Shown here: in pieces, positions 1 to 64,000 of the stretch
Layout: every line of letters begins with the position of its first letter
How positions within the stretch are numbered: the first letter of the stretch is position 1
NCBI RefSeq assembly: GCF_014897675.1
Contig: NZ_JABUXU010000003.1
Span: 186,001-250,000 of the forward strand
DNA: 64,000 nt
Origin: Advenella sp. FME57
Lineage (GTDB): Bacteria > Pseudomonadota > Gammaproteobacteria > Burkholderiales > Burkholderiaceae_B
Direction: 5' to 3'
The notes under the pieces: model-generated
Seen by the model: only the letters and a program-made list of their open reading frames with translations
Database searches by the model: none
Told to the model about the DNA's origin: nothing
Translations under genes and position numbers: made by a program

Positions 1-1
1 C

Positions 2-883
2 ATGCTGCTTACTGCGGCGCATTACCTGAACGAGACGCGCAATTTTGATGGCACTGTTCACCTGATATTTCAGCCTGCCGAAGAGGGCGCAGCCGGCGCC
101 AAAGCCATGCTTGAAGATGGATTGCTGGAACGGTTTCCCTGCGAAGCCATTTTCGGCATGCACAATTGGCCCGGGCTACCCGAAGGGGCATTCGGCTATC
201 GCAGCGGGCCGCTGATGGCCTCCAGCAATGTATTTAGAATCACCGTTTCGGGAAAAGGCGGTCACGCAGCGGCACCCGCCGATTGCGCCGATCCGGTTCC
301 GGCGATTGCCCAGATTGCAGTGGCGCTGCAGACCATCGTATCGCGTTCGGTTCGCCCAATTGATCCGGCGGTCTTGTCCATTACGCAAATTCATACCGGG
401 TCCGCCAATAACGTAATTCCCGATAGTGGCTGGCTGGCCGGTGCGGTGCGCTGTTTTTCCGATGACGTGATCGACGTGATGGAAAAACGCATGCGCGAAC
501 TGGCCACGCAGATTGCCAGCAGCTTTGGCTGTACTTGCGAAGTCGACTTTGACCGCAGATATCCGCCATTGGTGAACACGCCCGACGAAACCGAGTTCTG
601 CCGCCAGGTCATGGAGTCCCTGTATGGCGAGCGCAGTGCCGACATGGTGCGCGAGAATGTGCAAGTCATGCCCTCTGAAGATTTCTCCTTCTTCCTGCGC
701 GAGCGGCCTGGCAGTTATGTCTTTTTGGGAAATGGCGAGGGCAACCACCGCGAGCCAGACCATGGCCTGGGCCCTTGCATGCTGCATAACCCGAGCTATG
801 ATTTCAACGACAATCTAATCCCGATCGGCGCCAGCTACTGGATTCGCCTGACAGAAATGTATCTGGCGGCCAAAGCCGGATAA
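2..883 (+). CDS. M20D-family amidohydrolase (hippurate hydrolase-like), 5' truncated
   Basis: The C-terminal 293 residues of a metal-dependent N-acyl-amino-acid amidohydrolase of the M20D/AbgB/hippurate hydrolase type. The family metal-ligand acidic pair is seen in FQPAEEG (E27-E28 of the visible part) and a further ligand in GMHNWPG (H54); the dimerisation domain (SGKGGHAAAP onward) and the closing HNPSYDFND with its metal-binding His are present. The first ATG is at base 2 but the family continues upstream with the GHD metal motif, so this Met is internal and the gene is cut by the window edge. Substrate cannot be told from sequence; N-acyl or N-aroyl amino acids are usual. An inverted repeat follows the stop. 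Confidence 0.9.
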   Translation: MLLTAAHYLNETRNFDGTVHLIFQPAEEGAAGAKAMLEDGLLERFPCEAIFGMHNWPGLPEGAFGYRSGPLMASSNVFRITVSGKGGHAAAPADCADPVPAIAQIAVALQTIVSRSVRPIDPAVLSITQIHTGSANNVIPDSGWLAGAVRCFSDDVIDVMEKRMRELATQIASSFGCTCEVDFDRRYPPLVNTPDETEFCRQVMESLYGERSADMVRENVQVMPSEDFSFFLRERPGSYVFLGNGEGNHREPDHGLGPCMLHNPSYDFNDNLIPIGASYWIRLTEMYLAAKAG

Positions 884-895
884 CAACACCTTTGA

Positions 896-926
896 TCATT
901 CCCGGTACCGATGCGATCGGGAATGA
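896..926 (+). terminator. inverted repeat after the amidohydrolase
   Basis: TCATTCCCG (896-904) pairs with CGGGAATGA (918-926) across a 13-base loop, 12 bases after the stop codon. No T-run follows, so it may be a weak terminator or an RNA-stabilising hairpin. The gap from here to hicB shows nothing else. Confidence 0.35.
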
Positions 927-1037
927 CAGCCCGCGATCATAACGACGCACGCCATTGGCAAATGCAAAAAGACGCGGGCCGAGGTAATTGGCATCATCAT
1001 GCACATACCGGGGGACTACGGATGGTTTACGGAGGAA

Positions 1038-1451
1038 TCAGACGACATGAAACGCTAAAGATTTGCCGAGCTTCTTAAATGCCTGATCAATCGTATCAAC
1101 CTTTGTCGCCTGCCGCAGATTTACCATACGGTTCACTTGCGTAGGCGACACTTTCATCAGGCGTGCCAAATCGGCCTGTTTTACGTGCTGTCGCACCATT
1201 TCGTTCAATAACTCAACCTTGATTGCCACACTGGCCGGAAGGTCGACGATGTGCTGTCCGGCTTTTGTCGCTGATGGCGTCGGCACGCGACGCATATCAT
1301 CAAAGTAAAAATCAAGTGCGGTAATTAGGCAGTCATACGCTAAATCAATGGCCTGCGCTTTGGTTTCTCCGTAGCTGATGGCTTCCGGAATATCCGGAAA
1401 GGTCACCATAAACCCCGGGCCATCGGGCGTCAGCATAAATGGATATTTCAT
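1038..1451 (-). CDS. hicB: HicB-type antitoxin with C-terminal helix-turn-helix
   Basis: A 137-residue antitoxin. Residues 1-50 form the HicB partial RNase H-like fold (MKYPFML, the GFMVTFPDIPEA strand pair and GETKAQAIDLA helix), and residues 85-135 carry an XRE-like DNA-binding domain (KQADLARLMKVSPTQVNRM). It should neutralise the upstream HicA mRNA interferase and repress the hicAB promoter. It lies 57 bases downstream of hicA on the same strand, in the order hicA-hicB. The length is typical of the HTH class of HicB. Identification from domain pattern plus partner is firm. Confidence 0.9.
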   Translation of the reverse strand: MKYPFMLTPDGPGFMVTFPDIPEAISYGETKAQAIDLAYDCLITALDFYFDDMRRVPTPSATKAGQHIVDLPASVAIKVELLNEMVRQHVKQADLARLMKVSPTQVNRMVNLRQATKVDTIDQAFKKLGKSLAFHVV

Positions 1452-1508
1452 ATTACTTTCCTTTCTGTTCGGTGGTCGCTTCGTGTGAAGCCACCGAAGG
1501 GACGCCTG

Positions 1509-1679
1509 TCACAAGCCAAGCTGTTTTAATATTGCTTTTCGAATTCCCTCTGGCAACTCTTTCGCGTGCCTGGGAAGGGTACTGTGCCTACCGTTTAATG
1601 TCAGTTTCGTGTGGTTCGATCCTTCCTTAAACGTTACTCCCTGCGACATAAGCCAGCGTCTGAATTCGCTGGTTTTCAA
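1509..1679 (-). CDS. hicA: HicA-type mRNA interferase toxin, TTG start
   Basis: A 56-residue HicA toxin. Translating the minus strand from TTG at 1679 gives KTSEFRRWL, then FKEGSNHTKL with the catalytic His of the dsRBD-like HicA fold, and a closing RHAKELPEGIRKAILKQLGL; these are hallmark HicA motifs. No in-frame ATG lies before the conserved N-terminus. TTG is preceded by AGGAG eight bases upstream, which fixes the start. HicA cleaves mRNA independently of the ribosome in characterised members. The His, core and length are intact, so the toxin is probably functional. Easy to miss because of the length and start codon. Confidence 0.88.
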   Translation of the reverse strand: MKTSEFRRWLMSQGVTFKEGSNHTKLTLNGRHSTLPRHAKELPEGIRKAILKQLGL

Positions 1680-1709
1680 TGCAACTTCTCCTGCGTTTTC
1701 TATTATCTA

Positions 1710-1740
1710 ATTATATACGAAAACGTTTATAAAAATAAAC
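1710..1740 (-). promoter_or_regulatory. hicAB promoter with overlapping inverted repeat
   Basis: On the minus strand a perfect TATAAT -10 (plus bases 1710-1715) lies about 30 bases before hicA. The inverted repeat GTTTAT-AAAA-ATAAAC (1725-1740) covers the expected -35 position. HicB proteins with HTH domains autoregulate by binding such repeats, so this is the likely operator. Inference from position and symmetry. Confidence 0.55.
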
Positions 1741-1800
1741 AAAAACGTGTATCGTATGGCAATGGAAAGCATGCCATTAGGTCTAAACGCAGGCGTCTCA

Positions 1801-3246
1801 CTACTTGTCCGTCAATTCCCCATATCTGGCCAGCGCAATTCTGCGTGCAGCGCTGTGATCCACGATAGGCCTGGGATACGTTTTGTCCAGCTCGATCTGT
1901 GCGCTCGCCAGTATCTGATCGCCTGCCGTCCATGGAGCATGGATGTGCTTACCGGACAAGGCCGCCAGCTCGGGCACATAGCGGCGTATGAATTTTCCAT
2001 CCGGGTCGAATTTCTGTGATTGGGTGATTGGGTTGAAAATCCGGAAATAGGGCTGGGCGTCACAGCCGGTGGAGGCGGCCCACTGCCAGCCGCCGTTGTT
2101 TGCGGCCAGATCAAAATCATTTAACTTCAACGCGAAGTATTGTTCACCCCGCTTCCAGTCGATACCCAGGTCCTTGGTCAGAAAGCTGGCAACTATCATG
2201 CGCAGCCGGTTGTGCATATAGCCTGTTTGATTCAGCTGGCGCATGCCGGCATCGACAATCGGATAACCTGTTTCTCCCTGGCACCATGCCAGGAAATGGT
2301 GCTCGGCTTGCGGTCCGCTTTCCCATTCAATCGCCTCATATTTGGCGTTGAATGCGTGTTCGACCACCTGTGGATAATGATGCAGGATCATGAAATAAAA
2401 ATCTCGCCAGATCAGCTCGCTCAACCAGGTCGCAGCGCCCTGGTTGCCCGTGGACATTGCCGAAAAGGCGGCCTTGACCAACGTGCGAATAGATAGGGTG
2501 CCGAATCGCAGGTGCACAGATAAATAGCTTGGGCCTCGCAGAGCCGGAAAATCACGTTTGGCATCATAGGCGTTCATGCGGGGCAGAAAATCATCAAGTG
2601 CTTCCTGAGCGCCGCTGCTGCCGGCCGGCAGCAGCACCGGCTGCGCTGGCGGTTTGAAGCCGATATCTTCCAGGCACGGGCGTTGCGCCAGCGCTTGCGG
2701 GACTGGCGCCAACGCGCCCCCCAATGATTCGACGGGCACAGCAGCGTAGTGTTCGCTGTGCAAGGTTTTTAGCCAGGCGTTTTTGTAAGCGGTAAATACC
2801 TTGTACGGGCGACCCTGTCCGTTGAGTATTTCGTCGGTATCAAAAATGACCTGATCCTTGAACAGGAAAAGCGCCCGGTTATCCGACTGCAGCATTGTGC
2901 CAACCTGTTGGTCGCGTTCTTTTGCCTGTGGCTCGTAATCACTGCCGGCAAACACTGCCTCTACGTTCAACTGCCGTGCGATGGCCGGGATGATTTGCTG
3001 TGGTGTACCGTGACGCACGATCAGCCCCGAACCGGCTTGCTGCAATTGGCGCTGCAGATCATCCAGGCATGCATCAATGAATGACACGCGGCGATCGTCA
3101 GGGGGGAGGGGACAAAGAATATGGGTATCGAAGACAAACAGGCAGAACACCGTTTCACATTGACGCAGCGCCTGAAACAGCGGGCGGTTGTCAGCAGCGC
3201 GCAGATCACGACGGAACCACATCAAGCCGCGGTTATATTGTTTCAT
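1801..3246 (-). CDS. phrB: deoxyribodipyrimidine photo-lyase (class I CPD photolyase)
   Basis: A 481-residue flavoprotein that splits cyclobutane pyrimidine dimers using blue light. The N-terminal antenna domain begins with LMWFRRDLRAADNRPL; the C-terminal FAD domain has LIWRDFY, DAGMRQLNQTGYMHNRLRM and the ASTGCDAQPYFRIFNP block typical of class I photolyases. Length matches the E. coli enzyme (about 470). ATG at 3246 has no strong ribosome site but protein homology begins right after it. It stands alone; the downstream end faces the hicAB promoter region. Confidence 0.95.
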   Translation of the reverse strand: MKQYNRGLMWFRRDLRAADNRPLFQALRQCETVFCLFVFDTHILCPLPPDDRRVSFIDACLDDLQRQLQQAGSGLIVRHGTPQQIIPAIARQLNVEAVFAGSDYEPQAKERDQQVGTMLQSDNRALFLFKDQVIFDTDEILNGQGRPYKVFTAYKNAWLKTLHSEHYAAVPVESLGGALAPVPQALAQRPCLEDIGFKPPAQPVLLPAGSSGAQEALDDFLPRMNAYDAKRDFPALRGPSYLSVHLRFGTLSIRTLVKAAFSAMSTGNQGAATWLSELIWRDFYFMILHHYPQVVEHAFNAKYEAIEWESGPQAEHHFLAWCQGETGYPIVDAGMRQLNQTGYMHNRLRMIVASFLTKDLGIDWKRGEQYFALKLNDFDLAANNGGWQWAASTGCDAQPYFRIFNPITQSQKFDPDGKFIRRYVPELAALSGKHIHAPWTAGDQILASAQIELDKTYPRPIVDHSAARRIALARYGELTDK

Positions 3247-3579
3247 GGGTCAGGTTTTTGGATAAACAATCGTGGAAACACGAGCTTAACTGAATTTCCT
3301 GAAAAATACATTGAACCGCTCTCGTGCAGGTGTTCTTATCCGGCAGTCCTTTGCGCGGCGCGCACCTGGCCGATTCCGCGGTCTTCATTGTTTCCAATGA
3401 TCAATTACCTGGGCAGAGGCCGTACCAGAAGTGATGCCGCCGGATGCAGGCGCCTGGCCGCAAGCGGGCGCGCATGCATCGATAGTTCGGGCATCACATG
3501 TTCTGTTTGATTTGACCACAATAGAGATCTCAACCTGGCTCAACAACGCAGCAGGGCAGGCTGAATATCCGTTGGGGCG
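3247..3579. other. intergenic stretch without a recognised gene
   Basis: 333 bases between the photolyase start and the stop of the tetR gene. No convincing coding region, tRNA or terminator was seen. The photolyase promoter should lie here but no clear consensus is visible. Confidence 0.5.
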
Positions 3580-4347
3580 TTATTTGCTGTCGGACAGAAC
3601 CAATTTTTCCAGGTAATCCAGATCCTCACGTACCAGACGCAGCGATTCCCTTACATCCGGCACTTCGGGTCGCCTTGCTGCATCACGCAACAGCGAATTG
3701 ACAGCCATGTCAGCCATGATCCCGGCGACATTGGCGCGATCCAGTCTGCCCTCGGGCTTATACCACCAGGCCGACCAGTTGCACATGCCAATCAGACTGA
3801 AAGCGGCTACATGTGCGTCAACCATGCGAAACACGCCTTCCCGGATCCCTCTTTCTATGACATGGCTGAAGTTCTCAAGTACATTACGGCGTGCATTTTG
3901 CACTGATATGCGTTGCTTCGGTGACAAGTCGGCCTCAGTACGATCTGCAACGCGAAACTCTGCAGGGCGTGACAGAATCAGGTCGGCGTGCTGGGTGACC
4001 AGCGCGCGCAACGCCGTCACGGGGTCAAGATCGTCGCGGGCAACGGTGTCGCCGGCCAGTTTGCGCGCCGCACTCAGCACTTCCTCTGTCAGCGATTGCT
4101 GAATCTGTTCCTTGTTCTTGAAATAATAATACACCGCCGTACGGCTCAATCCCAGCGCTTCGGCAATGTCCTGGATGCTGGTGCCGCCGGTGCCTCGTTC
4201 AATGAAAAGCGTTGCCGCCACATCCAGGATAGCGCTGCGTAGCGCTTCTCCTTTGAGCGTCGCCTTTGTCGAAATGTCGTTCACTGTCGTACTCCCTGTT
4301 GCAACGCAGCCATTAAACCCTAGTTGGCTGCCGGTTGTATAGCCCAT
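3580..4347 (-). CDS. TetR/AcrR family transcriptional regulator
   Basis: A TetR-type repressor, 255 residues from the ATG at 4347. The DNA-binding domain lies around residues 32-80 (ILDVAATLFIERG, then TSIQDIAEALGLSRTAVYYYFKNKEQI); the remainder is the ligand domain. Two starts are plausible: ATG 4347 after AAGGA, or GTG 4284 after AGGGAG with seven-base spacing, which would remove 21 residues with no family counterpart. It diverges from the aryl-acid catabolic operon starting at 4463, and two perfect TTGAC-N6-GTCAA palindromes lie between them, so it probably represses both. The ligand may be an aryl-CoA or free aromatic acid (inference). Confidence 0.88.
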   Translation of the reverse strand: MGYTTGSQLGFNGCVATGSTTVNDISTKATLKGEALRSAILDVAATLFIERGTGGTSIQDIAEALGLSRTAVYYYFKNKEQIQQSLTEEVLSAARKLAGDTVARDDLDPVTALRALVTQHADLILSRPAEFRVADRTEADLSPKQRISVQNARRNVLENFSHVIERGIREGVFRMVDAHVAAFSLIGMCNWSAWWYKPEGRLDRANVAGIMADMAVNSLLRDAARRPEVPDVRESLRLVREDLDYLEKLVLSDSK

Positions 4348-4360
4348 TATTTTCCTTGAT

Positions 4361-4426
4361 TTGACGGATTCGTCAAATATTAAAATTTAATTGACATTAA
4401 AGTCAAATAATTATCTAATGTGTCAA
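4361..4426. promoter_or_regulatory. repeated TTGAC-N6-GTCAA operators in the tetR divergent promoter
   Basis: Two palindromes with identical half-sites and spacing, TTGACGGATTCGTCAA (4361-4376) and TTGACATTAAAGTCAA (4391-4406), start exactly 30 bases apart. A third, degenerate copy with one good half (GTCAA, 4422-4426) starts 20 bases further. They lie between the divergent tetR and hydrolase starts, in the position expected for TetR binding. The first sits only 14 bases from the tetR start, which suggests autoregulation. Confidence 0.7.
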
Positions 4427-4462
4427 ATAACACTTCGATGATATTTGGAAAGGAGAACGATT

Positions 4463-5722
4463 GTGGCAATAAACCCTTCTGCAAATCCGGTTACCGCGGG
4501 GTTTCTGAATACGGACTGGAATCCACGTGATTTGCCCGCAGGCGCCTCTACCCGCAACGTGGTCTTGCGCTGCGCCGATGGCGCCGCCACCTCTGGCTCT
4601 CTGTATCAGCCAGCCGGCAAGCGCTGCAGGACGGTAGTATGCATCATGCATCCACGTGAGTTCATGGCATGCCACTACCTTATTCCAGATATTGTTGCGG
4701 CAGGCTGTGCCGCCTGGTCTCAGGGTGCACGATCAGTGGGCAATGACCTGCGCCTGGAGCATGAATTTGCATTGCGTGATGTCACCGCTGGCCTGACCTT
4801 TCTGCGTGAACAGGGATTCGACAATATCGTTCTGTTGGGCAATTCGGGTGGCGCGGGACTGTATTCGCTTTACGCTGAACAGTCGGCCCTGCCTGGAGCA
4901 CAACGGATTGCGCGCAGCCCGGCAGGAAAGCGCACCGGCTTGGGCGAGCTGGACATGCCTCGAGTTCAGGGCATGGTTTTGGTCGGCCCTCATCCTGGTC
5001 AGGGTGCATTGTTAATGAATTGCATTGACCCGTCTGTCGCGCAGGAGGGTGATGCCTTGTCTGTCGTACCGCACCTGGACCCGCTGGATCCGGCAAACGG
5101 CTACAAGCCGAACGGGCAGGCGCGTTACTCGGCGGAATTTATCGAACGCTACCGCGCCGGCCAGCAGGCCAGGGTGGCTCGCTTGGATGCGGTCGCGCAT
5201 CAGATGATAGACACGCGGCTAAAGGCGCGCGAGCGGGTGAAAACGCAGCCTGACAGCTCGGCAGATGGCAAACGGCTGGCCGCTCACACCCCGGTGCTGA
5301 TCGTCTGGCGAACCGATGCAGATTTGCGTTGCCTGGATCTGAGCCTTGATCCTTCAGACCGACACCCCGGCTCCCTATGGGGAAAAAATCCTTATTCGTC
5401 GAACTATGGTGCGGTGGGGTTCGCCCGTTTTTGTACGCCCGAGAGCTGGCTCTCGACCTGGTCAGCGCTCTCGTCCAATGCCAGTCTGTCGCGCACTGCT
5501 CCGGCGATCGACATACCATCACTGGTGATCGAATACACGGGCGACCAGGCCTGCTTTCCGGGTGATGTACAGACGATTTACGACGCGCTGACGGCGCAGG
5601 ACAAGCAGCATCTTCGCATTCGCGGCGACCATCATGGACGCGCCCTGACCGACGATGAAGAACCGGGACGCTATCAGGGCGGTCGCGAGCTGGCTCGCTG
5701 GTTGCAGGCGCGCTTTCTTTGA
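4463..5722 (+). CDS. alpha/beta-hydrolase, first gene of aryl-acid cluster
   Basis: A cytoplasmic serine hydrolase of 419 residues. The nucleophile elbow GNSGG places the catalytic serine at about residue 128; a C-terminal GDHHG supplies a likely catalytic His. The start is GTG at 4463, with AGGAG ideally spaced at 4451-4455; a TTG at 4445 would put the ribosome site inside the gene. At 419 residues it is longer than a typical meta-cleavage hydrolase (about 280), so the exact role is uncertain. It leads the operon that also contains a VOC dioxygenase-like protein, a ligase, a thioesterase and a monooxygenase. Cleavage of a ring-fission product or of an ester precursor is a reasonable guess. 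No signal peptide. Confidence 0.8.
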   Translation: MAINPSANPVTAGFLNTDWNPRDLPAGASTRNVVLRCADGAATSGSLYQPAGKRCRTVVCIMHPREFMACHYLIPDIVAAGCAAWSQGARSVGNDLRLEHEFALRDVTAGLTFLREQGFDNIVLLGNSGGAGLYSLYAEQSALPGAQRIARSPAGKRTGLGELDMPRVQGMVLVGPHPGQGALLMNCIDPSVAQEGDALSVVPHLDPLDPANGYKPNGQARYSAEFIERYRAGQQARVARLDAVAHQMIDTRLKARERVKTQPDSSADGKRLAAHTPVLIVWRTDADLRCLDLSLDPSDRHPGSLWGKNPYSSNYGAVGFARFCTPESWLSTWSALSSNASLSRTAPAIDIPSLVIEYTGDQACFPGDVQTIYDALTAQDKQHLRIRGDHHGRALTDDEEPGRYQGGRELARWLQARFL

Positions 5723-5745
5723 TTAATGCCTAATGGAGATTTGAC

Positions 5746-6642
5746 ATGACTGTTGTTCACGATACGCCAGGTGCGCTGCGGCTGCATGGCGTTGACCATA
5801 CTGCGAGACCGACCTGGCGCTTGCGCGAGACCGTCGCGTTTTACCGAGATGTGCTCGGCTTGCGCCTGGTCCATGTTATATCTGCTCGCGGGTGGGGGCC
5901 TGCGAGCCATCCGGATTTCCTGCATTTCTTTTTTGATAGCGGCAATGGCAGCACGATCGCGTTTTTCTACTATCTGGGCGCGCGGGAGCCGGAAACCATG
6001 CAGGGACGCAGTAGTATGCGGCCGTTGCCTGAAGATCATGTCGCCGATGCAACGCATACCGCGTGGCTGGTGCAGAATGAAGCGGAGTTGAAAGCCTGGA
6101 AAAAAAGGCTAGAGGATGCGAATCTGCAGGTCTCCGTCGAGACGCGCCATGAAGTGATCGAGTCGATTTATGTTCGCGACCCCAATGGCTATTTCATCGA
6201 ATTTACTCGTAAATTGAGGTCGTTGGGCCGGGTTGACGAAGTTGACGCCGATCTGACGATACAGGCGGCGATACAGGCCGAAGACAGCGCGCTGTCCAAG
6301 GGCGAACGCATCCGGCATATCGATGAAGTATGGGCCCGCAAGGCAACATTGCTTGAGCAGCAAGGCACAATGGCTCAGACGCCGGCCGCAGGCGTTCGCA
6401 TCTTTGTACCCTGCGTCGAGGAGTTTGCGCCGCTGGTGCGTGACGCAGAACAACGCGATGACTGTCAGGTCGTCAAGAGTGAATATTTCGATTGTATTTG
6501 TGCGGACAAGCCGCTGGAGTTTCGCCGCAAGGTGCTCGGATTGAAACCCGCTGTGTGGTATGGCCTGTTCACAGGCGGTGTCAGTGGCGTCATTGAAGTG
6601 CTGGACCGGGACCGGGTTCGGATCGTTCCCGTGACAGGCTGA
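5746..6642 (+). CDS. VOC-fold protein, probable extradiol dioxygenase or related metalloenzyme
   Basis: 298 residues. Residues 10-160 are a vicinal-oxygen-chelate module: HGVDHT (H18), DATHTAW (H104) and RDPNGYFIEF (E152) give a 2-His-1-Glu metal triad as in type I extradiol dioxygenases, and the RDPNG turn is typical. The C-terminal 130 residues do not show a second VOC repeat and look like a separate domain (GVRIFVPC to the end). ATG 5746 follows TGGAGAT; the gene begins 23 bases after the hydrolase. Context suggests ring cleavage of the hydroxylated aromatic made by the downstream enzymes. A non-dioxygenase VOC activity (isomerase, hydrolase) cannot be excluded. Confidence 0.75.
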   Translation: MTVVHDTPGALRLHGVDHTARPTWRLRETVAFYRDVLGLRLVHVISARGWGPASHPDFLHFFFDSGNGSTIAFFYYLGAREPETMQGRSSMRPLPEDHVADATHTAWLVQNEAELKAWKKRLEDANLQVSVETRHEVIESIYVRDPNGYFIEFTRKLRSLGRVDEVDADLTIQAAIQAEDSALSKGERIRHIDEVWARKATLLEQQGTMAQTPAAGVRIFVPCVEEFAPLVRDAEQRDDCQVVKSEYFDCICADKPLEFRRKVLGLKPAVWYGLFTGGVSGVIEVLDRDRVRIVPVTG

Positions 6643-6664
6643 TCTATTGGCAGGAGACAAAAAA

Positions 6665-8353
6665 ATGCAAAATATTCGTTACCCCATAGAGGGTGTTATT
6701 TATCATGAACAGGAGCGCGCACGCGCCTGGTATGACAATGGCGCGTGGCAGCAGCAGACGGTCGGCCACTTGTTGCGAGCCACGGCGCGTCGGTGTCCAG
6801 AACGCCAAGCGATCATCACCGAGGAAGGCAGCGTCACGTTTGCACAACTGGATGAGCAAACCGAGCGGCTGGCCGCGGCGCTGCTGAACCTGGGCCTGGA
6901 CCCTGGCGATCGTGCCATCTTTCAGATGGGCACCACGCTTGAGACCGTCATTGCGTTGCTGGCCTGTTATAAAGCGGGCATCGTACCGGTGTGTTCATTG
7001 CCGCAACACCGGGAACTGGAAATCGGTCAATTGATCCGTCAGTCTGGTGCACGTGGATACTTTGTTCAGGCTGATGTTAGCGCCTTTGATCTGGTTGCTT
7101 TCGCGCAGCGAATGATGTCCGACCATGCCGGATTGACACGACTGGTGGTGGCGCGCGGGACTTCATCGGCCGGCAACGATTTGCGCGCGCTGATCGAAGC
7201 CATGCCGCTCGCGCGAGCGCAGGCAATCGTCGCCGAGCATGCACCAGCCTGCGAGGATGTACTGGCGTTCCAGTTGTCTGGTGGCACGACCGGCATTCCA
7301 AAAATTATTCCGCGTTTTCATGCTGAGTACATCGCGCACTCACTTGCCTGTGCGAAGAACTATCAACTTGACCAAGATGATCGTTTCATTTGGGCTTTGC
7401 CATTATTGCACAATGCCGCGCAGGTGTATGTCCTGATGCCGGTCATCGCGATGGGCGTGTCAGCAGTTCTCATGCCCCGGGTCGATGTGCCGCTTATGTT
7501 GACGCTGATTGAGCGATACAGGGTCACGCGAGCAATTTCAATCGGACCGATCGCACCGCAATTGATGGCTTATTCCGATCTGGCAAGGCATGACTTGTCT
7601 TCGCTGCGTCTGTTTATAACAATGAGCGCAGCCGAGCGACTGGAAGAACATTTGCGCATTCCATGCTCCAACCTGTTCGGTATTACCGAGGGCTTGCTGG
7701 TTGGATCACCAGCCGGTGCACCACCTTACCTTCGCCACAAAACGCAGGGCCGCTCGGGCTGCGCCGATGATGAAATCCGCTTGCTGGTGCCCGGGACAGA
7801 AGTGGGCGTTGAACCGGGACAGATGGGTGAACTGTGTTTTCGCGGACCGGCCACCGTTCCCGGCTTCTTCGACGCACCGGCAGCCAATGCCCAGGCCTAC
7901 ACGTCTGACGGCTTTTACCGAACAGGCGACATGATGATAGAGCGGATTGTTGACGGCCAGTCCTATTACAGCTTTGAAGGCAGGTTGCGCGACAACATCA
8001 ATCGTGGCGGCGAAAAGATCGGATGTGAAGAGGTTGAAGCACTGGTCAGTGCGCATCAGGCCATTTCCGAAGCACGTCTTGTCGCCATGCCAGACCCCAT
8101 TTACGGCGAGAAGGGCTGCGTCTTCATCACATTGCGGCCTGGTCACGCCGCGCCTTCTGTCCAGGAATTGATGATGTTTCTCGTTGAAAAGGGTTTGGCC
8201 AAATATAAGTGTCCCGAACGCGTCGAGGTGATTGAGGCCTTTCCGGTTACCAAAGTGGGCAAGCTGGACAAGATGATGTTGCGCAGAATGATTGCAGAAT
8301 TAATCAATCACGAGGCCCGGCAGGGCACGGGGGAACGTAATGATAAGTACTGA
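6665..8353 (+). CDS. aryl-acid adenylate-forming enzyme / aryl-CoA ligase (DhbE/EntE-like)
   Basis: 562 residues of the ANL superfamily. The ATP loop SGGTTGIPK is at 205-213 and the C-terminal catalytic lysine in TKVGKLDK. The sequence ALPLLHN (H249-N250) matches the His-Asn pair of DhbE/EntE, where Asn contacts the 2-hydroxyl of 2,3-dihydroxybenzoate, so a 2-hydroxy- or 2-aminobenzoate is a likely substrate. No siderophore genes are near; the neighbours are a thioesterase and an aryl-CoA monooxygenase, which argues for CoA-dependent catabolism. ATG 6665 has AGGAG eight bases upstream. Its last bases overlap the thioesterase gene. Confidence 0.85.
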   Translation: MQNIRYPIEGVIYHEQERARAWYDNGAWQQQTVGHLLRATARRCPERQAIITEEGSVTFAQLDEQTERLAAALLNLGLDPGDRAIFQMGTTLETVIALLACYKAGIVPVCSLPQHRELEIGQLIRQSGARGYFVQADVSAFDLVAFAQRMMSDHAGLTRLVVARGTSSAGNDLRALIEAMPLARAQAIVAEHAPACEDVLAFQLSGGTTGIPKIIPRFHAEYIAHSLACAKNYQLDQDDRFIWALPLLHNAAQVYVLMPVIAMGVSAVLMPRVDVPLMLTLIERYRVTRAISIGPIAPQLMAYSDLARHDLSSLRLFITMSAAERLEEHLRIPCSNLFGITEGLLVGSPAGAPPYLRHKTQGRSGCADDEIRLLVPGTEVGVEPGQMGELCFRGPATVPGFFDAPAANAQAYTSDGFYRTGDMMIERIVDGQSYYSFEGRLRDNINRGGEKIGCEEVEALVSAHQAISEARLVAMPDPIYGEKGCVFITLRPGHAAPSVQELMMFLVEKGLAKYKCPERVEVIEAFPVTKVGKLDKMMLRRMIAELINHEARQGTGERNDKY

Positions 8354-8816
8354 GTACGTTGTGAATGAAGCGCCGTTTGTGATTCGTCGACGGGTCAAGT
8401 GGGGCGATTGCGATCCTGCTGGGGTGGTCTACACCGTCACATTCAGCGAGTATGTCATCTCGGCTGCTGAGCTTTTTTACGGACAGCTGCTGGGCGGGAC
8501 ACCGCAGCGCGTGAAGGACGAGCATGGCTTTGGCACGCCAACGCGTGCATTGACCTTTGATTTTCGCGCCTCACTCTGGCCTGATGAAGAGTTTGACATG
8601 GCCGTCTATGTTGAAAATATCAGCCAGCGGACCTATACCTTGCACATCGCCGGCAGTGTGCGTGGTCAGGCAGCGTTCGATGCACGATTGACGCCCATTT
8701 GTGTGGCTCGTGGCGAGCGCCGGGCCATTGCCTTGCCTGACGTACTGCGCGATGCGCTGCTCGGTTATCAGCATGACTGCGAACAACAGGCGCCATATGG
8801 GAGTACGAACCAATGA
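8340..8816 (+). CDS. acyl-CoA thioesterase, 4-hydroxybenzoyl-CoA type hotdog fold
   Basis: 158 residues of the hotdog superfamily. The motif WGDCDPAGVVY (D23/D25) resembles the active-site helix start of 4-hydroxybenzoyl-CoA thioesterases. It overlaps the ligase gene by 14 bases and the next gene by 4 (ATGA), so translation is probably coupled. In the proposed route it would release the free hydroxylated aromatic acid after CoA-bound hydroxylation. Substrate is inferred from context. Confidence 0.82.
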   Translation: MISTEYVVNEAPFVIRRRVKWGDCDPAGVVYTVTFSEYVISAAELFYGQLLGGTPQRVKDEHGFGTPTRALTFDFRASLWPDEEFDMAVYVENISQRTYTLHIAGSVRGQAAFDARLTPICVARGERRAIALPDVLRDALLGYQHDCEQQAPYGSTNQ

Positions 8817-9979
8817 AGATCGCAGTTATTGGCGCCGGCCCTGCCGGCCTGTATTTTTCTCTCCTGGCCAAGAAACAGGATCCTGGCCATGATATACGGG
8901 TTTATGAGCAAAATCCGCGAGGCGCCACCTATGGTTGGGGCGTGGTATTTTCCGACGTGGGACTGGCTTTCCTGCGCGAGGCCGATCCTGCGTTTTTCGA
9001 CACATTCGTGGCGCATCACGAGCGCTGCGACTATATGCAGATTATTCACCAGGGTACGAGTGTCCAGGTGCACGGCAATCATTTCTCGCGCACCGCGAGA
9101 CTGGATATGCTGGATGTGCTGGAACAGGCCTGTTTGCGGGCTGGCGTGCAAATCGAGCACGATTGCCGCATTGACGATATTGAACAGCTGGCTGCCGATG
9201 TTGATATGGTGGTGGCGGCAGATGGCAGCAATAGCGCAGTTCGCAAGCAATACGCCGATCAGTTCCGCCCCAGTTTTGAGCGCCGCCGCAATAAATTTGC
9301 CTGGTATGGAACGCATCAGCGCTTTCATCCTGTCTCGCTGATCTTTCGTGAAACGGACCACGGCATTTTTATTGCACACAGTTATCAATACAGTGCGACG
9401 TTAAGTACGTTTCTGGTCGAAGTAGACCCGGATACCTGGCACCGCGCTGGCCTGGATGTTGCCAGCGAAGAGCAGAGCCGTCGCTATTGTGCCGAGGTTT
9501 TTCGCGCCGATCTGGGCGCGAACGCACTGCTGACCAATCGTTCCCTGTGGTTTGAAGCAAATATCGTTCGTAATGAAAACTGGTCGTACCGCAATATTGT
9601 GTTGCTGGGCGATGCCTTGCGGACGGTTCATTTTTCGCTTGGTTCAGGTACCCGTATGGCCATGCAGGATGCCATCGCGCTGAACGAAGGGTTGCGGCAA
9701 AATCCGGGCGATGCCCAGGCCGCATTTGGCGTATTCGAATCCCGGCGCAGGCAGGCCTCATCCAATTTCCAGCATGCAGCAGCGCGAAGCCTGGATTGGT
9801 ACGAGAACGTCGCGGACAAGATGCAGCTGGATCCGGTGTCCTTTGCCTACGACTACATGAGACGCACCGGGCAGGTCAGCCATGATGATCTACGTCAACG
9901 GGACCCGGGTTTTACCGCCGCCTATGAAGTAAGGCACCCAGCCCTGTTTTTACAAAATACGCATGACGTGAACCATTAA
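8813..9979 (+). CDS. FAD-dependent aryl-CoA monooxygenase (salicylyl-CoA 5-hydroxylase / aminobenzoyl-CoA monooxygenase type)
   Basis: 388 residues of the single-component flavin hydroxylase family. GAGPAGLYFSL near the N-terminus binds FAD; YGWGVVFSD and LRTVHFSLGSGTRMAMQDAIAL are the features that separate hydroxylases acting on salicylyl-CoA or 2-aminobenzoyl-CoA from those acting on free acids. It would hydroxylate the ring of the CoA ester formed by the upstream ligase. It lacks the C-terminal reductase domain of the two-domain 2-aminobenzoyl-CoA monooxygenase/reductase. The ATG overlaps the thioesterase stop. The exact hydroxylation position is unknown. Confidence 0.85.
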   Translation: MKIAVIGAGPAGLYFSLLAKKQDPGHDIRVYEQNPRGATYGWGVVFSDVGLAFLREADPAFFDTFVAHHERCDYMQIIHQGTSVQVHGNHFSRTARLDMLDVLEQACLRAGVQIEHDCRIDDIEQLAADVDMVVAADGSNSAVRKQYADQFRPSFERRRNKFAWYGTHQRFHPVSLIFRETDHGIFIAHSYQYSATLSTFLVEVDPDTWHRAGLDVASEEQSRRYCAEVFRADLGANALLTNRSLWFEANIVRNENWSYRNIVLLGDALRTVHFSLGSGTRMAMQDAIALNEGLRQNPGDAQAAFGVFESRRRQASSNFQHAAARSLDWYENVADKMQLDPVSFAYDYMRRTGQVSHDDLRQRDPGFTAAYEVRHPALFLQNTHDVNH

Positions 9980-10018
9980 ATAACGTACCCAATAACCATC
10001 CATTCAATTGGAGGAGAC

Positions 10019-10993
10019 ATGAAAAAAATACTTACTCTGGCAACGCTCATCCTGGGCGTACTGACCTGTTCGGCGCAGGCCCAATCCTCAACCTATCCGA
10101 CTCGCAGTGTTCGTGCCGTTTTGCCCTATTCGGTTGGAAGCGGCCCGGACACGGTCGCAAGAATGATTGGGGAGCAATTGTCTGCGGCATGGAAACAGCC
10201 GTTCATTGTTGAGAATAAACCCGGCGCCAATGGGTGGCTTGCTCTCGGAGAGGTCAAACGATCCGCAGCGGACGGGTACTCGGTGGCGATCGTGGATAAC
10301 ACCCATATGACGCTGCAGCCTCATCTGTATAAAAAAATGCCATTTGATCCTGCCCGGGATTTTGTCGCGGCTGCGCCCATTTACTCCACACACTTTTTCA
10401 TCGTCGTTGCAGCCAATTCTCCGTGGCGCAATGTTGAGGATCTGGTCCAGGCGGCGAACAAAGCGAATGGACATCTCACGTACGGTACCTGGGGGATAGG
10501 TAGCGTTGCGCATCTGGGGTCGACTATTTTGCAGCAGCGTACACAGACGTCGATGACGCACATTCCATACAAGGATTTGTCACAGTTGTATACGGCAGTG
10601 GCGAATGGCGATGTGGATTGGGCTTTCGGTACAGCAGCGACAGTACAGAATCTCTACCAGGCAAAGCGAGTGAAGTTGCTTGCGCTGGCAGCGCCCACCC
10701 GACTGGCTTCGTATCCTGATGTGCCTACGGTCACTGAGGCCGGTGGCCCGAAGGACTTCGAACTGGAGACCTGGGTGGCTGCGTTTGCCCCCCGAGGTAC
10801 GCCGCAGGACGTCATTGAACGTCTCAATACTGCCATCGCTGCTGCGCTACGCACGACCGCAGTGAGGCAGCGCTTTGAAATCTTTGGCTTTAATGCATGG
10901 TCTGTCGATGTATCAGGCCTGGCACATGCGGTGAATGAGGACTCGGCACATTTTGGCCAGATCGTAGAGAAGGCCAATATTGCTTTGGACTAA
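10019..10993 (+). CDS. Bug/TctC-family periplasmic solute-binding protein
   Basis: 324 residues beginning with a signal peptide (KKILTLATLILGVLTCSAQA). Mature sequence shows the tripartite tricarboxylate receptor pattern: YPTRSVRAVLPYSVGSGPDTVARM, VENKPGANGWLALGEV, and TYGTWGIGSVAHLGSTIL. It follows the monooxygenase by 39 bases with GGAGGAGAC-like ribosome site, so it ends the operon and probably captures the aromatic acid or a precursor in the periplasm. No TctA/TctB membrane genes are nearby, as is usual for the expanded Bug families of Alcaligenaceae. Confidence 0.92.
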   Translation: MKKILTLATLILGVLTCSAQAQSSTYPTRSVRAVLPYSVGSGPDTVARMIGEQLSAAWKQPFIVENKPGANGWLALGEVKRSAADGYSVAIVDNTHMTLQPHLYKKMPFDPARDFVAAAPIYSTHFFIVVAANSPWRNVEDLVQAANKANGHLTYGTWGIGSVAHLGSTILQQRTQTSMTHIPYKDLSQLYTAVANGDVDWAFGTAATVQNLYQAKRVKLLALAAPTRLASYPDVPTVTEAGGPKDFELETWVAAFAPRGTPQDVIERLNTAIAAALRTTAVRQRFEIFGFNAWSVDVSGLAHAVNEDSAHFGQIVEKANIALD

Positions 10994-11257
10994 GTGGCAA
11001 GCCAGCGGAGATGATTGGAGGGCGTTCTGTCGCTTGCCAACATTGATTTCTGCGGAAGCCACTGTCTTGAGCCAGTTTGCGTGATCGATTGTTCGTTTTT
11101 TTCGCTCCAGGAACGTGCCAGGGCAGGGTCGATATGTATCGAGCGAAACACCACGAGCATTTAACCGGTTGGTGGTCGGCTCTCTCATTGAGCACTTGCC
11201 ATAAAAACTCGGATTCCAGTAACGAGCGGCGGCTCCATACACCAGATGTGGGCGACG

Positions 11258-11289
11258 CTGATAACTGCTGTTCTTGCCGCAGTTATCAG
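11258..11289. terminator. hairpin between convergent Bug and DmpA-like genes
   Basis: CTGATAACTGC (11258-11268) pairs perfectly with GCAGTTATCAG (11279-11289) over a ten-base loop, just before the convergent aminopeptidase stop. No U-tract on either strand, but position between convergent genes fits a bidirectional stop. The remaining 10994-11257 shows only a weak inverted repeat (10995-11002 with 11032-11039) and no gene. Confidence 0.5.
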
Positions 11290-11301
11290 GCCAGCTCTCG
11301 A

Positions 11302-12540
11302 TTATTTTACGGCGCCATACTTTTTCAGAATGTCGACGGCTTTATCAATCGGCAACGCTTCCACAACACGGCCGTCGCGTCCCGTGGTTCTTTTTGCTTT
11401 TAGCAATGAGTTATAAATGGCTTCCTCGGTTGCTTCTACGGTTGCAAGAAAGAGCGGCGACATGGCATTATTGCCAAGCACTTTCGTTTCCCGTACTGCG
11501 TCAGACGAATTGATCCTGCTTTCTGGTGCGGTGCTAAAGGCAATCACGTAATCACCACTGCCATTGGTCGCCGGCGATCCCGTGCGGGCCAGCCCGAGCA
11601 TGGCTCTTTTGGCCAATCGCTCCAGGTTTCTACTACCCAGCGGCGCATCGGTGGCAACGATCATCATGATGGATCCATCCGCACGATCACTGACATGATC
11701 GAGCTGAATGGGATCGTTCTTCGTTAGCGTCAACGCGCCATTGCCGGTATTTGCGCTGACCTTTTTACCTTCGAGTGCTTCTTTCAAATAGTAGCGGCCC
11801 AATTCCTTGCCTACCGGCGCACCGTTCATGGTAAGCACGCCGCCAAAATTGGTCTGCACCAGCACACCCACCGTATAGCCGCCTGCGCTTTCAGGCACCA
11901 CCCGCGATGATGTGCCGATGCCGCCCTTGAATCCGAAGGCCTCTGTGCCGGTGCCAGCGCCCACGGCGCCTTCTTCGACAGGGCCGTTACTGGCCGATTT
12001 CAATGCCGCGAACACGTGTTCCTGGCCGACGTGGCGGCCGCGCAGGTCATTAAGCCGGCCGTCATTGGTCTCGCCCACCACGGCATTGATCGACCGTACG
12101 TCCTCGTTGCCCGGCAGCGCCAGCATCCAGTCCAGTAAGGCGTCGGCCACGCGAGGCACGTTGAGCGTCCCGGTCAACAGGATGGGCGTCTCGATCTCAC
12201 CCAGTTCGCTTATCTGGGTCGAACCCATGAGTTTGCCAAACCCGTTTCCAACGTGAACTGCGGCAGCCACCTTCTCTTTGAAGAGGTTGCCCGCATGGGG
12301 CAGGATTGCCGTTACACCAGTACGTATGTCCTCTCCCTTGTTCAGTGTGGTCTGGCCCACCAGAACGCCGTTGACATCTGTGATTGCATTCAGTTTGCCA
12401 GGCGACAGGACGCCGCTGACTAGGCCGATATCGCGCGCCCGTGGTCGGTTGTTGGTGTCATTGGCAAGTGCCTGTGCGTGGCCGCAGATCAAGACAGAAG
12501 CCAGCATGATTGAAAGTAGCTTTGGTGCAGCACAGCGCAT
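11302..12540 (-). CDS. exported DmpA-like aminopeptidase/D-esterase (P1/S58 family)
   Basis: 412 residues with a signal peptide (LLSIMLASVLICGHAQA). The family self-cleaves before the catalytic serine; here the site is DGS at G289-S290 followed by IMMIVATDAPL, as in DmpA and BapA. It would cleave N-terminal residues, beta-peptides or amide/ester substrates in the periplasm. The start is ATG 12540 with GGGAG seven bases upstream; an earlier in-frame start would displace the signal peptide. It is a single-gene unit facing the aryl-acid operon. Confidence 0.9.
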   Translation of the reverse strand: MRCAAPKLLSIMLASVLICGHAQALANDTNNRPRARDIGLVSGVLSPGKLNAITDVNGVLVGQTTLNKGEDIRTGVTAILPHAGNLFKEKVAAAVHVGNGFGKLMGSTQISELGEIETPILLTGTLNVPRVADALLDWMLALPGNEDVRSINAVVGETNDGRLNDLRGRHVGQEHVFAALKSASNGPVEEGAVGAGTGTEAFGFKGGIGTSSRVVPESAGGYTVGVLVQTNFGGVLTMNGAPVGKELGRYYLKEALEGKKVSANTGNGALTLTKNDPIQLDHVSDRADGSIMMIVATDAPLGSRNLERLAKRAMLGLARTGSPATNGSGDYVIAFSTAPESRINSSDAVRETKVLGNNAMSPLFLATVEATEEAIYNSLLKAKRTTGRDGRVVEALPIDKAVDILKKYGAVK

Positions 12541-13032
12541 TGTAATCTCCCGAAAAATCACAACTATAATTTAACTTCGGAAGATGGTCATTAAAAATAT
12601 TGCGAGTGCACGGGGCTGATCCACTGATATGCGTGCGGCAAGCGTATGCGTCAAAGAGAATCTGAGTCATGGATACGGACTGTACTCATCGTCTTATCCG
12701 CGTCGGTTTCGCCACAAAGAAATATCTGTGCATGACTGACTGCCTGTTCATGTTAATTCATATAGGCAGTATGTTGGTGGCCAGAGACGTGGTGTAAGGT
12801 TCAGGTGCATTGCCGATACTATTCCTCGGTCGTCTACGCAGATTGATGTAGGGGGCGGCGTGGAAAAAACAGTCACGCGGCATGAAATTAAAACCTGTCT
12901 GTTTTCAGTCGCAGCAAATTTTTTATGTCGATTGACATGATTTTTAGGGTAATCCCGGTCGTTGAATATTTCAAATATGTATATTATTCATAATAATGAA
13001 AATTTCATTTTTCAATATAACGGACACAGCGG
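12541..13032. promoter_or_regulatory. AT-rich divergent control region with TGAA/TTCA inverted repeats
   Basis: 492 bases without a convincing gene, separating the DmpA-like gene from the XRE operon. The last 70 bases are strongly AT-rich and hold three overlapping inverted repeats built from the same half-site: TTGAA-N3-TTCAA (12962-12974), TTCAT-N4-ATGAA (12987-13000) and ATGAAA-A-TTTCAT (12996-13008). These sit just before the XRE regulator start and are candidate autoregulatory operators. Confidence 0.45.
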
Positions 13033-13665
13033 ATGAAGACCATGGACACCGTTACGCCGGCTTCCGGTGCTAAATTCACTGGAAAAATCGTGTCATTTGT
13101 CGATTTTTGGCTGGGGCAGCAACTGCGGGCGATCAGGCGCGAACAAAGCCTGTCTCTGGAACAGGTCGCACGCAAGGCAGATATCTCAATTGGTTCGCTC
13201 AGCCAGATTGAGCGCGGCATGACCTCGCCGACCGTCAATATGCTGAACCGGATCTCGGGGGCGCTCAATATTTCACTTGGTGAACTGCTGAGCAACACCG
13301 AGTGCACTGATGAACAGACCGATGGCTGGATTGCCAGGGCCGCCTCGCACAGGCAGGTGGTGATGAAAGACAAGAAGATCATCAAAAAAATTATCACGCC
13401 TTCGCGCTGTCGCTCGGTGGATTTGTATCAGGCCATTATCCAGCCAGGCGGCAGTTCCGGCGATGAATGGATCACCACCCGCAGCGGCGAAATCAGCGGG
13501 CTGGTGATCTATGGGCAATTGCAGTTGTGGTTTGACAAGCGTTACGTGACGCTTGAACAGAACGATACGTTTTGCTATACGAGCGATATGCCACGCAAGT
13601 GGAACAATCCGACCGATCAGGACACATGTGTGCTGTGGGTTATTACCAAACCCGAAAGGGACTAG
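13033..13665 (+). CDS. XRE-family regulator with C-terminal cupin domain
   Basis: 210 residues. A helix-turn-helix occupies about residues 32-85 (LRAIRREQSLSLEQVARKADISIGSLSQIERG split across the motif) and a small cupin sensor domain about 130-205. This architecture is shared with PuuR-type repressors of amine and amino acid catabolism. It is nine bases upstream of the binding protein gene of an ABC transporter, so it is probably the local regulator and cotranscribed with its targets. An alternative start at the second Met (13042) is possible. Confidence 0.87.
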   Translation: MKTMDTVTPASGAKFTGKIVSFVDFWLGQQLRAIRREQSLSLEQVARKADISIGSLSQIERGMTSPTVNMLNRISGALNISLGELLSNTECTDEQTDGWIARAASHRQVVMKDKKIIKKIITPSRCRSVDLYQAIIQPGGSSGDEWITTRSGEISGLVIYGQLQLWFDKRYVTLEQNDTFCYTSDMPRKWNNPTDQDTCVLWVITKPERD

Positions 13666-13674
13666 GAGAACTTC

Positions 13675-14427
13675 ATGGGAATGAAAAAACTGTTATCTGT
13701 ATGTATGCTGGCGGCATGTGTGAACGGGTCGGTTGCACTGGCTGCAGACAACTATAAGGTGGGCTCCACGCCCACCGGCATGCCCTTTACCTATCTGGAT
13801 GCCAAGTCAGGAAAAATTGCGGGTGTGATGGTCGATGTGATTGACGCTGTCTCAAAGAAAGCCGGCTTTACCTATGAAATCAGCCCCATGGTGTTTTCGG
13901 CCCTGATCGGGTCACTGCAATCGAAGCGGATCGACATTGTTTCGGCTGCCATGATCAAGACAGACGAACGGGCAAAAATCATTGATTACACCAATACCAT
14001 CTTCAGCTATGGAGAAGGGCTGGTCGTACCCGACAGTGACAAGACGCAATACACCAGTCTTGAGCAGTTGAAGGATAAAACCGTGGGTATCCAGATTGGT
14101 ACCGCCTATATCGCACCGGCGCAGAAAGCCGGGGTGACGGACATGAAGCTGTATGATGCATCAACCGATATGATGCGTGACCTCGAAAAAGGTCGGGTGC
14201 AGGCCGTACTGGTGGATCAGCCGATTGCTGCGGCGTACCTGAGCAACAATATGTTCAAGAACGTGCGTCTGGTGGAAAGTTACAAACCAGTCGTTGTGCG
14301 CGATCTTGGATTGATTACACGCAAGGGTGAAACTGAACTGCAGCAAAAACTCAATACGGCGATTGATGCGCTCAAGGCCGATGGAACCATCGCATCCATT
14401 CTGAAAAAATGGAAGCTTGAAAAATAA
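13675..14427 (+). CDS. polar amino acid-type ABC transporter substrate-binding protein
   Basis: 250 residues, signal peptide to about residue 23 (SVCMLAACVNGSVALAA). Family-3 periplasmic binding fold: FTYLDAKSGKIAGVMVDV at the N-lobe, DIVSAAMIKTDERAKIIDYT and the hinge return VGIQIGTAY. It delivers an amino acid or related cationic/amine compound to the permease encoded next. AGGAG precedes the ATG. A PuuB-like oxidase downstream suggests the ligand is an amine or amino acid that is then oxidised. Confidence 0.9.
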   Translation: MGMKKLLSVCMLAACVNGSVALAADNYKVGSTPTGMPFTYLDAKSGKIAGVMVDVIDAVSKKAGFTYEISPMVFSALIGSLQSKRIDIVSAAMIKTDERAKIIDYTNTIFSYGEGLVVPDSDKTQYTSLEQLKDKTVGIQIGTAYIAPAQKAGVTDMKLYDASTDMMRDLEKGRVQAVLVDQPIAAAYLSNNMFKNVRLVESYKPVVVRDLGLITRKGETELQQKLNTAIDALKADGTIASILKKWKLEK

Positions 14428-14500
14428 TCATGCCGCTCGTGCTGGCACCGAAGCGTGCCGGCGCCGCGACCACCACACGCAACAAGAATAATGGCTCCCT

Positions 14501-15154
14501 ATGGATGAATTGTCGGTACGCATTGCCCAGTATTTTCCTGTGCTTTTACAGGGTGTCAAGGCGACCCTTATTGTTACGGCAGGCTCGTTGCTGCTCTCTA
14601 CGGTGCTCGGCCTGATCTGGGCGCTCATGCGCAGTTCCGGCATTCGGTGGCTGGCCTGGCTAAGCGAAAGTGCCGTCAATATTATTCGCGGCATTCCGAT
14701 TATCGTTATTTTGTTCTACGTCTATTTCGTCTTTCCTGATATCGGCATCGATGTGAATGCAGTCCAGGCTTCTATTCTGGGCCTGGGCGTCGCCTATTCG
14801 GCATATCAGTCGGAAAATTTTCGTGCAGGGATTGAAGCGATTGACCATGGTCAGGTCGAGGCGTCGCAATCGATGGGAATGACCTGGGCAACCATGATGC
14901 GGCGGGTGATCCTGCCGCAGGCGGTGCGCATTACGTTGCCGCCCTATGGGAACACCATGATCATGATGCTTAAGGACTCGTCCCAGGCTTCAACCATTAC
15001 CGTGGCAGAGCTGGCCATGCAGGGCAAATTGCTGGCCACATCGAATTTTGACAACGTCACCGTATTTACCATGGTTGCGATCATGTATCTGGTGATGTGC
15101 ATGCCACTTATTTTTCTTGTGAAGTACCTGGAAAAACGGACAAAGAAAGCATGA
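14501..15154 (+). CDS. polar amino acid-type ABC transporter permease
   Basis: 217 residues with about five hydrophobic segments. The EAA loop, [22 protein letters not shown], contacts the ATPase. One permease gene only, so the transporter probably uses a homodimer. It begins 73 bases after the binding-protein gene, a stretch with GC-rich repeated GTGC/GCAC segments that could fold, and its stop overlaps the ATPase start (ATGA). Confidence 0.9.
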
Positions 15155-15882
15155 TCACACTTGAAAATGTTCACAAGCGTTTCGGGCAGAATCATGTTCT
15201 GCGCGGCGTCAATGCGAAGGTTGAAAACGGCGAAGTCGTATGTATTGTCGGCCCCTCGGGGTCGGGAAAATCAACCATTCTGCGCTGTATCAATGGCCTG
15301 GAAAGTTACGAAGAAGGGGCCATCCGCATTGACGAGAAAATGGTCGATCGCAAGAGCAGTCATCTGCGACAGATTCGCCAGGAGGTGGCCATGGTGTTTC
15401 AGCGCTTCAATCTGTTTCCCCATCGCACCGCGCTGGAAAATGTCATGGAAGGGCCCATCTATGTCAAAGGCATTGAACGGGCACAGGCGCGTGCAGCGGC
15501 GACGCAATATCTGGAAAAGGTCGGGCTGGCAGACAAGCTGTCGTCATACCCGCAGCAGCTTTCCGGCGGACAGCAGCAACGGGTCGCAATTGCGCGGGCG
15601 CTTGCCATGGAGCCGCAGGCCATTCTGTTTGATGAGCCCACGTCTGCGCTTGATCCGGAACTGGTTGGCGAAGTGCTCAATGTCATGGCGGATATGGCGC
15701 GCGCAGGCATGACCATGATCGTGGTGACGCATGAAATGGCCTTTGCCAAAGAGGTGGCCGATCGCGTGTTGTTCTTTGACCAGGGCGTGATTGTGGAACA
15801 GGGCAAAGCCACGGATATCCTCAATGCTCCGCAGCATCCCCGGACCCAGGATTTTCTTCGGCGGGTTCTGCACCCGTTCTGA
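15151..15882 (+). CDS. polar amino acid-type ABC transporter ATP-binding protein
   Basis: 243 residues. Walker [10 protein letters not shown] is at 34-42, the signature LSGGQQQR and Walker [14 protein letters not shown] follow, with the H-loop in VVTHEM. The real start is ATG 15151, overlapping the permease stop by four bases; the frame is open further upstream, but family homology begins at [11 protein letters not shown]. It energises the 13675-15154 uptake system and resembles the second system's ATPase at 53724. Confidence 0.93.
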
Positions 15883-15912
15883 CTTTATTGCATTTGTATT
15901 TAAGGACGTTCC

Positions 15913-17205
15913 ATGTTTCCAGCTAACCGGTTTCCTCTGGCTCCCGCTTTGTGGCACGATACTGCCGTCGCGCCTCCGGTAACCATCCCCCTGATGGCAG
16001 CGGCCGAGACCGACACGTTAATTATCGGGGCAGGGTATGCGGGCCTGAGCACCGCGTTGCATCTGGCACAGTCGGGGCAACAGTGCATGGTGCTCGAGGC
16101 CAGGGAAATCGGGTTTGGCGGGTCCGGCCGCAATGGTGGGCAACTGGTGCCAGGGTTGAAAAAAGATCCTGCGGAACTGCTCAGCGCATACGGGCCGGAA
16201 CGCGGCAGGCAATTGATTGAGTTTGCCAGTACGACCACCAGTACCGTTTTCTCATTGATCGACCGCTACAACTTGAATGTGCCGCATACGCGCAATGGCT
16301 GGATACAGCCGGCGCACTCCCGGTCTGCGTTGGCGATTGTACAAAAGCGCGTTGCCGACTGGCAAAAGCAGGATGCGCCCGTCAGGCCCCTGTCGCGCAG
16401 CGATGTTGCCGATTTGCTGGGGACGGACCAGTATCACGGCGGCTGGTTCGATGAGCGCGGCGGCTCAGTGCAACCGCTCAGTTATGCGCGCGAGCTGGCG
16501 CGTGTCACGCTTGCAGCCGGGGTGCCGGTGCATACCGGTACGCCAGTGCTGTCTATTGAAAAAAAAGGCAGTGGCTGGCAGGTGACCACCGACAGCGGTC
16601 ATGTCGTCCATGCCCGCCGCGTGGTGGTCTGTACCAATGCGTATAGCGATGGCATCTGGAAAAACCTGAAAGAGACGGTGGTAGACCCGAATACCTATCA
16701 GGTGGCGACCGCGCCGTTGCCCGATGATATTGCCAGGACCATTTTGCCGCAGGGGCAGCCGGTGTCCGACACACGCAATTTGCTGCTTTATTTTCGCAAG
16801 GACCATACCGGCCGCTTTCTGATGGGCGGCCGGGGGCCCTTTCGTGAACCGCGCGGCAAAGAGGATTGGGACCATCTGAAAAAGGCCATTACAGTGCTTT
16901 ATCCTCAACTGAAGGATATTGAATTTGAATACTACTGGTGTGGAAGGGTGTCGGTGACGCAAGACTACATGCCGCATTTGCATCAACCTGAACCGGGCCT
17001 GATCCTCAATATCGGTTGCCAGGGGCGAGGCATCGGCTTGCAGACGGCAATGGGCAAAGCCATTGCGAGCTATCTGCAATCGGGCAACGAAGCTGCGCTT
17101 CCTGTACCATTTACCCCAGTGCACCGGTTGCCGTTTTACGGTCTGCGCAAGCTGTATGTCGGCGCACTGATTTCCTGGTACCGTTATCTGGACAGCCGCA
17201 GCTAG
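15913..17205 (+). CDS. FAD-dependent amine/amino acid oxidase (PuuB-like)
   Basis: 430 residues of the DAO family. The FAD-binding motif IIGAGYAGLSTALHLAQSG starts near residue 36, followed by GFGGSGRNGGQLVPG, which is characteristic of gamma-glutamylputrescine oxidase-like enzymes; the C-terminal GRGIGLQTAMGKA closes the FAD site. It would oxidise the amine of the imported compound, releasing ammonium or an aldehyde. It starts 30 bases after the ATPase in the same direction. Exact substrate unknown. Confidence 0.85.
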   Translation: MFPANRFPLAPALWHDTAVAPPVTIPLMAAAETDTLIIGAGYAGLSTALHLAQSGQQCMVLEAREIGFGGSGRNGGQLVPGLKKDPAELLSAYGPERGRQLIEFASTTTSTVFSLIDRYNLNVPHTRNGWIQPAHSRSALAIVQKRVADWQKQDAPVRPLSRSDVADLLGTDQYHGGWFDERGGSVQPLSYARELARVTLAAGVPVHTGTPVLSIEKKGSGWQVTTDSGHVVHARRVVVCTNAYSDGIWKNLKETVVDPNTYQVATAPLPDDIARTILPQGQPVSDTRNLLLYFRKDHTGRFLMGGRGPFREPRGKEDWDHLKKAITVLYPQLKDIEFEYYWCGRVSVTQDYMPHLHQPEPGLILNIGCQGRGIGLQTAMGKAIASYLQSGNEAALPVPFTPVHRLPFYGLRKLYVGALISWYRYLDSRS

Positions 17206-17215
17206 GCTTGCGGCT
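17194..17215 (+). terminator. hairpin overlapping the oxidase stop codon
   Basis: AGCCGCA (17194-17200) pairs with TGCGGCT (17209-17215) around an eight-base loop that contains the stop codon, followed by ATTTATTATC. The short A/T-rich tail makes a weak terminator or attenuator before the reductase gene. Confidence 0.4.
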
Positions 17216-17251
17216 ATTTATTATCGAATTTGACATAAAGCAGGACAATAT

Positions 17252-18193
17252 ATGATTCGCGTTGTACTCGCATCGGAAAGCGCTGCCGCCGCGCAGAAAT
17301 GGCTGAAGGTGATCCAACAGCATTTTCCCGATCTGGATGCCCATATCTTTGACCCACAGGCGCCATCACCGATGCCGGATGTGCGCGCTGCGATCGTCTG
17401 GAAACCGCCGGCAGCGCTGTTCGCACGTTATCGCGTCCTGGATCTGGTATTCAATATGGGCGCAGGTGTAGACGCTATTTTGCGTCAGCCTGAGATTGCC
17501 GACACCACCCGCATTATCCGCCTGGAAGACGCGGGGCTGGCCAATCCCATGACCGAATACGTCATCCATTATCTGTCGGGCATCACCCGTAATTTCGGCG
17601 TTTATGAGCAGCATAGGGAAAATCGTGTGTGGCAGGGAGCCGAACAGGTACCGGTGCAAAATTGTACGATCGGTGTTATGGGGCTGGGCGTGATCGGTGC
17701 GCGAATTGCGCAGGCGCTAAGTGCGCTCGATTACCCGGTCCAGGGCTGGTCGCGCAGCCCGAAGGCATTGCCGGAAATCAGGAGTTATCATGGTGAAGAC
17801 CAGTTTGAGGCCTTTCTGGCGTCAAGCCAGTTTCTGATCAACGTACTGCCACTGACTGACCAGACGCGCAATATCCTCAATCGTGACAGTCTGGGGCATC
17901 TGCCAAAGGGCGCCGTACTGATGAACATTGGCCGGGGCGAACATCTGGTAGAGGCCGATCTGATCTCTTTGCTGGACTCGGGGCATCTGTCGCGAGCCGT
18001 TCTTGACGTGGCGCGCGAAGAGCCGCTGCCAGGCGATCATCCTTTCTGGGCCCACCCGGCCATCACCCTCACACCGCATATTTCCGGTCCCACCAATCAT
18101 TACCTGGCAATCAGGCAGATTCGCGACAAGCTGCAGGATGCCCTGCAGGGCAAACCCATCAGTGGCGAAGTCATCCGGGAAACGGGATACTGA
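17252..18193 (+). CDS. D-isomer-specific 2-hydroxyacid dehydrogenase, GhrA-like
   Basis: 313 residues, the length of glyoxylate/hydroxypyruvate reductase A. The NAD(P)-binding motif is GVMGLGVIGARIAQ; catalytic Arg, Glu and His are visible in NIGRGEHLVE, ALDVAREEPLP-type sequence and LTPHISGPT. It would reduce a 2-oxo acid such as glyoxylate or hydroxypyruvate, or one produced by the upstream oxidase. Last gene of the apparent XRE operon, 46 bases after the oxidase. Confidence 0.87.
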   Translation: MIRVVLASESAAAAQKWLKVIQQHFPDLDAHIFDPQAPSPMPDVRAAIVWKPPAALFARYRVLDLVFNMGAGVDAILRQPEIADTTRIIRLEDAGLANPMTEYVIHYLSGITRNFGVYEQHRENRVWQGAEQVPVQNCTIGVMGLGVIGARIAQALSALDYPVQGWSRSPKALPEIRSYHGEDQFEAFLASSQFLINVLPLTDQTRNILNRDSLGHLPKGAVLMNIGRGEHLVEADLISLLDSGHLSRAVLDVAREEPLPGDHPFWAHPAITLTPHISGPTNHYLAIRQIRDKLQDALQGKPISGEVIRETGY

Positions 18194-18401
18194 TCATTCT
18201 CAGGCAATAGATTTACTCAGCTGGGTGACGGGCCTGTGCGCTGCTGGGTTGCGCACTGTCGGTCCGATGGCCTGGCAGCGTTCAGCCGCCATTCAGTCTC
18301 TGCGGGCCCGCTATGCAAACGCGGTGTGGCTGCGTCATTGGCGTTACAATCGGACAGATCAACGATACGCACACGACTAGCTGACGAATGGGGAGCCATC
18401 A

Positions 18402-18827
18402 ATGTCGACCGCTCAAGCACCTACACCGCAACATCCGACTGCTTCACCCGCGCCGCGCGCCGTCATATCGCATCTGAAAAACGCGACGTTCGACCGCGGC
18501 TTGCGGGAGTTCTTTGAGTACCGCGATCTGGGTGTAGCCCAGGCAACGGCCGGCGCGTATTCTGTGCACGTGATTCGCGCGTTGGACGGCCATGAAGCGT
18601 CGGGCATGCCGCATTTGCATCAACTGGATTTTCAATTTGTATACGTGCTGCAAGGCTGGGTTCAGTTCGAGTACGAACAGACAGGTGTGGTCCGTCTGGA
18701 GCGGGGCGATTCGGTTTATCAGCCCCCGGGCATTCGTCATCGCGAAATTAGCCATAGCGCTGATCTGGAAATGCTGGAAGTGGTCGCGCCGGCAACGTTT
18801 CATACTGCCACGCTGGAGCAGGTCTGA
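18402..18827 (+). CDS. small single-domain cupin protein
   Basis: 141 residues with a double-stranded beta-helix cupin. The first motif is replaced by GMPHLHQLDFQFVYVLQGW and the second is GDSVYQPPGIRHREI, giving His ligands for a metal. Too short for gentisate dioxygenase. Three bases separate it from dtd, so they are probably cotranscribed. Function unknown; sensing or small-molecule binding is possible. Confidence 0.72.
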   Translation: MSTAQAPTPQHPTASPAPRAVISHLKNATFDRGLREFFEYRDLGVAQATAGAYSVHVIRALDGHEASGMPHLHQLDFQFVYVLQGWVQFEYEQTGVVRLERGDSVYQPPGIRHREISHSADLEMLEVVAPATFHTATLEQV

Positions 18828-18830
18828 ATT

Positions 18831-19280
18831 ATGAAGGTACTGGTTCAGCGAGTGCGTCAGGCGCGCGTGTGCGTCGATGGCAACGAGGTTTGCGCGATCG
18901 GGGCGGGCATGTTGCTGCTGGTTGGCATCGCCCAGGATGATACAGAACAGGATGCGCAGTATCTTCTGCGAAAAACGCTGGCGTTGCGTATCTTCAATGA
19001 TGACAACGATGTGATGAATCGCTCGGTGCTGGATGTGGGTGCACAGATCCTGGCTGTCAGCCAATTTACGCTGATGGCCGATACGCGCAAAGGCAATCGG
19101 CCGTCCTATACGGCAGCGGCTCGCCCCGAGTATGCCAAACCGTATTTTGAACGCTTCGTGCAGCTGCTTTCAGCAGGCCTGGGACAAGCGGTGCCTGTCG
19201 GCGTTTTCGGTGCCGATATGCAGGTGTCCCTTATCAATGACGGCCCCGTCACGATTTTGCTGGACAGTCGTGACCGATAA
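18831..19280 (+). CDS. dtd: D-aminoacyl-tRNA deacylase
   Basis: 149 residues, the usual Dtd length. Hydrolyses D-aminoacyl-tRNA (and glycyl-tRNA-Ala) for translation quality control. The active-site motifs SQFTLMADTRKGNRPSY and NDGPVTILLDSR, with the cis Gly-Pro pair, are both present. ATG 18831 follows the cupin stop by three bases. Confidence 0.96.
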   Translation: MKVLVQRVRQARVCVDGNEVCAIGAGMLLLVGIAQDDTEQDAQYLLRKTLALRIFNDDNDVMNRSVLDVGAQILAVSQFTLMADTRKGNRPSYTAAARPEYAKPYFERFVQLLSAGLGQAVPVGVFGADMQVSLINDGPVTILLDSRDR

Positions 19281-19343
19281 ACATAAATGCAATGATGCTC
19301 GCCAGCGACCTACCCTTGCGCTGATCTGCAGCAGGGGGTGGTA

Positions 19344-20093
19344 ATGGACACGATTTATGTTTACGTGGTTCTGGGGGCGGTGGTTGCCGGATTTGTACAG
19401 GGCCTGTCGGGATTCGGCTTCGGCCTGGTTTCCATGGCGCTGTGGGCGTGGGTGCTGGACCCTCGTCTGGCTGCCGTGCTGGCGGTGTTTGGCGGGATGA
19501 CCGGGCAGATTGTGGGGGCATTGTCGCTGCGGCGCGGTTTTGATTGGCGCTTGCTAGTCCCCTATGTATTAGGTGGGGTAGCAGGCATCCCTCTGGGTGT
19601 CATGCTACTGCCCATGCTTGATGTGAACATGTTCAAGGCGGCGCTGGGATGCCTGCTGATCGTCTGGTGCCCGGTCATGATATTTGCCAGGCGGCTTCCC
19701 AAAATCACCTTTGGCGGCAACATTGCCAATACCGTTGTGGGCCTGGGCGGTGGCATCATGGGCGGATTGGGCGGTTTTTCCGGCGTATTGCCTACACTGT
19801 GGTGTACGCTGCGTTATTCCAATCGTGATACGCAGCGGGCCATTATCCAAAATTTCAATCTCTCCATGCTGTCTCTGACGATGCTGTCCTACATCCTGTC
19901 CGGCATGGTAACGCGCCCCATGGTGCCCATGTTTCTGCTGGTTGTGCCGGCGATTCTGATCCCGTCCTTTATCGGTACCCGGGTGTATGCGGGATTCAGT
20001 CCGGAGCGCTTCCGCCTGGTGGTGCTGATGCTGCTGACGGTCTCGGGCTTGGCGCTGCTTGCCTCTGCTGTCCCGCATCTTGTCGCTGCGTAA
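19344..20093 (+). CDS. TSUP-family (TauE/SafE) membrane transporter
   Basis: About 249 residues with seven to eight hydrophobic segments. The N-terminal GFVQGLSGFGFGLVSMALWAW and the second-half repeat GLGGGIMGGLGGFSGVLPTLW are the paired signature of TauE/SafE proteins, which export sulfite, sulfoacetate or other organic anions. ATG 19344 follows a purine-rich AGGGGG; a GTG at 19338 is less likely. It converges on lrgB. Confidence 0.88.
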   Translation: MDTIYVYVVLGAVVAGFVQGLSGFGFGLVSMALWAWVLDPRLAAVLAVFGGMTGQIVGALSLRRGFDWRLLVPYVLGGVAGIPLGVMLLPMLDVNMFKAALGCLLIVWCPVMIFARRLPKITFGGNIANTVVGLGGGIMGGLGGFSGVLPTLWCTLRYSNRDTQRAIIQNFNLSMLSLTMLSYILSGMVTRPMVPMFLLVVPAILIPSFIGTRVYAGFSPERFRLVVLMLLTVSGLALLASAVPHLVAA

Positions 20094-20227
20094 GGGTCGG
20101 CTGGGCGCTATCGATTACCTTCATGCGCCATCGATCACCTCTTCGACAGTACCGGACCGTATCTGCGCCGCGTGCGCAGTGCACGACATGATCGTGCGTG
20201 CTGCAGCCGTTTGCTGCTGGCCTGCGT

Positions 20228-20911
20228 TCAGAAGAACAGGAAGTACAGCACCGGTATCACAATGGCGGTAAAGATGCCATTCAGGCTCATTCCCAAACTA
20301 GCGTAGGAGCCGGCTTCCTGGCTGTGCTTGAACTCCGTGGCAGTACCGATCACATGGGAGGTAACGCCCATGGCGAAGCCACGCACATCATCATGCCGGA
20401 TGTTCATCCATTTGAAAATGAAGGGGCCAATGGTTGCCCCCAGAATACCAGTAAAAAATACAAACGCGGCGGTCAGTGCAATTGCGCCATCGAGCGAACG
20501 GGCCAGTTCCAGTGCAATGGGCATGGTGGCTGCTTTTACTGACAAGCCGATCAAAATGTTGCGGTCGGCTCCCATCAACCAGGCCAGACCGACCGAAGTG
20601 CACACGGCAACCAGCGAAGAGACCACGAGGGCCAGCACAATGGGGCGCAACTTTTTCTTGATGGTCCGGCTGTGCATGGCAATCGGCACCGCCAGTCCGA
20701 CGGTGGCTGGTCCCAGCAACAGTGAAAGATAATGGGCGCCCAGCAGATAGCTGCTGTATTCGATATTCAGGAACCGCAGGACCAGAATGATAAGCGTGGT
20801 GGCCACCAGCACGGGATTGAGCAACGGGAAGTAACCGCTGCGGGCGAACAGCCACGACGCCAGGCAATAGGCCATGATCGTCAGCAGCAAACCGGTCAGG
20901 ACAGCAAGCAC
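20228..20911 (-). CDS. lrgB: LrgB/CidB-family membrane protein
   Basis: 227 residues, almost entirely hydrophobic helices. The central LLLGPATVGLAVPIA and the C-terminal GVTSHVIGTATEF are conserved LrgB motifs. With LrgA it modulates murein hydrolase activity or moves small organic acids such as glycolate or pyruvate. Starts 155 bases after lrgA on the same strand. A short hairpin (20181-20197, GCACGA-N5-TCGTGC) lies beyond its stop. Confidence 0.9.
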   Translation of the reverse strand: MLAVLTGLLLTIMAYCLASWLFARSGYFPLLNPVLVATTLIILVLRFLNIEYSSYLLGAHYLSLLLGPATVGLAVPIAMHSRTIKKKLRPIVLALVVSSLVAVCTSVGLAWLMGADRNILIGLSVKAATMPIALELARSLDGAIALTAAFVFFTGILGATIGPFIFKWMNIRHDDVRGFAMGVTSHVIGTATEFKHSQEAGSYASLGMSLNGIFTAIVIPVLYFLFF

Positions 20912-21066
20912 GGTAACTCCAATAATAAAAATGTCATCTGTTCATCAATAGCGCATGGTTGGGCCTGGCCAGTCGTTGCGCACAAACGTGAGGGATCGCG
21001 GCGGCAAGCCAGGAGCTACCGGTTTGCCGGTGCAGCGCGGCCGGCCCGGGCATGTGTCGGCGGGCT

Positions 21067-21414
21067 TTAACGCTGCTTGTCTGCATAGCGAAACACAAGA
21101 ATACCCGCCAGTAGCGACAGGACCGTACTGACAATGACAGCTGTAATAACAGCGGGCCAGTATCCATCCAGCAGCCTGTAGCTGACCATGATGCCTACCG
21201 TAGCCGGTAAAAACAGGAGCGCCAGATGCGAGAGCAGGGCCGGTATATGTCTGGCCATCAGCGTAAACAGGGGTGGTCGAAGTTTAAACGCCAACAGCAG
21301 CAGGAGCAGGCCCACAATAGGGCCGGGCAGAGGCAGGGGCAGCACACGGCTGACGCCTTCACCGGCAACATAGCAGACTGCAATCACAAGTAGAGATAAG
21401 AGCATAAGCGTCAA
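21067..21414 (-). CDS. lrgA: LrgA/CidA-family holin-like protein
   Basis: 115 residues with four transmembrane segments. LPLPLPGPIVGLLLLLLAF-type sequence and HLALLFLPATVGIM are diagnostic for the CidA/LrgA family. First gene of the lrgAB unit; its promoter shows a perfect TATAAT with a palindrome in the spacer. Confidence 0.9.
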   Translation of the reverse strand: MTLMLLSLLVIAVCYVAGEGVSRVLPLPLPGPIVGLLLLLLAFKLRPPLFTLMARHIPALLSHLALLFLPATVGIMVSYRLLDGYWPAVITAVIVSTVLSLLAGILVFRYADKQR

Positions 21415-21443
21415 TCGTCACAGACAAGGATAAGGGTGTGCCC

Positions 21444-21465
21444 ATTATACTTTCTTCTTAAGAAG
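21444..21465 (-). promoter_or_regulatory. lrgA promoter with 12-base palindrome
   Basis: On the minus strand TATAAT (plus 21444-21449) lies 30 bases before the lrgA start. The perfect palindrome CTTCTTAAGAAG (21454-21465) fills the spacer where a -35 element would adjoin; the -35 itself (ATATTA) is poor, so an activator or repressor bound at the palindrome is likely. Confidence 0.5.
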
Positions 21466-21672
21466 GTAATATTGGGTATGCAATCAGTATATTTTTTACT
21501 TAAAGTTAATGATCAAAAGGCGCATCATCGTCGATAAAAGAACTCATCAGTGCCTGCCTGCGGCCGTTCCCGAATCAGGATTGCGCATCGGTGTGAGATC
21601 GGCCCGGGGTATATGGTATTCTTTGAATATTCAGTGACAGAGTCGTTCAATAATAGGATCGGGAGTCAATCC

Positions 21673-23118
21673 ATGAAGCTTAGAAATGCCAGTCTGCTTA
21701 AAGGCAAATGTTATATCAACGGTAAATGGATCGGTGGCAAGGAGGTCATCGAAGTGACCAATCCGGCAACCGGCAAGCGCGTTGGCACTGTACCCAAGCT
21801 CGGTAAAAAGGAAACGGCAGATGCCATCAAGGGCGCCAATAAGGCCTGGCCGGCATGGAAGGGGCTGACTGCCAAAGCGCGTGCGGCCATTCTGCGCAAG
21901 TGGTTCACGCTTATCAATGACAATGCGGATGACTTGGCTTACATCATGACATCCGAGCAGGGCAAACCCCTGGCCGAAGCCAAAGGCGAAGTCACTTACG
22001 CCGCCTCGTTCGTCGAATGGTTTGCCGAAGAAGCCAAGCGCGTCTATGGCGATACGATTCCTGCACCGCAAACTTCCCAGCGCATTGTGGTGACCAAGGA
22101 GCCCATCGGCGTATGTGCTGCCATCACACCCTGGAATTTCCCGGCGGCGATGATTACCCGCAAGGTAGCGCCTGCGCTGGCCGCTGGCTGCACTGTCGTG
22201 ATCAAGCCGGCATCGCAAACCCCGCTTACTGCATTGGCGCTGATTGAACTGGCTGAACAGGCGGGCATACCACCTGGCGTCATGTCTCTCATTACGGGTA
22301 ATTCATCTGAAATCGGCAAGGAACTGTGCAGCAACCCGCTGGTGCGCAAGGTCAGTTTCACAGGGTCGACCGAAGTGGGGCGCCTCCTGATGGAGCAGTC
22401 GGCCAGCACCATCAAGAAAGTTTCCATGGAGCTGGGCGGCAACGCGCCATTCATTGTGTTTGACGACGCCGATATTGATGCGGCCGTCGAAGGCGCTATG
22501 ATTTCCAAGTACCGGAATGCCGGCCAGACTTGCGTATGCGCCAATCGTATCTATGTGCAGAAAGGCGTGTACAAGGAATTTGTCAAAAAGCTGGTTGCGG
22601 CAGTTGAAAAACTGGTTGTGGGCGACGGTACCGGCAAGAACGTACAGATCGGTCCGCTGATTGACGAGAAGGCAGTGGAAAAAGTGGAAAGCCATATCAG
22701 CGATGCCCTGGGACACAAGGCCAAGGTCCTGACCGGCGGTAAACGCAGCAAGCTGGGCGGGCTGTTTTTTGAGCCTACGGTCATCGGCGATGCAACGCAG
22801 GATATGGCGTTTGCCCGTGAAGAAACATTCGGCCCGCTGGCGCCGGTCTTCAAATTTGAAACGGACGAAGATGTCATCAGGATGGCTAACGATACCGAGT
22901 TCGGGCTGGCCGCCTATTTTTATGCGCGCGATCTGGGGCGCGTCTGGCGGGTCGCCGAGCAACTGGAATACGGCATTGTAGGTATCAATACCGGTCTTAT
23001 TTCTACCGAAGTGGCCCCGTTTGGCGGTGTAAAGCAATCCGGCCTGGGTCGCGAAGGCTCTCACTACGGTATCGACGATTATCTGGTCATCAAGTACATG
23101 CTGATGGGCGGCATCTGA
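21673..23118 (+). CDS. gabD: NAD(P)-dependent succinate-semialdehyde dehydrogenase
   Basis: 481 residues, the length of GabD. Aldehyde dehydrogenase motifs: ITPWNFPAAMI, FTGSTEVGR, the general base in ELGGNAPFI (E253) and the nucleophile in GQTCVCANR (C287); the GQTCVCANR block is typical of SSADH. Oxidises succinate semialdehyde to succinate in 4-aminobutyrate or aromatic catabolism. ATG 21673 has GGGAG nine bases upstream; the open frame further upstream is not supported. Followed by an HpaI-type aldolase that could produce its substrate. Confidence 0.9.
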   Translation: MKLRNASLLKGKCYINGKWIGGKEVIEVTNPATGKRVGTVPKLGKKETADAIKGANKAWPAWKGLTAKARAAILRKWFTLINDNADDLAYIMTSEQGKPLAEAKGEVTYAASFVEWFAEEAKRVYGDTIPAPQTSQRIVVTKEPIGVCAAITPWNFPAAMITRKVAPALAAGCTVVIKPASQTPLTALALIELAEQAGIPPGVMSLITGNSSEIGKELCSNPLVRKVSFTGSTEVGRLLMEQSASTIKKVSMELGGNAPFIVFDDADIDAAVEGAMISKYRNAGQTCVCANRIYVQKGVYKEFVKKLVAAVEKLVVGDGTGKNVQIGPLIDEKAVEKVESHISDALGHKAKVLTGGKRSKLGGLFFEPTVIGDATQDMAFAREETFGPLAPVFKFETDEDVIRMANDTEFGLAAYFYARDLGRVWRVAEQLEYGIVGINTGLISTEVAPFGGVKQSGLGREGSHYGIDDYLVIKYMLMGGI

Positions 23119-23207
23119 TAAATCCCTGGGGCCCGGTCCGCCAGCGGCAACTGGGCATTTAACATTTAATAGTCAATATTCGATTCACCGAGCAAATACG
23201 TCTTAAC

Positions 23208-23969
23208 ATGAAACAGCAGATACCCAATACCTTTCGCCAGAAATTGCTGGCCCGTGAAACACTCATCGGTACGTGGCTGAGCACCACCAGTCCCATGCTC
23301 GCCGAAGTAGCGGGTGTTTGCGGCTACGACTGGCTGCTGTTGGATGGCGAGCATGCGCCCAACGACATTCCGGTGCTGACCGCCCAGCTGCAAGCCATCA
23401 ATGCCAGCAACAGTGCCGGTATCGGTCGTCCGCCGGTCAATGACCAGACCTTGATCAAACAGTATCTGGATATTGGTTTTTACAATTTGCTGATTCCGTT
23501 CATTGAGTCTGGCGAGCAGGCCGAATATGCGGTGGCGGCAACACGCTATCCACCGGCTGGCGTGCGTGGCGTTGCCGGCATGACCCGGGCCAGCGCCTAT
23601 GGCACCGAGGCGGATTACTTCAAACAGGTCAATGACCATATCGGCGTGATCCTGCAAATAGAAAGCCGCGCAGGCGTGGAGGCGGTAGAAGACATTGTTG
23701 CCGTAGACGGCGTGGATGCCATTTTCATTGGTCCTTCCGATCTGTCAGCGGCCTATGGGTACCTTGGACAGCCCCAGCATCCAGAGGTGCAGCAGGCCAT
23801 TGCCCATGTCCATAAAGTGGCGGCCGCCGCCGGCAAAGCCAGTGGTATTCTTGCGGTCGTGCCCGACGAGGCTGCCGTTTATATCAAGCAGGGCTTTAGT
23901 TTCGTGGGTGTCGGCGTTGATCTTTCCGTATACAAAAATGCCTTGATGAGCTTGCGCAGCCGGTTTTAA
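23208..23969 (+). CDS. HpcH/HpaI-family class II aldolase
   Basis: 253 residues. The motifs LLLDGEHAPND, GRPPVND and QIESRAGVEAVEDI, then IFIGPSDLSAAYGYLG, match 4-hydroxy-2-oxoheptanedioate and 2-dehydro-3-deoxyglucarate aldolases. HpaI yields pyruvate and succinate semialdehyde, and the gene directly before encodes a succinate-semialdehyde dehydrogenase, so HpaI-like activity is favoured over GarL. No other homoprotocatechuate genes are nearby. Confidence 0.87.
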   Translation: MKQQIPNTFRQKLLARETLIGTWLSTTSPMLAEVAGVCGYDWLLLDGEHAPNDIPVLTAQLQAINASNSAGIGRPPVNDQTLIKQYLDIGFYNLLIPFIESGEQAEYAVAATRYPPAGVRGVAGMTRASAYGTEADYFKQVNDHIGVILQIESRAGVEAVEDIVAVDGVDAIFIGPSDLSAAYGYLGQPQHPEVQQAIAHVHKVAAAAGKASGILAVVPDEAAVYIKQGFSFVGVGVDLSVYKNALMSLRSRF

Positions 23970-24024
23970 TATTGGTGTAGCGTCGGTGTCGTAGCGGCGT
24001 TTTATAGTAAGTTTATAAACGAGG

Positions 24025-25224
24025 ATGCTGACAAGTTTGAAACTCAGGACAATTTTTGCTAGCTTTATTTCCTTTCTGATTTTTCCTGCTGGCTCAATGT
24101 CCGCCCAAACCATCACATATGCAATGGGCGACGATGCGCCGCGCAGTGCGCACGCTGTTAGCTCCGATAGTGCTCCACAGGTCATGGCCGAGGTGCCGCC
24201 CGCCTGGCCATTCGATCCGGAAAAAAACAAAATTATTCTGCTACCGGTGGATGAGCCGATCGCTACACCTGCACCAGGAGAGGCGGTGCCGCTTGAACAA
24301 CTGGTCACTGCCGACGCTTTGCGTGGCGTGGACAACTGGGAAAATTATCAGTACGAATCGGGTATTGGCCCGTTCATGACGGACCAGGATGCCGCCGCGT
24401 TGCGCAGGCCGTCCTCCAGAATCACGCTCAAGCCTGTGCAAAATTTTTCCACCGACACGCGTACCTGGAATCTGACGACCGAGGACAGAAACCGAATCTC
24501 TCTGGGGTCCAATCAGGTCGTGAGCTCGATCGGCCAAAGTGCTTTTCGAATCGGCGGCATGCAGTTGAGCCGGCAGCCGGATGGCACGCAGGACAACTGG
24601 TTTATCAATAGTCACCAGCTGGCCTATTCCACGGCGGCGGGGGCCATGGATTACTCAGCTGCTTCGGGTGAGGATGCCAGCTTTCATTTCGGCAGTGGCG
24701 CTGCCAATACCGCGGTGCGCTACGGAGTGAGCGACTCGGCTTCGGTAGACACGCAAGTGCAATTGGCCCGCTCGCTCAAGAACGTGGGCCTTGGCGCCAG
24801 CTACGCCCTGGATGACATGGGCGATTTGCGACTAACCGTGAACGCGGGCAAGTATGAGGACAATTCAAACTGGCGCTCGATGTTTGCCTATCGGGCCAAG
24901 GTGTTCGATCTGGCCACCTTGCAGTTCTCCAACGAGCTGACCAGCGCCCACTATATGGATTTGTCCAGGCTGTCGCAGGATCCGTTGTCGGATCGCGCCA
25001 TTCGCAACCAGCTGAAGCTGACCTATCCGTTGGATACGCAGTCGCAGGTGTCAGGCACGTTTGAAAATAGCCGGGTGTTTAACGGTGCTTCCGAACAGCG
25101 CTTTGGTGTGGAACAAAGCTACAAGCTGGAGTCGGTTCTGCTCAAGCTGAAGGCGCAACGCGCCGTGCGCAGCGACAACGGCTCATTGCAGTTCAATGTG
25201 GATATTCCTATCGGCGGCCCTTAA
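24025..25224 (+). CDS. exported beta-rich protein of unknown function
   Basis: 399 residues, not recognised. A hydrophobic N-terminus (FASFISFLIFPAGSMSAQ) acts as signal peptide. Residues 40-130 are proline- and acid-rich. From about 150 the sequence alternates short polar and hydrophobic stretches with many Ser, Asn and Asp (FHFGSGAANTAVRYGVSD, LGASYALDDMGDLRLTVNAGKYEDN) as in outer-membrane beta-barrels or usher-like strands. It ends with FNVDIPIGGP rather than the aromatic terminal residue usual for barrels. The ATG at 24025 has no well-spaced ribosome site; TTG 24037 is an alternative. Stands alone between the aldolase and the convergent glycosyltransferase. Confidence 0.65.
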   Translation: MLTSLKLRTIFASFISFLIFPAGSMSAQTITYAMGDDAPRSAHAVSSDSAPQVMAEVPPAWPFDPEKNKIILLPVDEPIATPAPGEAVPLEQLVTADALRGVDNWENYQYESGIGPFMTDQDAAALRRPSSRITLKPVQNFSTDTRTWNLTTEDRNRISLGSNQVVSSIGQSAFRIGGMQLSRQPDGTQDNWFINSHQLAYSTAAGAMDYSAASGEDASFHFGSGAANTAVRYGVSDSASVDTQVQLARSLKNVGLGASYALDDMGDLRLTVNAGKYEDNSNWRSMFAYRAKVFDLATLQFSNELTSAHYMDLSRLSQDPLSDRAIRNQLKLTYPLDTQSQVSGTFENSRVFNGASEQRFGVEQSYKLESVLLKLKAQRAVRSDNGSLQFNVDIPIGGP

Positions 25225-25272
25225 TCCGTGGCCCATAATGTGGCTGAAAAAAGAGAGGGGCCTAGTCGGGGT

Positions 25273-26439
25273 TCAGTTGATGTTGCTGGCAGAGGGCAGG
25301 GGCGCCTGTTCTGCGATCTCGGTTTGTGCCAGGATGCGCGCGAGAATGTGGGGTACTTCGAATACGGCCTGATTATCCTGCGCTTTAACTCGTTCCCGAT
25401 AGCTATCGAGATTTTCCAGTAAGTGGTGCACCGCGGCGTTGGTTTTCGCGAAGCTAGGCAGCACAATGCCCAATCCGTTCTTGGTGACCCATTCGCCGTT
25501 ATAGCGCTCCTGGATCATGGTCCATTTGTTGCAGACAATAATGACCGGCATATCCTTGCGGATGGCTTCGCTGATGCTGCCGGGGCCGGGCTTGCCGATA
25601 AAGAAATCGGCCATTTCCATGAAGACGGGCATTTGCGTCGTGAACCCTTCCACCAGCTTGTGTGCGTGCGTCTGCATTTTGCTGATTTTTTTGGCCAACG
25701 CTGCGTTGTGACCGCAAATGTATATCATTTGCACATCCGAGAGCTGCTTGGCGATCTTGATCATGATTTTTGAACCGTGACCGCCGAACATGGCCAGGCC
25801 CACCGGTTTGTCCGGATCAAAGCCGGCTGCGATCAACTGTTCGCGGCGATCCATCTCGGGTTTCTTGTAGAAATCAGGATGCAGCAGCATACCCGAGCTT
25901 GCATGGATATGGGAGTTGGGATGACCTGCGGCACGCGCCTGTTCCACCGCCTTGTCGGTACCACAGATGAAATGCTGTTGCTGGTTATTTTCAATCCAGA
26001 AATGGGGCGCATTGTCGGCCAGATCGGTCAGAATGGTGACATAAGGCACGCCTGGCAGCGACGAAACCAGGCTTTCGTACATGGCCCGGTTGAAATTGGG
26101 AACCAGCGAGACCACCATGTCTGGCTCGGTTTCAATCCAGTGTTCCTGCAGCCGTTTGAGCATCACCTGGTGGGTCAGCCGGATAAATGCCTGCAGGATG
26201 CGCAGTTCCGGCGTCATCGCCATGGTCCAGCCTTTGGCCAGCTGCCGATTATAAAACTCTTCGGGAGCAACGCCAGTAACCCGTTTATATACCTGTCGTG
26301 AATCGAGTACCTCAAACAGGTTGACGAGCCTGACGTTCCAGTGAGGATGGCTGTTTTTGAGTACCGCCTCAAGGGCCCGGGCCGACGCCCGATGACCACC
26401 GCCCGCATTGAAGTAGATCAAGTCAATATTTTTATTCAT
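25273..26439 (-). CDS. GT28-type glycosyltransferase (MGDG synthase / MurG-like)
   Basis: 388 residues. The N-terminal FNAGGGHRASARAL is the acceptor-loop motif of monogalactosyldiacylglycerol and diglucosyldiacylglycerol synthases; the C-terminal GKPGPGSISEAI is the nucleotide-sugar site of GT28. It likely adds a sugar to diacylglycerol at the inner membrane, making non-phosphorus membrane lipids. No membrane helices are seen. It is unlinked to cell-wall genes, so it is not MurG itself. Single gene on the minus strand. Confidence 0.83.
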   Translation of the reverse strand: MNKNIDLIYFNAGGGHRASARALEAVLKNSHPHWNVRLVNLFEVLDSRQVYKRVTGVAPEEFYNRQLAKGWTMAMTPELRILQAFIRLTHQVMLKRLQEHWIETEPDMVVSLVPNFNRAMYESLVSSLPGVPYVTILTDLADNAPHFWIENNQQQHFICGTDKAVEQARAAGHPNSHIHASSGMLLHPDFYKKPEMDRREQLIAAGFDPDKPVGLAMFGGHGSKIMIKIAKQLSDVQMIYICGHNAALAKKISKMQTHAHKLVEGFTTQMPVFMEMADFFIGKPGPGSISEAIRKDMPVIIVCNKWTMIQERYNGEWVTKNGLGIVLPSFAKTNAAVHHLLENLDSYRERVKAQDNQAVFEVPHILARILAQTEIAEQAPLPSASNIN

Positions 26440-26655
26440 AAATGGCTTTCTCTCAATGGTTCAGATGAACAGTTTATGACCATATTGTGGCATGAATATG
26501 AATTGCCGCAAATGATAAAATGTGTCGGACTGATACGAATATACAGTGCCGGTGCGAAGTGCGCTAAGTAAAGGCGCGAAAGTGTTGGCCATTTCGCAAT
26601 ACGCTTGCCTTCCCGTTCGTCGGGCTGCTTGCTGTCGCATCAGCTGGGGCAGTCG

Positions 26656-26691
26656 ATAAAAAACCCGGCAGCGCCAGGAGCGCGGCCGGGT
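26656..26691 (-). terminator. Rho-independent terminator of the mmsA unit
   Basis: On the minus strand ACCCGGC pairs with GCCGGGT (plus 26685-26691 and 26663-26669) followed by a run of six T (plus 26658-26663). It lies about 30 bases after the mmsA stop. Textbook form. Confidence 0.88.
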
Positions 26692-26721
26692 CGGCACAAG
26701 TGCAATTGTGCTGATAAAACG

Positions 26722-28215
26722 CTATTTTTGCGCGATCGTGGTATTGACACCCGTATCATGCGAAGCCCAGCGCGCCGTAATCGACTTGGTCTGGGTCCAG
26801 AACATCACCGCCTGCTTGCCGTTAGGCCCCAGGTCGCCCAGTTTGGAGCCGCGCGAACCGGTGAAGCTGAACCATGCGACGGGAACAGGGATCGGAATAT
26901 TGATGCCGATCTGCCCCACATCGATATTGTTCTGGAAATAGCGCGCATTGCCGCCGCTTTGCGTGAAAACGGCAACGCCATTGCCATTCGGATTGCGATT
27001 GACAAACTCCACGGCCTCTTCCAATGTATCGACGCATACAATGCAAAGGACCGGGCCGAAAACTTCTTCGCGATAAATCGCCATGTTCTCTTTGACATCG
27101 GAAAAAATGGTCGGGCCAATGAAATTGCCGTCTTTATAGTCCGCGACAACGACATCGCGGCCATCCAGCAGCAGGCTGGCCTTTTCATCCACACCGCTCT
27201 GGATCAGCTGCGCAACGCGCTGCTTTGCCCGGGGCGAGACCAGGGGCCCCAGATCGGCCTGGCGATCGCTGCCGGCATTGACTTTCAGTCCTCTGGATTT
27301 TTCTACAAATTCGTCAATCCATTCCCTGGCTTGACCCACCATCACGGCCACCGACGTGGCCATGCAGCGCTGACCAGCCGCACCGAAAGCGGCGCCGACC
27401 AGCTGGTTAAGGGCCACTTCTTTGTCGGCATCAGGCAGGATGACGCAGTGATTCTTGGCCCCCATCATGGCCTGGCAGCGTTTGCCTGCATTGGATGCAC
27501 GCTGATAAATCTGCGTGCCCACATGCGTGGAGCCGATAAACGACACTGCCTTTACATCCGGATGTTCGCAGAGTCGGTTTGCCACGTCCGGACCGCCGTG
27601 CACAACATTGAGCACCCCGGGTGGCAGGCCCGCTTCATGCGCCAGTTCGGCCAGATACAGCGATGCGCTGGGATCCTGTTCCGAAGGCTTGAGCACAAAT
27701 GTGTTGCCGCAGGCTACGGCAATGGGGAACATGAAGCAGGGCAGCATGACCGGAAAATTGAACGCGGTAATCCCGACGCACACGCCAAGTGGCTGAATCA
27801 ATGTATACACATCGATTCCGGTGCCGGCATTTTCTGCATATTCTCCCATCTGCAGGCTGACGATAGCGCATGCGTGTTCGATGACTTCAAGACCGCGACC
27901 CACTTCGCCTTCGGCATCAGGCAGCGTTTTGCCATGCTCCAGTGTGATCAGCTCGGCCAGTTTTGTTGCGTTGTCGCGCACCAGTTGCTGCAGTTTGAGC
28001 ATGACGCGCATGCGGTTGCCCTGACTGGTATTGCGCCAGGTCGCAAATGCGGCCTTGGCGCTGGCAACCGCCTCGTCCACTTCCGAGATTGGCGCCAGCG
28101 GTACGCGGGCCACCACTTCCTGGTTTGCCGGGTTCACGACATCCAGCCAATCCTTGGCCGAAGACTGGACTTTTTTTCCGTTGATCAGCAGCGGAATATT
28201 GGGTATGGCACTCAT
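26722..28215 (-). CDS. mmsA: CoA-acylating methylmalonate-semialdehyde dehydrogenase
   Basis: 497 residues. The nucleophile is C284 in GQRCMATS, and the usual general-base Glu is replaced by Asn in MGAKNH, which marks the CoA-acylating MMSDH/IolA subfamily. Converts methylmalonate semialdehyde (or malonate semialdehyde) to propionyl-CoA (acetyl-CoA) in valine, beta-alanine or inositol breakdown. Twelve bases after an ABC-type binding protein gene, suggesting joint control by the divergent LysR. Ends at a clear terminator. Confidence 0.92.
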   Translation of the reverse strand: MSAIPNIPLLINGKKVQSSAKDWLDVVNPANQEVVARVPLAPISEVDEAVASAKAAFATWRNTSQGNRMRVMLKLQQLVRDNATKLAELITLEHGKTLPDAEGEVGRGLEVIEHACAIVSLQMGEYAENAGTGIDVYTLIQPLGVCVGITAFNFPVMLPCFMFPIAVACGNTFVLKPSEQDPSASLYLAELAHEAGLPPGVLNVVHGGPDVANRLCEHPDVKAVSFIGSTHVGTQIYQRASNAGKRCQAMMGAKNHCVILPDADKEVALNQLVGAAFGAAGQRCMATSVAVMVGQAREWIDEFVEKSRGLKVNAGSDRQADLGPLVSPRAKQRVAQLIQSGVDEKASLLLDGRDVVVADYKDGNFIGPTIFSDVKENMAIYREEVFGPVLCIVCVDTLEEAVEFVNRNPNGNGVAVFTQSGGNARYFQNNIDVGQIGINIPIPVPVAWFSFTGSRGSKLGDLGPNGKQAVMFWTQTKSITARWASHDTGVNTTIAQK

Positions 28216-28227
28216 AACATCAATCCT

Positions 28228-29433
28228 TTAATTTTTTACAAGAGGGCAGGTAGATTCGGAAAGGGGGCTAAATGCTTCTGCTGCCGGAATGGTGGCGATC
28301 AGTTTCGAATAATCCCATTCACCTTTCTTTTCTTCCGGTTTTTTGACTTCATACAGATACATATCGTGAATAACCCGGCCATCGGCACGGATAGAGGCGT
28401 TATGCATGATCGGATCCTCGATCGGCAGCTTGCGCATGTGTTCGGCAACCTTGGCGCCGTCTGTCGTGCCGGCAGCTGCCACGGCTTTCAGGTAATGCAA
28501 TACGCTGGAATACACGCCGGCCTGGGTCATGGTGGGTTTCAGGCCCTTATAGGCCTTGGCAAAGCGTTCGGACCACTGGCGGGTACCGTCATCAAAGTCC
28601 CAGTAGAAGCCGTCCACGTAGGTCAGGCCCTGGGCGTTCTCGTTGCCTAGCGCGCGCAGGTCTGACAGGAACATCAGCAGGGCCACCAGGCGCTGGTCGC
28701 CACCACTGACGCCGAATTCCTTGGCCTGCTTGACTGCATTAACCGTGTCCTGGCCACCGTTGGCCAATGCCACAACCTGCGCGCCGCTGCTTTGTGCCTG
28801 CAACAGGAACGAGGCATAGTCGCTGTTGTTCAATGGATGGCGCACCTGGCCAACCACCGTGCCGCCCAGTTTCTTGACCATTTTCGCGGTATCGGCTTCT
28901 AGCGAGTGGCCAAATGCGTAATCCACGGTCAGGAAAAACCAGGATTTGCCGCCGGCCTGGACCGTGGCTTTTGCTCCCCCCACCGATTGGGAATAGGTAT
29001 CGAACATCCAGTGAAAGCCCATCGGAGAGCAGGATTTATTGGTCAGGGCAGTGGTGGCCGGTCCCGAGAACAGCGCGATACGGTTTTTTTCCCTGGCCAC
29101 ATTCTGTACCGCCAGCGCCACTGCTGAATTGGTCAGATCGGCGATGGCGGTGACGCCTTGACGGTCAAACCATTCCCGGGCCTTTGCCGCCCCTACGTCG
29201 GCCTTGTTCTGATTGTCGGCAGACACCAATTCGATTTTCATTCCCTTGCACGGACCCGCAAGGCATTCATCGATGGCAAGCTGCGCTGCCGCAACCGAGC
29301 CGGCGCCGCCCATGGAGGCATAGGTGCCCGACATATCGGTAAGCACACCTACTTTTACTTCGGGTGTATCGGCGGCCCAGGCAGTAAGCGCCATGCATGA
29401 CGCTGCTGCCAGTACTGTTTTCCTGATCAACAT
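28228..29433 (-). CDS. branched-chain amino acid-type ABC substrate-binding protein (orphan)
   Basis: 401 residues with a signal peptide (VLAAASCMALTAWA). LivJ/Peripla_BP_6 fold: VKVGVLTDMSGTYASMGG, VSADNQNKADVGAAKAREW and FFLTVDYAFGHSLEADT. No permease or ATPase genes adjoin it, so it must share membrane components with another Liv system, possibly that at 38420-41788. Clearly related to the binding protein at 37045. Cotranscribed with mmsA, so its ligand may be a carboxylate degraded through methylmalonate semialdehyde. Confidence 0.9.
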   Translation of the reverse strand: MLIRKTVLAAASCMALTAWAADTPEVKVGVLTDMSGTYASMGGAGSVAAAQLAIDECLAGPCKGMKIELVSADNQNKADVGAAKAREWFDRQGVTAIADLTNSAVALAVQNVAREKNRIALFSGPATTALTNKSCSPMGFHWMFDTYSQSVGGAKATVQAGGKSWFFLTVDYAFGHSLEADTAKMVKKLGGTVVGQVRHPLNNSDYASFLLQAQSSGAQVVALANGGQDTVNAVKQAKEFGVSGGDQRLVALLMFLSDLRALGNENAQGLTYVDGFYWDFDDGTRQWSERFAKAYKGLKPTMTQAGVYSSVLHYLKAVAAAGTTDGAKVAEHMRKLPIEDPIMHNASIRADGRVIHDMYLYEVKKPEEKKGEWDYSKLIATIPAAEAFSPLSESTCPLVKN

Positions 29434-29463
29434 AGGAGTCTCCTAAATTTTTAATAGTTTTAT

Positions 29464-29481
29464 CGTTTTGTTTGCAAAACG
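29464..29481. promoter_or_regulatory. inverted repeat in the LysR divergent promoter
   Basis: CGTTTTG-TTTG-CAAAACG is a perfect 7+4+7 repeat between the binding-protein gene (minus) and the LysR gene (plus). The surrounding 100 bases are AT-rich and repeat TTTGCA several times (29475, 29511 and 29544 regions). Candidate LysR-type operator. Confidence 0.5.
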
Positions 29482-29580
29482 TATCCAGTTTGATGTGTAT
29501 AAATCAATTTTGCAATAGAATATTTGCACATTTAATGTTCATTTTTGCACAACCCTTACACAACTTTTACACAACAACTC

Positions 29581-30498
29581 ATGCCTGACTGGGACGATAT
29601 CCGCTATTTTCTGGAAGTGGCCAGAACACATAGAGCCAGTGCCGCAGCAGCGCGGCTGGGGGTGGAGCACACCACCGTCACCCGGCGCATCCGCCATCTT
29701 GAAGCGGACTTGGGGCAGCTGCTTTTCGACAAATCGCGCAGCTCAGGATTTACCCTGACGCGTTCGGGCCAGCAATTGCTGGCGCATGCCGAGCAGATGG
29801 AGACGCATTTATACAATGCGCAGGAACAGATTCTGGGGGTCAGCCAGAGCCCGGCCGGGCATGTGCGGGTGGCAGCGACCGAAGCTTTCGGTTCGTGCAT
29901 TATCGCGCCCCTGTGTGCGCAGTTCCAAAGCCAGTTTCCCGATATGACCATAGACGTCTTGCCGGTTCCCCGCTTTGTCAGTCTGACCCGTCGCGAAGCC
30001 GATATCGCCATCACCATAGAACGCCCGGCGCGCGGGCCTTATGTCACCCGCAAACTCACCGACTACACGCTGCTGCTATACGGTACCCAGTCCTGCTTTG
30101 ATCGCTATGGTGCGGTCAATACCGAAGCGGATCTGCATCATCATCGTTTTATCAGCTATGTGGATGAACTGCTGTTCAGCGACCAGTTGCGATATCTTGA
30201 GGACATTCTGCCGTTTACCAAACCTGTTATAAAAAGCACAAGTGTCATCGCGCAATATTACAGTTGTCTGCAAGGGCACGGGCTGGCCATTCTGCCGTGT
30301 TTTCTCGCCGGCCAGAATCCACAGCTTATTCCGGTGTTGCAGGACAGGATCGGGATCACGCGCAGTTTCTGGATTTACTATCATGAAGAACTGAAACGAC
30401 TGAAACGTATTGTGATGCTTTCGGAACACTTATGTGACATCATAGGAAATAACCGACTGCTGGTACAGGGCAGGATGCCGGTGCAGCAGGTACAATGA
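29581..30498 (+). CDS. LysR-family transcriptional regulator
   Basis: 305 residues from ATG 29581 (MPDWDDIRYFLEVARTH); a TTG at 29545 would add residues before the conserved start. The winged HTH covers residues 1-62 (ASAAAARLGVEHTTVTRRIRHLEADLG), and the substrate domain follows (GHVRVAATEAFG). It diverges from the binding protein-mmsA operon and most likely controls it. Inducer unknown. Confidence 0.88.
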   Translation: MPDWDDIRYFLEVARTHRASAAAARLGVEHTTVTRRIRHLEADLGQLLFDKSRSSGFTLTRSGQQLLAHAEQMETHLYNAQEQILGVSQSPAGHVRVAATEAFGSCIIAPLCAQFQSQFPDMTIDVLPVPRFVSLTRREADIAITIERPARGPYVTRKLTDYTLLLYGTQSCFDRYGAVNTEADLHHHRFISYVDELLFSDQLRYLEDILPFTKPVIKSTSVIAQYYSCLQGHGLAILPCFLAGQNPQLIPVLQDRIGITRSFWIYYHEELKRLKRIVMLSEHLCDIIGNNRLLVQGRMPVQQVQ

Positions 30499-30547
30499 CA
30501 ATTGAAAAGTGATTTGTGAAAACCTGATTTCCAGAAGGAGTACACGC

Positions 30548-31204
30548 ATGACCATTACACTGACAGCGGCAGACGGGCACATTCTGCAGGCCTATACGGC
30601 CGGTGCCGAAGATGCGGAACGGGGCATTGTGGTCCTGCAGGAAATTTTCGGCGTCAATAGCCATATTCGCGATGTCTGTGATTTCTATGCTTCAAAGGGT
30701 TATCGCGTGATTGCACCGGCGTTGTTTGACCGGATCGAGCCGGGCGTGGAAATGGGCTATACCGCCCAGGACGTCGAGCGCGGCAAAGCGTTCAAAGCCA
30801 GAGTGAGCTACGAGGATGCGCTCAAGGACATCGAGGCGGCGGCAGCGGCCTTGTCGACGCAGAAAAAAATCGGTGTGGTAGGCTTTTGCTGGGGCGGCAC
30901 CCTGACATGGCTTGCTGCCTGCCGCAGCGCTGCGTTTTCGGCAGCTTCCTGCTGGTATGGCGCCGGCATTGCCGAGTTGCGCGATGAAAAGCCCCAATGT
31001 CCGGTGCAGATGCACTTTGGTGAAAAAGACAAATCGATTCCGCCTTCGGATGTCGAGGCGATTCGTGCCGCCCAGCCCGACGTGGATGTCTGCATTTATG
31101 ATGCAGACCACGGTTTCGGATGCGACCAGCGCGGCTCTTATGATCCTTTTGCCAGTGAACTGGCGCGTACGCGCACAGTGGAATTTTTCAAGGCGCATCT
31201 GTAA
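30548..31204 (+). CDS. dienelactone hydrolase family protein
   Basis: 218 residues, an alpha/beta hydrolase with the cysteine nucleophile of carboxymethylenebutenolidase: GFCWGG. The triad partners are visible in the C-terminal YDADHGFGCD, and VVLQEIFGVN carries the active-site Glu. Substrate in chlorocatechol pathways is dienelactone, but no such pathway is nearby and many homologues act on other esters. Start ATG 30548 follows GAAGGAG. Confidence 0.87.
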   Translation: MTITLTAADGHILQAYTAGAEDAERGIVVLQEIFGVNSHIRDVCDFYASKGYRVIAPALFDRIEPGVEMGYTAQDVERGKAFKARVSYEDALKDIEAAAAALSTQKKIGVVGFCWGGTLTWLAACRSAAFSAASCWYGAGIAELRDEKPQCPVQMHFGEKDKSIPPSDVEAIRAAQPDVDVCIYDADHGFGCDQRGSYDPFASELARTRTVEFFKAHL

Positions 31205-31313
31205 CCTTGCCTAGCAGCCAATGCAATGTCATACGCCCGACTATCGGTGCTGTGCAAGCGCCGGGCGCAGGTGTGTCCCGGCCGGCCATTAAATAACGAC
31301 AGGTGAAAAAATC

Positions 31314-32945
31314 ATGACGTTTTCGACAATGCTGTCTGCAGTATCATTTTCGCTCATGCTTGCCACCACCGCGCATGCACAAGCCCCGCAGAGTGATGCA
31401 GCGGCACCGTTTACAGTTCCGGATAGCGGAATCGCCATCCCGCCAGACTTTGCCCACGCGACCTTCGATGCACCTGCAGTGAGCTGGATTGAAGACGGGC
31501 GTCCGATCGAACAGGCCAAAGACGCCCTTGAACTGTTGGCAACGGCAGACAAACATGGCCTGGACCCTCGCTGGTTTCATATTGCACAATTGCAGTCGCA
31601 ACGGGAGCGGGTCAGCTATGCCGCTTCTGCCGAAGAAACGGCGCAGTTTGATCGCGACCTGACTAAGCAGATGCGCACCTATGTCAAGTTTCTGAAAAAC
31701 GGTCGCATTTCGCCGTCCCTGATCAAAAACCGCTACTCCAAGCCGATGTTTTCCGATGCAGATGCCGACCTGTTTCTGGCGACGGCGATCAGCAATGGCA
31801 ATTTGAAAGCGTCGGTCAAGGCGCTGACCGACAGCATCCCCATGTACAACTCGCTGATGCAGGCGCTGGCTGTATTTCGTCAATTACAGCAAAAACCGAG
31901 TATGAACCAGGCGCTGCCTGCGGTACCTGGTGGCAAACTGACTGAAGGCCAGCCCTATCCGGGCATGCCCGCACTGATAGAGCGCCTGGTCCTGCTGGGC
32001 GACCTGCCACAAGGAACGCCGGCGCGGCCGATCTACGACGCCACGGTCATGGCGGGCGTGAAAAGCTTTCAGCAACGTCATGGGCTGGAGCCCGATGGGG
32101 TGATTGGCAAGGGAACGCTGGAACAGTTGAATACCCGTCCCATTGACCGTATCCGCCAGATCCAGATCAGCATGGAAAGGTTACGCTGGACACCGCTGAT
32201 AGAAGGCGAACGCCGCATTGTCGTTAACGTGCCCGAGTTCGTGCTGCGCGCCTATCACATCCGCAATCAAAAGGCGGAAAACCTCATTGAAATGAAAGTG
32301 ATTGTCGGCAAATCCTTCAATACCAGCACGCCGCTGTTCGATGGCGCGGTCAGCAAAATTGAGTTCAGTCCGTACTGGAATGTGCCCATCTCCATTTCCC
32401 GCAAGGAACTCATTCCGCGTTTGCGCAAGAATCCGTCTTATATGCAAAGCCAGGGGTTTGAGTTTGTCACTCAGTCGGGCGTGTCGCAAACCGTTAGCGC
32501 AGCCAACCTGAACGCCGTGTTAAATGGGCAGGCGCGCATCCGTCAGCGTCCCGGGCCTAAAAACTCGCTGGGCGATATTAAGTTCATTTTTCCCAATAAC
32601 GAGGCCATTTACCTGCATCACACCCCCAGCACGCAGCTGTTTGACCGCACGCGGCGTGATTTGAGCCATGGCTGCATCCGGGTGGAAGAACCGGTGAAAC
32701 TGGCGCAATTTGTGTTGGAAAAACAACCGAAATGGACGGCCAGCGCTATCGAAAAGGCCATGGCGGCAAAAAAATCCAAAACAATCAATGTATTGGAGCC
32801 TGTTCCTGTTGTATTGGGTTATAGTACCGTGGTAGTAAAAAACAATAAAATTCACTTTTTCCCCGACATCTACGGACAGGACAAGATTCTGGACAATGCC
32901 ATCAAGAAGATGGCCGCCTCACGTAACATTCCACCTGCCTCGTAA
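31314..32945 (+). CDS. L,D-transpeptidase with peptidoglycan-binding domain (YcbB/LdtD-like)
   Basis: 543 residues, exported (MTFSTMLSAVSFSLMLATTAHA). An N-terminal scaffold region, a peptidoglycan-binding repeat at about 240-270 (GVKSFQQRHGLEPDGVIGKGTLEQLN), and a YkuD catalytic domain with HHTPS and SHGCIRV, putting the catalytic Cys at about 454. Forms 3-3 crosslinks or related links in murein. Followed within 22 bases by a Tat-exported DUF882 peptidase; the same two-gene pairing (YcbB-YcbK) occurs in enterobacteria. Confidence 0.93.
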   Translation: MTFSTMLSAVSFSLMLATTAHAQAPQSDAAAPFTVPDSGIAIPPDFAHATFDAPAVSWIEDGRPIEQAKDALELLATADKHGLDPRWFHIAQLQSQRERVSYAASAEETAQFDRDLTKQMRTYVKFLKNGRISPSLIKNRYSKPMFSDADADLFLATAISNGNLKASVKALTDSIPMYNSLMQALAVFRQLQQKPSMNQALPAVPGGKLTEGQPYPGMPALIERLVLLGDLPQGTPARPIYDATVMAGVKSFQQRHGLEPDGVIGKGTLEQLNTRPIDRIRQIQISMERLRWTPLIEGERRIVVNVPEFVLRAYHIRNQKAENLIEMKVIVGKSFNTSTPLFDGAVSKIEFSPYWNVPISISRKELIPRLRKNPSYMQSQGFEFVTQSGVSQTVSAANLNAVLNGQARIRQRPGPKNSLGDIKFIFPNNEAIYLHHTPSTQLFDRTRRDLSHGCIRVEEPVKLAQFVLEKQPKWTASAIEKAMAAKKSKTINVLEPVPVVLGYSTVVVKNNKIHFFPDIYGQDKILDNAIKKMAASRNIPPAS

Positions 32946-32967
32946 TATTTTCAGGAGCCAGTACGGT

Positions 32968-33537
32968 ATGACGATTACGCCCCCTCAGTTACACCGCCGC
33001 CAGTTTTTAAGAACCTCATCTTCTCTGCTTGTTGCCGGCGCCATGTTCTCCATCGGCACCAATACCGCCCGCGCCAATATCGGCGAGGGCGGGTTCAGGC
33101 AAATCTCGCTCGACCACCTGCATACCAATGAGAAAATCACGCTGGCCTACGCTAATGGCGATACCTATATTCCTGCCGCAATGCAACGGCTGAACCGTTT
33201 CTTGCGGGACCATTATTCTGGTGCGGTCGGACATATGGATCCGTCGCTGTTTGATCTAGTCAACAAAGTCAGGGCGTCGCTCAAGACTGATGTTGCCATC
33301 GAAGTCATTTCAGGCTATCGCGACCCGCATACCAACGAACGTCTGCGCAAGACGCGCGGCGGCGGCGTCGCCAAGCGCAGCCTGCACATGGTGGGGCAGG
33401 CCATGGACCTGCGTCTGAAGGGTGTGCCGCTTGATGAATTGCGGGATGCGGCCAAGGAACTGGCGCTGGGCGGCGTTGGCTATTACCCAAAAGACGGGTT
33501 CGTACACATGGATACCGGACGCGTACGCAGCTGGTAG
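32968..33537 (+). CDS. Tat-exported DUF882/M15-like murein peptidase (YcbK-like)
   Basis: 189 residues. The N-terminus has a twin-arginine signal (RRQFLRT, R10-R11) and hydrophobic stretch ending ARA. The zinc-binding residues of M15/D,D-carboxypeptidase fold are visible: H140 and D147 in LHMVGQAMD and H180 in FVHMD. Probably cleaves murein peptides and partners the upstream L,D-transpeptidase. AGGAG precedes ATG 32968; longer in-frame starts would destroy the Tat signal placement. Confidence 0.88.
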   Translation: MTITPPQLHRRQFLRTSSSLLVAGAMFSIGTNTARANIGEGGFRQISLDHLHTNEKITLAYANGDTYIPAAMQRLNRFLRDHYSGAVGHMDPSLFDLVNKVRASLKTDVAIEVISGYRDPHTNERLRKTRGGGVAKRSLHMVGQAMDLRLKGVPLDELRDAAKELALGGVGYYPKDGFVHMDTGRVRSW

Positions 33538-33682
33538 CGTTTGTCCGGTTGCACGGTACAGCCCGCAGGCGTACGCGGTATCGTTCGCTGCGGTTGCCCG
33601 ATAAGCCCGTTGATGGATTCCGGCACAGCAACGCCGAGGTCACTCTTACTATTGAAATACGAAGCAAATAACAGATTCAGTC

Positions 33683-34618
33683 ATGGATAATCGCAACATC
33701 AAAACAATCGCCATTATCGGCGCCGGGACCATAGGCAGCAGCTGGGCTGCCCTTTTTCTTGCTCATGGCTACCACGTGGTGGTGTCGGATCCGGCGCCCG
33801 ACGTTCAGGCCAATACCCGGACGCTGATCGATTCAGCCTGGCAAACCCTGCGTGAACTGGGCAAAGTGAAGAATGAGTCATTTCTGGACAATTTGCGCTT
33901 TGAGGCCGATTTGCCGCGGGCGCTGGAAAACGTTGATTTCGTGCAGGAGAATGCGCCTGAACGCGAAGATTTCAAAATATCGCTGTTCGCAAAAATGGAT
34001 GCGCTGTTGCCCGAACACGTCATTATTTCTTCCAGCTCTTCGGGTCTACTGGTCAGCCGCATGCAATCGCAGTGCCGATACCCGCAGCGATGTGTGCTGG
34101 GCCATCCATTCAATCCGCCTCATGTGATTCCGCTGGTGGAAGTGGTCGGGGGCGAACAAACATCTGAAGACACCATCGAGCGTACGCTGCAATTTTATCG
34201 CGCCGTAGGCAAGCATCCGATTCGTCTGAACAAGGAAATCGCCGGGCATATCGCCAACCGCCTGCAGGCTGCGGTGTGGCGGGAGGTCATGCATTTGGTC
34301 AACGAAAACGTGGCCAGCGTGCAGGATATCGATGCGGCCATGAGCAAGGGCCCGGGCTTGCGCTGGGCCATCTTCGGTCCGCAAATGGTTTTTGACCTGG
34401 CTGGCGGCCGGGCAGGGCTGGCGCATCTGATTGATCACTTGCAACCGGCCATTGAAACCTGGATGGATGATTTGGGTAATCCGCGCATGACGCCCGAGTT
34501 ACGAGAGCGAATGGTCCAGGGCACGCAACAGGCAAGGCAAGACAAGTCGTTTGAATCGCTGCTTCGCTATCGCGACAGCCATCTGATCGATATTCTGAAA
34601 AGTCTGGATAAAAAATAG
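33683..34618 (+). CDS. 3-hydroxyacyl-CoA dehydrogenase family protein
   Basis: 311 residues. NAD-binding IIGAGTIGSSWAALF at the N-terminus and the catalytic block GHPFNPPHVIPLVEVV with its His-Glu dyad; C-terminal domain as in 3-hydroxybutyryl-CoA or L-carnitine/L-gulonate dehydrogenases. The SSW in the nucleotide motif resembles the non-beta-oxidation branch of the family. Substrate uncertain. Monocistronic by spacing; a GNAT gene follows 85 bases later. Confidence 0.85.
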   Translation: MDNRNIKTIAIIGAGTIGSSWAALFLAHGYHVVVSDPAPDVQANTRTLIDSAWQTLRELGKVKNESFLDNLRFEADLPRALENVDFVQENAPEREDFKISLFAKMDALLPEHVIISSSSSGLLVSRMQSQCRYPQRCVLGHPFNPPHVIPLVEVVGGEQTSEDTIERTLQFYRAVGKHPIRLNKEIAGHIANRLQAAVWREVMHLVNENVASVQDIDAAMSKGPGLRWAIFGPQMVFDLAGGRAGLAHLIDHLQPAIETWMDDLGNPRMTPELRERMVQGTQQARQDKSFESLLRYRDSHLIDILKSLDKK

Positions 34619-34703
34619 GGCGGTGATGCAAACCCCATGTAGGGTCGGGCATGACGAATCGTGTCAGGCGGCACGGCCAATGCCTGCTGATTATGTCGAA
34701 TAA

Positions 34704-35267
34704 ATGATGATGTCAACTGAAAACTGTAGCCAGGTCCGGGCGCCGTCCATTGGCATGCGGGCGCTGCATGTCGATGATCTGCCGCAGATGCTGGCGTTGC
34801 AGGCCAGCGTGTATCCACCGGCGCTGCTGGAAAGCGCTCAGGTGCTGGCAAGCAAGATCGGCGCGGTCCCGGCTGGCTGGACTTCACTGGCGGCTACCGA
34901 TGGCAATACGCTATGCGCCTATGCGCTTGGCTACCCCTGGCGCTCGGAACTGCAGCCCTGCTGGAATCGTCCGCTTGCGCTGCAACACGATTGCGATGTG
35001 CTTTATCTACATGATGTGGCGGTATCACCTGCCTATGCAGGCCGGGGACTTGCCAATGAACTGGTGTCGCAACTGATGCGACAGGGGCAGCAGTTAGGCC
35101 TGTCGCGCGCCATACTGATCGCGGTCGAAGGCGCGCAAGGGTACTGGTCGCGACTGGGCTTTGTCGCGATCCCAACCGGCAGCACAGATCCGGCGTTTGG
35201 CGGCGATGCGGTGCTGATGCAGCGCGAGCTGGCGCCACCCGGTTCGATGTTGCTCGATACTGCGTAG
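34704..35267 (+). CDS. GNAT-family N-acetyltransferase
   Basis: 187 residues. The acetyl-CoA-binding motif A is VAVSPAYAGRGLANELVSQLM, and the later GYWSRLGFVAI is motif B. Acetylates an unknown amine. The gene begins in a run of ATG codons (34704, 34707, 34710 in another frame). It precedes an MnmM-like methyltransferase by 23 bases. Confidence 0.8.
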   Translation: MMMSTENCSQVRAPSIGMRALHVDDLPQMLALQASVYPPALLESAQVLASKIGAVPAGWTSLAATDGNTLCAYALGYPWRSELQPCWNRPLALQHDCDVLYLHDVAVSPAYAGRGLANELVSQLMRQGQQLGLSRAILIAVEGAQGYWSRLGFVAIPTGSTDPAFGGDAVLMQRELAPPGSMLLDTA

Positions 35268-35290
35268 CGCAAAACGCGAGGAAACAAGCC

Positions 35291-35857
35291 ATGCCGCTGC
35301 TCAAGACCGTTACCTTTGTTCATACGCTGCTTGCCGGCCACGTGATGGCAGGCGCGCGCGTCATCGATGCGACGATGGGAAATGGTCACGACACGCTACA
35401 GCTTGCCCGGCTTGTAGGGGATACCGGCCATGTGTATGCCTTCGATATCCAGAGCGAGGCGCTGGCCGCCACGGCGGCGCGTCTGGGCTGCGAAAATCTG
35501 CGAGCGCGTGCCACCCTGATTCAAGATAGCCATGCCCGCATGCTCGATTACCTATCGGAACCGATCAACGCCATTGTTTTTAACCTGGGCTACTTGCCTG
35601 GCGCCGATAAATCCTGCGCCACCCAGGCCACCAGCACCCTGGCTGCCGTCAGGAATGCCTTGACGTTGCTCGCGCCCGGCGGGCTATTGCTGATTACCAT
35701 TTACTGGGGACATCCGGCGGGTGCCAGCGAAAAGAAAGTGCTCGAGCCTTTCGTCGCGCAACTTTCGCCGGAGCAATACCGAGTGCTCAAATATGAGTTC
35801 ATTAATCGCGCGAATCCCGCGCCCTATTTGCTGGCCATCGAGCGCTTTACCAACTGA
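35291..35857 (+). CDS. class I SAM-dependent methyltransferase, YtqB/MnmM-like
   Basis: 188 residues. SAM-binding VIDATMGNGHDTLQLARL and the family motif NLGYLPGADK match the YtqB group, shown in Gram-positive bacteria to finish the mnm5U wobble modification of tRNA. A role in RNA methylation is likely; the exact target in this organism is not proven. AGGAAAC precedes the ATG. Confidence 0.8.
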   Translation: MPLLKTVTFVHTLLAGHVMAGARVIDATMGNGHDTLQLARLVGDTGHVYAFDIQSEALAATAARLGCENLRARATLIQDSHARMLDYLSEPINAIVFNLGYLPGADKSCATQATSTLAAVRNALTLLAPGGLLLITIYWGHPAGASEKKVLEPFVAQLSPEQYRVLKYEFINRANPAPYLLAIERFTN

Positions 35858-36130
35858 ATAATGCATCTGATTGTTCGATGGCCCAAACGTGCCGACAAGC
35901 CCGCTTGCGCCGCTTTCTGTTGCCGTCGGTGTTGTGGGGCGTTGATTGTCGTCCGGGATCGCAGCACGCCGCCTGCACTGGCCGTTCGCCATGAATACTG
36001 CGCGCGAGCTTCATGTTGCGACGCAATGTCCGTGATGCAATATCCGCGAAGCAGGCGGGCAGGCATGCCCTGGCGCCCGCTGTGCAACGGCCTGCGGCGA
36101 CCAGATATCAGTCGGCGTCTGTGTCAGTGA

Positions 36131-37048
36131 TCACAGCGCAAATGTCGGTTTGACGGGCGCGCCAGGTCGTGGCAAATTGAGCATTTGCCTGGCTTCCTTG
36201 GGGGTTGCCGGCTCATAGCCCATTTCACGAACCAGCCGGACAATTCTTTCGGTCAATTCGATATTGCTGGCCAGCCGGCCTTGCGAGTAATAAAGATTGT
36301 CTTCCAGTCCTACCCGTACGTGTCCTCCCAGCAGCAAGGAGTTGATGGCACAGGGCAGCTGTGCCGGGCCGATGCCGCTGGCGCCGAAGATGGTCCCGGG
36401 CGGCAGGCACTCGACCATGAATTGCAGATTTTTCGGCGAGTAGGGCATGGCGTTCTGAAAGCCCCGGTGCACACCCATGACTAAATTGACATAGGCCGGT
36501 TCTTCGTCCGCGCCCATCGCAAGTAACGTTGCCGTATCCTGCAAAATATGCGTGGGACTGAACACCTCCCATTCGGGTTTGATGCCGCGTTTTTTCATCT
36601 CGTCGGCCAGAAAGCGGCAGCGCGAGGGTGCGGTGTTCATCAGAATTTCCTTGTTATCGAAGCTGGCAATAATGGTGGTGGCGTCCAGCGTGCACATTTC
36701 GGCGCCGGCCTCCATGCCCTTGATGCGTTCTTCCCAGAGCAGCTCCCACATGCCGTTTTCGTTCTGTCCGATCATCTCGCCGTGCACACCACCACCCGTG
36801 GAGTTATTCAGGATAATGTCGCATTTGGCGCGAATGCGTGTATTCATATCGTAATAAATATCGGGATTGCAGGTGGCGCCGTCATCAGGATTGCGCGCAT
36901 GCAGCGCCACAATGCTTGCTCCGGCGTTATAGCAGTCGTAGACGTCGTCTGCAATCTCCTGCGGTTGCGTGGGCAGGTTCGGGTTCTGGCTTTTGTAGGC
37001 CATGCCCCCGGTAGGGGCAATGGTGATAATGACTTTTGGTGTACTCAT
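36131..37048 (-). CDS. BKACE (DUF849) beta-keto acid cleavage enzyme
   Basis: 305 residues of the Kce family, which splits beta-keto acids using acetyl-CoA. The C-terminal [11 protein letters not shown] with its Glu and the MGVHRG segment are conserved. The zinc motif usually reads His-X-His; here it is ALHAR, so one ligand is Ala48 while H50 remains. The ATG overlaps the stop of the binding protein gene at 37045 by four bases, so it is the distal gene of the benzoate transport operon. Substrate unknown. Confidence 0.85.
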
Positions 37049-38277
37049 GATTGCGCTCCTGCAGATTGTTGCACCAGATTGCAGGCGGAGTCTTCCAGTT
37101 TGCCGTAAAGATCATCGGGCGAAAGCGTTTCAACTTTCCGGTAATAATCCCAGGGGGCTTTGGATTCGTCCGGTTTTTTTACCTGCATCAGGTACATCGG
37201 ATTGGTGAGTCTGCCATCGGCACGTACGATGGCGTCCTTGGCAAAAAAGTCTTTGATGCGCTCGGTCTTGAATCGCTTCATGACTGCATCCGCATCGTCG
37301 GTTTTTAATGCGGCGACTGCAGCAAGATAATTGCTGACGGCCGAATAGGTGCCTGCCTGAATGTAGGTCGGTATGCGATCAGTGATTTTTTTGTATTCGG
37401 CTGTCCACTTGCGGGTGTCATCGTCCAGATCCCAGTAAAACGGCGTGGTCAGATACATCCCCTGGGTGACTTGCAAGCCCAGGGAATGGATGTCTGGAAT
37501 GAGTACCGTCAGGCCAACCAGATTCATCTGGGTATTCAAGCCAAATTCGTTGGCAGATTTTGCCGCGTTCACAAAGTCGCCGCCTGCATTGGCCATCCCC
37601 AGGATCTTTGCGCCTGACGATTGCGCTTGCAATATATAGGAAGAAAAATCGGCAGCGCCTAGCGGCACCTTGACCGAGCCTTTGATGGTGCCGTTGGCTT
37701 GCCTGACCACCTTGGACGTGGCCGCTTCCAGGGCATGGCCAAAGGCGTAGTCGGTGGTAATGAAGAACCAGTCCTTGCCGCCATTTTTGACCACAGACTT
37801 GCCTGTGCCGTTGGCCAGCGCATCGGTCGAATAGGTGTAGTGGATAATGTAAGGGGAGCATTGCTTGCCGGTCAGGGCAGATGTGCCGCCGCCAGTAGAG
37901 ATAAACAGTTTTTTCTTTTCAGTGGCTACGTTGGCCATGGCCAGGCTGACCGCAGAATTGGTCCCGCCGATCAGAATGTCCACTTTGTTCACATCCACCC
38001 ATTCGCGCGATTTGGCGGCTGCAATATCGGCTTTATTCTGATGATCGGCATAAAGCAGTTCAATTTTCTTGCCGTCGATGCTACCGCCCGCATCGCGGAT
38101 TGCCATACGGATCGCCTGCACACCGCCCTGGCCGTCATAGTCGGCGTAGACCCCCGAGATATCGGTTAGAAAACCGATTCGCACGACATCATCAGAGATG
38201 CCGGCGGCATGCGCCACGCCTGTGGAGGCAAGCAGCATGCCTGTTGCCAATGTGAATGTGTCTGTATTGTTCATCAT
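37045..38277 (-). CDS. branched-chain amino acid-type ABC substrate-binding protein
   Basis: About 410 residues with signal peptide ([18 protein letters not shown]). LivJ-type fold: [58 protein letters not shown]. Two adjacent ATGs (38277 and 38274) follow GGGAGAG. Second binding protein of the operon whose membrane parts are encoded just upstream; related to the orphan at 28228 but not to the one at 41847. Likely brings an aromatic carboxylate or one handled by the adjacent BKACE enzyme. Confidence 0.9.
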
Positions 38278-38419
38278 TCTCTCCCTTTTATACTGTCTCT
38301 TTCGACTGTGTATCCGGCCAGGGCTCATCGCCGATAGCTGGCAGTTCTCTCGTTGATGCCGGGCAAGTCTTGTACCGGCCTGGCTGCGGTTATCTTTTTG
38401 GGTCTTGGCGCCACGACCG

Positions 38420-39148
38420 TCAGACGCCCAGATATTGGTGGATTTGAGAAGGGTCGTTGCGCAGCTGCCTGGCGTCGCCTTCGAGCACAACCCGGCCTTT
38501 TTCCAGTACAACCAGGCGGTCCGCCTGATCCATCACTTTGCGATAATTGCGATCGACCACCATGGTCGCCAGGCCGCTGGTGCGGATGAGTCCGATGACG
38601 CGCCAGATTTCTTCCACAATCAGCGGCGCCAGGCCTTCGGTGGCTTCGTCCAGAATGATGGCATCCGGATTGGTCATCAGCGCCCGGCCAATCGAAAGCA
38701 TTTGCTGTTCGCCACCGGAGAGCTGGTCGCCCATGTTGTCCAGGCGCTCTGCAAGTCGGGGGAAGGTCTCCAGTATGCGATCGATGTCCCATGCGGTATT
38801 CCCGTCGCGGCCGGCGCGAGCGCACATCACCAGATTTTCTCGGACCGTCAGGTTGGGAAAAATGCCGCGGCCTTCAGGTACGTAGGCAATGCCCAACTGC
38901 GCTGCCTGATAGGGGCGGGCGCCGGACATTTGCTGCCGCTGCAGCTCAATCCGCCCGCTGCGTTGTTTGACATGGCCCAACAGGGTTCGTATCAGTGTGG
39001 ATTTGCCCATGCCGTTGCGGCCCAGCAGGCCTACCGTCTCGCCGCGCCGCAGGTTAAAGTCGATGCCGTGCAGCACGTGGCTGGAACCGTACCAGGCGTG
39101 GATATCGCGCGCCAGAATGATGTCGTCTGTCATTGTTGCATTTGTCAT
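38420..39148 (-). CDS. livF: branched-chain amino acid-type ABC transporter ATPase (LivF-like)
   Basis: 242 residues. Walker A GRNGMGKSTL, signature LSGGEQQ, Walker B AIILDEATEG. Overlaps the stop of livG by four bases. With LivGHM forms an uptake system that, by operon position behind benzoate-CoA ligase, probably imports benzoate or a similar aromatic acid rather than leucine. Confidence 0.92.
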   Translation of the reverse strand: MTNATMTDDIILARDIHAWYGSSHVLHGIDFNLRRGETVGLLGRNGMGKSTLIRTLLGHVKQRSGRIELQRQQMSGARPYQAAQLGIAYVPEGRGIFPNLTVRENLVMCARAGRDGNTAWDIDRILETFPRLAERLDNMGDQLSGGEQQMLSIGRALMTNPDAIILDEATEGLAPLIVEEIWRVIGLIRTSGLATMVVDRNYRKVMDQADRLVVLEKGRVVLEGDARQLRNDPSQIHQYLGV

Positions 39149-39927
39149 ATCGCTAGGGTGCTCGAGTGTTCTGTTGCGTGATCGCTCTCGCCCAGATAGG
39201 CGGTCTGCACGGCGGTATTGTTGCGTATGTCATGGGGCAGTCCGCTAGCGAGCACCGCGCCGTTTACCATCACCGTCAGACGATCTGCAACGGCAAAAAC
39301 CGCGTCCATGTCGTGTTCGATCAGCAAGATAGCCAGGTTCTTTTTCAGCCGGTGCAGCAGCGCCAGCATGCGTTCGGACTCTTCGGCCCCCATGCCAGCC
39401 AGCGGCTCGTCCAGCAGCAGCACCTCAGGTTGCTGGGCCAGGCACATGGCCACTTCAAGCTGTCGTTTCTGCCCGTGCGACAGGTTGGCAGCGACGCTCG
39501 CTGCATGTTCGCTCAGGCCCGCCTGTTCCAGCGCGTGGTCGGCCATCTCAAGGCTGCGCTGGCAATGTTGCGCGGCCGTCCAGACTTGCCACGGTTTCTG
39601 GATTTTTGCCTGGGCGGCAAGGCGGCAGTTTTCGCGCACGCTCAGTGGCAGAAAAATATTGTTGCGCTGATAGCTGCGGCCCACGCCTGCCTGTGATCTT
39701 GCCGGCTGTGACCACTTGCTGATTTCTTTGCCGCGCAAGAACACCTGGCCATCGGTGAGCGGCAGTTCGCCTGACAGCAGATAGGTTAGTGTCGATTTGC
39801 CGGCCCCGTTTGTGCCGATCACCGCCAGGATTTCCCCCTCGAACAACTGCAGCGATACGTTGTTTACCGCAAGCAGCGCACCGAATTTTCGGGTCACATT
39901 CCTGGCTTCAAGTAATGCAGTCGTCAT
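39145..39927 (-). CDS. livG: branched-chain amino acid-type ABC transporter ATPase (LivG-like)
   Basis: 260 residues from ATG 39927, which overlaps livM by four bases; the longer open frame upstream lies inside livM. Walker A GTNGAGKSTL, signature LSHGQKRQLE, Walker B VLLLDEPLAG, plus the LivG-specific IEHDMDAVFAV. Partner of LivF. Confidence 0.92.
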   Translation of the reverse strand: MTTALLEARNVTRKFGALLAVNNVSLQLFEGEILAVIGTNGAGKSTLTYLLSGELPLTDGQVFLRGKEISKWSQPARSQAGVGRSYQRNNIFLPLSVRENCRLAAQAKIQKPWQVWTAAQHCQRSLEMADHALEQAGLSEHAASVAANLSHGQKRQLEVAMCLAQQPEVLLLDEPLAGMGAEESERMLALLHRLKKNLAILLIEHDMDAVFAVADRLTVMVNGAVLASGLPHDIRNNTAVQTAYLGESDHATEHSSTLAI

Positions 39928-40916
39928 TGGGTTGCGCCTCCCTTGTTTGCGCTGCGAGCGCGCCATTCCCGCAGTTGCCGGGGCAGGCCAGCCAGGCCAT
40001 AGGGCATGAGCATGACCACGAAAATAATAAAGCCACCCAACAGCAACTGCCAGTGCTTGGTGAGGGCGGTAAACCATTCTGACAGCAGCACAAAAGCGAA
40101 GGCGCCAATAATTGCCCCGCCCAGGCTGCCCAGGCCACCCAGAATGATCATGAGCAATACATTGCCAGACTGATGCCAGGACAACAGTTCCGGATTGACA
40201 TAGCCGTATTGGCATGCATACAGGAACCCGGCCAGGCCTGCCAGCATCCCGCTAATGACAAAACTGGCAATCTTGTAGGCGGTTGATTCGAATCCGGCGG
40301 CGCGCATGCGTAGCTGGTTGTGCTTGATGCCGACAAAGGCATGGCCCAGGCGGGAACGCAGAATCAGCTGCAGAATGACGACTGTGATAATAAGCAATGC
40401 CAGAGTGAACCAGTAAAAAGTATTGCCCGACTCAAGATCAAAGGGCTGCCACTGCAAAATGGAAAAATCAGGTTTGAAATAAATATAGGTGCCGTCGGAG
40501 CCGCCGAAGATTTCGATGTCATGAAAAACGAAGTAGACCAGTTGTCCGAAGGCCAGCGTAACCATGATGAAATAGACGCCATAGCTGCGCATGACCAGCA
40601 TGCCGATCAGCAGCGCCAGCAGCCCGGCGCCGCCAATGCAAATGGCCATCAGCAGCCAGCCATTGCCCGCTTCCGATTCGGGCGAGAAGGTCGCGACCAT
40701 ATAGGCGGCAAAGCCAAGAAAGGCAGCATGCCCCAGACTTACCAGGCCGGTGAAGCCCACCAGCAGTTGCAGGCTGAGCGCAAAGATGCTCAGGATCATG
40801 ATTTTCGTGACCAGATCGCCGTGGTATTTGCTGCCGATAGGCTCGGGCAGCAGCGGCAGCAGTGCCAGCAGGGCCAGACCGATTATCCACAAAAAAAGAT
40901 TGTTCTTTGTAATCAT
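39924..40916 (-). CDS. livM: branched-chain amino acid-type ABC transporter permease (LivM-like)
   Basis: 330 residues with about ten hydrophobic segments; GFTGLVSLGHAAFLGFAAY and GGLGSLGGAIIGA are LivM signatures. Two bases separate it from livH. Membrane half of the putative aromatic acid importer. Confidence 0.92.
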   Translation of the reverse strand: MITKNNLFLWIIGLALLALLPLLPEPIGSKYHGDLVTKIMILSIFALSLQLLVGFTGLVSLGHAAFLGFAAYMVATFSPESEAGNGWLLMAICIGGAGLLALLIGMLVMRSYGVYFIMVTLAFGQLVYFVFHDIEIFGGSDGTYIYFKPDFSILQWQPFDLESGNTFYWFTLALLIITVVILQLILRSRLGHAFVGIKHNQLRMRAAGFESTAYKIASFVISGMLAGLAGFLYACQYGYVNPELLSWHQSGNVLLMIILGGLGSLGGAIIGAFAFVLLSEWFTALTKHWQLLLGGFIIFVVMLMPYGLAGLPRQLREWRARSANKGGATQ

Positions 40917-40918
40917 GG

Positions 40919-41788
40919 TCAGGTTCCCTGTTTGAACAGACCCTGGGGCTTGAACAGCAGCACCAGCACCATAAGCAGATAGACCAGCGCGCCTGCACCT
41001 TCGGGCCAGAGTACTTTACCAAAGGTGTCGACGAAGCCGATCAGCAGCGCAGCAACCAGCGCGCCCTTGATGGAGCCGATGCCGCCAATGACCACGACCA
41101 CGAAACAGATAATCAATTCATTGCCGCCCATGCCGGGGTAGACTGATGACACTGGGGCCGAGAGCATGCCGGCAAAGATAGCCAGCGCGACACCGGCTGC
41201 AAATACGCTGCGGTACAGTACCGAGATGTTGACGCCCAGCGACTGCACCATCTCGCGATTGGTGGCGCCGGCACGGATTTTCATGCCCAGGCGGGTATGC
41301 TTGATCAACAGGTACATGCCAATTGCAATGACCAGGCAGACAAGCGAAATGAACAGTCGGTAGACCGGATAGCTCAGCCCGTTGCCAAGTGCGATAGAGC
41401 CGGCGAGCCAGCCTGGCGGGCTGACGCCGTGTACATCGTCGCCCAGCAGAATGCTGCGCAGCGCTTCAAATACCAGAATCAGCCCGTAGGTCATCAGCAC
41501 TTGCAACAGATGCTCGCGCTCGTAAAGAAAGCTGAAAAAGCCCCACTCCAGCAAGTAACCGAAGGCCAGAGCCAGAATAATACCCAGCACCAGCGCAACG
41601 GCAAAGTTATCGATATACATGCCCAGCGCATATATAAGATACGCGCCGATCATGAAGAAACTGCCGTGCGCCAGGTTGATGACACCCATAATGCCGAAAA
41701 TCAGCGTCAGCCCGCTGGCGATCAAAAACAGCAGCAGCCCGTACTGCACGCTGTTCAGACACTGAATCAGAAATGTTGTTATATCCAT
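40919..41788 (-). CDS. livH: branched-chain amino acid-type ABC transporter permease (LivH-like)
   Basis: 289 residues, start chosen at ATG 41788 (MDITTFLIQCLNSVQYG), as the upstream extension has no homology. Hydrophobic throughout; GVINLAHGSFFMIGAYL and VVIGGIGSIKGALVAALLIG are LivH motifs. A 14-base-pair hairpin sits between it and the preceding binding-protein gene. Confidence 0.92.
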   Translation of the reverse strand: MDITTFLIQCLNSVQYGLLLFLIASGLTLIFGIMGVINLAHGSFFMIGAYLIYALGMYIDNFAVALVLGIILALAFGYLLEWGFFSFLYEREHLLQVLMTYGLILVFEALRSILLGDDVHGVSPPGWLAGSIALGNGLSYPVYRLFISLVCLVIAIGMYLLIKHTRLGMKIRAGATNREMVQSLGVNISVLYRSVFAAGVALAIFAGMLSAPVSSVYPGMGGNELIICFVVVVIGGIGSIKGALVAALLIGFVDTFGKVLWPEGAGALVYLLMVLVLLFKPQGLFKQGT

Positions 41789-41805
41789 ATGTGATCCGAA
41801 GAAAG

Positions 41806-41839
41806 GTGCGTGCGCACGGATCAGCCCGTGCGCACGCAC
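41806..41839 (-). terminator. strong intra-operon hairpin before livH
   Basis: GTGCGTGCGCACGG (41806-41819) pairs perfectly with CCGTGCGCACGCAC (41826-41839) over a six-base loop; GAAA/TTTC can extend the stem. On the minus strand it is followed by CTTTCTTC. Probably a partial terminator or a 3'-end stabiliser that raises binding-protein output over permease. Confidence 0.65.
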
Positions 41840-41846
41840 TTTCGGT

Positions 41847-43016
41847 TTACTTGCTCAGCTTGCAGCCTTTGGCCGGATCTTCCAGATTGGCTACGGCGAC
41901 ACCCAGACTCTTGTTGTGGTTGCCCACGACTTCACGCAGATAGATGTTCTGCACCGGATTGTGCGCCTTGGACATGGTGAACGGTCCGCGCGGGCTGTCC
42001 ACCTTGGCCTGTTCCATCCCTTCGATGACCGAATCCTTGTTCTTGATATCACCCTTGGCGTGGTTTAAACCGGCTGCCAGCAACTGGGCAGCATCGTATC
42101 CCTGCACCGCGTATACGTCCGGCTCCATGCTGAACTTTTCCTGGTAGTGCTTGCGGAACGCCTTGTCTTTCGGATTGTCCAGTTCATCGGCATAGTGCAG
42201 GGTGGTGAGCATGCCCTTGGCTGCATCGCCCTGGGCCTGGAGTGTGCCGTCGGTCAAAAAGCCTGGGCCATAGAGCGGGATCGTCTTGCGCAGGCCCGAG
42301 GCATCGTAATCCTTCACGAATTTGACGGCACCGCCACCAGCAAAGAAAGCAAAGACGGCATCCGGTTTCAATGAGGAGATTTCAGTCAGCAGCGATTGGA
42401 ATTCCACGTTGGGGAAGGGCAGCGTGAGCTCTTTGATCACTTTGCCGCCCTTGGCTTCGAAACCTTCGCGGAAACCATCGGCCGCCTCGGTGCCGGCGGC
42501 GTATTTCCAGTTGATGGTAACAGCGGTTTTATGCTTTTGCTTTTCGGCGGCAACAATGCCCATGCCATAGGCGGGCTGCCAATTGGTGAATGAGCTGCGG
42601 AAGATGTTTTTGGCACACAGCGGCCCGGTGAGCATATCTGCACCGGCGTTGGGAATAATGTAGATGACGCCGCTGTCACGAGCGATTTTCGCCATCCCCA
42701 TGGCCACCCCGGAATGCACTGTGCCTACCAGCACATCGACCTTGTCGCGCTGCACCAGCCGGTTGGTGTTCTCCGGCGCCTTGGCCGGATCAGATTCGTC
42801 ATCGACAGCAAAATATTGTATCTGCTGGCCGCCCAGTTTGCCGCCCTGTTCCTCGACATACAGTTTAAAGCCATTTTCGATCGCCTTGCCAAGCGCCGCA
42901 TAGGTGCCTGTGGCTGGCAGCATGAGGCCCACCTTGACCTCGGCCTGCGCCGCCTGACCCAATCCCCCGGCCAGCATGATCGCTGTCGCGATCGTGGCTT
43001 TTCTCACATTATTCAT
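41847..43016 (-). CDS. ABC transporter substrate-binding protein, probable benzoate/aromatic acid binding
   Basis: 389 residues with signal peptide (TIATAIMLAGGLGQAAQA). Peripla_BP_6 fold: VKVGLMLPATGTYAALGKA, VDDESDPAKAPENTNRLV and TINWKYAAGTEAADGF. It lies between benzoate-CoA ligase and livH, the arrangement known for box-cluster transporters, so benzoate is the likely ligand. Not close to the SBP at 37045. Confidence 0.9.
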   Translation of the reverse strand: MNNVRKATIATAIMLAGGLGQAAQAEVKVGLMLPATGTYAALGKAIENGFKLYVEEQGGKLGGQQIQYFAVDDESDPAKAPENTNRLVQRDKVDVLVGTVHSGVAMGMAKIARDSGVIYIIPNAGADMLTGPLCAKNIFRSSFTNWQPAYGMGIVAAEKQKHKTAVTINWKYAAGTEAADGFREGFEAKGGKVIKELTLPFPNVEFQSLLTEISSLKPDAVFAFFAGGGAVKFVKDYDASGLRKTIPLYGPGFLTDGTLQAQGDAAKGMLTTLHYADELDNPKDKAFRKHYQEKFSMEPDVYAVQGYDAAQLLAAGLNHAKGDIKNKDSVIEGMEQAKVDSPRGPFTMSKAHNPVQNIYLREVVGNHNKSLGVAVANLEDPAKGCKLSK

Positions 43017-43168
43017 TGTCCTGTCTCCTGAATGTACGACTGTTTTTTATGATGACTGCTTATTTGTGTTGCCACGAACGACGCCGCTTGTCGCGATCCT
43101 GGTACCGCATTTCCAGGATCACGGCATACCTTGCGATAGCCCGCTATGCCTGCCTTTTGGTTGATGAC

Positions 43169-44743
43169 TTACGCCACCTCATGCTGATTCATTTCACGCA
43201 GACGGAAGCGCTGGATTTTGCCGGTTGCCGTTTTGGGCAGCTCATCCAGAAATTCAATGCTGCGTGGATATTTGTGCGGCGCCAGCCGGGATTTGACAAA
43301 GGCCTTGAGCGCATCCCTGAGCGTGTCGTCGGCCGCCGGCGCCGTTTCCTTGAGCACCACATAGGCGCGGGTCTTGACCAGCCCCTGCGAGTCAGTAACG
43401 CCGATCACGGCCGCCTCCAGGACGGCTTCATGCTCAATGAGCGTCGCCTCCACTTCGAAGGGAGACACATACTGTCCGCTCACCTTCAGCATGTCGTCGC
43501 TGCGACCCGCATAGGTGTAATAGCCGTCGGCATCGCGCGAATACTTGTCGCCACTCTTGGTCCACTCCCCCTGAAATGTTGCTCTTGTCTTTTCCCGGTT
43601 GTTCCAGTACATGAGGGCAGCGCTTTTTCCCTTGACGTACAGATCGCCGATTTCGCCATCTGCGACGATAGCACCTTGCTCGTCGCGAAGCTCGAGTTCA
43701 TAGCCGGGTACGGGTTTTCCTGTGGTGCCATAGCGGATGTCATCGGGCCTGTTGGACAGAAAAATATGCAGCATTTCGGTCGAGCCGATGCCATCGATGA
43801 TATGACAGCCGAAATGGGCCGTGAAGCGCTCGCCAAGCTCCCGTGGCAGCGCCTCGCCGGCTGACGAACACATGCGCAATTGCACCTCGTCGCGGGTGGG
43901 CGTATTGGCAGCGGCCAGCATGCCGGCATAACCGGTTGGTGCGCCGCAAAATACAGTAGGCTGATGTTTGCGCATCGCCTCAAAGACGGCCTCCGGGGTG
44001 GGGCGGCCCTCGATCAGAATCACGCTGGCACCTACGCCCAGCGGGAAGGTCAGGGCATTGCCCAGCCCGTAGGCAAAAAACAGCTTTGCAGCTGAGAGAA
44101 TACGGTCCGATTCGGTCAGCCGCAGCAGGTCCTGTGCATAATAGCGAATCGTCCAGTAGGGGTTGGCATGACTATGTATGGTGCCTTTAGGCTTGCCGGT
44201 CGAACCCGAAGAGTACAGCCAGAAGGCCGGTTCGTCGGCTTGGGTGCTACAGGGACGGTGACAGGGCGTGGCCGCGGCCAGCACCTGGTCCATGCTCAAC
44301 TGGCCATGCGAGAGTTCACCTTGCGGGCGCGACACGAGGATATGCTTGATTTCGTGCTCTGCTTCGCTCATGGCCTGAGCCAGCACCGGTAGCAGCGCGG
44401 CCGACACCATCGCGGCCTGGCAGCGACTGTCTTCAATGATGTATTTATAGTCCTGTGGTGTCAGCAGGGTATTGATGGCAACCGGCACGATACCGGCATG
44501 AATGGCGCCCAGGAAGGCGACAGGCCAGTCTGTGCAATCGTTCATCAGCAGCAGCACCCGTTCCTCGCGGTGCACGCCGAGGTTTTTCAGTACAGAGGTC
44601 AGGCGCCGCACTTTGTCAAAAAGCGCCTCATAGGTCAATGTGCCGTTGCTATCGATGTACGCAAGGCGATCCAGACGGTGCTGGTTGGTTTGCATCAGAT
44701 AGTCGGCAATATTGAACTGATTGCTGTTTTCAGGGGTCTGCAT
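43169..44743 (-). CDS. bclA: benzoate-CoA ligase
   Basis: 524 residues of the ANL superfamily, the size of benzoate-CoA ligases. ATP loop YSSGSTGKPKGTIHSH, the GTGIGSTE-equivalent IIDGIGSTEMLHIFLSN that is diagnostic for benzoate-CoA ligase, and the C-terminal lysine in PKTATGKIQRF. Activates benzoate to benzoyl-CoA, the substrate of BoxAB. Located in the leftward operon after the DUF4863 gene, divergent from boxR-boxCBA. Confidence 0.95.
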   Translation of the reverse strand: MQTPENSNQFNIADYLMQTNQHRLDRLAYIDSNGTLTYEALFDKVRRLTSVLKNLGVHREERVLLLMNDCTDWPVAFLGAIHAGIVPVAINTLLTPQDYKYIIEDSRCQAAMVSAALLPVLAQAMSEAEHEIKHILVSRPQGELSHGQLSMDQVLAAATPCHRPCSTQADEPAFWLYSSGSTGKPKGTIHSHANPYWTIRYYAQDLLRLTESDRILSAAKLFFAYGLGNALTFPLGVGASVILIEGRPTPEAVFEAMRKHQPTVFCGAPTGYAGMLAAANTPTRDEVQLRMCSSAGEALPRELGERFTAHFGCHIIDGIGSTEMLHIFLSNRPDDIRYGTTGKPVPGYELELRDEQGAIVADGEIGDLYVKGKSAALMYWNNREKTRATFQGEWTKSGDKYSRDADGYYTYAGRSDDMLKVSGQYVSPFEVEATLIEHEAVLEAAVIGVTDSQGLVKTRAYVVLKETAPAADDTLRDALKAFVKSRLAPHKYPRSIEFLDELPKTATGKIQRFRLREMNQHEVA

Positions 44744-44903
44744 GGTTAACTCCGCTAAATGCCTGGCTGCTTATTGCCAGCTCACTACAAGTTGTTGGCA
44801 CTGCCGCGCTGCGAGTGGATCGATTGGCTGTCTTTATCGGCTTTGCGCTATCTCGATACGGCTGCAGCCTGGTTATCGACAGGATCTGAAGTCCTTTGGC
44901 CTG

Positions 44904-45374
44904 TCATTGCTGTTGCGCCGTGAATTCTATTTTTCCTTCCGGCAGCAAATACAGCACATGGGCTGCGCCGTTGCTGACGGTGGGATAATGTGCGGAGTCC
45001 GGGGCGTAGACCTTCCAGCCGGCATCACAACCATCAAACCGGGCGCCGGGGGTGATCGGCATGATCAGATCGATTTCGCCATTGGGATGACGGTGATGGG
45101 GACCGCGGATATCCAGCATGCTCACCACATCTACGGAAAATCCGTGGGTCGCTTCGGACGGCTTGCTCACCCGGCCGTATTTGAGTCCCTGCGCTTCGTG
45201 CTTGCACATCCAGCCATCCTGCACGCCTTCAATACAGGCCGCGCTGATGTCGCGATACCACTGGCTATCCGCACCGTAGTGGCTATTGAGCCAGACCTGT
45301 AACGTCTCATCCAGCGGACGGTTTGCGATTTGCCAGGTTACTGCCTGGATGAGCGTGTCGAAATGTTCACGCAT
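44904..45374 (-). CDS. DUF4863-family protein of benzoate clusters
   Basis: 156 residues; start ATG 45374 with AGGAG nine bases before. The sequence GPHHRHPNGEIDLIMPI and the WKVYAPDSAHYPTVSNG stretch suggest a cupin-like fold with possible metal ligands. Homologues are repeatedly found with aerobic benzoyl-CoA genes, but no biochemical role is established as far as I know. First gene of the leftward benzoate operon, right beside the BoxR operators. Confidence 0.75.
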   Translation of the reverse strand: MREHFDTLIQAVTWQIANRPLDETLQVWLNSHYGADSQWYRDISAACIEGVQDGWMCKHEAQGLKYGRVSKPSEATHGFSVDVVSMLDIRGPHHRHPNGEIDLIMPITPGARFDGCDAGWKVYAPDSAHYPTVSNGAAHVLYLLPEGKIEFTAQQQ

Positions 45375-45408
45375 GCTGAAAGTCTCCTTAACACCTGATT
45401 TTTTTTCG

Positions 45409-45446
45409 TGCATTATTTTGCATGTAGATGATAAGATATGCATGCA
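45409..45446. promoter_or_regulatory. TGCA operator cluster between DUF4863 gene and boxR
   Basis: TGCA occurs at 45409, 45419, 45439 and 45443. The first pair forms TGCA-N6-TGCA, and the third starts 20 bases after the second, so the copies fall on one helix face. TGCA repeats in longer palindromes are the recognised sites of BzdR/BoxR regulators, so this is the probable BoxR operator for both divergent transcripts. Confidence 0.7.
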
Positions 45447-45518
45447 GTTAAAATCAGTCAAGATTTTTGCTCTATCTTTAGGGAAAACACTAGCTCCCGA
45501 TTTACGAAATGGCACGCT

Positions 45519-46433
45519 ATGACGCTGGAAAATTCATTTGAAATAGATCCGATGGAAGACAAGACGCCGCTGTTGCGGGCGTTGGGTGAACGGATCCGCT
45601 CACTGCGAGCGCGCAAGGGGATCACGCGCAAGAAGCTGGCGAGTCTGGCGGGCATTTCCGAGCGCCATATGGCCAATCTTGAGCTGGGTACCGGCAACGC
45701 AACCATACTGGTGCTGCATCAGGTCGCCCAGGCGCTGACCTGCTCGCTGGCCGAACTCATCGGCGACGTTACCACCTCGTCGCCCGAGTGGCTGATGATC
45801 CGGGAGTTGCTGGAGAACCGCAGCGAGAAGGACCTGCATAAAGTGCGGCTGCGACTGATTGAACTGTTCGGCGCTGACAAGACCCCGGGCTCGCGCCTGT
45901 CACGCATTGCCCTGATTGGCCTGCGCGGCGCAGGTAAATCTACGCTGGGCCGCATGCTTGCGGACCGGTTGGGCTATCCGTTTATCGAGCTGTCCCATGA
46001 AATTGAACAGACGACCGGTTGCAGCATCAACGAGATTCATTCGCTGTACGGTCCCGTGGCCTACCGTCGCTATGAGCGACGCGCGCTGGAAGAAACCATC
46101 CAGCTTTATCCTGAAGTAGTGATTGCCACGCCGGGCGGGCTGGTTTCCGAAGCGGCCACCTACAATAATCTATTGGAGCATTGTCTGACGGTCTGGCTGC
46201 AGGCCACGCCGCGCGAGCACATGGACCGCGTCATCGCCCAGGGAGATTTCCGTCCCATGTCCGGCAGCAAGGAAGCCATGCACGATCTGAAACTGATTCT
46301 GGAGGGCAGGGTGGCCTTCTACAGCAAGGCGGACGTGCATCTGGATACCAGTCTTCAGCCTCTTGAAGAGACCTTTGACGCACTGTTTGCGAAAGTCCAG
46401 GCAGCCCGCCAGTCAGCCGAAGTATTGACCTGA
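45519..46433 (+). CDS. boxR: BoxR benzoyl-CoA-responsive repressor (HTH plus shikimate kinase-like domain)
   Basis: About 304 residues from ATG 45519. The N-terminal XRE HTH (GERIRSLRARKGITRKKLASLAGISERHMANLELG segment) is joined to a shikimate kinase-like domain with Walker A GLRGAGKST near residue 134. This BzdR/BoxR architecture senses benzoyl-CoA and represses benzoate genes. Which Met is used (45519 or the later MEDKTPLL at 45552) is not settled by ribosome sites. Divergent from the transport operon and upstream of boxCBA. Confidence 0.93.
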   Translation: MTLENSFEIDPMEDKTPLLRALGERIRSLRARKGITRKKLASLAGISERHMANLELGTGNATILVLHQVAQALTCSLAELIGDVTTSSPEWLMIRELLENRSEKDLHKVRLRLIELFGADKTPGSRLSRIALIGLRGAGKSTLGRMLADRLGYPFIELSHEIEQTTGCSINEIHSLYGPVAYRRYERRALEETIQLYPEVVIATPGGLVSEAATYNNLLEHCLTVWLQATPREHMDRVIAQGDFRPMSGSKEAMHDLKLILEGRVAFYSKADVHLDTSLQPLEETFDALFAKVQAARQSAEVLT

Positions 46434-46473
46434 TTCTACGTGAATGCCTAGGGTAAGTCCCTAGTTAAACGGC

Positions 46474-46537
46474 TTGACCACCTATAGAATCATGCAATAT
46501 AGTGCCTCTAATGACAAACAAAATGCAATGAAATGCA
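46474..46537 (+). promoter_or_regulatory. boxC promoter with TGCA operators
   Basis: TTGACC (46474-46479), an 18-base spacer and TATAGT (46498-46503) form a good sigma-70 promoter. TGCA at 46493 sits against the -10, and TGCA-N6-TGCA (46524-46537) lies just downstream of the expected start. BoxR bound there would block transcription. boxC therefore has its own promoter apart from boxR. Confidence 0.72.
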
Positions 46538-46557
46538 TGACTCTATTGGAGACAGCC

Positions 46558-48219
46558 ATGAGCGAGCTGAAAGTCAATTACCAGACCAACCCGTCGCAGT
46601 ACAAGCACCTCTCATTGACGATCGAAGGCAATATTGCGCGCCTGACGATTGACATCGACGAGGATAGCGGCATCCGCCCCGGCTATAAGCTGAAACTGAA
46701 CTCTTATGATCTGGGCGTGGATATTGAATTGCACGATGCACTCAATCGCCTTCGCTTTGAACATCCCGAAGTGCGCAGCGTAATCGTATCCAGTGGCAAG
46801 GAGCGCATATTCTGCTCGGGCGCCAATATTTTCATGCTGGGTCTGTCCAGCCATGCGTGGAAAGTCAATTTCTGCAAGTTCACCAATGAGACGCGCAACA
46901 GCATTGAGGATACCAGCGAGCATTCGGGGGTGAAATTTATTGCCGCTGTCAATGGCGCCTGCGCCGGTGGCGGCTATGAGTTGGCTCTGGCCTGTGATGA
47001 AATCTATCTGGTGGACGATCGCTCCTCGTCGGTATCGCTGCCCGAAGTCCCGTTGCTTGGCGTTCTACCAGGTACGGGCGGCCTGACACGGGTAACCGAT
47101 AAGCGCAAGGTCCGCCATGATCACGCCGATATTTTCTGCACACTGGTCGAGGGTGTTCGTGGCCAGCGGGCTAAAGACTGGAAGCTGGTTGATGAGGTCG
47201 TCAAGCCTGCCAAGTTTCAGGACACCATCAACGCCCGGGCAATGGAGTTGGCGCAGCAGCATGGTTCAGGTTCATCGACGGGACTGCAGGGGGTGGCGCT
47301 GACGCCGCTTGAAAAACACGAAACCGCCGACAGCCTGCATTACAAATATGTCAGCGTCGATATTGACCAGGCAGGCAAGTTCGCCACGTTCACTCTGAGG
47401 GGCCCCGACGCGGCGCAGCCCGAGAGCATTGAGGCCATCATGCAGGCCGGCATGACATGGTGGCCACTGCAAATGGCGCGCGAACTGGATGACGCGATTT
47501 TATCGATGCGCACCAACGAGCTGGACAGCGGGCTTTGGCTGATCAAGACGGCCGGCAGTCCCGAGGCCGTCCTGCAAAGCGACGAAATCCTGCTGAACAA
47601 TAAAGATCACTGGTTCGTGCGTGAAACCCTGGGTCTGTTGCGCCGCACCCTGGCGCGCCTGGATGTCTCGTCCCGCTCCCTTTTTGCACTGGTCGATGAG
47701 GGTTCGTGCTTTGCCGGATCGTTGCTGGAACCGGCGCTTGCCTGCGATCGCATCTATATGCTGACCCTGCCTGACGACCAAGACCGCACGCCGCATATCA
47801 CGGTTGGTCCAATCAACTTTGGGTTTTTGCCCATGGTAACGCGACAGTCGCGCCTGGCGCGCCGCTTCTATGATGATCAAGCCAGCCTGGAGGCGATCAA
47901 GTCCCTGGCCGGCCAGGGACTGGAGGGCGATCAGGCCGAACAGGCCGGGCTGGTTACCTATGCGCTGGATGACATTGATTGGGACGAAGAGGTACGGATT
48001 GCCATTGAAGAACGGGTGTCCATGTCGCCCGATGCGTTGACCGGCATGGAAGCCAACCTGCGCTTTAACGGCCCGGAAAATATGTGGACCCGCATTTTCG
48101 GCCGTCTGACGGCCTGGCAAAACTGGATCTTCATCCGGCCCAATGCGGTCGGTGAAAAGGGTGCCCTCAAATTGTATGGCAAGGGCGAAAAACCGAACTT
48201 TGACCGCAATCGCGTCTGA
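46558..48219 (+). CDS. boxC: 2,3-epoxybenzoyl-CoA dihydrolase (BoxC)
   Basis: 553 residues made of two enoyl-CoA hydratase-like halves; the first holds SSGKERIFCSGANIFMLG and NGACAGGGYELALACDEI, the second DEGSCFAGSLLEPALACDRI. BoxC opens the ring of 2,3-epoxybenzoyl-CoA to 3,4-didehydroadipyl-CoA semialdehyde with release of formate. Start ATG 46558 with GGAGA six bases before; an earlier in-frame ATG lies in the operator region. A 15-base direct repeat duplicates the last codons and stop. Confidence 0.95.
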   Translation: MSELKVNYQTNPSQYKHLSLTIEGNIARLTIDIDEDSGIRPGYKLKLNSYDLGVDIELHDALNRLRFEHPEVRSVIVSSGKERIFCSGANIFMLGLSSHAWKVNFCKFTNETRNSIEDTSEHSGVKFIAAVNGACAGGGYELALACDEIYLVDDRSSSVSLPEVPLLGVLPGTGGLTRVTDKRKVRHDHADIFCTLVEGVRGQRAKDWKLVDEVVKPAKFQDTINARAMELAQQHGSGSSTGLQGVALTPLEKHETADSLHYKYVSVDIDQAGKFATFTLRGPDAAQPESIEAIMQAGMTWWPLQMARELDDAILSMRTNELDSGLWLIKTAGSPEAVLQSDEILLNNKDHWFVRETLGLLRRTLARLDVSSRSLFALVDEGSCFAGSLLEPALACDRIYMLTLPDDQDRTPHITVGPINFGFLPMVTRQSRLARRFYDDQASLEAIKSLAGQGLEGDQAEQAGLVTYALDDIDWDEEVRIAIEERVSMSPDALTGMEANLRFNGPENMWTRIFGRLTAWQNWIFIRPNAVGEKGALKLYGKGEKPNFDRNRV

Positions 48220-48235
48220 CCCAATCGCGTCTGAC
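48207..48235 (+). repeat. 15-base tandem repeat at the boxC stop
   Basis: CAATCGCGTCTGAC appears at 48207-48220 and again at 48222-48235, duplicating the final codons and TGA of boxC. Looks like a recent slippage event. Confidence 0.85.
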
Positions 48236-48314
48236 TGCTAGCTGCGTATATCCATCAAAATGAAGGAGCAGGGTAACCCATTGATATACCCGCTCCATGA
48301 CACTGGAGATCACT

Positions 48315-49742
48315 ATGTCGAGCATCAACTACAATGAGAAAATCCCCAATAATGTGAACCTGTCCGAAGACAGGACGCTGCAGCGCGCGCTTGAGCACTG
48401 GCAACCGAATTATCGCAAATGGTGGAACGAAATGGGTCCCGACGGCTCCCAGGACTTTGACGTCTACTTGCGTACCGCGACCAGCGTCGATCCGCAGGGA
48501 TGGGCTTCCTTTGGTTATGTGAAGATGCCGGATTATCGCTGGGGCATCTTTCTGAACCCGCGCGATGCGGAGCGTCAGGTCAATTTCGGTGAACACAAAG
48601 GCGAGAAGGCTTGGCAGGATGTGCCGGGTGAGCATCGCGCCAATCTGCGTCGCATTATTGTGACCCAGGGTGATACCGAGCCGGCATCGGTGGAACAGCA
48701 GCGCTATCTGGGGCTGACCGCGCCGTCCATGTATGACTTGCGCAATCTGTTCCAGGTCAACGTGGAAGAGGGGCGGCATTTGTGGGCCATGGTGTACTTG
48801 CTGCACAAGCATTTCGGTCGTGATGGCCGTGAGGAAGCAGAAGCGCTGCTGGAGCGCAATAGCGGTGACGAAGACAATCCGCGGATTCTGGCTGCCTTCA
48901 ATGAAAAAACGCCAGACTGGCTATCGTTTTACATGTTCACCTATTTCACGGACCGCGACGGTAAATTCCAATTGTGTGCGCTGGCCGAATCCGGCTTTGA
49001 TCCGCTGGCCCGCACCACAAAATTCATGCTGACCGAAGAGGCGCATCATATGTTCGTCGGCGAGTCGGGCGTATCGCGGGTCATCCAGCGAACCTGCGAG
49101 GTGATGAACCAATTGAAAACCGATGATGCCGCGCGCCTTCGCGAGGCCGGCGTGATTGACCTGGAAACCATTCAACGCTATCTGAATTTTCATTTCAGTG
49201 TCACCATTGACCTGTTCGGCGCCGATGAGTCCAGTAACGCCGCCACGTTTTACAATACTGGATTGAAAGGGCGCTACGAAGAGACCAAGCGTGACGACGA
49301 CCATAAATTGTACGATCGCACCTACAACGTGCTGGCCGTGCAGGATGGTCGCCTGGTCGAGCGTTCTGTGCCGATGCTCAACGCGCTGAACGAAGTGTTG
49401 CGCGATGACTATATCAAGGACTCGGTCGGTGGGGTCAATCGCTGGAACAAAGTGATTGAGAAGGCGGGTATTCCCTTTCGCCTGAAGACACCGCACAAGG
49501 CATTCAACCGGAGCATTGGCACCCTGTCGGGCGTGTTTGTTTCTCCTGACGGCACGATGATGTCCGAGGCCGAATGGGTCAGGCGCGAGCGCGACTGGTT
49601 GCCGACAAATGAAGATCGGGCCTTTGTCGCTTCTCTGATGGGACGCGTCGTCGAGCCGGGTAAATTTGCCAACTGGATCGCGCCGCCTGTCATGGGCATC
49701 AATCGCCAGCCGGTCGATTTTGAGTATGTGCGATTCAACTAA
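48315..49742 (+). CDS. boxB: benzoyl-CoA 2,3-epoxidase, oxygenase subunit BoxB
   Basis: 475 residues. Diiron ligands of the BoxB class are visible in EEGRHLW (E152, H155) and EEAHHMF (E242, H245), with an offset of about two from the Azoarcus protein. With BoxA it epoxidises benzoyl-CoA at C2-C3 using O2 and NADPH. ATG 48315 has GGAG eight bases upstream; ATG 48297 is less likely. 95 bases after boxC. Confidence 0.95.
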   Translation: MSSINYNEKIPNNVNLSEDRTLQRALEHWQPNYRKWWNEMGPDGSQDFDVYLRTATSVDPQGWASFGYVKMPDYRWGIFLNPRDAERQVNFGEHKGEKAWQDVPGEHRANLRRIIVTQGDTEPASVEQQRYLGLTAPSMYDLRNLFQVNVEEGRHLWAMVYLLHKHFGRDGREEAEALLERNSGDEDNPRILAAFNEKTPDWLSFYMFTYFTDRDGKFQLCALAESGFDPLARTTKFMLTEEAHHMFVGESGVSRVIQRTCEVMNQLKTDDAARLREAGVIDLETIQRYLNFHFSVTIDLFGADESSNAATFYNTGLKGRYEETKRDDDHKLYDRTYNVLAVQDGRLVERSVPMLNALNEVLRDDYIKDSVGGVNRWNKVIEKAGIPFRLKTPHKAFNRSIGTLSGVFVSPDGTMMSEAEWVRRERDWLPTNEDRAFVASLMGRVVEPGKFANWIAPPVMGINRQPVDFEYVRFN

Positions 49743-49804
49743 TCAGGGATGCCCGGAAAACGGGCATCCAATAACATGGAAATAGATTTCGGAGGCAGAC
49801 TGTT

Positions 49805-51070
49805 ATGGCGACGATCGAACAAGCCCAGGTAATAAAAAAACAGCACCTGATTGATCCGGAAATTTGTATACGCTGCAATACATGCGAGGAGACCTGTCCG
49901 ATCGATGCGATTACGCACGACGGCACCAATTACGTCGTCAAGCCCGACGTCTGTAACCATTGCATGGCCTGCGTGGCGCCCTGTCCTACAGGCGCCATAG
50001 ACAACTGGCAGCCGGTGCACGCAGAAAAAATGTATTCAATCGATGAACAATACAGCTGGGACGAGCTGCCGGCGCCGCTGGCGCTGGATGTGCCGGATAT
50101 ACCGGCGGTCCCCGATGCCGGCGCGACTGATGCAGATGCAGAGGTGGATGCGCAAGTAACCATCCAGGGCAGCAATTATGTCGCCGGCTCGCAGATTCCT
50201 CCCTGGTCAGCGTCGCACAGCTATACAAACTTGTATGGCACGCGCAACGTGGTGACGGCAACGGTGTCGGGAAACTACCGTTTGACCGATGATTCGTCCG
50301 ATAGCGACATTCGTCATGTCGTGCTGGATTTTGGCGATGCCCCATTTCCTGTGCTGGAGGGCCAGTCCATCGGCATTATTCCACCGGGCACTGACGCCGG
50401 TGACCGTTTGCATCATGCCCGTCAATATTCGCTGGCCAGCCCGCGGGACGGCGAGCGGCCCCGCTACAACAACGTATCGATCACCGTCAAACGGGTAGTG
50501 CAGGACTATGATGGCAATCCGGTCCAGGGCGTCTGTTCCAACTACGTATGTGATTTGAAGAAGGGTGACAAAGTACAGGTCATCGGGCCCTTTGGCCATA
50601 CCTTCCTGATGCCGAACCACCCTGGTGCAAATATCATCATGATCTGCACCGGAACGGGTAGCGCACCCATGCGCGCGATGACCGAGAGGCGCCGGCGCAA
50701 GCGCCTGGAAGGGCAGGGCGACGAACGCGGCAAGCTCATGCTGTTCTTTGGTGCCCGTTGCAAGGAAGAATTACCTTATTTCGGACCGCTCAACAAGTTA
50801 CCCAAAGACTTTATCGATATTAATTTTGCGTTTTCGCGCACGCCAGGTCAGCCCAAAAAATATGTGCAGGATGTGATGCGCGAACGCCTGCCCGATCTGC
50901 TTGCGCTGCTGAAGAACGAGGACACTTATATTTATGTCTGTGGCGTCAAGGGGATGGAGTCTGGCGTGCTGGAGGCGTTGCAGGAAGCGGCCACTGCCGG
51001 CGGCATGCAATGGTCCGAACTGCATGCCACGCTCAGGGAAAAAGGGCGTCTGCATCTGGAGACGTATTAG
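49805..51070 (+). CDS. boxA: benzoyl-CoA 2,3-epoxidase, reductase subunit BoxA
   Basis: 421 residues. Two [4Fe-4S] clusters are held by C21/C24/C27/C31 and C50/C53/C56/C60; a ferredoxin-NADP reductase part follows with FAD motif RQYSLASP and NADPH site [11 protein letters not shown] low-complexity Ala/Asp/Pro linker (about 90-120) joins the two. Transfers electrons from NADPH to BoxB. Last gene of the operon, followed by a strong terminator. Confidence 0.95.
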
Positions 51071-51094
51071 TTGCTGTATCTGTTGGAGCAGAGC

Positions 51095-51130
51095 AAAAGT
51101 CGCAGCCTGTGGTCCGGATGCGACTTTTTT
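51095..51130 (+). terminator. Rho-independent terminator of boxCBA
   Basis: AAAAGTCGCA (51095-51104) pairs with TGCGACTTTT (51119-51128), ending in a six-T run. Located 25 bases after the boxA stop. Confidence 0.9.
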
Positions 51131-51240
51131 GCGTTTGCTGGGGTTGCCTATGGACGGGCTAAAGGACACTGCGCCATGCTCCGATGGCGCTGCGGCAGTA
51201 CGCATAGCCAACGCTAGACATGGAACCTGATTATTATCAT

Positions 51241-51255
51241 ATAACCATTGGTTAT
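51241..51255 (+). promoter_or_regulatory. ATAACCA-T-TGGTTAT inverted repeat upstream of amino acid ABC operon
   Basis: Perfect 7+1+7 repeat about 100 bases before the binding-protein start, inside an AT-rich stretch that should hold the promoter. Its regulator is not identifiable. Confidence 0.4.
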
Positions 51256-51353
51256 TTTATTGGCTTTTGTTATGCTGATATAGTTTTTTTCACGAATATC
51301 TGCATTCCAAATAACGCTTGAGCATAACGCCAACTATCAGGAAATCTGCCATC

Positions 51354-52181
51354 ATGAAACTGAGAAAACTTTTACCCTTGCTGGGCGCGACCCTCATTGG
51401 CCTGAGCGCCGTCAACGCCCAGGCTGATCAACTGGACGATATTAAGAAAAACGGCGAACTGGTTGTCGGTGTTCTGGGCACAGATGAACCGGCAACCTTC
51501 ATAGACCCCAAAACCCGTGAATTCATTGGCTATGAAGTGGATCTTGCCAAGGCGGTAGCCGACAAGATCGGCGTCAAGGCCCGCTTCAAGCAGGTAGCCG
51601 TGGCTGCCCGCATTCCGGAACTGCAGCAAAAGCACGTAGATATTATTGCCGCCGGCCTGACGCACAACAAGGAACGCGAGGCGCAGATCGATTTTTCCGT
51701 GACCACTTTTGTGACCGGGCAGAAGGCGCTGGTGCGCAGCGATAGCGGTATCAAGGACTTGCCCGGACTGGCAGGCAAGAAAGTGCTGACCATCCGTGGC
51801 GGTACCCAGGAGCCCAATATCCGCAAAGCGGTGCCTGATGTGAACGTGGTCACGTTCGATACCAGCCAGCAGGCGTTTCTTGCATTGCAACAAGGCAAGG
51901 GTGTGGGCTATGTTGACGATGAAGCAGCGCTGCTGCGCGTCTACGCCAAGCTGGGGCCCAAGCAGAAGGATTTTGTGGTGCTCAAGCAAAGCATCAGTGA
52001 AGAACCGCTGGCATTCGGCTTGCGTAAAGGCGAAGCCAGTTTGAAAAAAGTGGTCGACGATACGCTGCGTGAACTTGAAGCCTCTGGCGATGCCGAGAAA
52101 ATTTTCTTCAAATGGTATGGGCCGGATACCAAATCACAGTTTTCAACGCGCAGTTTTAAACTCGAAACCGATAAAATTTAA
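51354..52181 (+). CDS. polar amino acid-type ABC substrate-binding protein
   Basis: 275 residues; start ATG 51354, signal peptide LLPLLGATLIGLSAVNAQA. Family-3 binding fold: VVGVLGTDEPATFIDPKTREFIGYEVDLAKAV segments, ADLTHNKEREAQIDFS-type motif and VLTIRGGTQEPNIRK. First gene of an uptake operon. It resembles glutamate/aspartate-type binding proteins in length. A terminator hairpin separates it from the permease genes. Confidence 0.9.
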   Translation: MKLRKLLPLLGATLIGLSAVNAQADQLDDIKKNGELVVGVLGTDEPATFIDPKTREFIGYEVDLAKAVADKIGVKARFKQVAVAARIPELQQKHVDIIAAGLTHNKEREAQIDFSVTTFVTGQKALVRSDSGIKDLPGLAGKKVLTIRGGTQEPNIRKAVPDVNVVTFDTSQQAFLALQQGKGVGYVDDEAALLRVYAKLGPKQKDFVVLKQSISEEPLAFGLRKGEASLKKVVDDTLRELEASGDAEKIFFKWYGPDTKSQFSTRSFKLETDKI

Positions 52182-52241
52182 GAGTAGACTGGATATCCGC
52201 AAGACAGCATCGGAACAACGGCCGGTTGCTGTTGCTACGCG

Positions 52242-52290
52242 ACGGCGTGTGCTGCGCTCGACCAGCGCAGTAGATTTCACGCCGTTTTTT
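52242..52290 (+). terminator. intra-operon terminator/attenuator
   Basis: ACGGCGTG (52242-52249) pairs with CACGCCGT (52278-52285) and is followed by six T to 52290. A nested stem CTGCGCT/AGCGCAG (52252-52258 with 52264-52270) lies inside. Placed between the binding-protein gene and the permeases, it would reduce permease expression relative to the binding protein. Confidence 0.8.
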
Positions 52291-52315
52291 GTTTCCATGA
52301 CTACGCGACCAATCC

Positions 52316-53011
52316 ATGCCCGAGTTTGACGCTTCCATGCTGCTTAGCGGCCGATACCACGAAATGCTGCTGGCAGGATTATGGTTATCCATACAATTGC
52401 TGGCCATTTCACTGGTGCTCGCGCTGCCACTGGCCACCTGTATCGCCTTGCTGCGCCTGTCGCCGCTGCCGTTGCTGCGCGGTCTGGGCTTTGCCTATGT
52501 CGAGACCATCCGTAATATCCCGTTGCTGGCGCATATGCTGTTCTGGTATTTCGGTGCGCCCGAGATGCTGCCCGAAGCAGCAAAGCAATGGCTTTATGCC
52601 GGCAACACCGAAGCCAGCTGTGCGGTCATTGCACTTACGCTTTATACCGCAGCCTATATGGCTGAAGACATCCGCAGCGGCATCCGGGCTATTTCATTTG
52701 TACAGATGGAAGCGGCACGTGCGCTGGGGCTGAGTTTTCTGGCAGCCATGCGTCTGGTCATCCTGCCACAGGCCATGCGGGTCATTACGCCTCCGTTGAT
52801 TTCGCAGACATTGAATTTGTGGAAGAACACCAGTATTGCAACCGTCATCGGCGTGGCAGAGCTCATGTATCAGGCCGGCCAGGTCGAAAGCGCCAGCTTC
52901 AGAAGTTTTGAATCCTTTGCCTTTGCCACCTCTGCCTATCTGAGTCTGTCGCTGCTGATCACCGCGCTGGCGGCGTGGTTCCAGCATCGTTATCCGCCGA
53001 GGGCGCTATGA
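52316..53011 (+). CDS. polar amino acid-type ABC transporter permease 1
   Basis: 231 residues with about five hydrophobic segments and EAA loop [24 protein letters not shown]. Overlaps the second permease gene by four bases (ATGA). Together they form a heterodimer, as in GltJK-type systems. Confidence 0.9.
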   Translation: MPEFDASMLLSGRYHEMLLAGLWLSIQLLAISLVLALPLATCIALLRLSPLPLLRGLGFAYVETIRNIPLLAHMLFWYFGAPEMLPEAAKQWLYAGNTEASCAVIALTLYTAAYMAEDIRSGIRAISFVQMEAARALGLSFLAAMRLVILPQAMRVITPPLISQTLNLWKNTSIATVIGVAELMYQAGQVESASFRSFESFAFATSAYLSLSLLITALAAWFQHRYPPRAL

Positions 53012-53727
53012 GCGGATTCCTGGAGGTCATCGATACGTACTGGCTGTACTTTCTGATTGGACAGTATCCGAATGGGCCGCTGGGCGGCCTGGCGCTGACT
53101 TTGCTGCTGGCAAGCTGTGCGCTGGTCATGGCCATGCCGCTGGGCATTCTTCTGGCGTTTGCCCGCATCAGCCCGTGGCGGGCGGTGCGCTGGCCCGTGA
53201 CTATCCTGGTTTTTGTGGTGCGTGGAACGCCGTTGTTGATGGTGGTGTTCTGGGCCTATTTCTTTTTGCCCAGTGTGACCGGCATAAAAACCAATCAGTT
53301 CTGGACCATGCTAATTGCCCTGGTTGTTTTCGATGCCGCCTATCTGGCCGAGATTATCCGGGCTGGCATCCAGGGTCTGCCCAAGGGACAGATGGAGTGC
53401 GCCCGTTCGTTGGGCTTCGGTTATTTTCGAGCCATGCGACTGGTAATATTGCCGCAGGCGATCAGGCATATGCTGCCATCGCTGGTCAACCAGTTTATTT
53501 CGACGATCAAGGAAACCTCCTTGGGTTATATCATCGGTCTTGCGGAGGTCTCTTTTATCACCTCGCAGATCAATACCCAGGTGATGGTGTATCCGGCGCA
53601 GATTTATCTCGTCCTGGGCCTGACCTACCTGCTGCTGTGTTTCGGCCTGTCCCGTTTTGCCTATTGGCTTGAGCGCCGACGTGGGAAACAGCAAGCGGCC
53701 ATCGCTGCCCGCAAGGAAGCAACATGA
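53008..53727 (+). CDS. polar amino acid-type ABC transporter permease 2
   Basis: 239 residues from ATG 53008; EAA loop [24 protein letters not shown], and [15 protein letters not shown] typical of GltK-like permeases. Overlaps the ATPase gene by four bases. Confidence 0.9.
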
Positions 53728-54467
53728 TTAAATTTGAAAATGTGAATAAATGGTATGACAAGTACCATGCCCTGGTGGATGTCACGGAAACCGTCGCGCG
53801 CGGGGAAGTGGTTGTCGTGTGCGGCCCGTCGGGATCAGGCAAATCGACCCTGATCCGCACGATCAACCGCCTGGAACCCATCCAGGCGGGCCATATCCGC
53901 GTCAATGGTCAAGATATCCATGATAAATCGATAGATTTGAATGCCTTTCGCTCGGGCATCGGTTTTGTTTTCCAGCAGTTCAACCTGTTTCCTCATCTGA
54001 GCGCTCTGGAAAACTGTACCCTGGCGCCCATGCATCTGCGAGGACTGTCTGCCCCGGCTGCCCGGGAAAAAGCCTTGTCCTTGCTGGACCGGGTCGGACT
54101 GGCCCATAAGGCTGACGCGATGCCCGATGCGCTGTCGGGCGGGCAGCAGCAGCGCGTTGCCATTGCTCGTGCGCTGGCCATGGAGCCGCCACTGATGCTG
54201 TTTGATGAGCCGACCAGTTCGCTGGATCCGGAGATGGTCGGAGAAGTGCTGTTGGTCATGCGGGATCTGGCTAAAGACGGCATGACCATGGTATGCGTGA
54301 CGCACGAGATGGGATTTGCGCGCGAAGTAGCCGACCGGATTCTGTTTATGGATGCAGGCAAAATGTTGGAGCGCGCCACACCGGACGATTTTTTCAACCG
54401 GCCGCAGCACCCCAGGGCCGCACAGTTTCTCTCCGATATACGCACGCCATTTGCCCGGGCAGTATGA
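53724..54467 (+). CDS. polar amino acid-type ABC transporter ATPase
   Basis: 247 residues. Walker [11 protein letters not shown], signature LSGGQQQR, Walker [14 protein letters not shown] and [14 protein letters not shown]. Completes the 51354 system. Start ATG overlaps the permease stop. Confidence 0.93.
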
Positions 54468-54504
54468 CAACGGTTGCCCGAGCAAGATGACAACTGGAAT
54501 ATTC

Positions 54505-54528
54505 TTGCCATTGCCATTGCCATTGCCG
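54505..54528 (+). repeat. TTGCCA hexamer tract
   Basis: Three TTGCCA units (54505-54522) and a variant TTGCCG, between the ATPase and oxygenase genes. Too short to call a phase-variation tract. Confidence 0.5.
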
Positions 54529-54602
54529 TTGTGCCCGCTATTGCCGTCGTTCGCAAACCGCCAGGCGGCGCCAGATCTTCAATCATTCCTTCAATAAAGA
54601 CC

Positions 54603-55625
54603 ATGACTTATACCCCAGAGGCCCACGCGGCACTACCGATTATTGATGTCTCTGCGCTGGTAACCGATAGCAGCCGCCAGGCATTGCAGTCGGTTGCCGA
54701 TCACATTCGCAATGCCTGTCGTGTTCACGGTTTTTTCTACATTTCCGGACACGGCGTAGAGTCGGCGTTGATTCAGCGCCTGGATGCGCTCAGTCGCCAG
54801 TTCTTTTCTCTGGACGAGCAGGAAAAGATGCGCTGGCGGATGGCGCTGGGTGGCCGGGCGTGGCGTGGTTACTTCCCTCTTGGTGGTGAATTGACTTCAG
54901 GCAGGCCGGACTGGAAAGAAGGGCTCTATCTGGGTACCGAGCTGGCCGATGATCATCCGCTGGTGCAGGCAGGCACGCCCGTACATGGGCGCAACCTATT
55001 TCCAGACATCCCGGGCATGCGCCAAACCATCTTGCAATACATGGAAGCGGTCACCGCGCTGGGTCATATCCTGATGCGGGGTATTGCGCTCAGTCTGGCG
55101 CTACCGGCAGACTACTTCGAGCGCCGCTACACCGCTGACCCTTTGATTCTGTTTCGCATTTTTAACTATCCGACCCAGGATGTGCCCGAAGACATGGACG
55201 TGCATTGGGGCGTAGGCGAACATACGGATTACGGTTTATTGACCATTTTGCTACAGGACCAAATCGGTGGCTTGCAGGTAAAGACGCCTGACGGCTGGGT
55301 TGATGCTGCACCGGTGCCGGGCACTTTCATTTGCAATATCGGCGACATGCTGGAACGCATGACCGGCGGCTTGTATCGATCAACCGCACATCGGGTCGTG
55401 CGCAATACCTCGGGATGCGACCGGCTGTCTTTCCCGCTGTTCTTTGACCCCAATTATTTTGCACAGATGCAGCCCATCGAAGGGCTGCCCGCCGTCCCCG
55501 ATTCGGACGACAGCGCATCGCGCTGGGACAAGGCAAATGTGCATGCCTTCAATGGTATTTACGGAGATTATTTGCTCAATAAGGTATCCAAGGTATTTCC
55601 GCAATTGCGCCAGGATGTCTTGTAA
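54603..55625 (+). CDS. 2-oxoglutarate/Fe(II)-dependent oxygenase (isopenicillin N synthase-like)
   Basis: 340 residues. An N-terminal DIOX_N region (LPIIDVSALV, CRVHGFFYISGHGV) and the catalytic jelly roll with iron ligands in GVGEHTDYGLLT (His and Asp) and STAHRVV (distal His), then RLSFPLFFDPN with the 2-oxoglutarate-binding Arg-X-Ser. Acts on a small molecule, perhaps the amino acid or peptide imported by the preceding transporter. Start ATG 54603, since upstream in-frame sequence is the hexamer repeat. Likely last gene of the operon. Confidence 0.88.
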   Translation: MTYTPEAHAALPIIDVSALVTDSSRQALQSVADHIRNACRVHGFFYISGHGVESALIQRLDALSRQFFSLDEQEKMRWRMALGGRAWRGYFPLGGELTSGRPDWKEGLYLGTELADDHPLVQAGTPVHGRNLFPDIPGMRQTILQYMEAVTALGHILMRGIALSLALPADYFERRYTADPLILFRIFNYPTQDVPEDMDVHWGVGEHTDYGLLTILLQDQIGGLQVKTPDGWVDAAPVPGTFICNIGDMLERMTGGLYRSTAHRVVRNTSGCDRLSFPLFFDPNYFAQMQPIEGLPAVPDSDDSASRWDKANVHAFNGIYGDYLLNKVSKVFPQLRQDVL

Positions 55626-55755
55626 GAGGTGACCAGCGCGACATGGATATTTCGCTGGCACGAAAAAGCCGGATGCTGTGATGAATGGCCCATAGAGCAG
55701 GGCGACAGCAGGCTCAGACGCTACAGAATAATGATCATATAATCCCGACAATCCT

Positions 55756-55767
55756 ATTGTTAACTAT
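55756..55767. promoter_or_regulatory. GntR operator copy upstream of the GntR gene
   Basis: ATTGTTAACTAT differs in one base from the perfect palindrome ATTGTTAACAAT found before the carboxylase genes at 58104. It sits 100 bases before the GntR start, consistent with autoregulation. Confidence 0.6.
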
Positions 55768-55867
55768 ATGAATTATCACAACGGCGTTATAATACGCTGA
55801 ATCGTCTGCAATCATTTTCTGCCGGGCGCCGTGTCTACAAACGCATGCCAGCGAACAGGATTTTATT

Positions 55868-56587
55868 TTGAAACCAACTGATCAAGACGCGCTTGATAAT
55901 TTTGAAAGTTCGGTCGGATTTCGACTCTTTGCGGAACGCAAACAACTCACATTATCGCTGCCAGAGCAGATTGCCGCCCAGCTGGGTGACCAGATCATCA
56001 GCGGCTCCATGGCCAACAGCGCGCATATTCCCGAGCAGGAACTGGCCGAACGGTATGAAGTCAGCCGGGGGCCAGTGCGCGAGGCGTTAAGGATCCTGGA
56101 ACGAGAAGGCCTGGTTGTCGTCAATCCCAGACGCGGAGCCAGTGTGTCTGAGTTGAACGCCGATGAACTGGCCGAGATATTCGAAGTGCGCAGCAGCCTG
56201 TTGTCTCTGGCGGCGCGAAAGAATGCGGTGACCCAAAATCCTGAATTGCTCAAGCTGCTTGAGCACGGAATCAAAAAGCTTGCGTCGTGCATTGACACGC
56301 CCGCCGATGGCAGTCTTTACGCCGAGACCACTTACCGCCTGTCTTTGCTGACGGCGCGCTACGCCAACAATACGCGCTTAAGCCAGATCGTGACCTCCTT
56401 GTCGTTGCAAACCCTGCGTTATTCGAAGCTGCAATTTCGATCCCGGGAACGAAGAGTGCGCTCTATCGAACACTGGCGGCGCTCCCTGCAGGCCTGCAAA
56501 GCAGGTGACGCTGAACTGGCGGCCCAGATTTGTCAGCAGCGGATCCAGGAGTCCTGGGATGCCACGCTCGCGGCTCTGCAAGCCTAG
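55868..56587 (+). CDS. GntR-family regulator with FCD domain
   Basis: 239 residues from TTG 55868, preceded by AGGA; no ATG precedes the conserved region. The winged HTH is about residues 33-92 (IPEQELAERYEVSRGPVREALRILEREGLVVV in two segments), followed by an all-helical FCD ligand domain. Operators of FCD-type GntR proteins often contain TTGT..ACAA, matched by the local palindromes. It converges on the biotin carboxylase gene and most likely controls the whole acyl-CoA carboxylase cluster. Confidence 0.87.
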   Translation: MKPTDQDALDNFESSVGFRLFAERKQLTLSLPEQIAAQLGDQIISGSMANSAHIPEQELAERYEVSRGPVREALRILEREGLVVVNPRRGASVSELNADELAEIFEVRSSLLSLAARKNAVTQNPELLKLLEHGIKKLASCIDTPADGSLYAETTYRLSLLTARYANNTRLSQIVTSLSLQTLRYSKLQFRSRERRVRSIEHWRRSLQACKAGDAELAAQICQQRIQESWDATLAALQA

Positions 56588-56635
56588 AAGCACTAGAGAC
56601 CCGGCCGATCCGCAATGGGGCTGCCGCGCGATGTA

Positions 56636-58015
56636 TCACGGGGCAAGCGGGCGTTTTCTATCGGGTGCTGCCTGTCTGACAATATCCTGTGCCAGTTGCG
56701 TATGAACCTGTCCTTGGCAAAAGTCCGGATATTCCAATGCGGCCAGCAGGAACGGTATATTGGTCTTGATGCCTTTGATAACGCTGTCTGATAATGCGCT
56801 TCTTAAGCGCTCAATGGCCTGGTGCCGGGTGACGCCATGCGCGATCACCTTGGCAATCATCGGATCATAAAACGGCGATACCCTGGTGCCTTCTGCGTAG
56901 CCTGTTTCAATGCGAATGCCTGCGCCCTGGCCCAATCGGAAAACGCTTAATAATCCGGGAGACGGGGTGAAACGCCATGGGTCTTCGGCATAAATGCGAA
57001 CCTGGATCGCATGGCCGTCAGGGGCCTGCGGCCGATTGGGAATCACTTCGTGCAGATGTTTGCCGGCGGCCAGCGCAATCTGGCTTTGCACAATGTCAAT
57101 GCCCGTGACTGCTTCGGTGACGCCATGCTCGACCTGTAGCCGGGTGTTCATTTCCAGAAAACTGAAACCAGTTTGCTGATCGTATAAGGTTTCCACCGTT
57201 CCAATATTGTTATATTTCACGTTTTCCATGATGCGAACAGCAGAGTCTGCCATCGATACGAGCGTGGCCCTGTCAATGGCCGGGGCGCCCGCTTCTTCGA
57301 TTACTTTTTGATGGCGTCGCTGGATTGAACAGTCGCGCTCGAAAAGATGCATGGCGTTGCCAAAGTTGTCTGCCATGATCTGAAATTCAATATGCCGCGG
57401 CTGCGCAAAGAGGCGCTCGGCATACAACTGGCTGTTGCCGAAACTTCTTTGCGCCAGGCTCGTGGCCTGTTCGAGCGCAGCGGGCAATGCTGAAGCTTCA
57501 TGCACCGCAATCATGCCAATGCCGCCACCGCCTGCCGCAGGCTTGATCAACAACGGAAAACCCGCGCTTGCGGCCTGGTGGCATTGCTGTTCTGCCGTGC
57601 CCTGGAGGATGCCGCTGCTGCGGCACATCGGCATGTCGTGCCGCGCCATCAGTTCCCGTGCCCGGGTTTTGTGCCCCATGGATTCGATCCAATGCGGCGA
57701 TGGACCAATGAACACCAGTCCGGCGCGCTGCACGCGTGCGGCGAACTCGGCGTTTTCCGATAGAAACCCATACCCTGGATGGATCGCGTCGACGCCAGCC
57801 GATTGCGCGACGGCCAGTATTTTGTCCATATTCAGATAACTGTCGGCCGCAGCGGGGGCGCCAATACAGATTTTTTCCTCGGCCTGGCGCACGTAGGGCA
57901 GGTCGGCATCTGCCTCTGAATAGATCACCGTGCAATCTATACCCATTTGCGTTGCGGCGCGAATAACCCGTGCAGCGACAGCGCCCCGGTTTGCCACCAA
58001 TATTTTCTTGAACAC
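56636..58015 (-). CDS. biotin carboxylase subunit of an acyl-CoA carboxylase
   Basis: 459 residues; start GTG 58015 with AGGAG eight bases upstream. ATP-grasp fold: FKKILVANRGAVAARVIRA, GYGFLSENAEFA, IKPAAGGGGIGM and FLEMNTRLQVEHGVTE. No biotin-carrier domain is fused, the carrier being the separate 70-residue protein at 58148. The housekeeping AccC lysine motif MGDK is MGHK here. Divergent from the carrier, CoA-transferase and carboxyltransferase genes with a shared promoter region. Confidence 0.9.
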   Translation of the reverse strand: MFKKILVANRGAVAARVIRAATQMGIDCTVIYSEADADLPYVRQAEEKICIGAPAAADSYLNMDKILAVAQSAGVDAIHPGYGFLSENAEFAARVQRAGLVFIGPSPHWIESMGHKTRARELMARHDMPMCRSSGILQGTAEQQCHQAASAGFPLLIKPAAGGGGIGMIAVHEASALPAALEQATSLAQRSFGNSQLYAERLFAQPRHIEFQIMADNFGNAMHLFERDCSIQRRHQKVIEEAGAPAIDRATLVSMADSAVRIMENVKYNNIGTVETLYDQQTGFSFLEMNTRLQVEHGVTEAVTGIDIVQSQIALAAGKHLHEVIPNRPQAPDGHAIQVRIYAEDPWRFTPSPGLLSVFRLGQGAGIRIETGYAEGTRVSPFYDPMIAKVIAHGVTRHQAIERLRSALSDSVIKGIKTNIPFLLAALEYPDFCQGQVHTQLAQDIVRQAAPDRKRPLAP

Positions 58016-58103
58016 TGTCAGATCTCCTGTTGTACTCTTCAACGCCGGTTTGCCGGCCATCGAGCAATGATTGATTGTGTAATTTCAATTTGTATATTAT
58101 ATT

Positions 58104-58115
58104 ATTGTTAACAAT
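58104..58115. promoter_or_regulatory. ATTGTTAACAAT palindrome in the carboxylase divergent promoter
   Basis: A perfect 12-base palindrome in a very AT-rich 130-base gap between the biotin carboxylase (minus) and biotin carrier (plus) genes. A GTTAA half-site follows at 58121. Probable binding site of the 55868 GntR regulator. Confidence 0.65.
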
Positions 58116-58147
58116 CTGTTTGTTAATTTATTTATAAGGCAAAAAAT

Positions 58148-58360
58148 ATGGACGTTCTGTCAGAAGTGACCGGCACGGTATGGAAAGTCGTCGTTAATGA
58201 TGGCGATACGGTTCAAGAGGGCCAGACTTTGGTGATTGTGGAATCCATGAAAATGGAAATCCCGGTAGAGGCGCCTGCCGATGGCCAGGCCACGGTTCTG
58301 GTGCAGGAAGGCAGTGCCGTCGAAGAGGGCATGATCGTTGCGCGAATCGGCGCAGCCTGA
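58148..58360 (+). CDS. free-standing biotin carboxyl carrier protein
   Basis: 70 residues, a single biotinyl/lipoyl domain. The biotinylation site is ESMKMEIPV with K35. Shuttles carboxybiotin between the biotin carboxylase and the carboxyltransferase. Short length and lack of an AccB-like N-terminal linker mark it as a dedicated catabolic carrier rather than fatty-acid AccB. Confidence 0.92.
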   Translation: MDVLSEVTGTVWKVVVNDGDTVQEGQTLVIVESMKMEIPVEAPADGQATVLVQEGSAVEEGMIVARIGAA

Positions 58361-58403
58361 GTCAGCAGCCAATCGGCCCCCTTATTTGCAACAGGAGAAT
58401 ACG

Positions 58404-59651
58404 GTGAATCCACCCTCGACCAATCAGCAACCCACAACCGCATCAGAGGCGCAGCCGCTGGCGGGCGTCAAGGTGATCGAGATCTGCAGCACCATTGCTG
58501 GACCCGCTTGCGGGCGCCTGCTGGCTGATTTTGGCGCCGATGTCATCAAAATAGAGCCTCCCCAGGGGGATCCGGTTCGCCAGATGGGCAGCCATGTGGG
58601 TGATATCTCCCTGTACGCCGCGTCCATCCTGCGTAACAAGCGCTCGGTCGTGATCGATCTGAAGTCCGAGCAAGGCTGCAGGCTGGCGCAGGCGCTGATC
58701 GCCGGGGCAGATATTGTGCTGGAAAACAACCGGCCCGGCGTTCTGGAAAGACTGGGGCTGGGCTATGAGCAGGTATCGGCGCAGCATCCCGGCATCATCT
58801 TTGTGCGCATCAGCGGATATGGCCAAGACGGGCCTTACGCCCAAAGGCCGGGTTATGGCGCAATCTGTGAGGCGGTGGGCGGCGTCAGGCATATGACCGG
58901 AGACCCGGATCGGCCGCCGGCACGCGTCGCATTGGCCACAACCGATTATCTGACGTCGGTGTATGCCGCCTTTGGCGCAATGGGTGCACTGCGCAGTCGC
59001 GACCGGACCGGGCTGGGCCAGGTCGTGGATGTCGCGCTGTACGAGACCGCCTTCACGCAGCTGGAGCCGCTGGTTCCTGCATACCAGAAGCTTAATAAAA
59101 TTCCGATGCGGGTCGGCCCGAACCTGCCTTCCATGGCGCCCAACAGCCTTTATCCGACTCGCGATAATAATTACCTGCTGATCGCTGCCAACAGCAATGC
59201 CACGTTCGAACGTTTGCTCAAACTGATGGATCGTCTTGACTTGCTGCAGGATACGCGTTTTTGCTCGATTCGTGCGCGGGGCCAAAAACCCAATATGACG
59301 GACCTGGACGCCATTATCAGTGCGTGGACTCGCCAGTACGATGCCGTCGAACTGGAACAGATGATCATTGCCGTGCAAGTGCCTGTATCCAGGGTCTATA
59401 CGATAGCGGACATCTTCGACGATCCGCATTATCAGGCGCGCGGCATGATCGCCAATGTGCCTCACCCGCAACTGGAGTCTGTGGCCCAGGTGGGAATCGT
59501 GCCGCGCCTGTCGGCCACGCCGGGCAGCATCCGCTTTACCGGCCCCGATCTGGGTGCTGATACGGTCAGTGTGTTGCGCGGCGAGCTTGGCATCGACGAC
59601 AAGACCATAGAAGATCTGCTGCGCGAGGGGGTGATTTCGGCTGGCAATTGA
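58404..59651 (+). CDS. class III (CaiB/BaiF) CoA-transferase
   Basis: 415 residues from GTG 58404 with AGGAG upstream. Family blocks: VKVIEICSTIAGPACGRLLADFGADVIKIEPPQGDPVR split as two motifs, LENNRPGVLERLGLGYE, and ISGYGQDGPYAQRPGYG. Moves CoA onto a carboxylic acid. In this cluster it would activate the substrate that the biotin-dependent carboxylase then carboxylates. The substrate is unknown. Confidence 0.9.
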   Translation: MNPPSTNQQPTTASEAQPLAGVKVIEICSTIAGPACGRLLADFGADVIKIEPPQGDPVRQMGSHVGDISLYAASILRNKRSVVIDLKSEQGCRLAQALIAGADIVLENNRPGVLERLGLGYEQVSAQHPGIIFVRISGYGQDGPYAQRPGYGAICEAVGGVRHMTGDPDRPPARVALATTDYLTSVYAAFGAMGALRSRDRTGLGQVVDVALYETAFTQLEPLVPAYQKLNKIPMRVGPNLPSMAPNSLYPTRDNNYLLIAANSNATFERLLKLMDRLDLLQDTRFCSIRARGQKPNMTDLDAIISAWTRQYDAVELEQMIIAVQVPVSRVYTIADIFDDPHYQARGMIANVPHPQLESVAQVGIVPRLSATPGSIRFTGPDLGADTVSVLRGELGIDDKTIEDLLREGVISAGN

Positions 59652-59724
59652 CTCACCTTTACAGACCCGGACAAAGCGTCTCGCGCCTTGCCGGCTGTCA
59701 TTACAAAGCTATATAGAAGAGATT

Positions 59725-61287
59725 ATGCAAACATTCGAATATCACGGCCAGCAGTGGAAAGCGGAATACGAAGAGCTGTACAAGCGTCGAAAAATGGCGC
59801 AGGCCATGGGTGGCGAAGCTGCCCTGCAAAAGCATAAGGATCGTGGGCGGTTGAATGCGCGCGAACGGATTGACGCGCTGCTCGATAGCGGTAGCTTTCG
59901 TGAAATGGGCAGGCTGTCCGGCAAGGGGCGTTACGACGAAAAAGGTCAGTTTATTGACATGACGCCGGTCAATGCCATTATCGGTACCGGCAAAGTATCG
60001 AGCAAAACCGTGGTGGTCTCAGGTGATGACTATACCTTGCGCGCCGGGTCGTCTGAATCAACGATTTCCGATAAATGGATTTACGCAGAACGGTTGGCCA
60101 TTACGATCGGCGCGCCGTTGATCAGAATGGTCGATAGCGCCGGAGGCAGTGTCAAGCTGCTTGCGCAGATGGGCGGAACGAAGATCCCTGGTTATCCGAC
60201 CTGGCCAGCCATTAAACTGATGGATAAGGTACCTGTTGTCGGTATTGCGCTGGGCTCGTGTGCCGGGCTTGGTGCCATGAAAGTGGTGTTGTCGCATTTC
60301 TCTGTGATGGTACGCGATCAGGCTCAGGTGTTTGCTGCCGGGCCACCGGTGGTCAAACAGGCTTACGGCATTGATATCGACAAGAACGAATTGGGCGGCT
60401 ATAAAGTGCATCGTCGCAGTGCGCTCGTGCATAACGAAGCCGTGGATGAGGCGGATGCTTTCGCCCAGGTTAAACGCTTCTTAAGCTACTTGCCACCAAA
60501 CAGCGATCAGCTGGCCGAGCGTACGGTTTCGGACGACTCACCGGATCGGGTAGAGGAGTGGCTGGCCGATGCGATTCCAAAAGATCGGCGCAAAATTTTC
60601 GATCCTCGCAAAATCCTCGCTGCAATCTGCGATCGTGATTCAGTCTTTGAGATAGGTCGCTGGCAAGGTGGATCGGTCATAACGGCGTTCGCGCGGATCG
60701 ATGGTTATCCGGTTGGTATTTTGTGCAACGATCCAAAAATTGCCGGCGGTGCCATGACGGTAGCGGCCGCGTATAAAACAGAGCGGCACGTCAAGCTGTG
60801 TGACACCTTCGGCTTGCCAATCATTAATCTGGTCGATCAGCCTGGTAATGCGACTGGCCCCGAGGCCGAGTTGCAAGGCACGCTGTTGTCTGCCGTGCGG
60901 GTGCTTACCGCTATTGAACATGCCGATGTGCCATGGTTCACCGTGATTATGCGACGTTGCTTCGGTATGGCCGGCGGCATGCATGCACCAAAGCATTTTC
61001 CGGCACTGAACCATCGGGTCGCATGGCCTTCCGCGCGGTGGGGCTCTATTCCTATTGAAGGTGGCGTTTACGCGGCACATCGTCGTGAGATTGATTCGGC
61101 AGAAGACCCCGTTGCGCTCAGAGAACAATTAGAGGCGCAATACCATCATCTGGGTTCACCGTTTCGTACCGCCGAGTCCTTCGGCATTCTGGACATTATT
61201 GATCCGCGCGAAACACGCTCGTTGCTGTGTGAATGGGTGGATCAGGCGTGGCATATGCTGGCAGCCAAACGAGGCACGAAAAAGTAA
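59725..61287 (+). CDS. acyl-CoA carboxylase carboxyltransferase subunit
   Basis: 520 residues with the two crotonase-like halves of propionyl/methylcrotonyl-CoA carboxylase beta subunits. The first half has GSCAGLGAMKVVLSHFSVMV and the second DQPGNATGPEAELQGTLL and RRCFGMAGGMH, the expected oxyanion-hole regions. Transfers CO2 from carboxybiotin to an acyl-CoA. Not obviously AccD, PccB or MccB, and its partner genes suggest a special catabolic substrate. A hairpin and the first Bug gene follow. Confidence 0.9.
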   Translation: MQTFEYHGQQWKAEYEELYKRRKMAQAMGGEAALQKHKDRGRLNARERIDALLDSGSFREMGRLSGKGRYDEKGQFIDMTPVNAIIGTGKVSSKTVVVSGDDYTLRAGSSESTISDKWIYAERLAITIGAPLIRMVDSAGGSVKLLAQMGGTKIPGYPTWPAIKLMDKVPVVGIALGSCAGLGAMKVVLSHFSVMVRDQAQVFAAGPPVVKQAYGIDIDKNELGGYKVHRRSALVHNEAVDEADAFAQVKRFLSYLPPNSDQLAERTVSDDSPDRVEEWLADAIPKDRRKIFDPRKILAAICDRDSVFEIGRWQGGSVITAFARIDGYPVGILCNDPKIAGGAMTVAAAYKTERHVKLCDTFGLPIINLVDQPGNATGPEAELQGTLLSAVRVLTAIEHADVPWFTVIMRRCFGMAGGMHAPKHFPALNHRVAWPSARWGSIPIEGGVYAAHRREIDSAEDPVALREQLEAQYHHLGSPFRTAESFGILDIIDPRETRSLLCEWVDQAWHMLAAKRGTKK

Positions 61288-61302
61288 AAGGCCGTTTTTT
61301 TT

Positions 61303-61333
61303 GGGCAGCGTGTAATGGCGCTGCCCACCATTT
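61303..61333 (+). terminator. hairpin between carboxyltransferase and first Bug gene
   Basis: GGGCAGCG (61303-61310) pairs with CGCTGCCC (61319-61326), followed by ACCATTTTTATT. A decayed copy (GGGCAGC...GCTACCC, one mismatch) recurs before the second Bug gene near 62530. Confidence 0.7.
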
Positions 61334-61387
61334 TTATTACAGAAGCGAGCGTTGGATTCGCTCAATCTACCATCTGAGGAGATCAGT

Positions 61388-62404
61388 ATGAGTCTGAATA
61401 GTCGGGCCAAACGGTTAGGCAGCGCGGCAATGGGTTTGTTTTTTATGGGTGCGATGATGACAGCTGGAACCGCTCACGCGCAACAGGCAGATGAAAAAAA
61501 ATGGCAGCCAAGTAAGGGTGAGTTCATTGTGCCAGCAGGTCCGGGTGGGGCGCTTGATACCGCCGCTCGCATGATCTCCCATATGCTGCAAAAGGAGAAG
61601 CTTTATCCTAATCTTGTCGTGGTCAATAATCCCGGCGGCAATATGGCGATTGCACTTAATGCGCTTGACAAGCACAAGGGAGATGGCAATTACGTGATGA
61701 CGTCGATCAGCTCGCTTATGAACCAGGAAATTCTAGGAAAAATTCAACATAAGCTGAGCGATTACACAGAGATTGTTACCCTGTTTGACGAATATGTGGC
61801 CATTGCCGTTCGTGCCAATTCACCCTATAAAAATATTCACGATTTGATAGCCAAGTTCAAAGCGTCGCCTGGAGAACTGAATGTTGGCGTAGCGACATCC
61901 ATCGGAAACCATATACATGTCGGTCTTGCAAGCCCGTTGAAAGTGGCCGGCGTCGATATCAGCAAGATGACCGTGGTACCTTATAAATCATCAACTGAAT
62001 CCATAACTGCATTGCAGGGCGGACACCTAGACGTTGTTGCGGCGACCACCCCTAACCTGGTTGGTCTGACTAAAAGCGGCGCAATTCGGGTATTGGCGAT
62101 TGGTGCGCCAGAACGGCTGAGCGAGCCGTTCGAAAATGTACCCACCTGGGTTGAAGAGGGCATTAACGTTGTGCCCAGTTCAGCGCAGGGCGTATTAGGC
62201 CCCAAAGACATGCCTAAAGAGCAGCTTGATGTATGGGTGAATATGCTGACAACCATTGCTGCGACTGACGAGTGGAAAGCGTTTGTGGCCAAAAATCATT
62301 GGAGAGAGCACTTTCTTGGTCCCGAAGCAACGCGGGAATATCGTGCTGGAGAATATAAGCAGATTCGTTCTGTATTGACCGATCTTGGGCTGGTAAAGAA
62401 ATAA
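61388..62404 (+). CDS. Bug/TctC-family solute-binding protein, copy 1
   Basis: 338 residues with a signal peptide (GLFFMGAMMTAGTAHA). Bug fold: EFIVPAGPGGALDTAARMI, VVVNNPGGNMAIALNALDKHKGDG, GVATSIGNHIHVGLA. ATG 61388 follows GAGGAGATCAG. Nearly the same length and layout as the downstream copy. Presumed receptor for the carboxylate handled by the CoA-transferase. Confidence 0.93.
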   Translation: MSLNSRAKRLGSAAMGLFFMGAMMTAGTAHAQQADEKKWQPSKGEFIVPAGPGGALDTAARMISHMLQKEKLYPNLVVVNNPGGNMAIALNALDKHKGDGNYVMTSISSLMNQEILGKIQHKLSDYTEIVTLFDEYVAIAVRANSPYKNIHDLIAKFKASPGELNVGVATSIGNHIHVGLASPLKVAGVDISKMTVVPYKSSTESITALQGGHLDVVAATTPNLVGLTKSGAIRVLAIGAPERLSEPFENVPTWVEEGINVVPSSAQGVLGPKDMPKEQLDVWVNMLTTIAATDEWKAFVAKNHWREHFLGPEATREYRAGEYKQIRSVLTDLGLVKK

Positions 62405-62431
62405 GAAATAACGAATCATACTTCTTCGAGA

Positions 62432-62520
62432 TATCCGCGAGACCCGCTCGTTGCCGAGTGTGAGGGTGAGTCAGGCGTGACAGTGGCTGGCTGCCAAACG
62501 AGACATAAAAATAAAAGGCT
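62432..62520 (+). pseudogene. decayed fragment of the carboxyltransferase 3' end
   Basis: About 90 bases that align with the last part of the carboxyltransferase gene (61205-61290): both share CGCTCGTTG, GTGGCT/GGCAGCCAAACGAG-type sequence and AATAAAAGGC/AGTAAAAGGC. Frame is broken and no start remains. It is a by-product of the tandem duplication. Confidence 0.8.
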
Positions 62521-62613
62521 ATGTTTACGGGCAGCTGCTAGTGGCGCTACCCGAGATTTTTATAAAAGGAGCGAGCGTTGGATTCGCTCGTTTCACCTAC
62601 AGAGGAGAACAAT

Positions 62614-63630
62614 ATGGGTGTGAGTATGTGGGCCGCAAGGTTCGGCAAGGTTAGTATCTGCACGAGCGTGGTCTGTGCATTCCTGACGGCTGGCGTTAGT
62701 CAGGCACAGCAGGCGGACGCTCATAAATGGCGACCAGGTAATGGCGAATTTATCGTACCAGCTGGGCCCGGTGGTGCAGTGGATACGGCAGCGCGCATGA
62801 TCTCCCGTTTATTGCAGAAAGAAAAACTGTATCCGAATCTTGTTGTGGTCAATAATCCAGGGGGCAACGCGGCGATCGCGTTGAACGCGCTAGACAAACA
62901 CAAGGGCGACGGTAATTATGTGATGACGTCAGCCAGTTCGATCATGAATCACGAAATTTTGGGCAACATCCACCATCGCATGAGCGACTATACCGAAATT
63001 GCGATCTTGTTTGACGAATATGTCGGCGTTGCTGTCCGAGCAGACTCCCCTTACAAAACGATCCATGATCTGATCGCCAAATTTAAGGCGTCGCCTGATG
63101 CGCTGAATGTGGGTGTGGCAACGGCTATTGGTAATCACATTCATGTTGGTCTTGCTGGGCCATTAAAAGAAGCGGGTGTCGATATCAGCAAAATGACCAT
63201 GGTGCCTTACAAATCGTCGTCGGAATCGATAACCGCATTGCAGGGTGGGCACTTGGATGTTGTTGCCGCTACAACGCCCAATCTGGTCGGACTGGTGAAA
63301 AGTGGTGCGATTCGGGTGTTGGCGATTGGTGCGCCTGAACGACTGAGTGAGCCTTTTGAAAATGTGCCAACCTGGATTGAAGAGGGGATTGACGCGGTGC
63401 TCAGTTCAGCTCAAGGTGTAATGGGTCCCAGAAATATGCCTAAAGAGCAATTGGACGTGTGGGCACAGATGCTGGCAACCATTGCTGCGACTGACGAGTG
63501 GAAAGCGTTTCTGGCTAAAAATCATTGGAAAGAGCACTATCTTGGTCCAGAGGCGACGCGGGAATATCGTGCTGGCGAATACAAGCAGATTCGTTCGGTA
63601 TTGACTGAGCTTGGCCTGGTAAAGAAATAG
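62614..63630 (+). CDS. Bug/TctC-family solute-binding protein, copy 2
   Basis: 338 residues, paralogue of the preceding gene. Signal peptide VVCAFLTAGVSQAQ, then EFIVPAGPGGAVDTAARMI, VVNNPGGNAAIALNALDKHKGDG and GVATAIGNHIHVGLA. Differences cluster in the signal peptide and a few surface residues (for example SSIMNHEILGNIHHRM versus SSLMNQEILGKIQHKL), so ligand preference may be similar. ATG 62614 has GAGGAG upstream. Confidence 0.93.
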   Translation: MGVSMWAARFGKVSICTSVVCAFLTAGVSQAQQADAHKWRPGNGEFIVPAGPGGAVDTAARMISRLLQKEKLYPNLVVVNNPGGNAAIALNALDKHKGDGNYVMTSASSIMNHEILGNIHHRMSDYTEIAILFDEYVGVAVRADSPYKTIHDLIAKFKASPDALNVGVATAIGNHIHVGLAGPLKEAGVDISKMTMVPYKSSSESITALQGGHLDVVAATTPNLVGLVKSGAIRVLAIGAPERLSEPFENVPTWIEEGIDAVLSSAQGVMGPRNMPKEQLDVWAQMLATIAATDEWKAFLAKNHWKEHYLGPEATREYRAGEYKQIRSVLTELGLVKK

Positions 63631-63632
63631 CC

Positions 63633-63671
63633 AATCAAACTCCTTAGGGAAGTGAATCAAACTCCTTAGGG
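63633..63671. repeat. 17-base direct repeat after the second Bug gene
   Basis: AATCAAACTCCTTAGGG occurs at 63633-63649 and 63655-63671. Right after it an imperfect inverted repeat (CCCCGGG, 63672-63678, with CCCGGGG near 63714-63720, plus inner GCCA/TGGC) could end transcription of both flanking genes. Confidence 0.7.
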
Positions 63672-63731
63672 CCCCGGGCTATGTGCCAAAGGCGGTTGTG
63701 CGATTGGCCATGTCCCGGGGGGTGATTCGTG

Positions 63732-64000
63732 TCAGGTTCCCACGCTGAGTGGCGCACGCAGTTTACGCAGCAGGGCAACGACGCTTTGGGCGGTAATACG
63801 TCCGGTTTTGGGATTATCAGAAGGAATGTTCTGGATTTCCACCGATAGCAGCGCTGCATCGGAAACGACTTCGATGCGATGCGTATTGCGCTCCAGAAAA
63901 GGATCCGCCCACACTTCCAAAAAAGTATTGTCGGGACCGACGCCGGCCAGCGCAACGCTGGCTGCCACGTTCAGATTGGCCGGAAAGCCAGCCGCAGCCT
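63732..64000 (-). CDS. L-aspartate dehydrogenase, C-terminal part (cut by window edge)
   Basis: About 89 visible residues from the edge: AAAGFPANLNVAAS, then VGPDNTFLEVWADPF, RNTHRIEVVSDAAL and SDNPKTGRITAQSVVALLRKL. These match the C-terminal domain of aspartate dehydrogenase (NadX type), which makes iminoaspartate for NAD synthesis or aspartate turnover. Start lies beyond the window. Convergent with the Bug gene. Confidence 0.85.
   Translation of the reverse strand, partial: AAAGFPANLNVAASVALAGVGPDNTFLEVWADPFLERNTHRIEVVSDAALLSVEIQNIPSDNPKTGRITAQSVVALLRKLRAPLSVGT

What the first reader, a model, noticed from the sequence alone, without database searches (positions are those of the whole stretch)
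4284..10993. TetR-controlled aryl-CoA catabolic cluster with an unusual enzyme set
The operon encodes a DhbE-like aryl-acid ligase with a His-Asn specificity pair, an FAD monooxygenase of the salicylyl-CoA/aminobenzoyl-CoA class, a hotdog thioesterase, a VOC-fold protein with a 2-His-1-Glu triad, an alpha/beta-hydrolase and a Bug receptor. Activation, CoA-bound hydroxylation and thioester release are each known for salicylate-to-gentisate routes, but gentisate is normally opened by a cupin dioxygenase, not a VOC enzyme. Finding a VOC protein and a hydrolase instead suggests another product and a ring-cleavage branch that I cannot match to a described pathway.
Basis: partly seen in the sequence, partly recalled or inferred. 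Interest (0 to 1): 0.75.

Follow-up and report, generated by a model that had tools for sequence, protein, structure and literature searches.

The report
Salicylate operon with non-cupin ring cleavage
A conserved set of bacterial genes that probably breaks down salicylate through a CoA-bound intermediate and then opens the ring with an enzyme of an unexpected family, replacing the textbook gentisate route.

Summary
In detail: genes, families and active-site residues are as described, in an Advenella-like genome. Ligase, flavin hydroxylase and thioesterase match the known CoA-dependent salicylate-to-gentisate route. Of 84 loci where the hydroxylase has this VOC gene nearby, none shows a gentisate-type cupin or FAH-family gene nearby; of 15 relatives without it, five do (cupin), two of them above the curated cut-off, one being the sister of the main VOC clade. 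57 of the 84 also carry a maleate isomerase, absent from the window; 21 of the other 27 were searched genome-wide and all 21 have one elsewhere. The VOC protein's best PDB match by E-value is a VOC-fold homogentisate 1,2-dioxygenase, though it superposes poorly. Best reading: the VOC enzyme opens gentisate to maleylpyruvate, the hydrolase splits that to maleate and pyruvate, and maleate becomes fumarate. Six of 49 VOC genomes have no convincing cupin, but 40 have a true one elsewhere. No activity is shown. A new variant of a known pathway.

The parts
3580..4284 (-). TetR-family repressor gene (ORF open to 4347; homologue suggests a start at about 4284)
   Evidence: Pfam TetR_N + TetR_C_24; 705-base homologue in L001
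4361..4376 (.). operator-like palindrome TTGAC-N6-GTCAA, site 1
   Evidence: two exact sites in the window; with at most 1 mismatch the motif lies at -250 to +60 of the first operon gene in 63 of 74 loci, 4.23 per kb against 0.051 per kb elsewhere
4391..4406 (.). operator-like palindrome, site 2
4463..5722 (+). alpha/beta-hydrolase, proposed maleylpyruvate hydrolase; S128-D361-H390
   Evidence: triad invariant in 33 of 33; model pLDDT 86.8 with alpha/beta-hydrolase matches; no Pfam or NCBIfam match
5746..6642 (+). VOC-fold protein, proposed gentisate ring-cleaving dioxygenase; H18-H104-E152
   Evidence: PF00903; triad invariant in 38 of 38; best PDB match by E-value 9u42, VOC-fold homogentisate 1,2-dioxygenase, poor superposition
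6394..6633 (+). C-terminal part of the VOC protein (about residues 217-296), a separate small gene in 12 of 80 genome loci
   Evidence: cluster 10; strands and helices at 217-294 in the model
6665..8353 (+). DhbE/PchD-like aryl-acid ligase, proposed salicylate-CoA ligase
8340..8816 (+). hotdog (4HBT_2) thioesterase, proposed gentisyl-CoA thioesterase
   Evidence: PF13279; a homologue in 60 of 84 VOC-type loci
8813..9979 (+). single-domain FAD monooxygenase, proposed salicylyl-CoA 5-hydroxylase
   Evidence: closest NCBIfam model PRK08255, salicylyl-CoA 5-hydroxylase/oxidoreductase, half its length and below its cut-off; nearest PDB chain VioD
10019..10993 (+). Bug/TctC periplasmic receptor, probable uptake component
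   Evidence: PF03401

Best explanation
The operon degrades salicylate (or a very close 2-hydroxybenzoate) in the CoA-bound form and opens gentisate with a VOC enzyme. Proposed steps: (1) the ligase makes salicylyl-CoA; (2) the FAD monooxygenase hydroxylates C5 to gentisyl-CoA; (3) the thioesterase frees gentisate; (4) the VOC protein, using Fe(II) on H18/H104/E152, cleaves the C1-C2 bond to maleylpyruvate; (5) the Ser-Asp-His alpha/beta-hydrolase cuts maleylpyruvate to maleate and pyruvate; (6) a maleate cis-trans isomerase, near the operon in most relatives but on another contig here, gives fumarate. TetR represses through two TTGAC-N6-GTCAA sites; Bug helps uptake. Shown by sequence: gene content, families, conserved catalytic residues, conservation of the set, absence of the cupin module nearby, the palindrome motif. 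Inferred: every substrate and reaction, the metal, and TetR binding.
For: Upper half: ligase closest to salicylate/DHB adenylating enzymes, His-Asn invariant in 79 of 79 rows; hydroxylase closest to the salicylyl-CoA 5-hydroxylase model; the CoA route to gentisate is described (PMC4600096, passages). Product: L076 groups with 79 VOC-type monooxygenases (100/96) and carries a cupin over the gentisate 1,2-dioxygenase cut-off (513 against 442 bits), an FAH-family gene and a ligase tail 67% identical over 48 aa; L110 also passes the cut-off (549 bits). Of seven annotated plasmid relatives opened (of 170 records; none among the 16 VOC records), four have a GDO or cupin gene in the same stretch (L111, L112, L113, L116). 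Module exchange: cupin 0 of 84 VOC-type loci and 5 of 15 others; maleate isomerase 57 of 84 and 0 of 15. VOC as para-diol cleaver: best PDB hit by sequence (E 9e-11) and by Foldseek E-value (5.6e-10) is 9u42, homogentisate 1,2-dioxygenase, with all three ligands aligned. End product: the isomerase of relatives matches maleate isomerase 4fq7 at E 4e-80, two cysteines conserved in 51 of 51 and 50 of 51 rows. 21 genomes of the 27 loci without it nearby were searched and 21 have one elsewhere (24 of 24, with three more that have it in the locus). Six of 49 VOC-type genomes have no convincing cupin: four none, two only hits of 31-34 bits.
Against: No activity, metabolite or growth datum. The 9u42 superposition is poor (TM 0.24/0.41, rmsd 19 A), methylmalonyl-CoA epimerases superpose better (TM to target 0.67-0.68), and epimerases and glyoxalases are VOC proteins with the same kind of metal site, so fold and triad do not prove a dioxygenase. 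40 of 49 VOC-type genomes have a cupin over the cut-off elsewhere and three more a long match below it; this host has two below it: the operon could rely on those. 24 of 84 VOC-type loci lack a recognisable thioesterase nearby and 27 lack a nearby isomerase. Maleate isomerase also serves nicotinate breakdown and I have no base rate in genomes without the operon. The ligase differs from PchD and NatL2 just after His-Asn. The hydrolase has no sequence match in the PDB and its folds are generic esterases. 10 of 15 VOC-negative relatives had neither module in the DNA held; three of the five cupins are below the cut-off. L076 and the Actinomycetota rows are long branches, which the tree program warns about.
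Confidence: 0.58

Rival explanations
1. The operon only makes gentisate; cupin gentisate dioxygenases encoded elsewhere in the genome open the ring, and the VOC protein and hydrolase do something else, such as clearing a by-product or epimerising or unloading another CoA ester.
For: The host has two cupin genes of the gentisate dioxygenase superfamily in clusters with FAH-family and FAD-monooxygenase genes; 40 of 49 VOC-type genomes have a cupin over the cut-off; the VOC model superposes better on methylmalonyl-CoA epimerases than on 9u42.
Against: Six of 49 VOC-type genomes keep the operon without a convincing cupin (assemblies may be incomplete). The VOC and hydrolase genes are constant companions (82 of 84; in L042 the hydrolase is cut by the end of the locus). 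A linked maleate isomerase (57 of 84) has no use if maleylpyruvate goes through the usual isomerase/FAH route.
Confidence: 0.18
2. The substrate is a salicylate look-alike, for example anthranilate or 3-hydroxypicolinate; the VOC product is then an amide, and the hydrolase acts as an amidase to reach maleate or maleamate.
For: The ligase pocket is not identical to that of salicylate ligases. The monooxygenase family includes bifunctional enzymes that by recall act on anthraniloyl-CoA. Maleate is also the end product of N-heterocycle routes; L034 has NicX- and NicF-like genes downstream; L092 has annotated amidase and nitrilase genes upstream on the other strand.
Against: Relatives pair such ligases and monooxygenases with gentisate-dioxygenase-type cupins. 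Of the 34 gene clusters shared by at least four of the 80 loci, those identified by Pfam or by eye include no amidase or deaminase; the nearest is an M20 peptidase in four Achromobacter loci. The host has a separate 828-aa frame of the bifunctional kind.
Confidence: 0.16
3. The VOC protein cleaves the thioester gentisyl-CoA directly and the thioesterase acts later or is dispensable.
For: 24 of 84 VOC-type loci have no thioesterase homologue nearby; VOC folds that bind CoA esters (methylmalonyl-CoA epimerase) are among the best superpositions.
Against: 60 of 84 have one, in most gene orders directly after the ligase; host thioesterases could fill in; the best match by E-value works on a free acid by its title (9u42).
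Confidence: 0.08

Closest known systems
CoA-dependent salicylate to gentisate route (Streptomyces WA46 sdg genes; Rhizobium sp. X9 cehGHI)
   Same: Ligase, flavin hydroxylase on the CoA thioester, thioester hydrolysis (route described in PMC4600096, passages; title of the Rhizobium X9 paper seen in a reference list). sdgC and sdgD are named; the other gene names and the content of the X9 paper are recalled.
   Different: The described route ends in gentisate 1,2-dioxygenase; here VOC + alpha/beta-hydrolase (+ maleate isomerase) follow.
Classical gentisate pathway (cupin gentisate 1,2-dioxygenase, maleylpyruvate isomerase, FAH-family hydrolase)
   Same: Proposed same intermediate, gentisate, and same end products, fumarate and pyruvate.
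   Different: Cupin and FAH-family genes were found near none of 84 VOC-type loci and the glutathione-type isomerase near none of 80 genome loci.
VOC-fold homogentisate 1,2-dioxygenase of Acinetobacter (PDB 9u42)
   Same: VOC family, aligned 2-His-1-Glu residues, chemically similar para-diol substrate.
   Different: 23% identity over 178 columns and poor superposition; our protein has an extra C-terminal part; substrate untested. Only the entry title was seen.
Direct maleylpyruvate hydrolysis in Pseudomonas alcaligenes (HbzF)
   Same: Same proposed reaction, maleylpyruvate to maleate + pyruvate (PMC5658364, passages).
   Different: Ours models as an alpha/beta-hydrolase; HbzF is FAH-family by recall.
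Maleate cis-trans isomerase (PDB 4fq7; NicE of Pseudomonas putida by recall)
   Same: Isomerase of the relatives' operons matches over the full length.
   Different: Proposed here after an aryl-CoA route, not nicotinate; in this genome it is unlinked.

Membership tests
CoA-dependent salicylate-to-gentisate route | aryl-acid ligase + CoA-thioester flavin hydroxylase + thioesterase together | tested here: met
CoA-dependent salicylate-to-gentisate route | salicylate is the substrate and gentisate the product | not testable with these tools
   indirect only: relatives beside gentisate-dioxygenase-type cupins
Classical gentisate lower pathway | cupin gentisate 1,2-dioxygenase in the cluster | tested here: not met
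   0 of 84 VOC-type loci
Classical gentisate lower pathway | FAH-family hydrolase or glutathione maleylpyruvate isomerase in the cluster | tested here: not met
   FAH 0 of 84 VOC-type loci; glutathione-type isomerase 0 of the 80 genome loci
VOC (type I) ring-cleaving dioxygenase | VOC fold with 2-His-1-Glu metal residues | tested here: met
   shared with non-dioxygenase VOC proteins, so not sufficient
VOC (type I) ring-cleaving dioxygenase | match to a curated catechol or biphenyl-diol dioxygenase model above cut-off | tested here: not met
   TIGR03213 23 bits against 366; TIGR03211 16 against 320
VOC (type I) ring-cleaving dioxygenase | dioxygenase activity | not testable with these tools
   needs protein
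VOC-fold homogentisate 1,2-dioxygenase (9u42) | close structural superposition on 9u42 | tested here: inconclusive
   best E-values but TM 0.24/0.41, rmsd 19 A; the second aligner was not available
Serine alpha/beta-hydrolase | fold and invariant Ser-Asp-His | tested here: met
HbzF-type maleylpyruvate hydrolase (FAH family) | FAH-family sequence | tested here: not met
   no Pfam or NCBIfam match; model is alpha/beta-hydrolase
Maleate cis-trans isomerase | full-length match and two conserved cysteines (relatives' operons) | tested here: met
Bifunctional salicylyl-CoA hydroxylase/oxidoreductase (PRK08255) | two-part protein of about 770 aa above the cut-off | tested here: not met
   388 aa, 384 bits against 1078
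2,3-dihydroxybenzoyl-adenylate synthase (siderophore) | score above the curated cut-off | tested here: not met
   354.6 against 723.55 bits

The most novel reading that the evidence does not exclude
A widespread second gentisate lower pathway exists in Pseudomonadota and Actinomycetota in which the ring is opened by a VOC enzyme that arose independently of the cupins. It may work as a two-part protein and, in lineages without a thioesterase, act on gentisyl-CoA itself, which would be ring cleavage of a para-diol CoA thioester.
Probability: 0.12. Interest if true: 0.78.

Novelty: new variant of a known kind. Interest (0 to 1): 0.57.

Why it matters
A database paper on aromatic catabolism places gentisate dioxygenases in the cupin superfamily (AromaDeg, PMC4250580, passages). 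If a VOC protein does the job in these operons, salicylate and gentisate breakdown is missed or misassigned when genomes are screened for cupins alone, and the ring-cleaving step has been recruited twice from unrelated folds. It would also give a natural gentisate-to-maleate route with an alpha/beta-hydrolase, of use for making maleate. The set is a ready, testable package of five enzymes.

Tried and rejected
Dipicolinate or hydroxypicolinate pathway: literature searches gave nothing useful; kept only as a rival. Siderophore-type carrier loading: ligase far below the family cut-off; carrier-protein genes were not searched for as such. Defence role: no PADLOC match for the VOC protein or hydrolase. 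Alcaligenes aquatilis annotates a CoA-route hydroxylase but did not grow on salicylate (PMC6460240, passages), a warning against reading substrate from annotation. First gene-calling on the 80 loci was spoiled by antisense frames and replaced by a codon-scored one. Co-regulation of the host's stand-alone maleate isomerase was not supported: none of the 18 exact operator-like places in the genome lies on its contig C37. That search gave 18 places against 9 for the reversed control, so the motif alone is not specific. The VOC profile at E <= 1e-40 was found only in this genome in a phylum sample (1 of 398), in this genome plus one in an order sample (2 of 399) and, by protein search, at 88% identity or more in 4 of 10 genomes of the genus: patchy, so I could not test the module behind other gentisate-forming enzymes. 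Nine paper searches around the combination showed no description of it in the titles and abstract starts listed; three listings were capped at 20 (of 23, 52 and 83), and the library is open-access only, so this does not show that it is unpublished.

Limits of the counts: 'nearby' means within the DNA held for a locus, up to 8-10 kb each side and often less. Cupin, FAH and isomerase were sought by tblastn with host or L005 proteins. The 84 VOC-type loci are 76 of the 80 genome loci, seven plasmid loci and L108; L108 and L017 have identical monooxygenases. The 80 were drawn by monooxygenase similarity (best 80 of 205). The eight plasmid loci were drawn by VOC similarity (of 16 records) and can only add to the VOC side; L091 of these has no detected monooxygenase and is outside the 99. 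L099-L110 are 12 regions that I picked from 20 places and 16. Six of the 27 loci without a nearby isomerase were not searched genome-wide (L015, L020, L037, L046, L096, L097). Rows are related, so the Fisher value is not a fair probability. On checking I found that I had left out the poor superposition on 9u42; for that I lowered the best reading from 0.62 to 0.58 and raised the first two rivals slightly.


Full report
WHAT IS THERE. The window is from a 4.74-Mb genome whose nearest named relative in the locus search is Advenella incenata (L001, 97% in the monooxygenase). The first gene has no family match but models confidently as an alpha/beta-hydrolase (pLDDT 86.8; best folds are esterases and lipases), with Ser128, Asp361 and His390 invariant in 33 of 33 sequences. 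The VOC protein keeps His18, His104 and Glu152 in 38 of 38 sequences and models at pLDDT 88.8. Two perfect palindromes, TTGAC-N6-GTCAA at 4361-4376 and 4391-4406, lie between the TetR gene and the operon. With at most one mismatch the motif is found around the start of the first operon gene in 63 of 74 loci, at about 80 times the density elsewhere.

A CONSERVED SET. Of 80 genome loci fetched by monooxygenase similarity (the best 80 of 205), 75 carry the VOC gene, 73 the hydrolase gene, 77 the ligase and 55 the thioesterase by clustering. Hosts are mainly Burkholderiales, with Azospirillum, Pseudomonas and a few others. Annotated plasmid records extend it to Actinomycetota (Rhodococcus, Tsukamurella, Streptomyces) and other Alphaproteobacteria; there the monooxygenases are only 33-42% identical and the thioesterase is missing in L095-L097, so the equivalence is less sure. 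In 12 of the 80 loci the C-terminal part of the VOC protein is a separate small gene directly after it.

THE MISSING CLUE. 50 of the 80 loci carry a further gene, 49 of them on the same strand within 3.2 kb of the core genes and one, L039, 7.4 kb away. It is a maleate cis-trans isomerase: the match to 4fq7 is at E 4e-80, with two cysteines conserved in 51 of 51 and 50 of 51 rows (that these are catalytic is recalled). The window genome has a 60% identical homologue on another contig, beside a LysR-like gene (by eye). Of the 27 VOC-type loci without the gene nearby, 21 genomes were searched whole and 21 have one (58% identity or more, 24 of 24 including three that have it in the locus). I have no base rate, since this enzyme also serves nicotinate breakdown; the host has genes that I read by eye as NicX-, NicF- and NicD-like (Pfam gives isochorismatase and alpha/beta-hydrolase for two and nothing for the NicX-like one).

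MODULE EXCHANGE. I compared 99 monooxygenase loci. With the VOC gene: 84 loci, of which 82 also show the hydrolase; cupin gentisate dioxygenase 0, FAH family 0, maleate isomerase 57, thioesterase 60, ligase 84. Without it: 15 loci, cupin 5, FAH 1, maleate isomerase 0. Ten of the 15 had neither module in the DNA held. In the monooxygenase tree, L076, which has cupin, FAH and the tail of a ligase 67% identical to ours over 48 residues, joins 79 VOC-type rows (100/96), which themselves form one group (93/85). The VOC label needs three changes and starred branches force two. The program warns that L076 and the plasmid rows are long branches whose joins may be false. Two of the five cupins pass the curated gentisate 1,2-dioxygenase cut-off (L076 513 bits, L110 549, cut-off 442); three are below it (L100 240, L101 264, L104 279). 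Of seven annotated plasmid relatives that I opened (of 170 records; none is among the 16 VOC records), L111 and L113 have an annotated gentisate dioxygenase, L112 and L116 a cupin with maleylpyruvate isomerase and FAH genes, L117 an FAH gene only, and L114 and L115 none. So the hydroxylase product is most simply gentisate, and the VOC group takes the place of the cupin group.

WHY THE VOC PROTEIN COULD CLEAVE GENTISATE, AND WHY THIS IS NOT PROVED. Its best PDB match by sequence (E 9e-11) and by Foldseek E-value (5.6e-10) is 9u42, titled homogentisate 1,2-dioxygenase of Acinetobacter; the three metal residues align. Homogentisate and gentisate are both 2,5-dihydroxy acids. But the superposition is poor (TM 0.24/0.41, rmsd 19 A), methylmalonyl-CoA epimerases superpose better on the VOC part (TM to target 0.67-0.68 for 6bu2), extradiol dioxygenases of the BphC kind are also among the first 50, and the second structural aligner was not available. 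I found no paper on 9u42 in the library and saw only its title. VOC enzymes that open para-diols are also known from recall (LinE, PcpA).

GENOME-WIDE CHECK. Among 49 genomes with the VOC-type operon (50 of the loci), 40 have a cupin above the gentisate dioxygenase cut-off somewhere, three have only a long match below it (L001, L016, L055), two have only weak hits (L032, L068) and four have no match (L024, L039, L048, L074). The six show that the operon is kept without a convincing cupin, as expected if it has its own ring cleaver; the others leave open that cupins help. The window genome itself has two cupins of the superfamily, at 253-257 bits, below the cut-off.

MECHANISM PROPOSED. Salicylate to salicylyl-CoA, to gentisyl-CoA, to gentisate, to maleylpyruvate (VOC), to maleate + pyruvate (alpha/beta-hydrolase), to fumarate (isomerase). 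Hydrolysis of maleylpyruvate between C3 and C4 of the diketo acid gives exactly the maleate that the isomerase needs; direct hydrolysis is known from P. alcaligenes (PMC5658364, passages). All substrate assignments are inference.

LITERATURE SEEN. PMC4600096 (passages): the CoA route of salicylate to gentisate, then gentisate 1,2-dioxygenase. PMC13215587 (passages): sdgC route in Massilia. PMC6460240 (passages): an SdgC relative annotated but no growth on salicylate. PMC11335346 (passages): cites Zhou et al. 2021 on Rhizobium sp. X9; that paper is not held and its content is recalled. PMC4250580 (passages): gentisate dioxygenases treated as cupins. PMC6449761 (passages from a term search): its text on regulation in Betaproteobacteria has no hit for 'salicyl' or 'maleate'. 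Nine searches around the combination showed none in the titles and abstract starts listed, three of them capped.

VERDICT. Real, conserved and coherent; a new variant of a known pathway. The surprise is the probable second, unrelated ring-cleaving enzyme and the maleate branch, not a new substrate. Confidence in the full route was set at 0.58, lowered from 0.62 when the poor superposition on 9u42 was weighed.

Noticed in passing
L086:9969-10718 (own genome, contig C37): Stand-alone maleate cis-trans isomerase gene beside a LysR-like gene; no isomerase match lies on contig C20, which holds the host's NicX/NicF-like genes, so one unlinked copy may serve two pathways.
   Followed up: partly
L089 and L090 (own genome, contig C20): Two clusters with gentisate-dioxygenase-like cupin, FAH-family, FAD-monooxygenase (3-hydroxybenzoate-6-hydroxylase-like by eye) and Bug receptor genes; both cupins score well below the curated cut-off.
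   Followed up: partly
own genome contig C20:25397-26557: An 828-aa open frame holding a monooxygenase 40% identical to the operon's single-domain one, of the length of the bifunctional kind.
   Followed up: no
L023, L065, L070, L071 and L091: GMC-type oxidoreductase and aldehyde dehydrogenase genes near the operon in Variovorax and Paraburkholderia and near the VOC genes in a Rhodococcus plasmid; perhaps they feed salicylate from salicyl alcohol.
   Followed up: no
G004 (same genus), contig C1:1271353-1272239: The VOC gene reads as two overlapping matches in one congener, as in the loci where the C-terminal part is a separate gene.
   Followed up: no
L034:15211-16869: NicX- and NicF-like genes (80% and 72% identical to the host's) lie about 5-7 kb past the maleate isomerase gene of the operon in Paraburkholderia oxyphila.
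   Followed up: no
L031:2904-3365 and similar (10 loci, cluster 11): SnoaL-like small proteins recur near the operon in Pseudomonas, Paraburkholderia and Burkholderia.
   Followed up: no
window 26605-28650: A 681-aa frame without a Pfam match overlaps a 497-aa antisense frame; which one is the gene was not settled.
   Followed up: no
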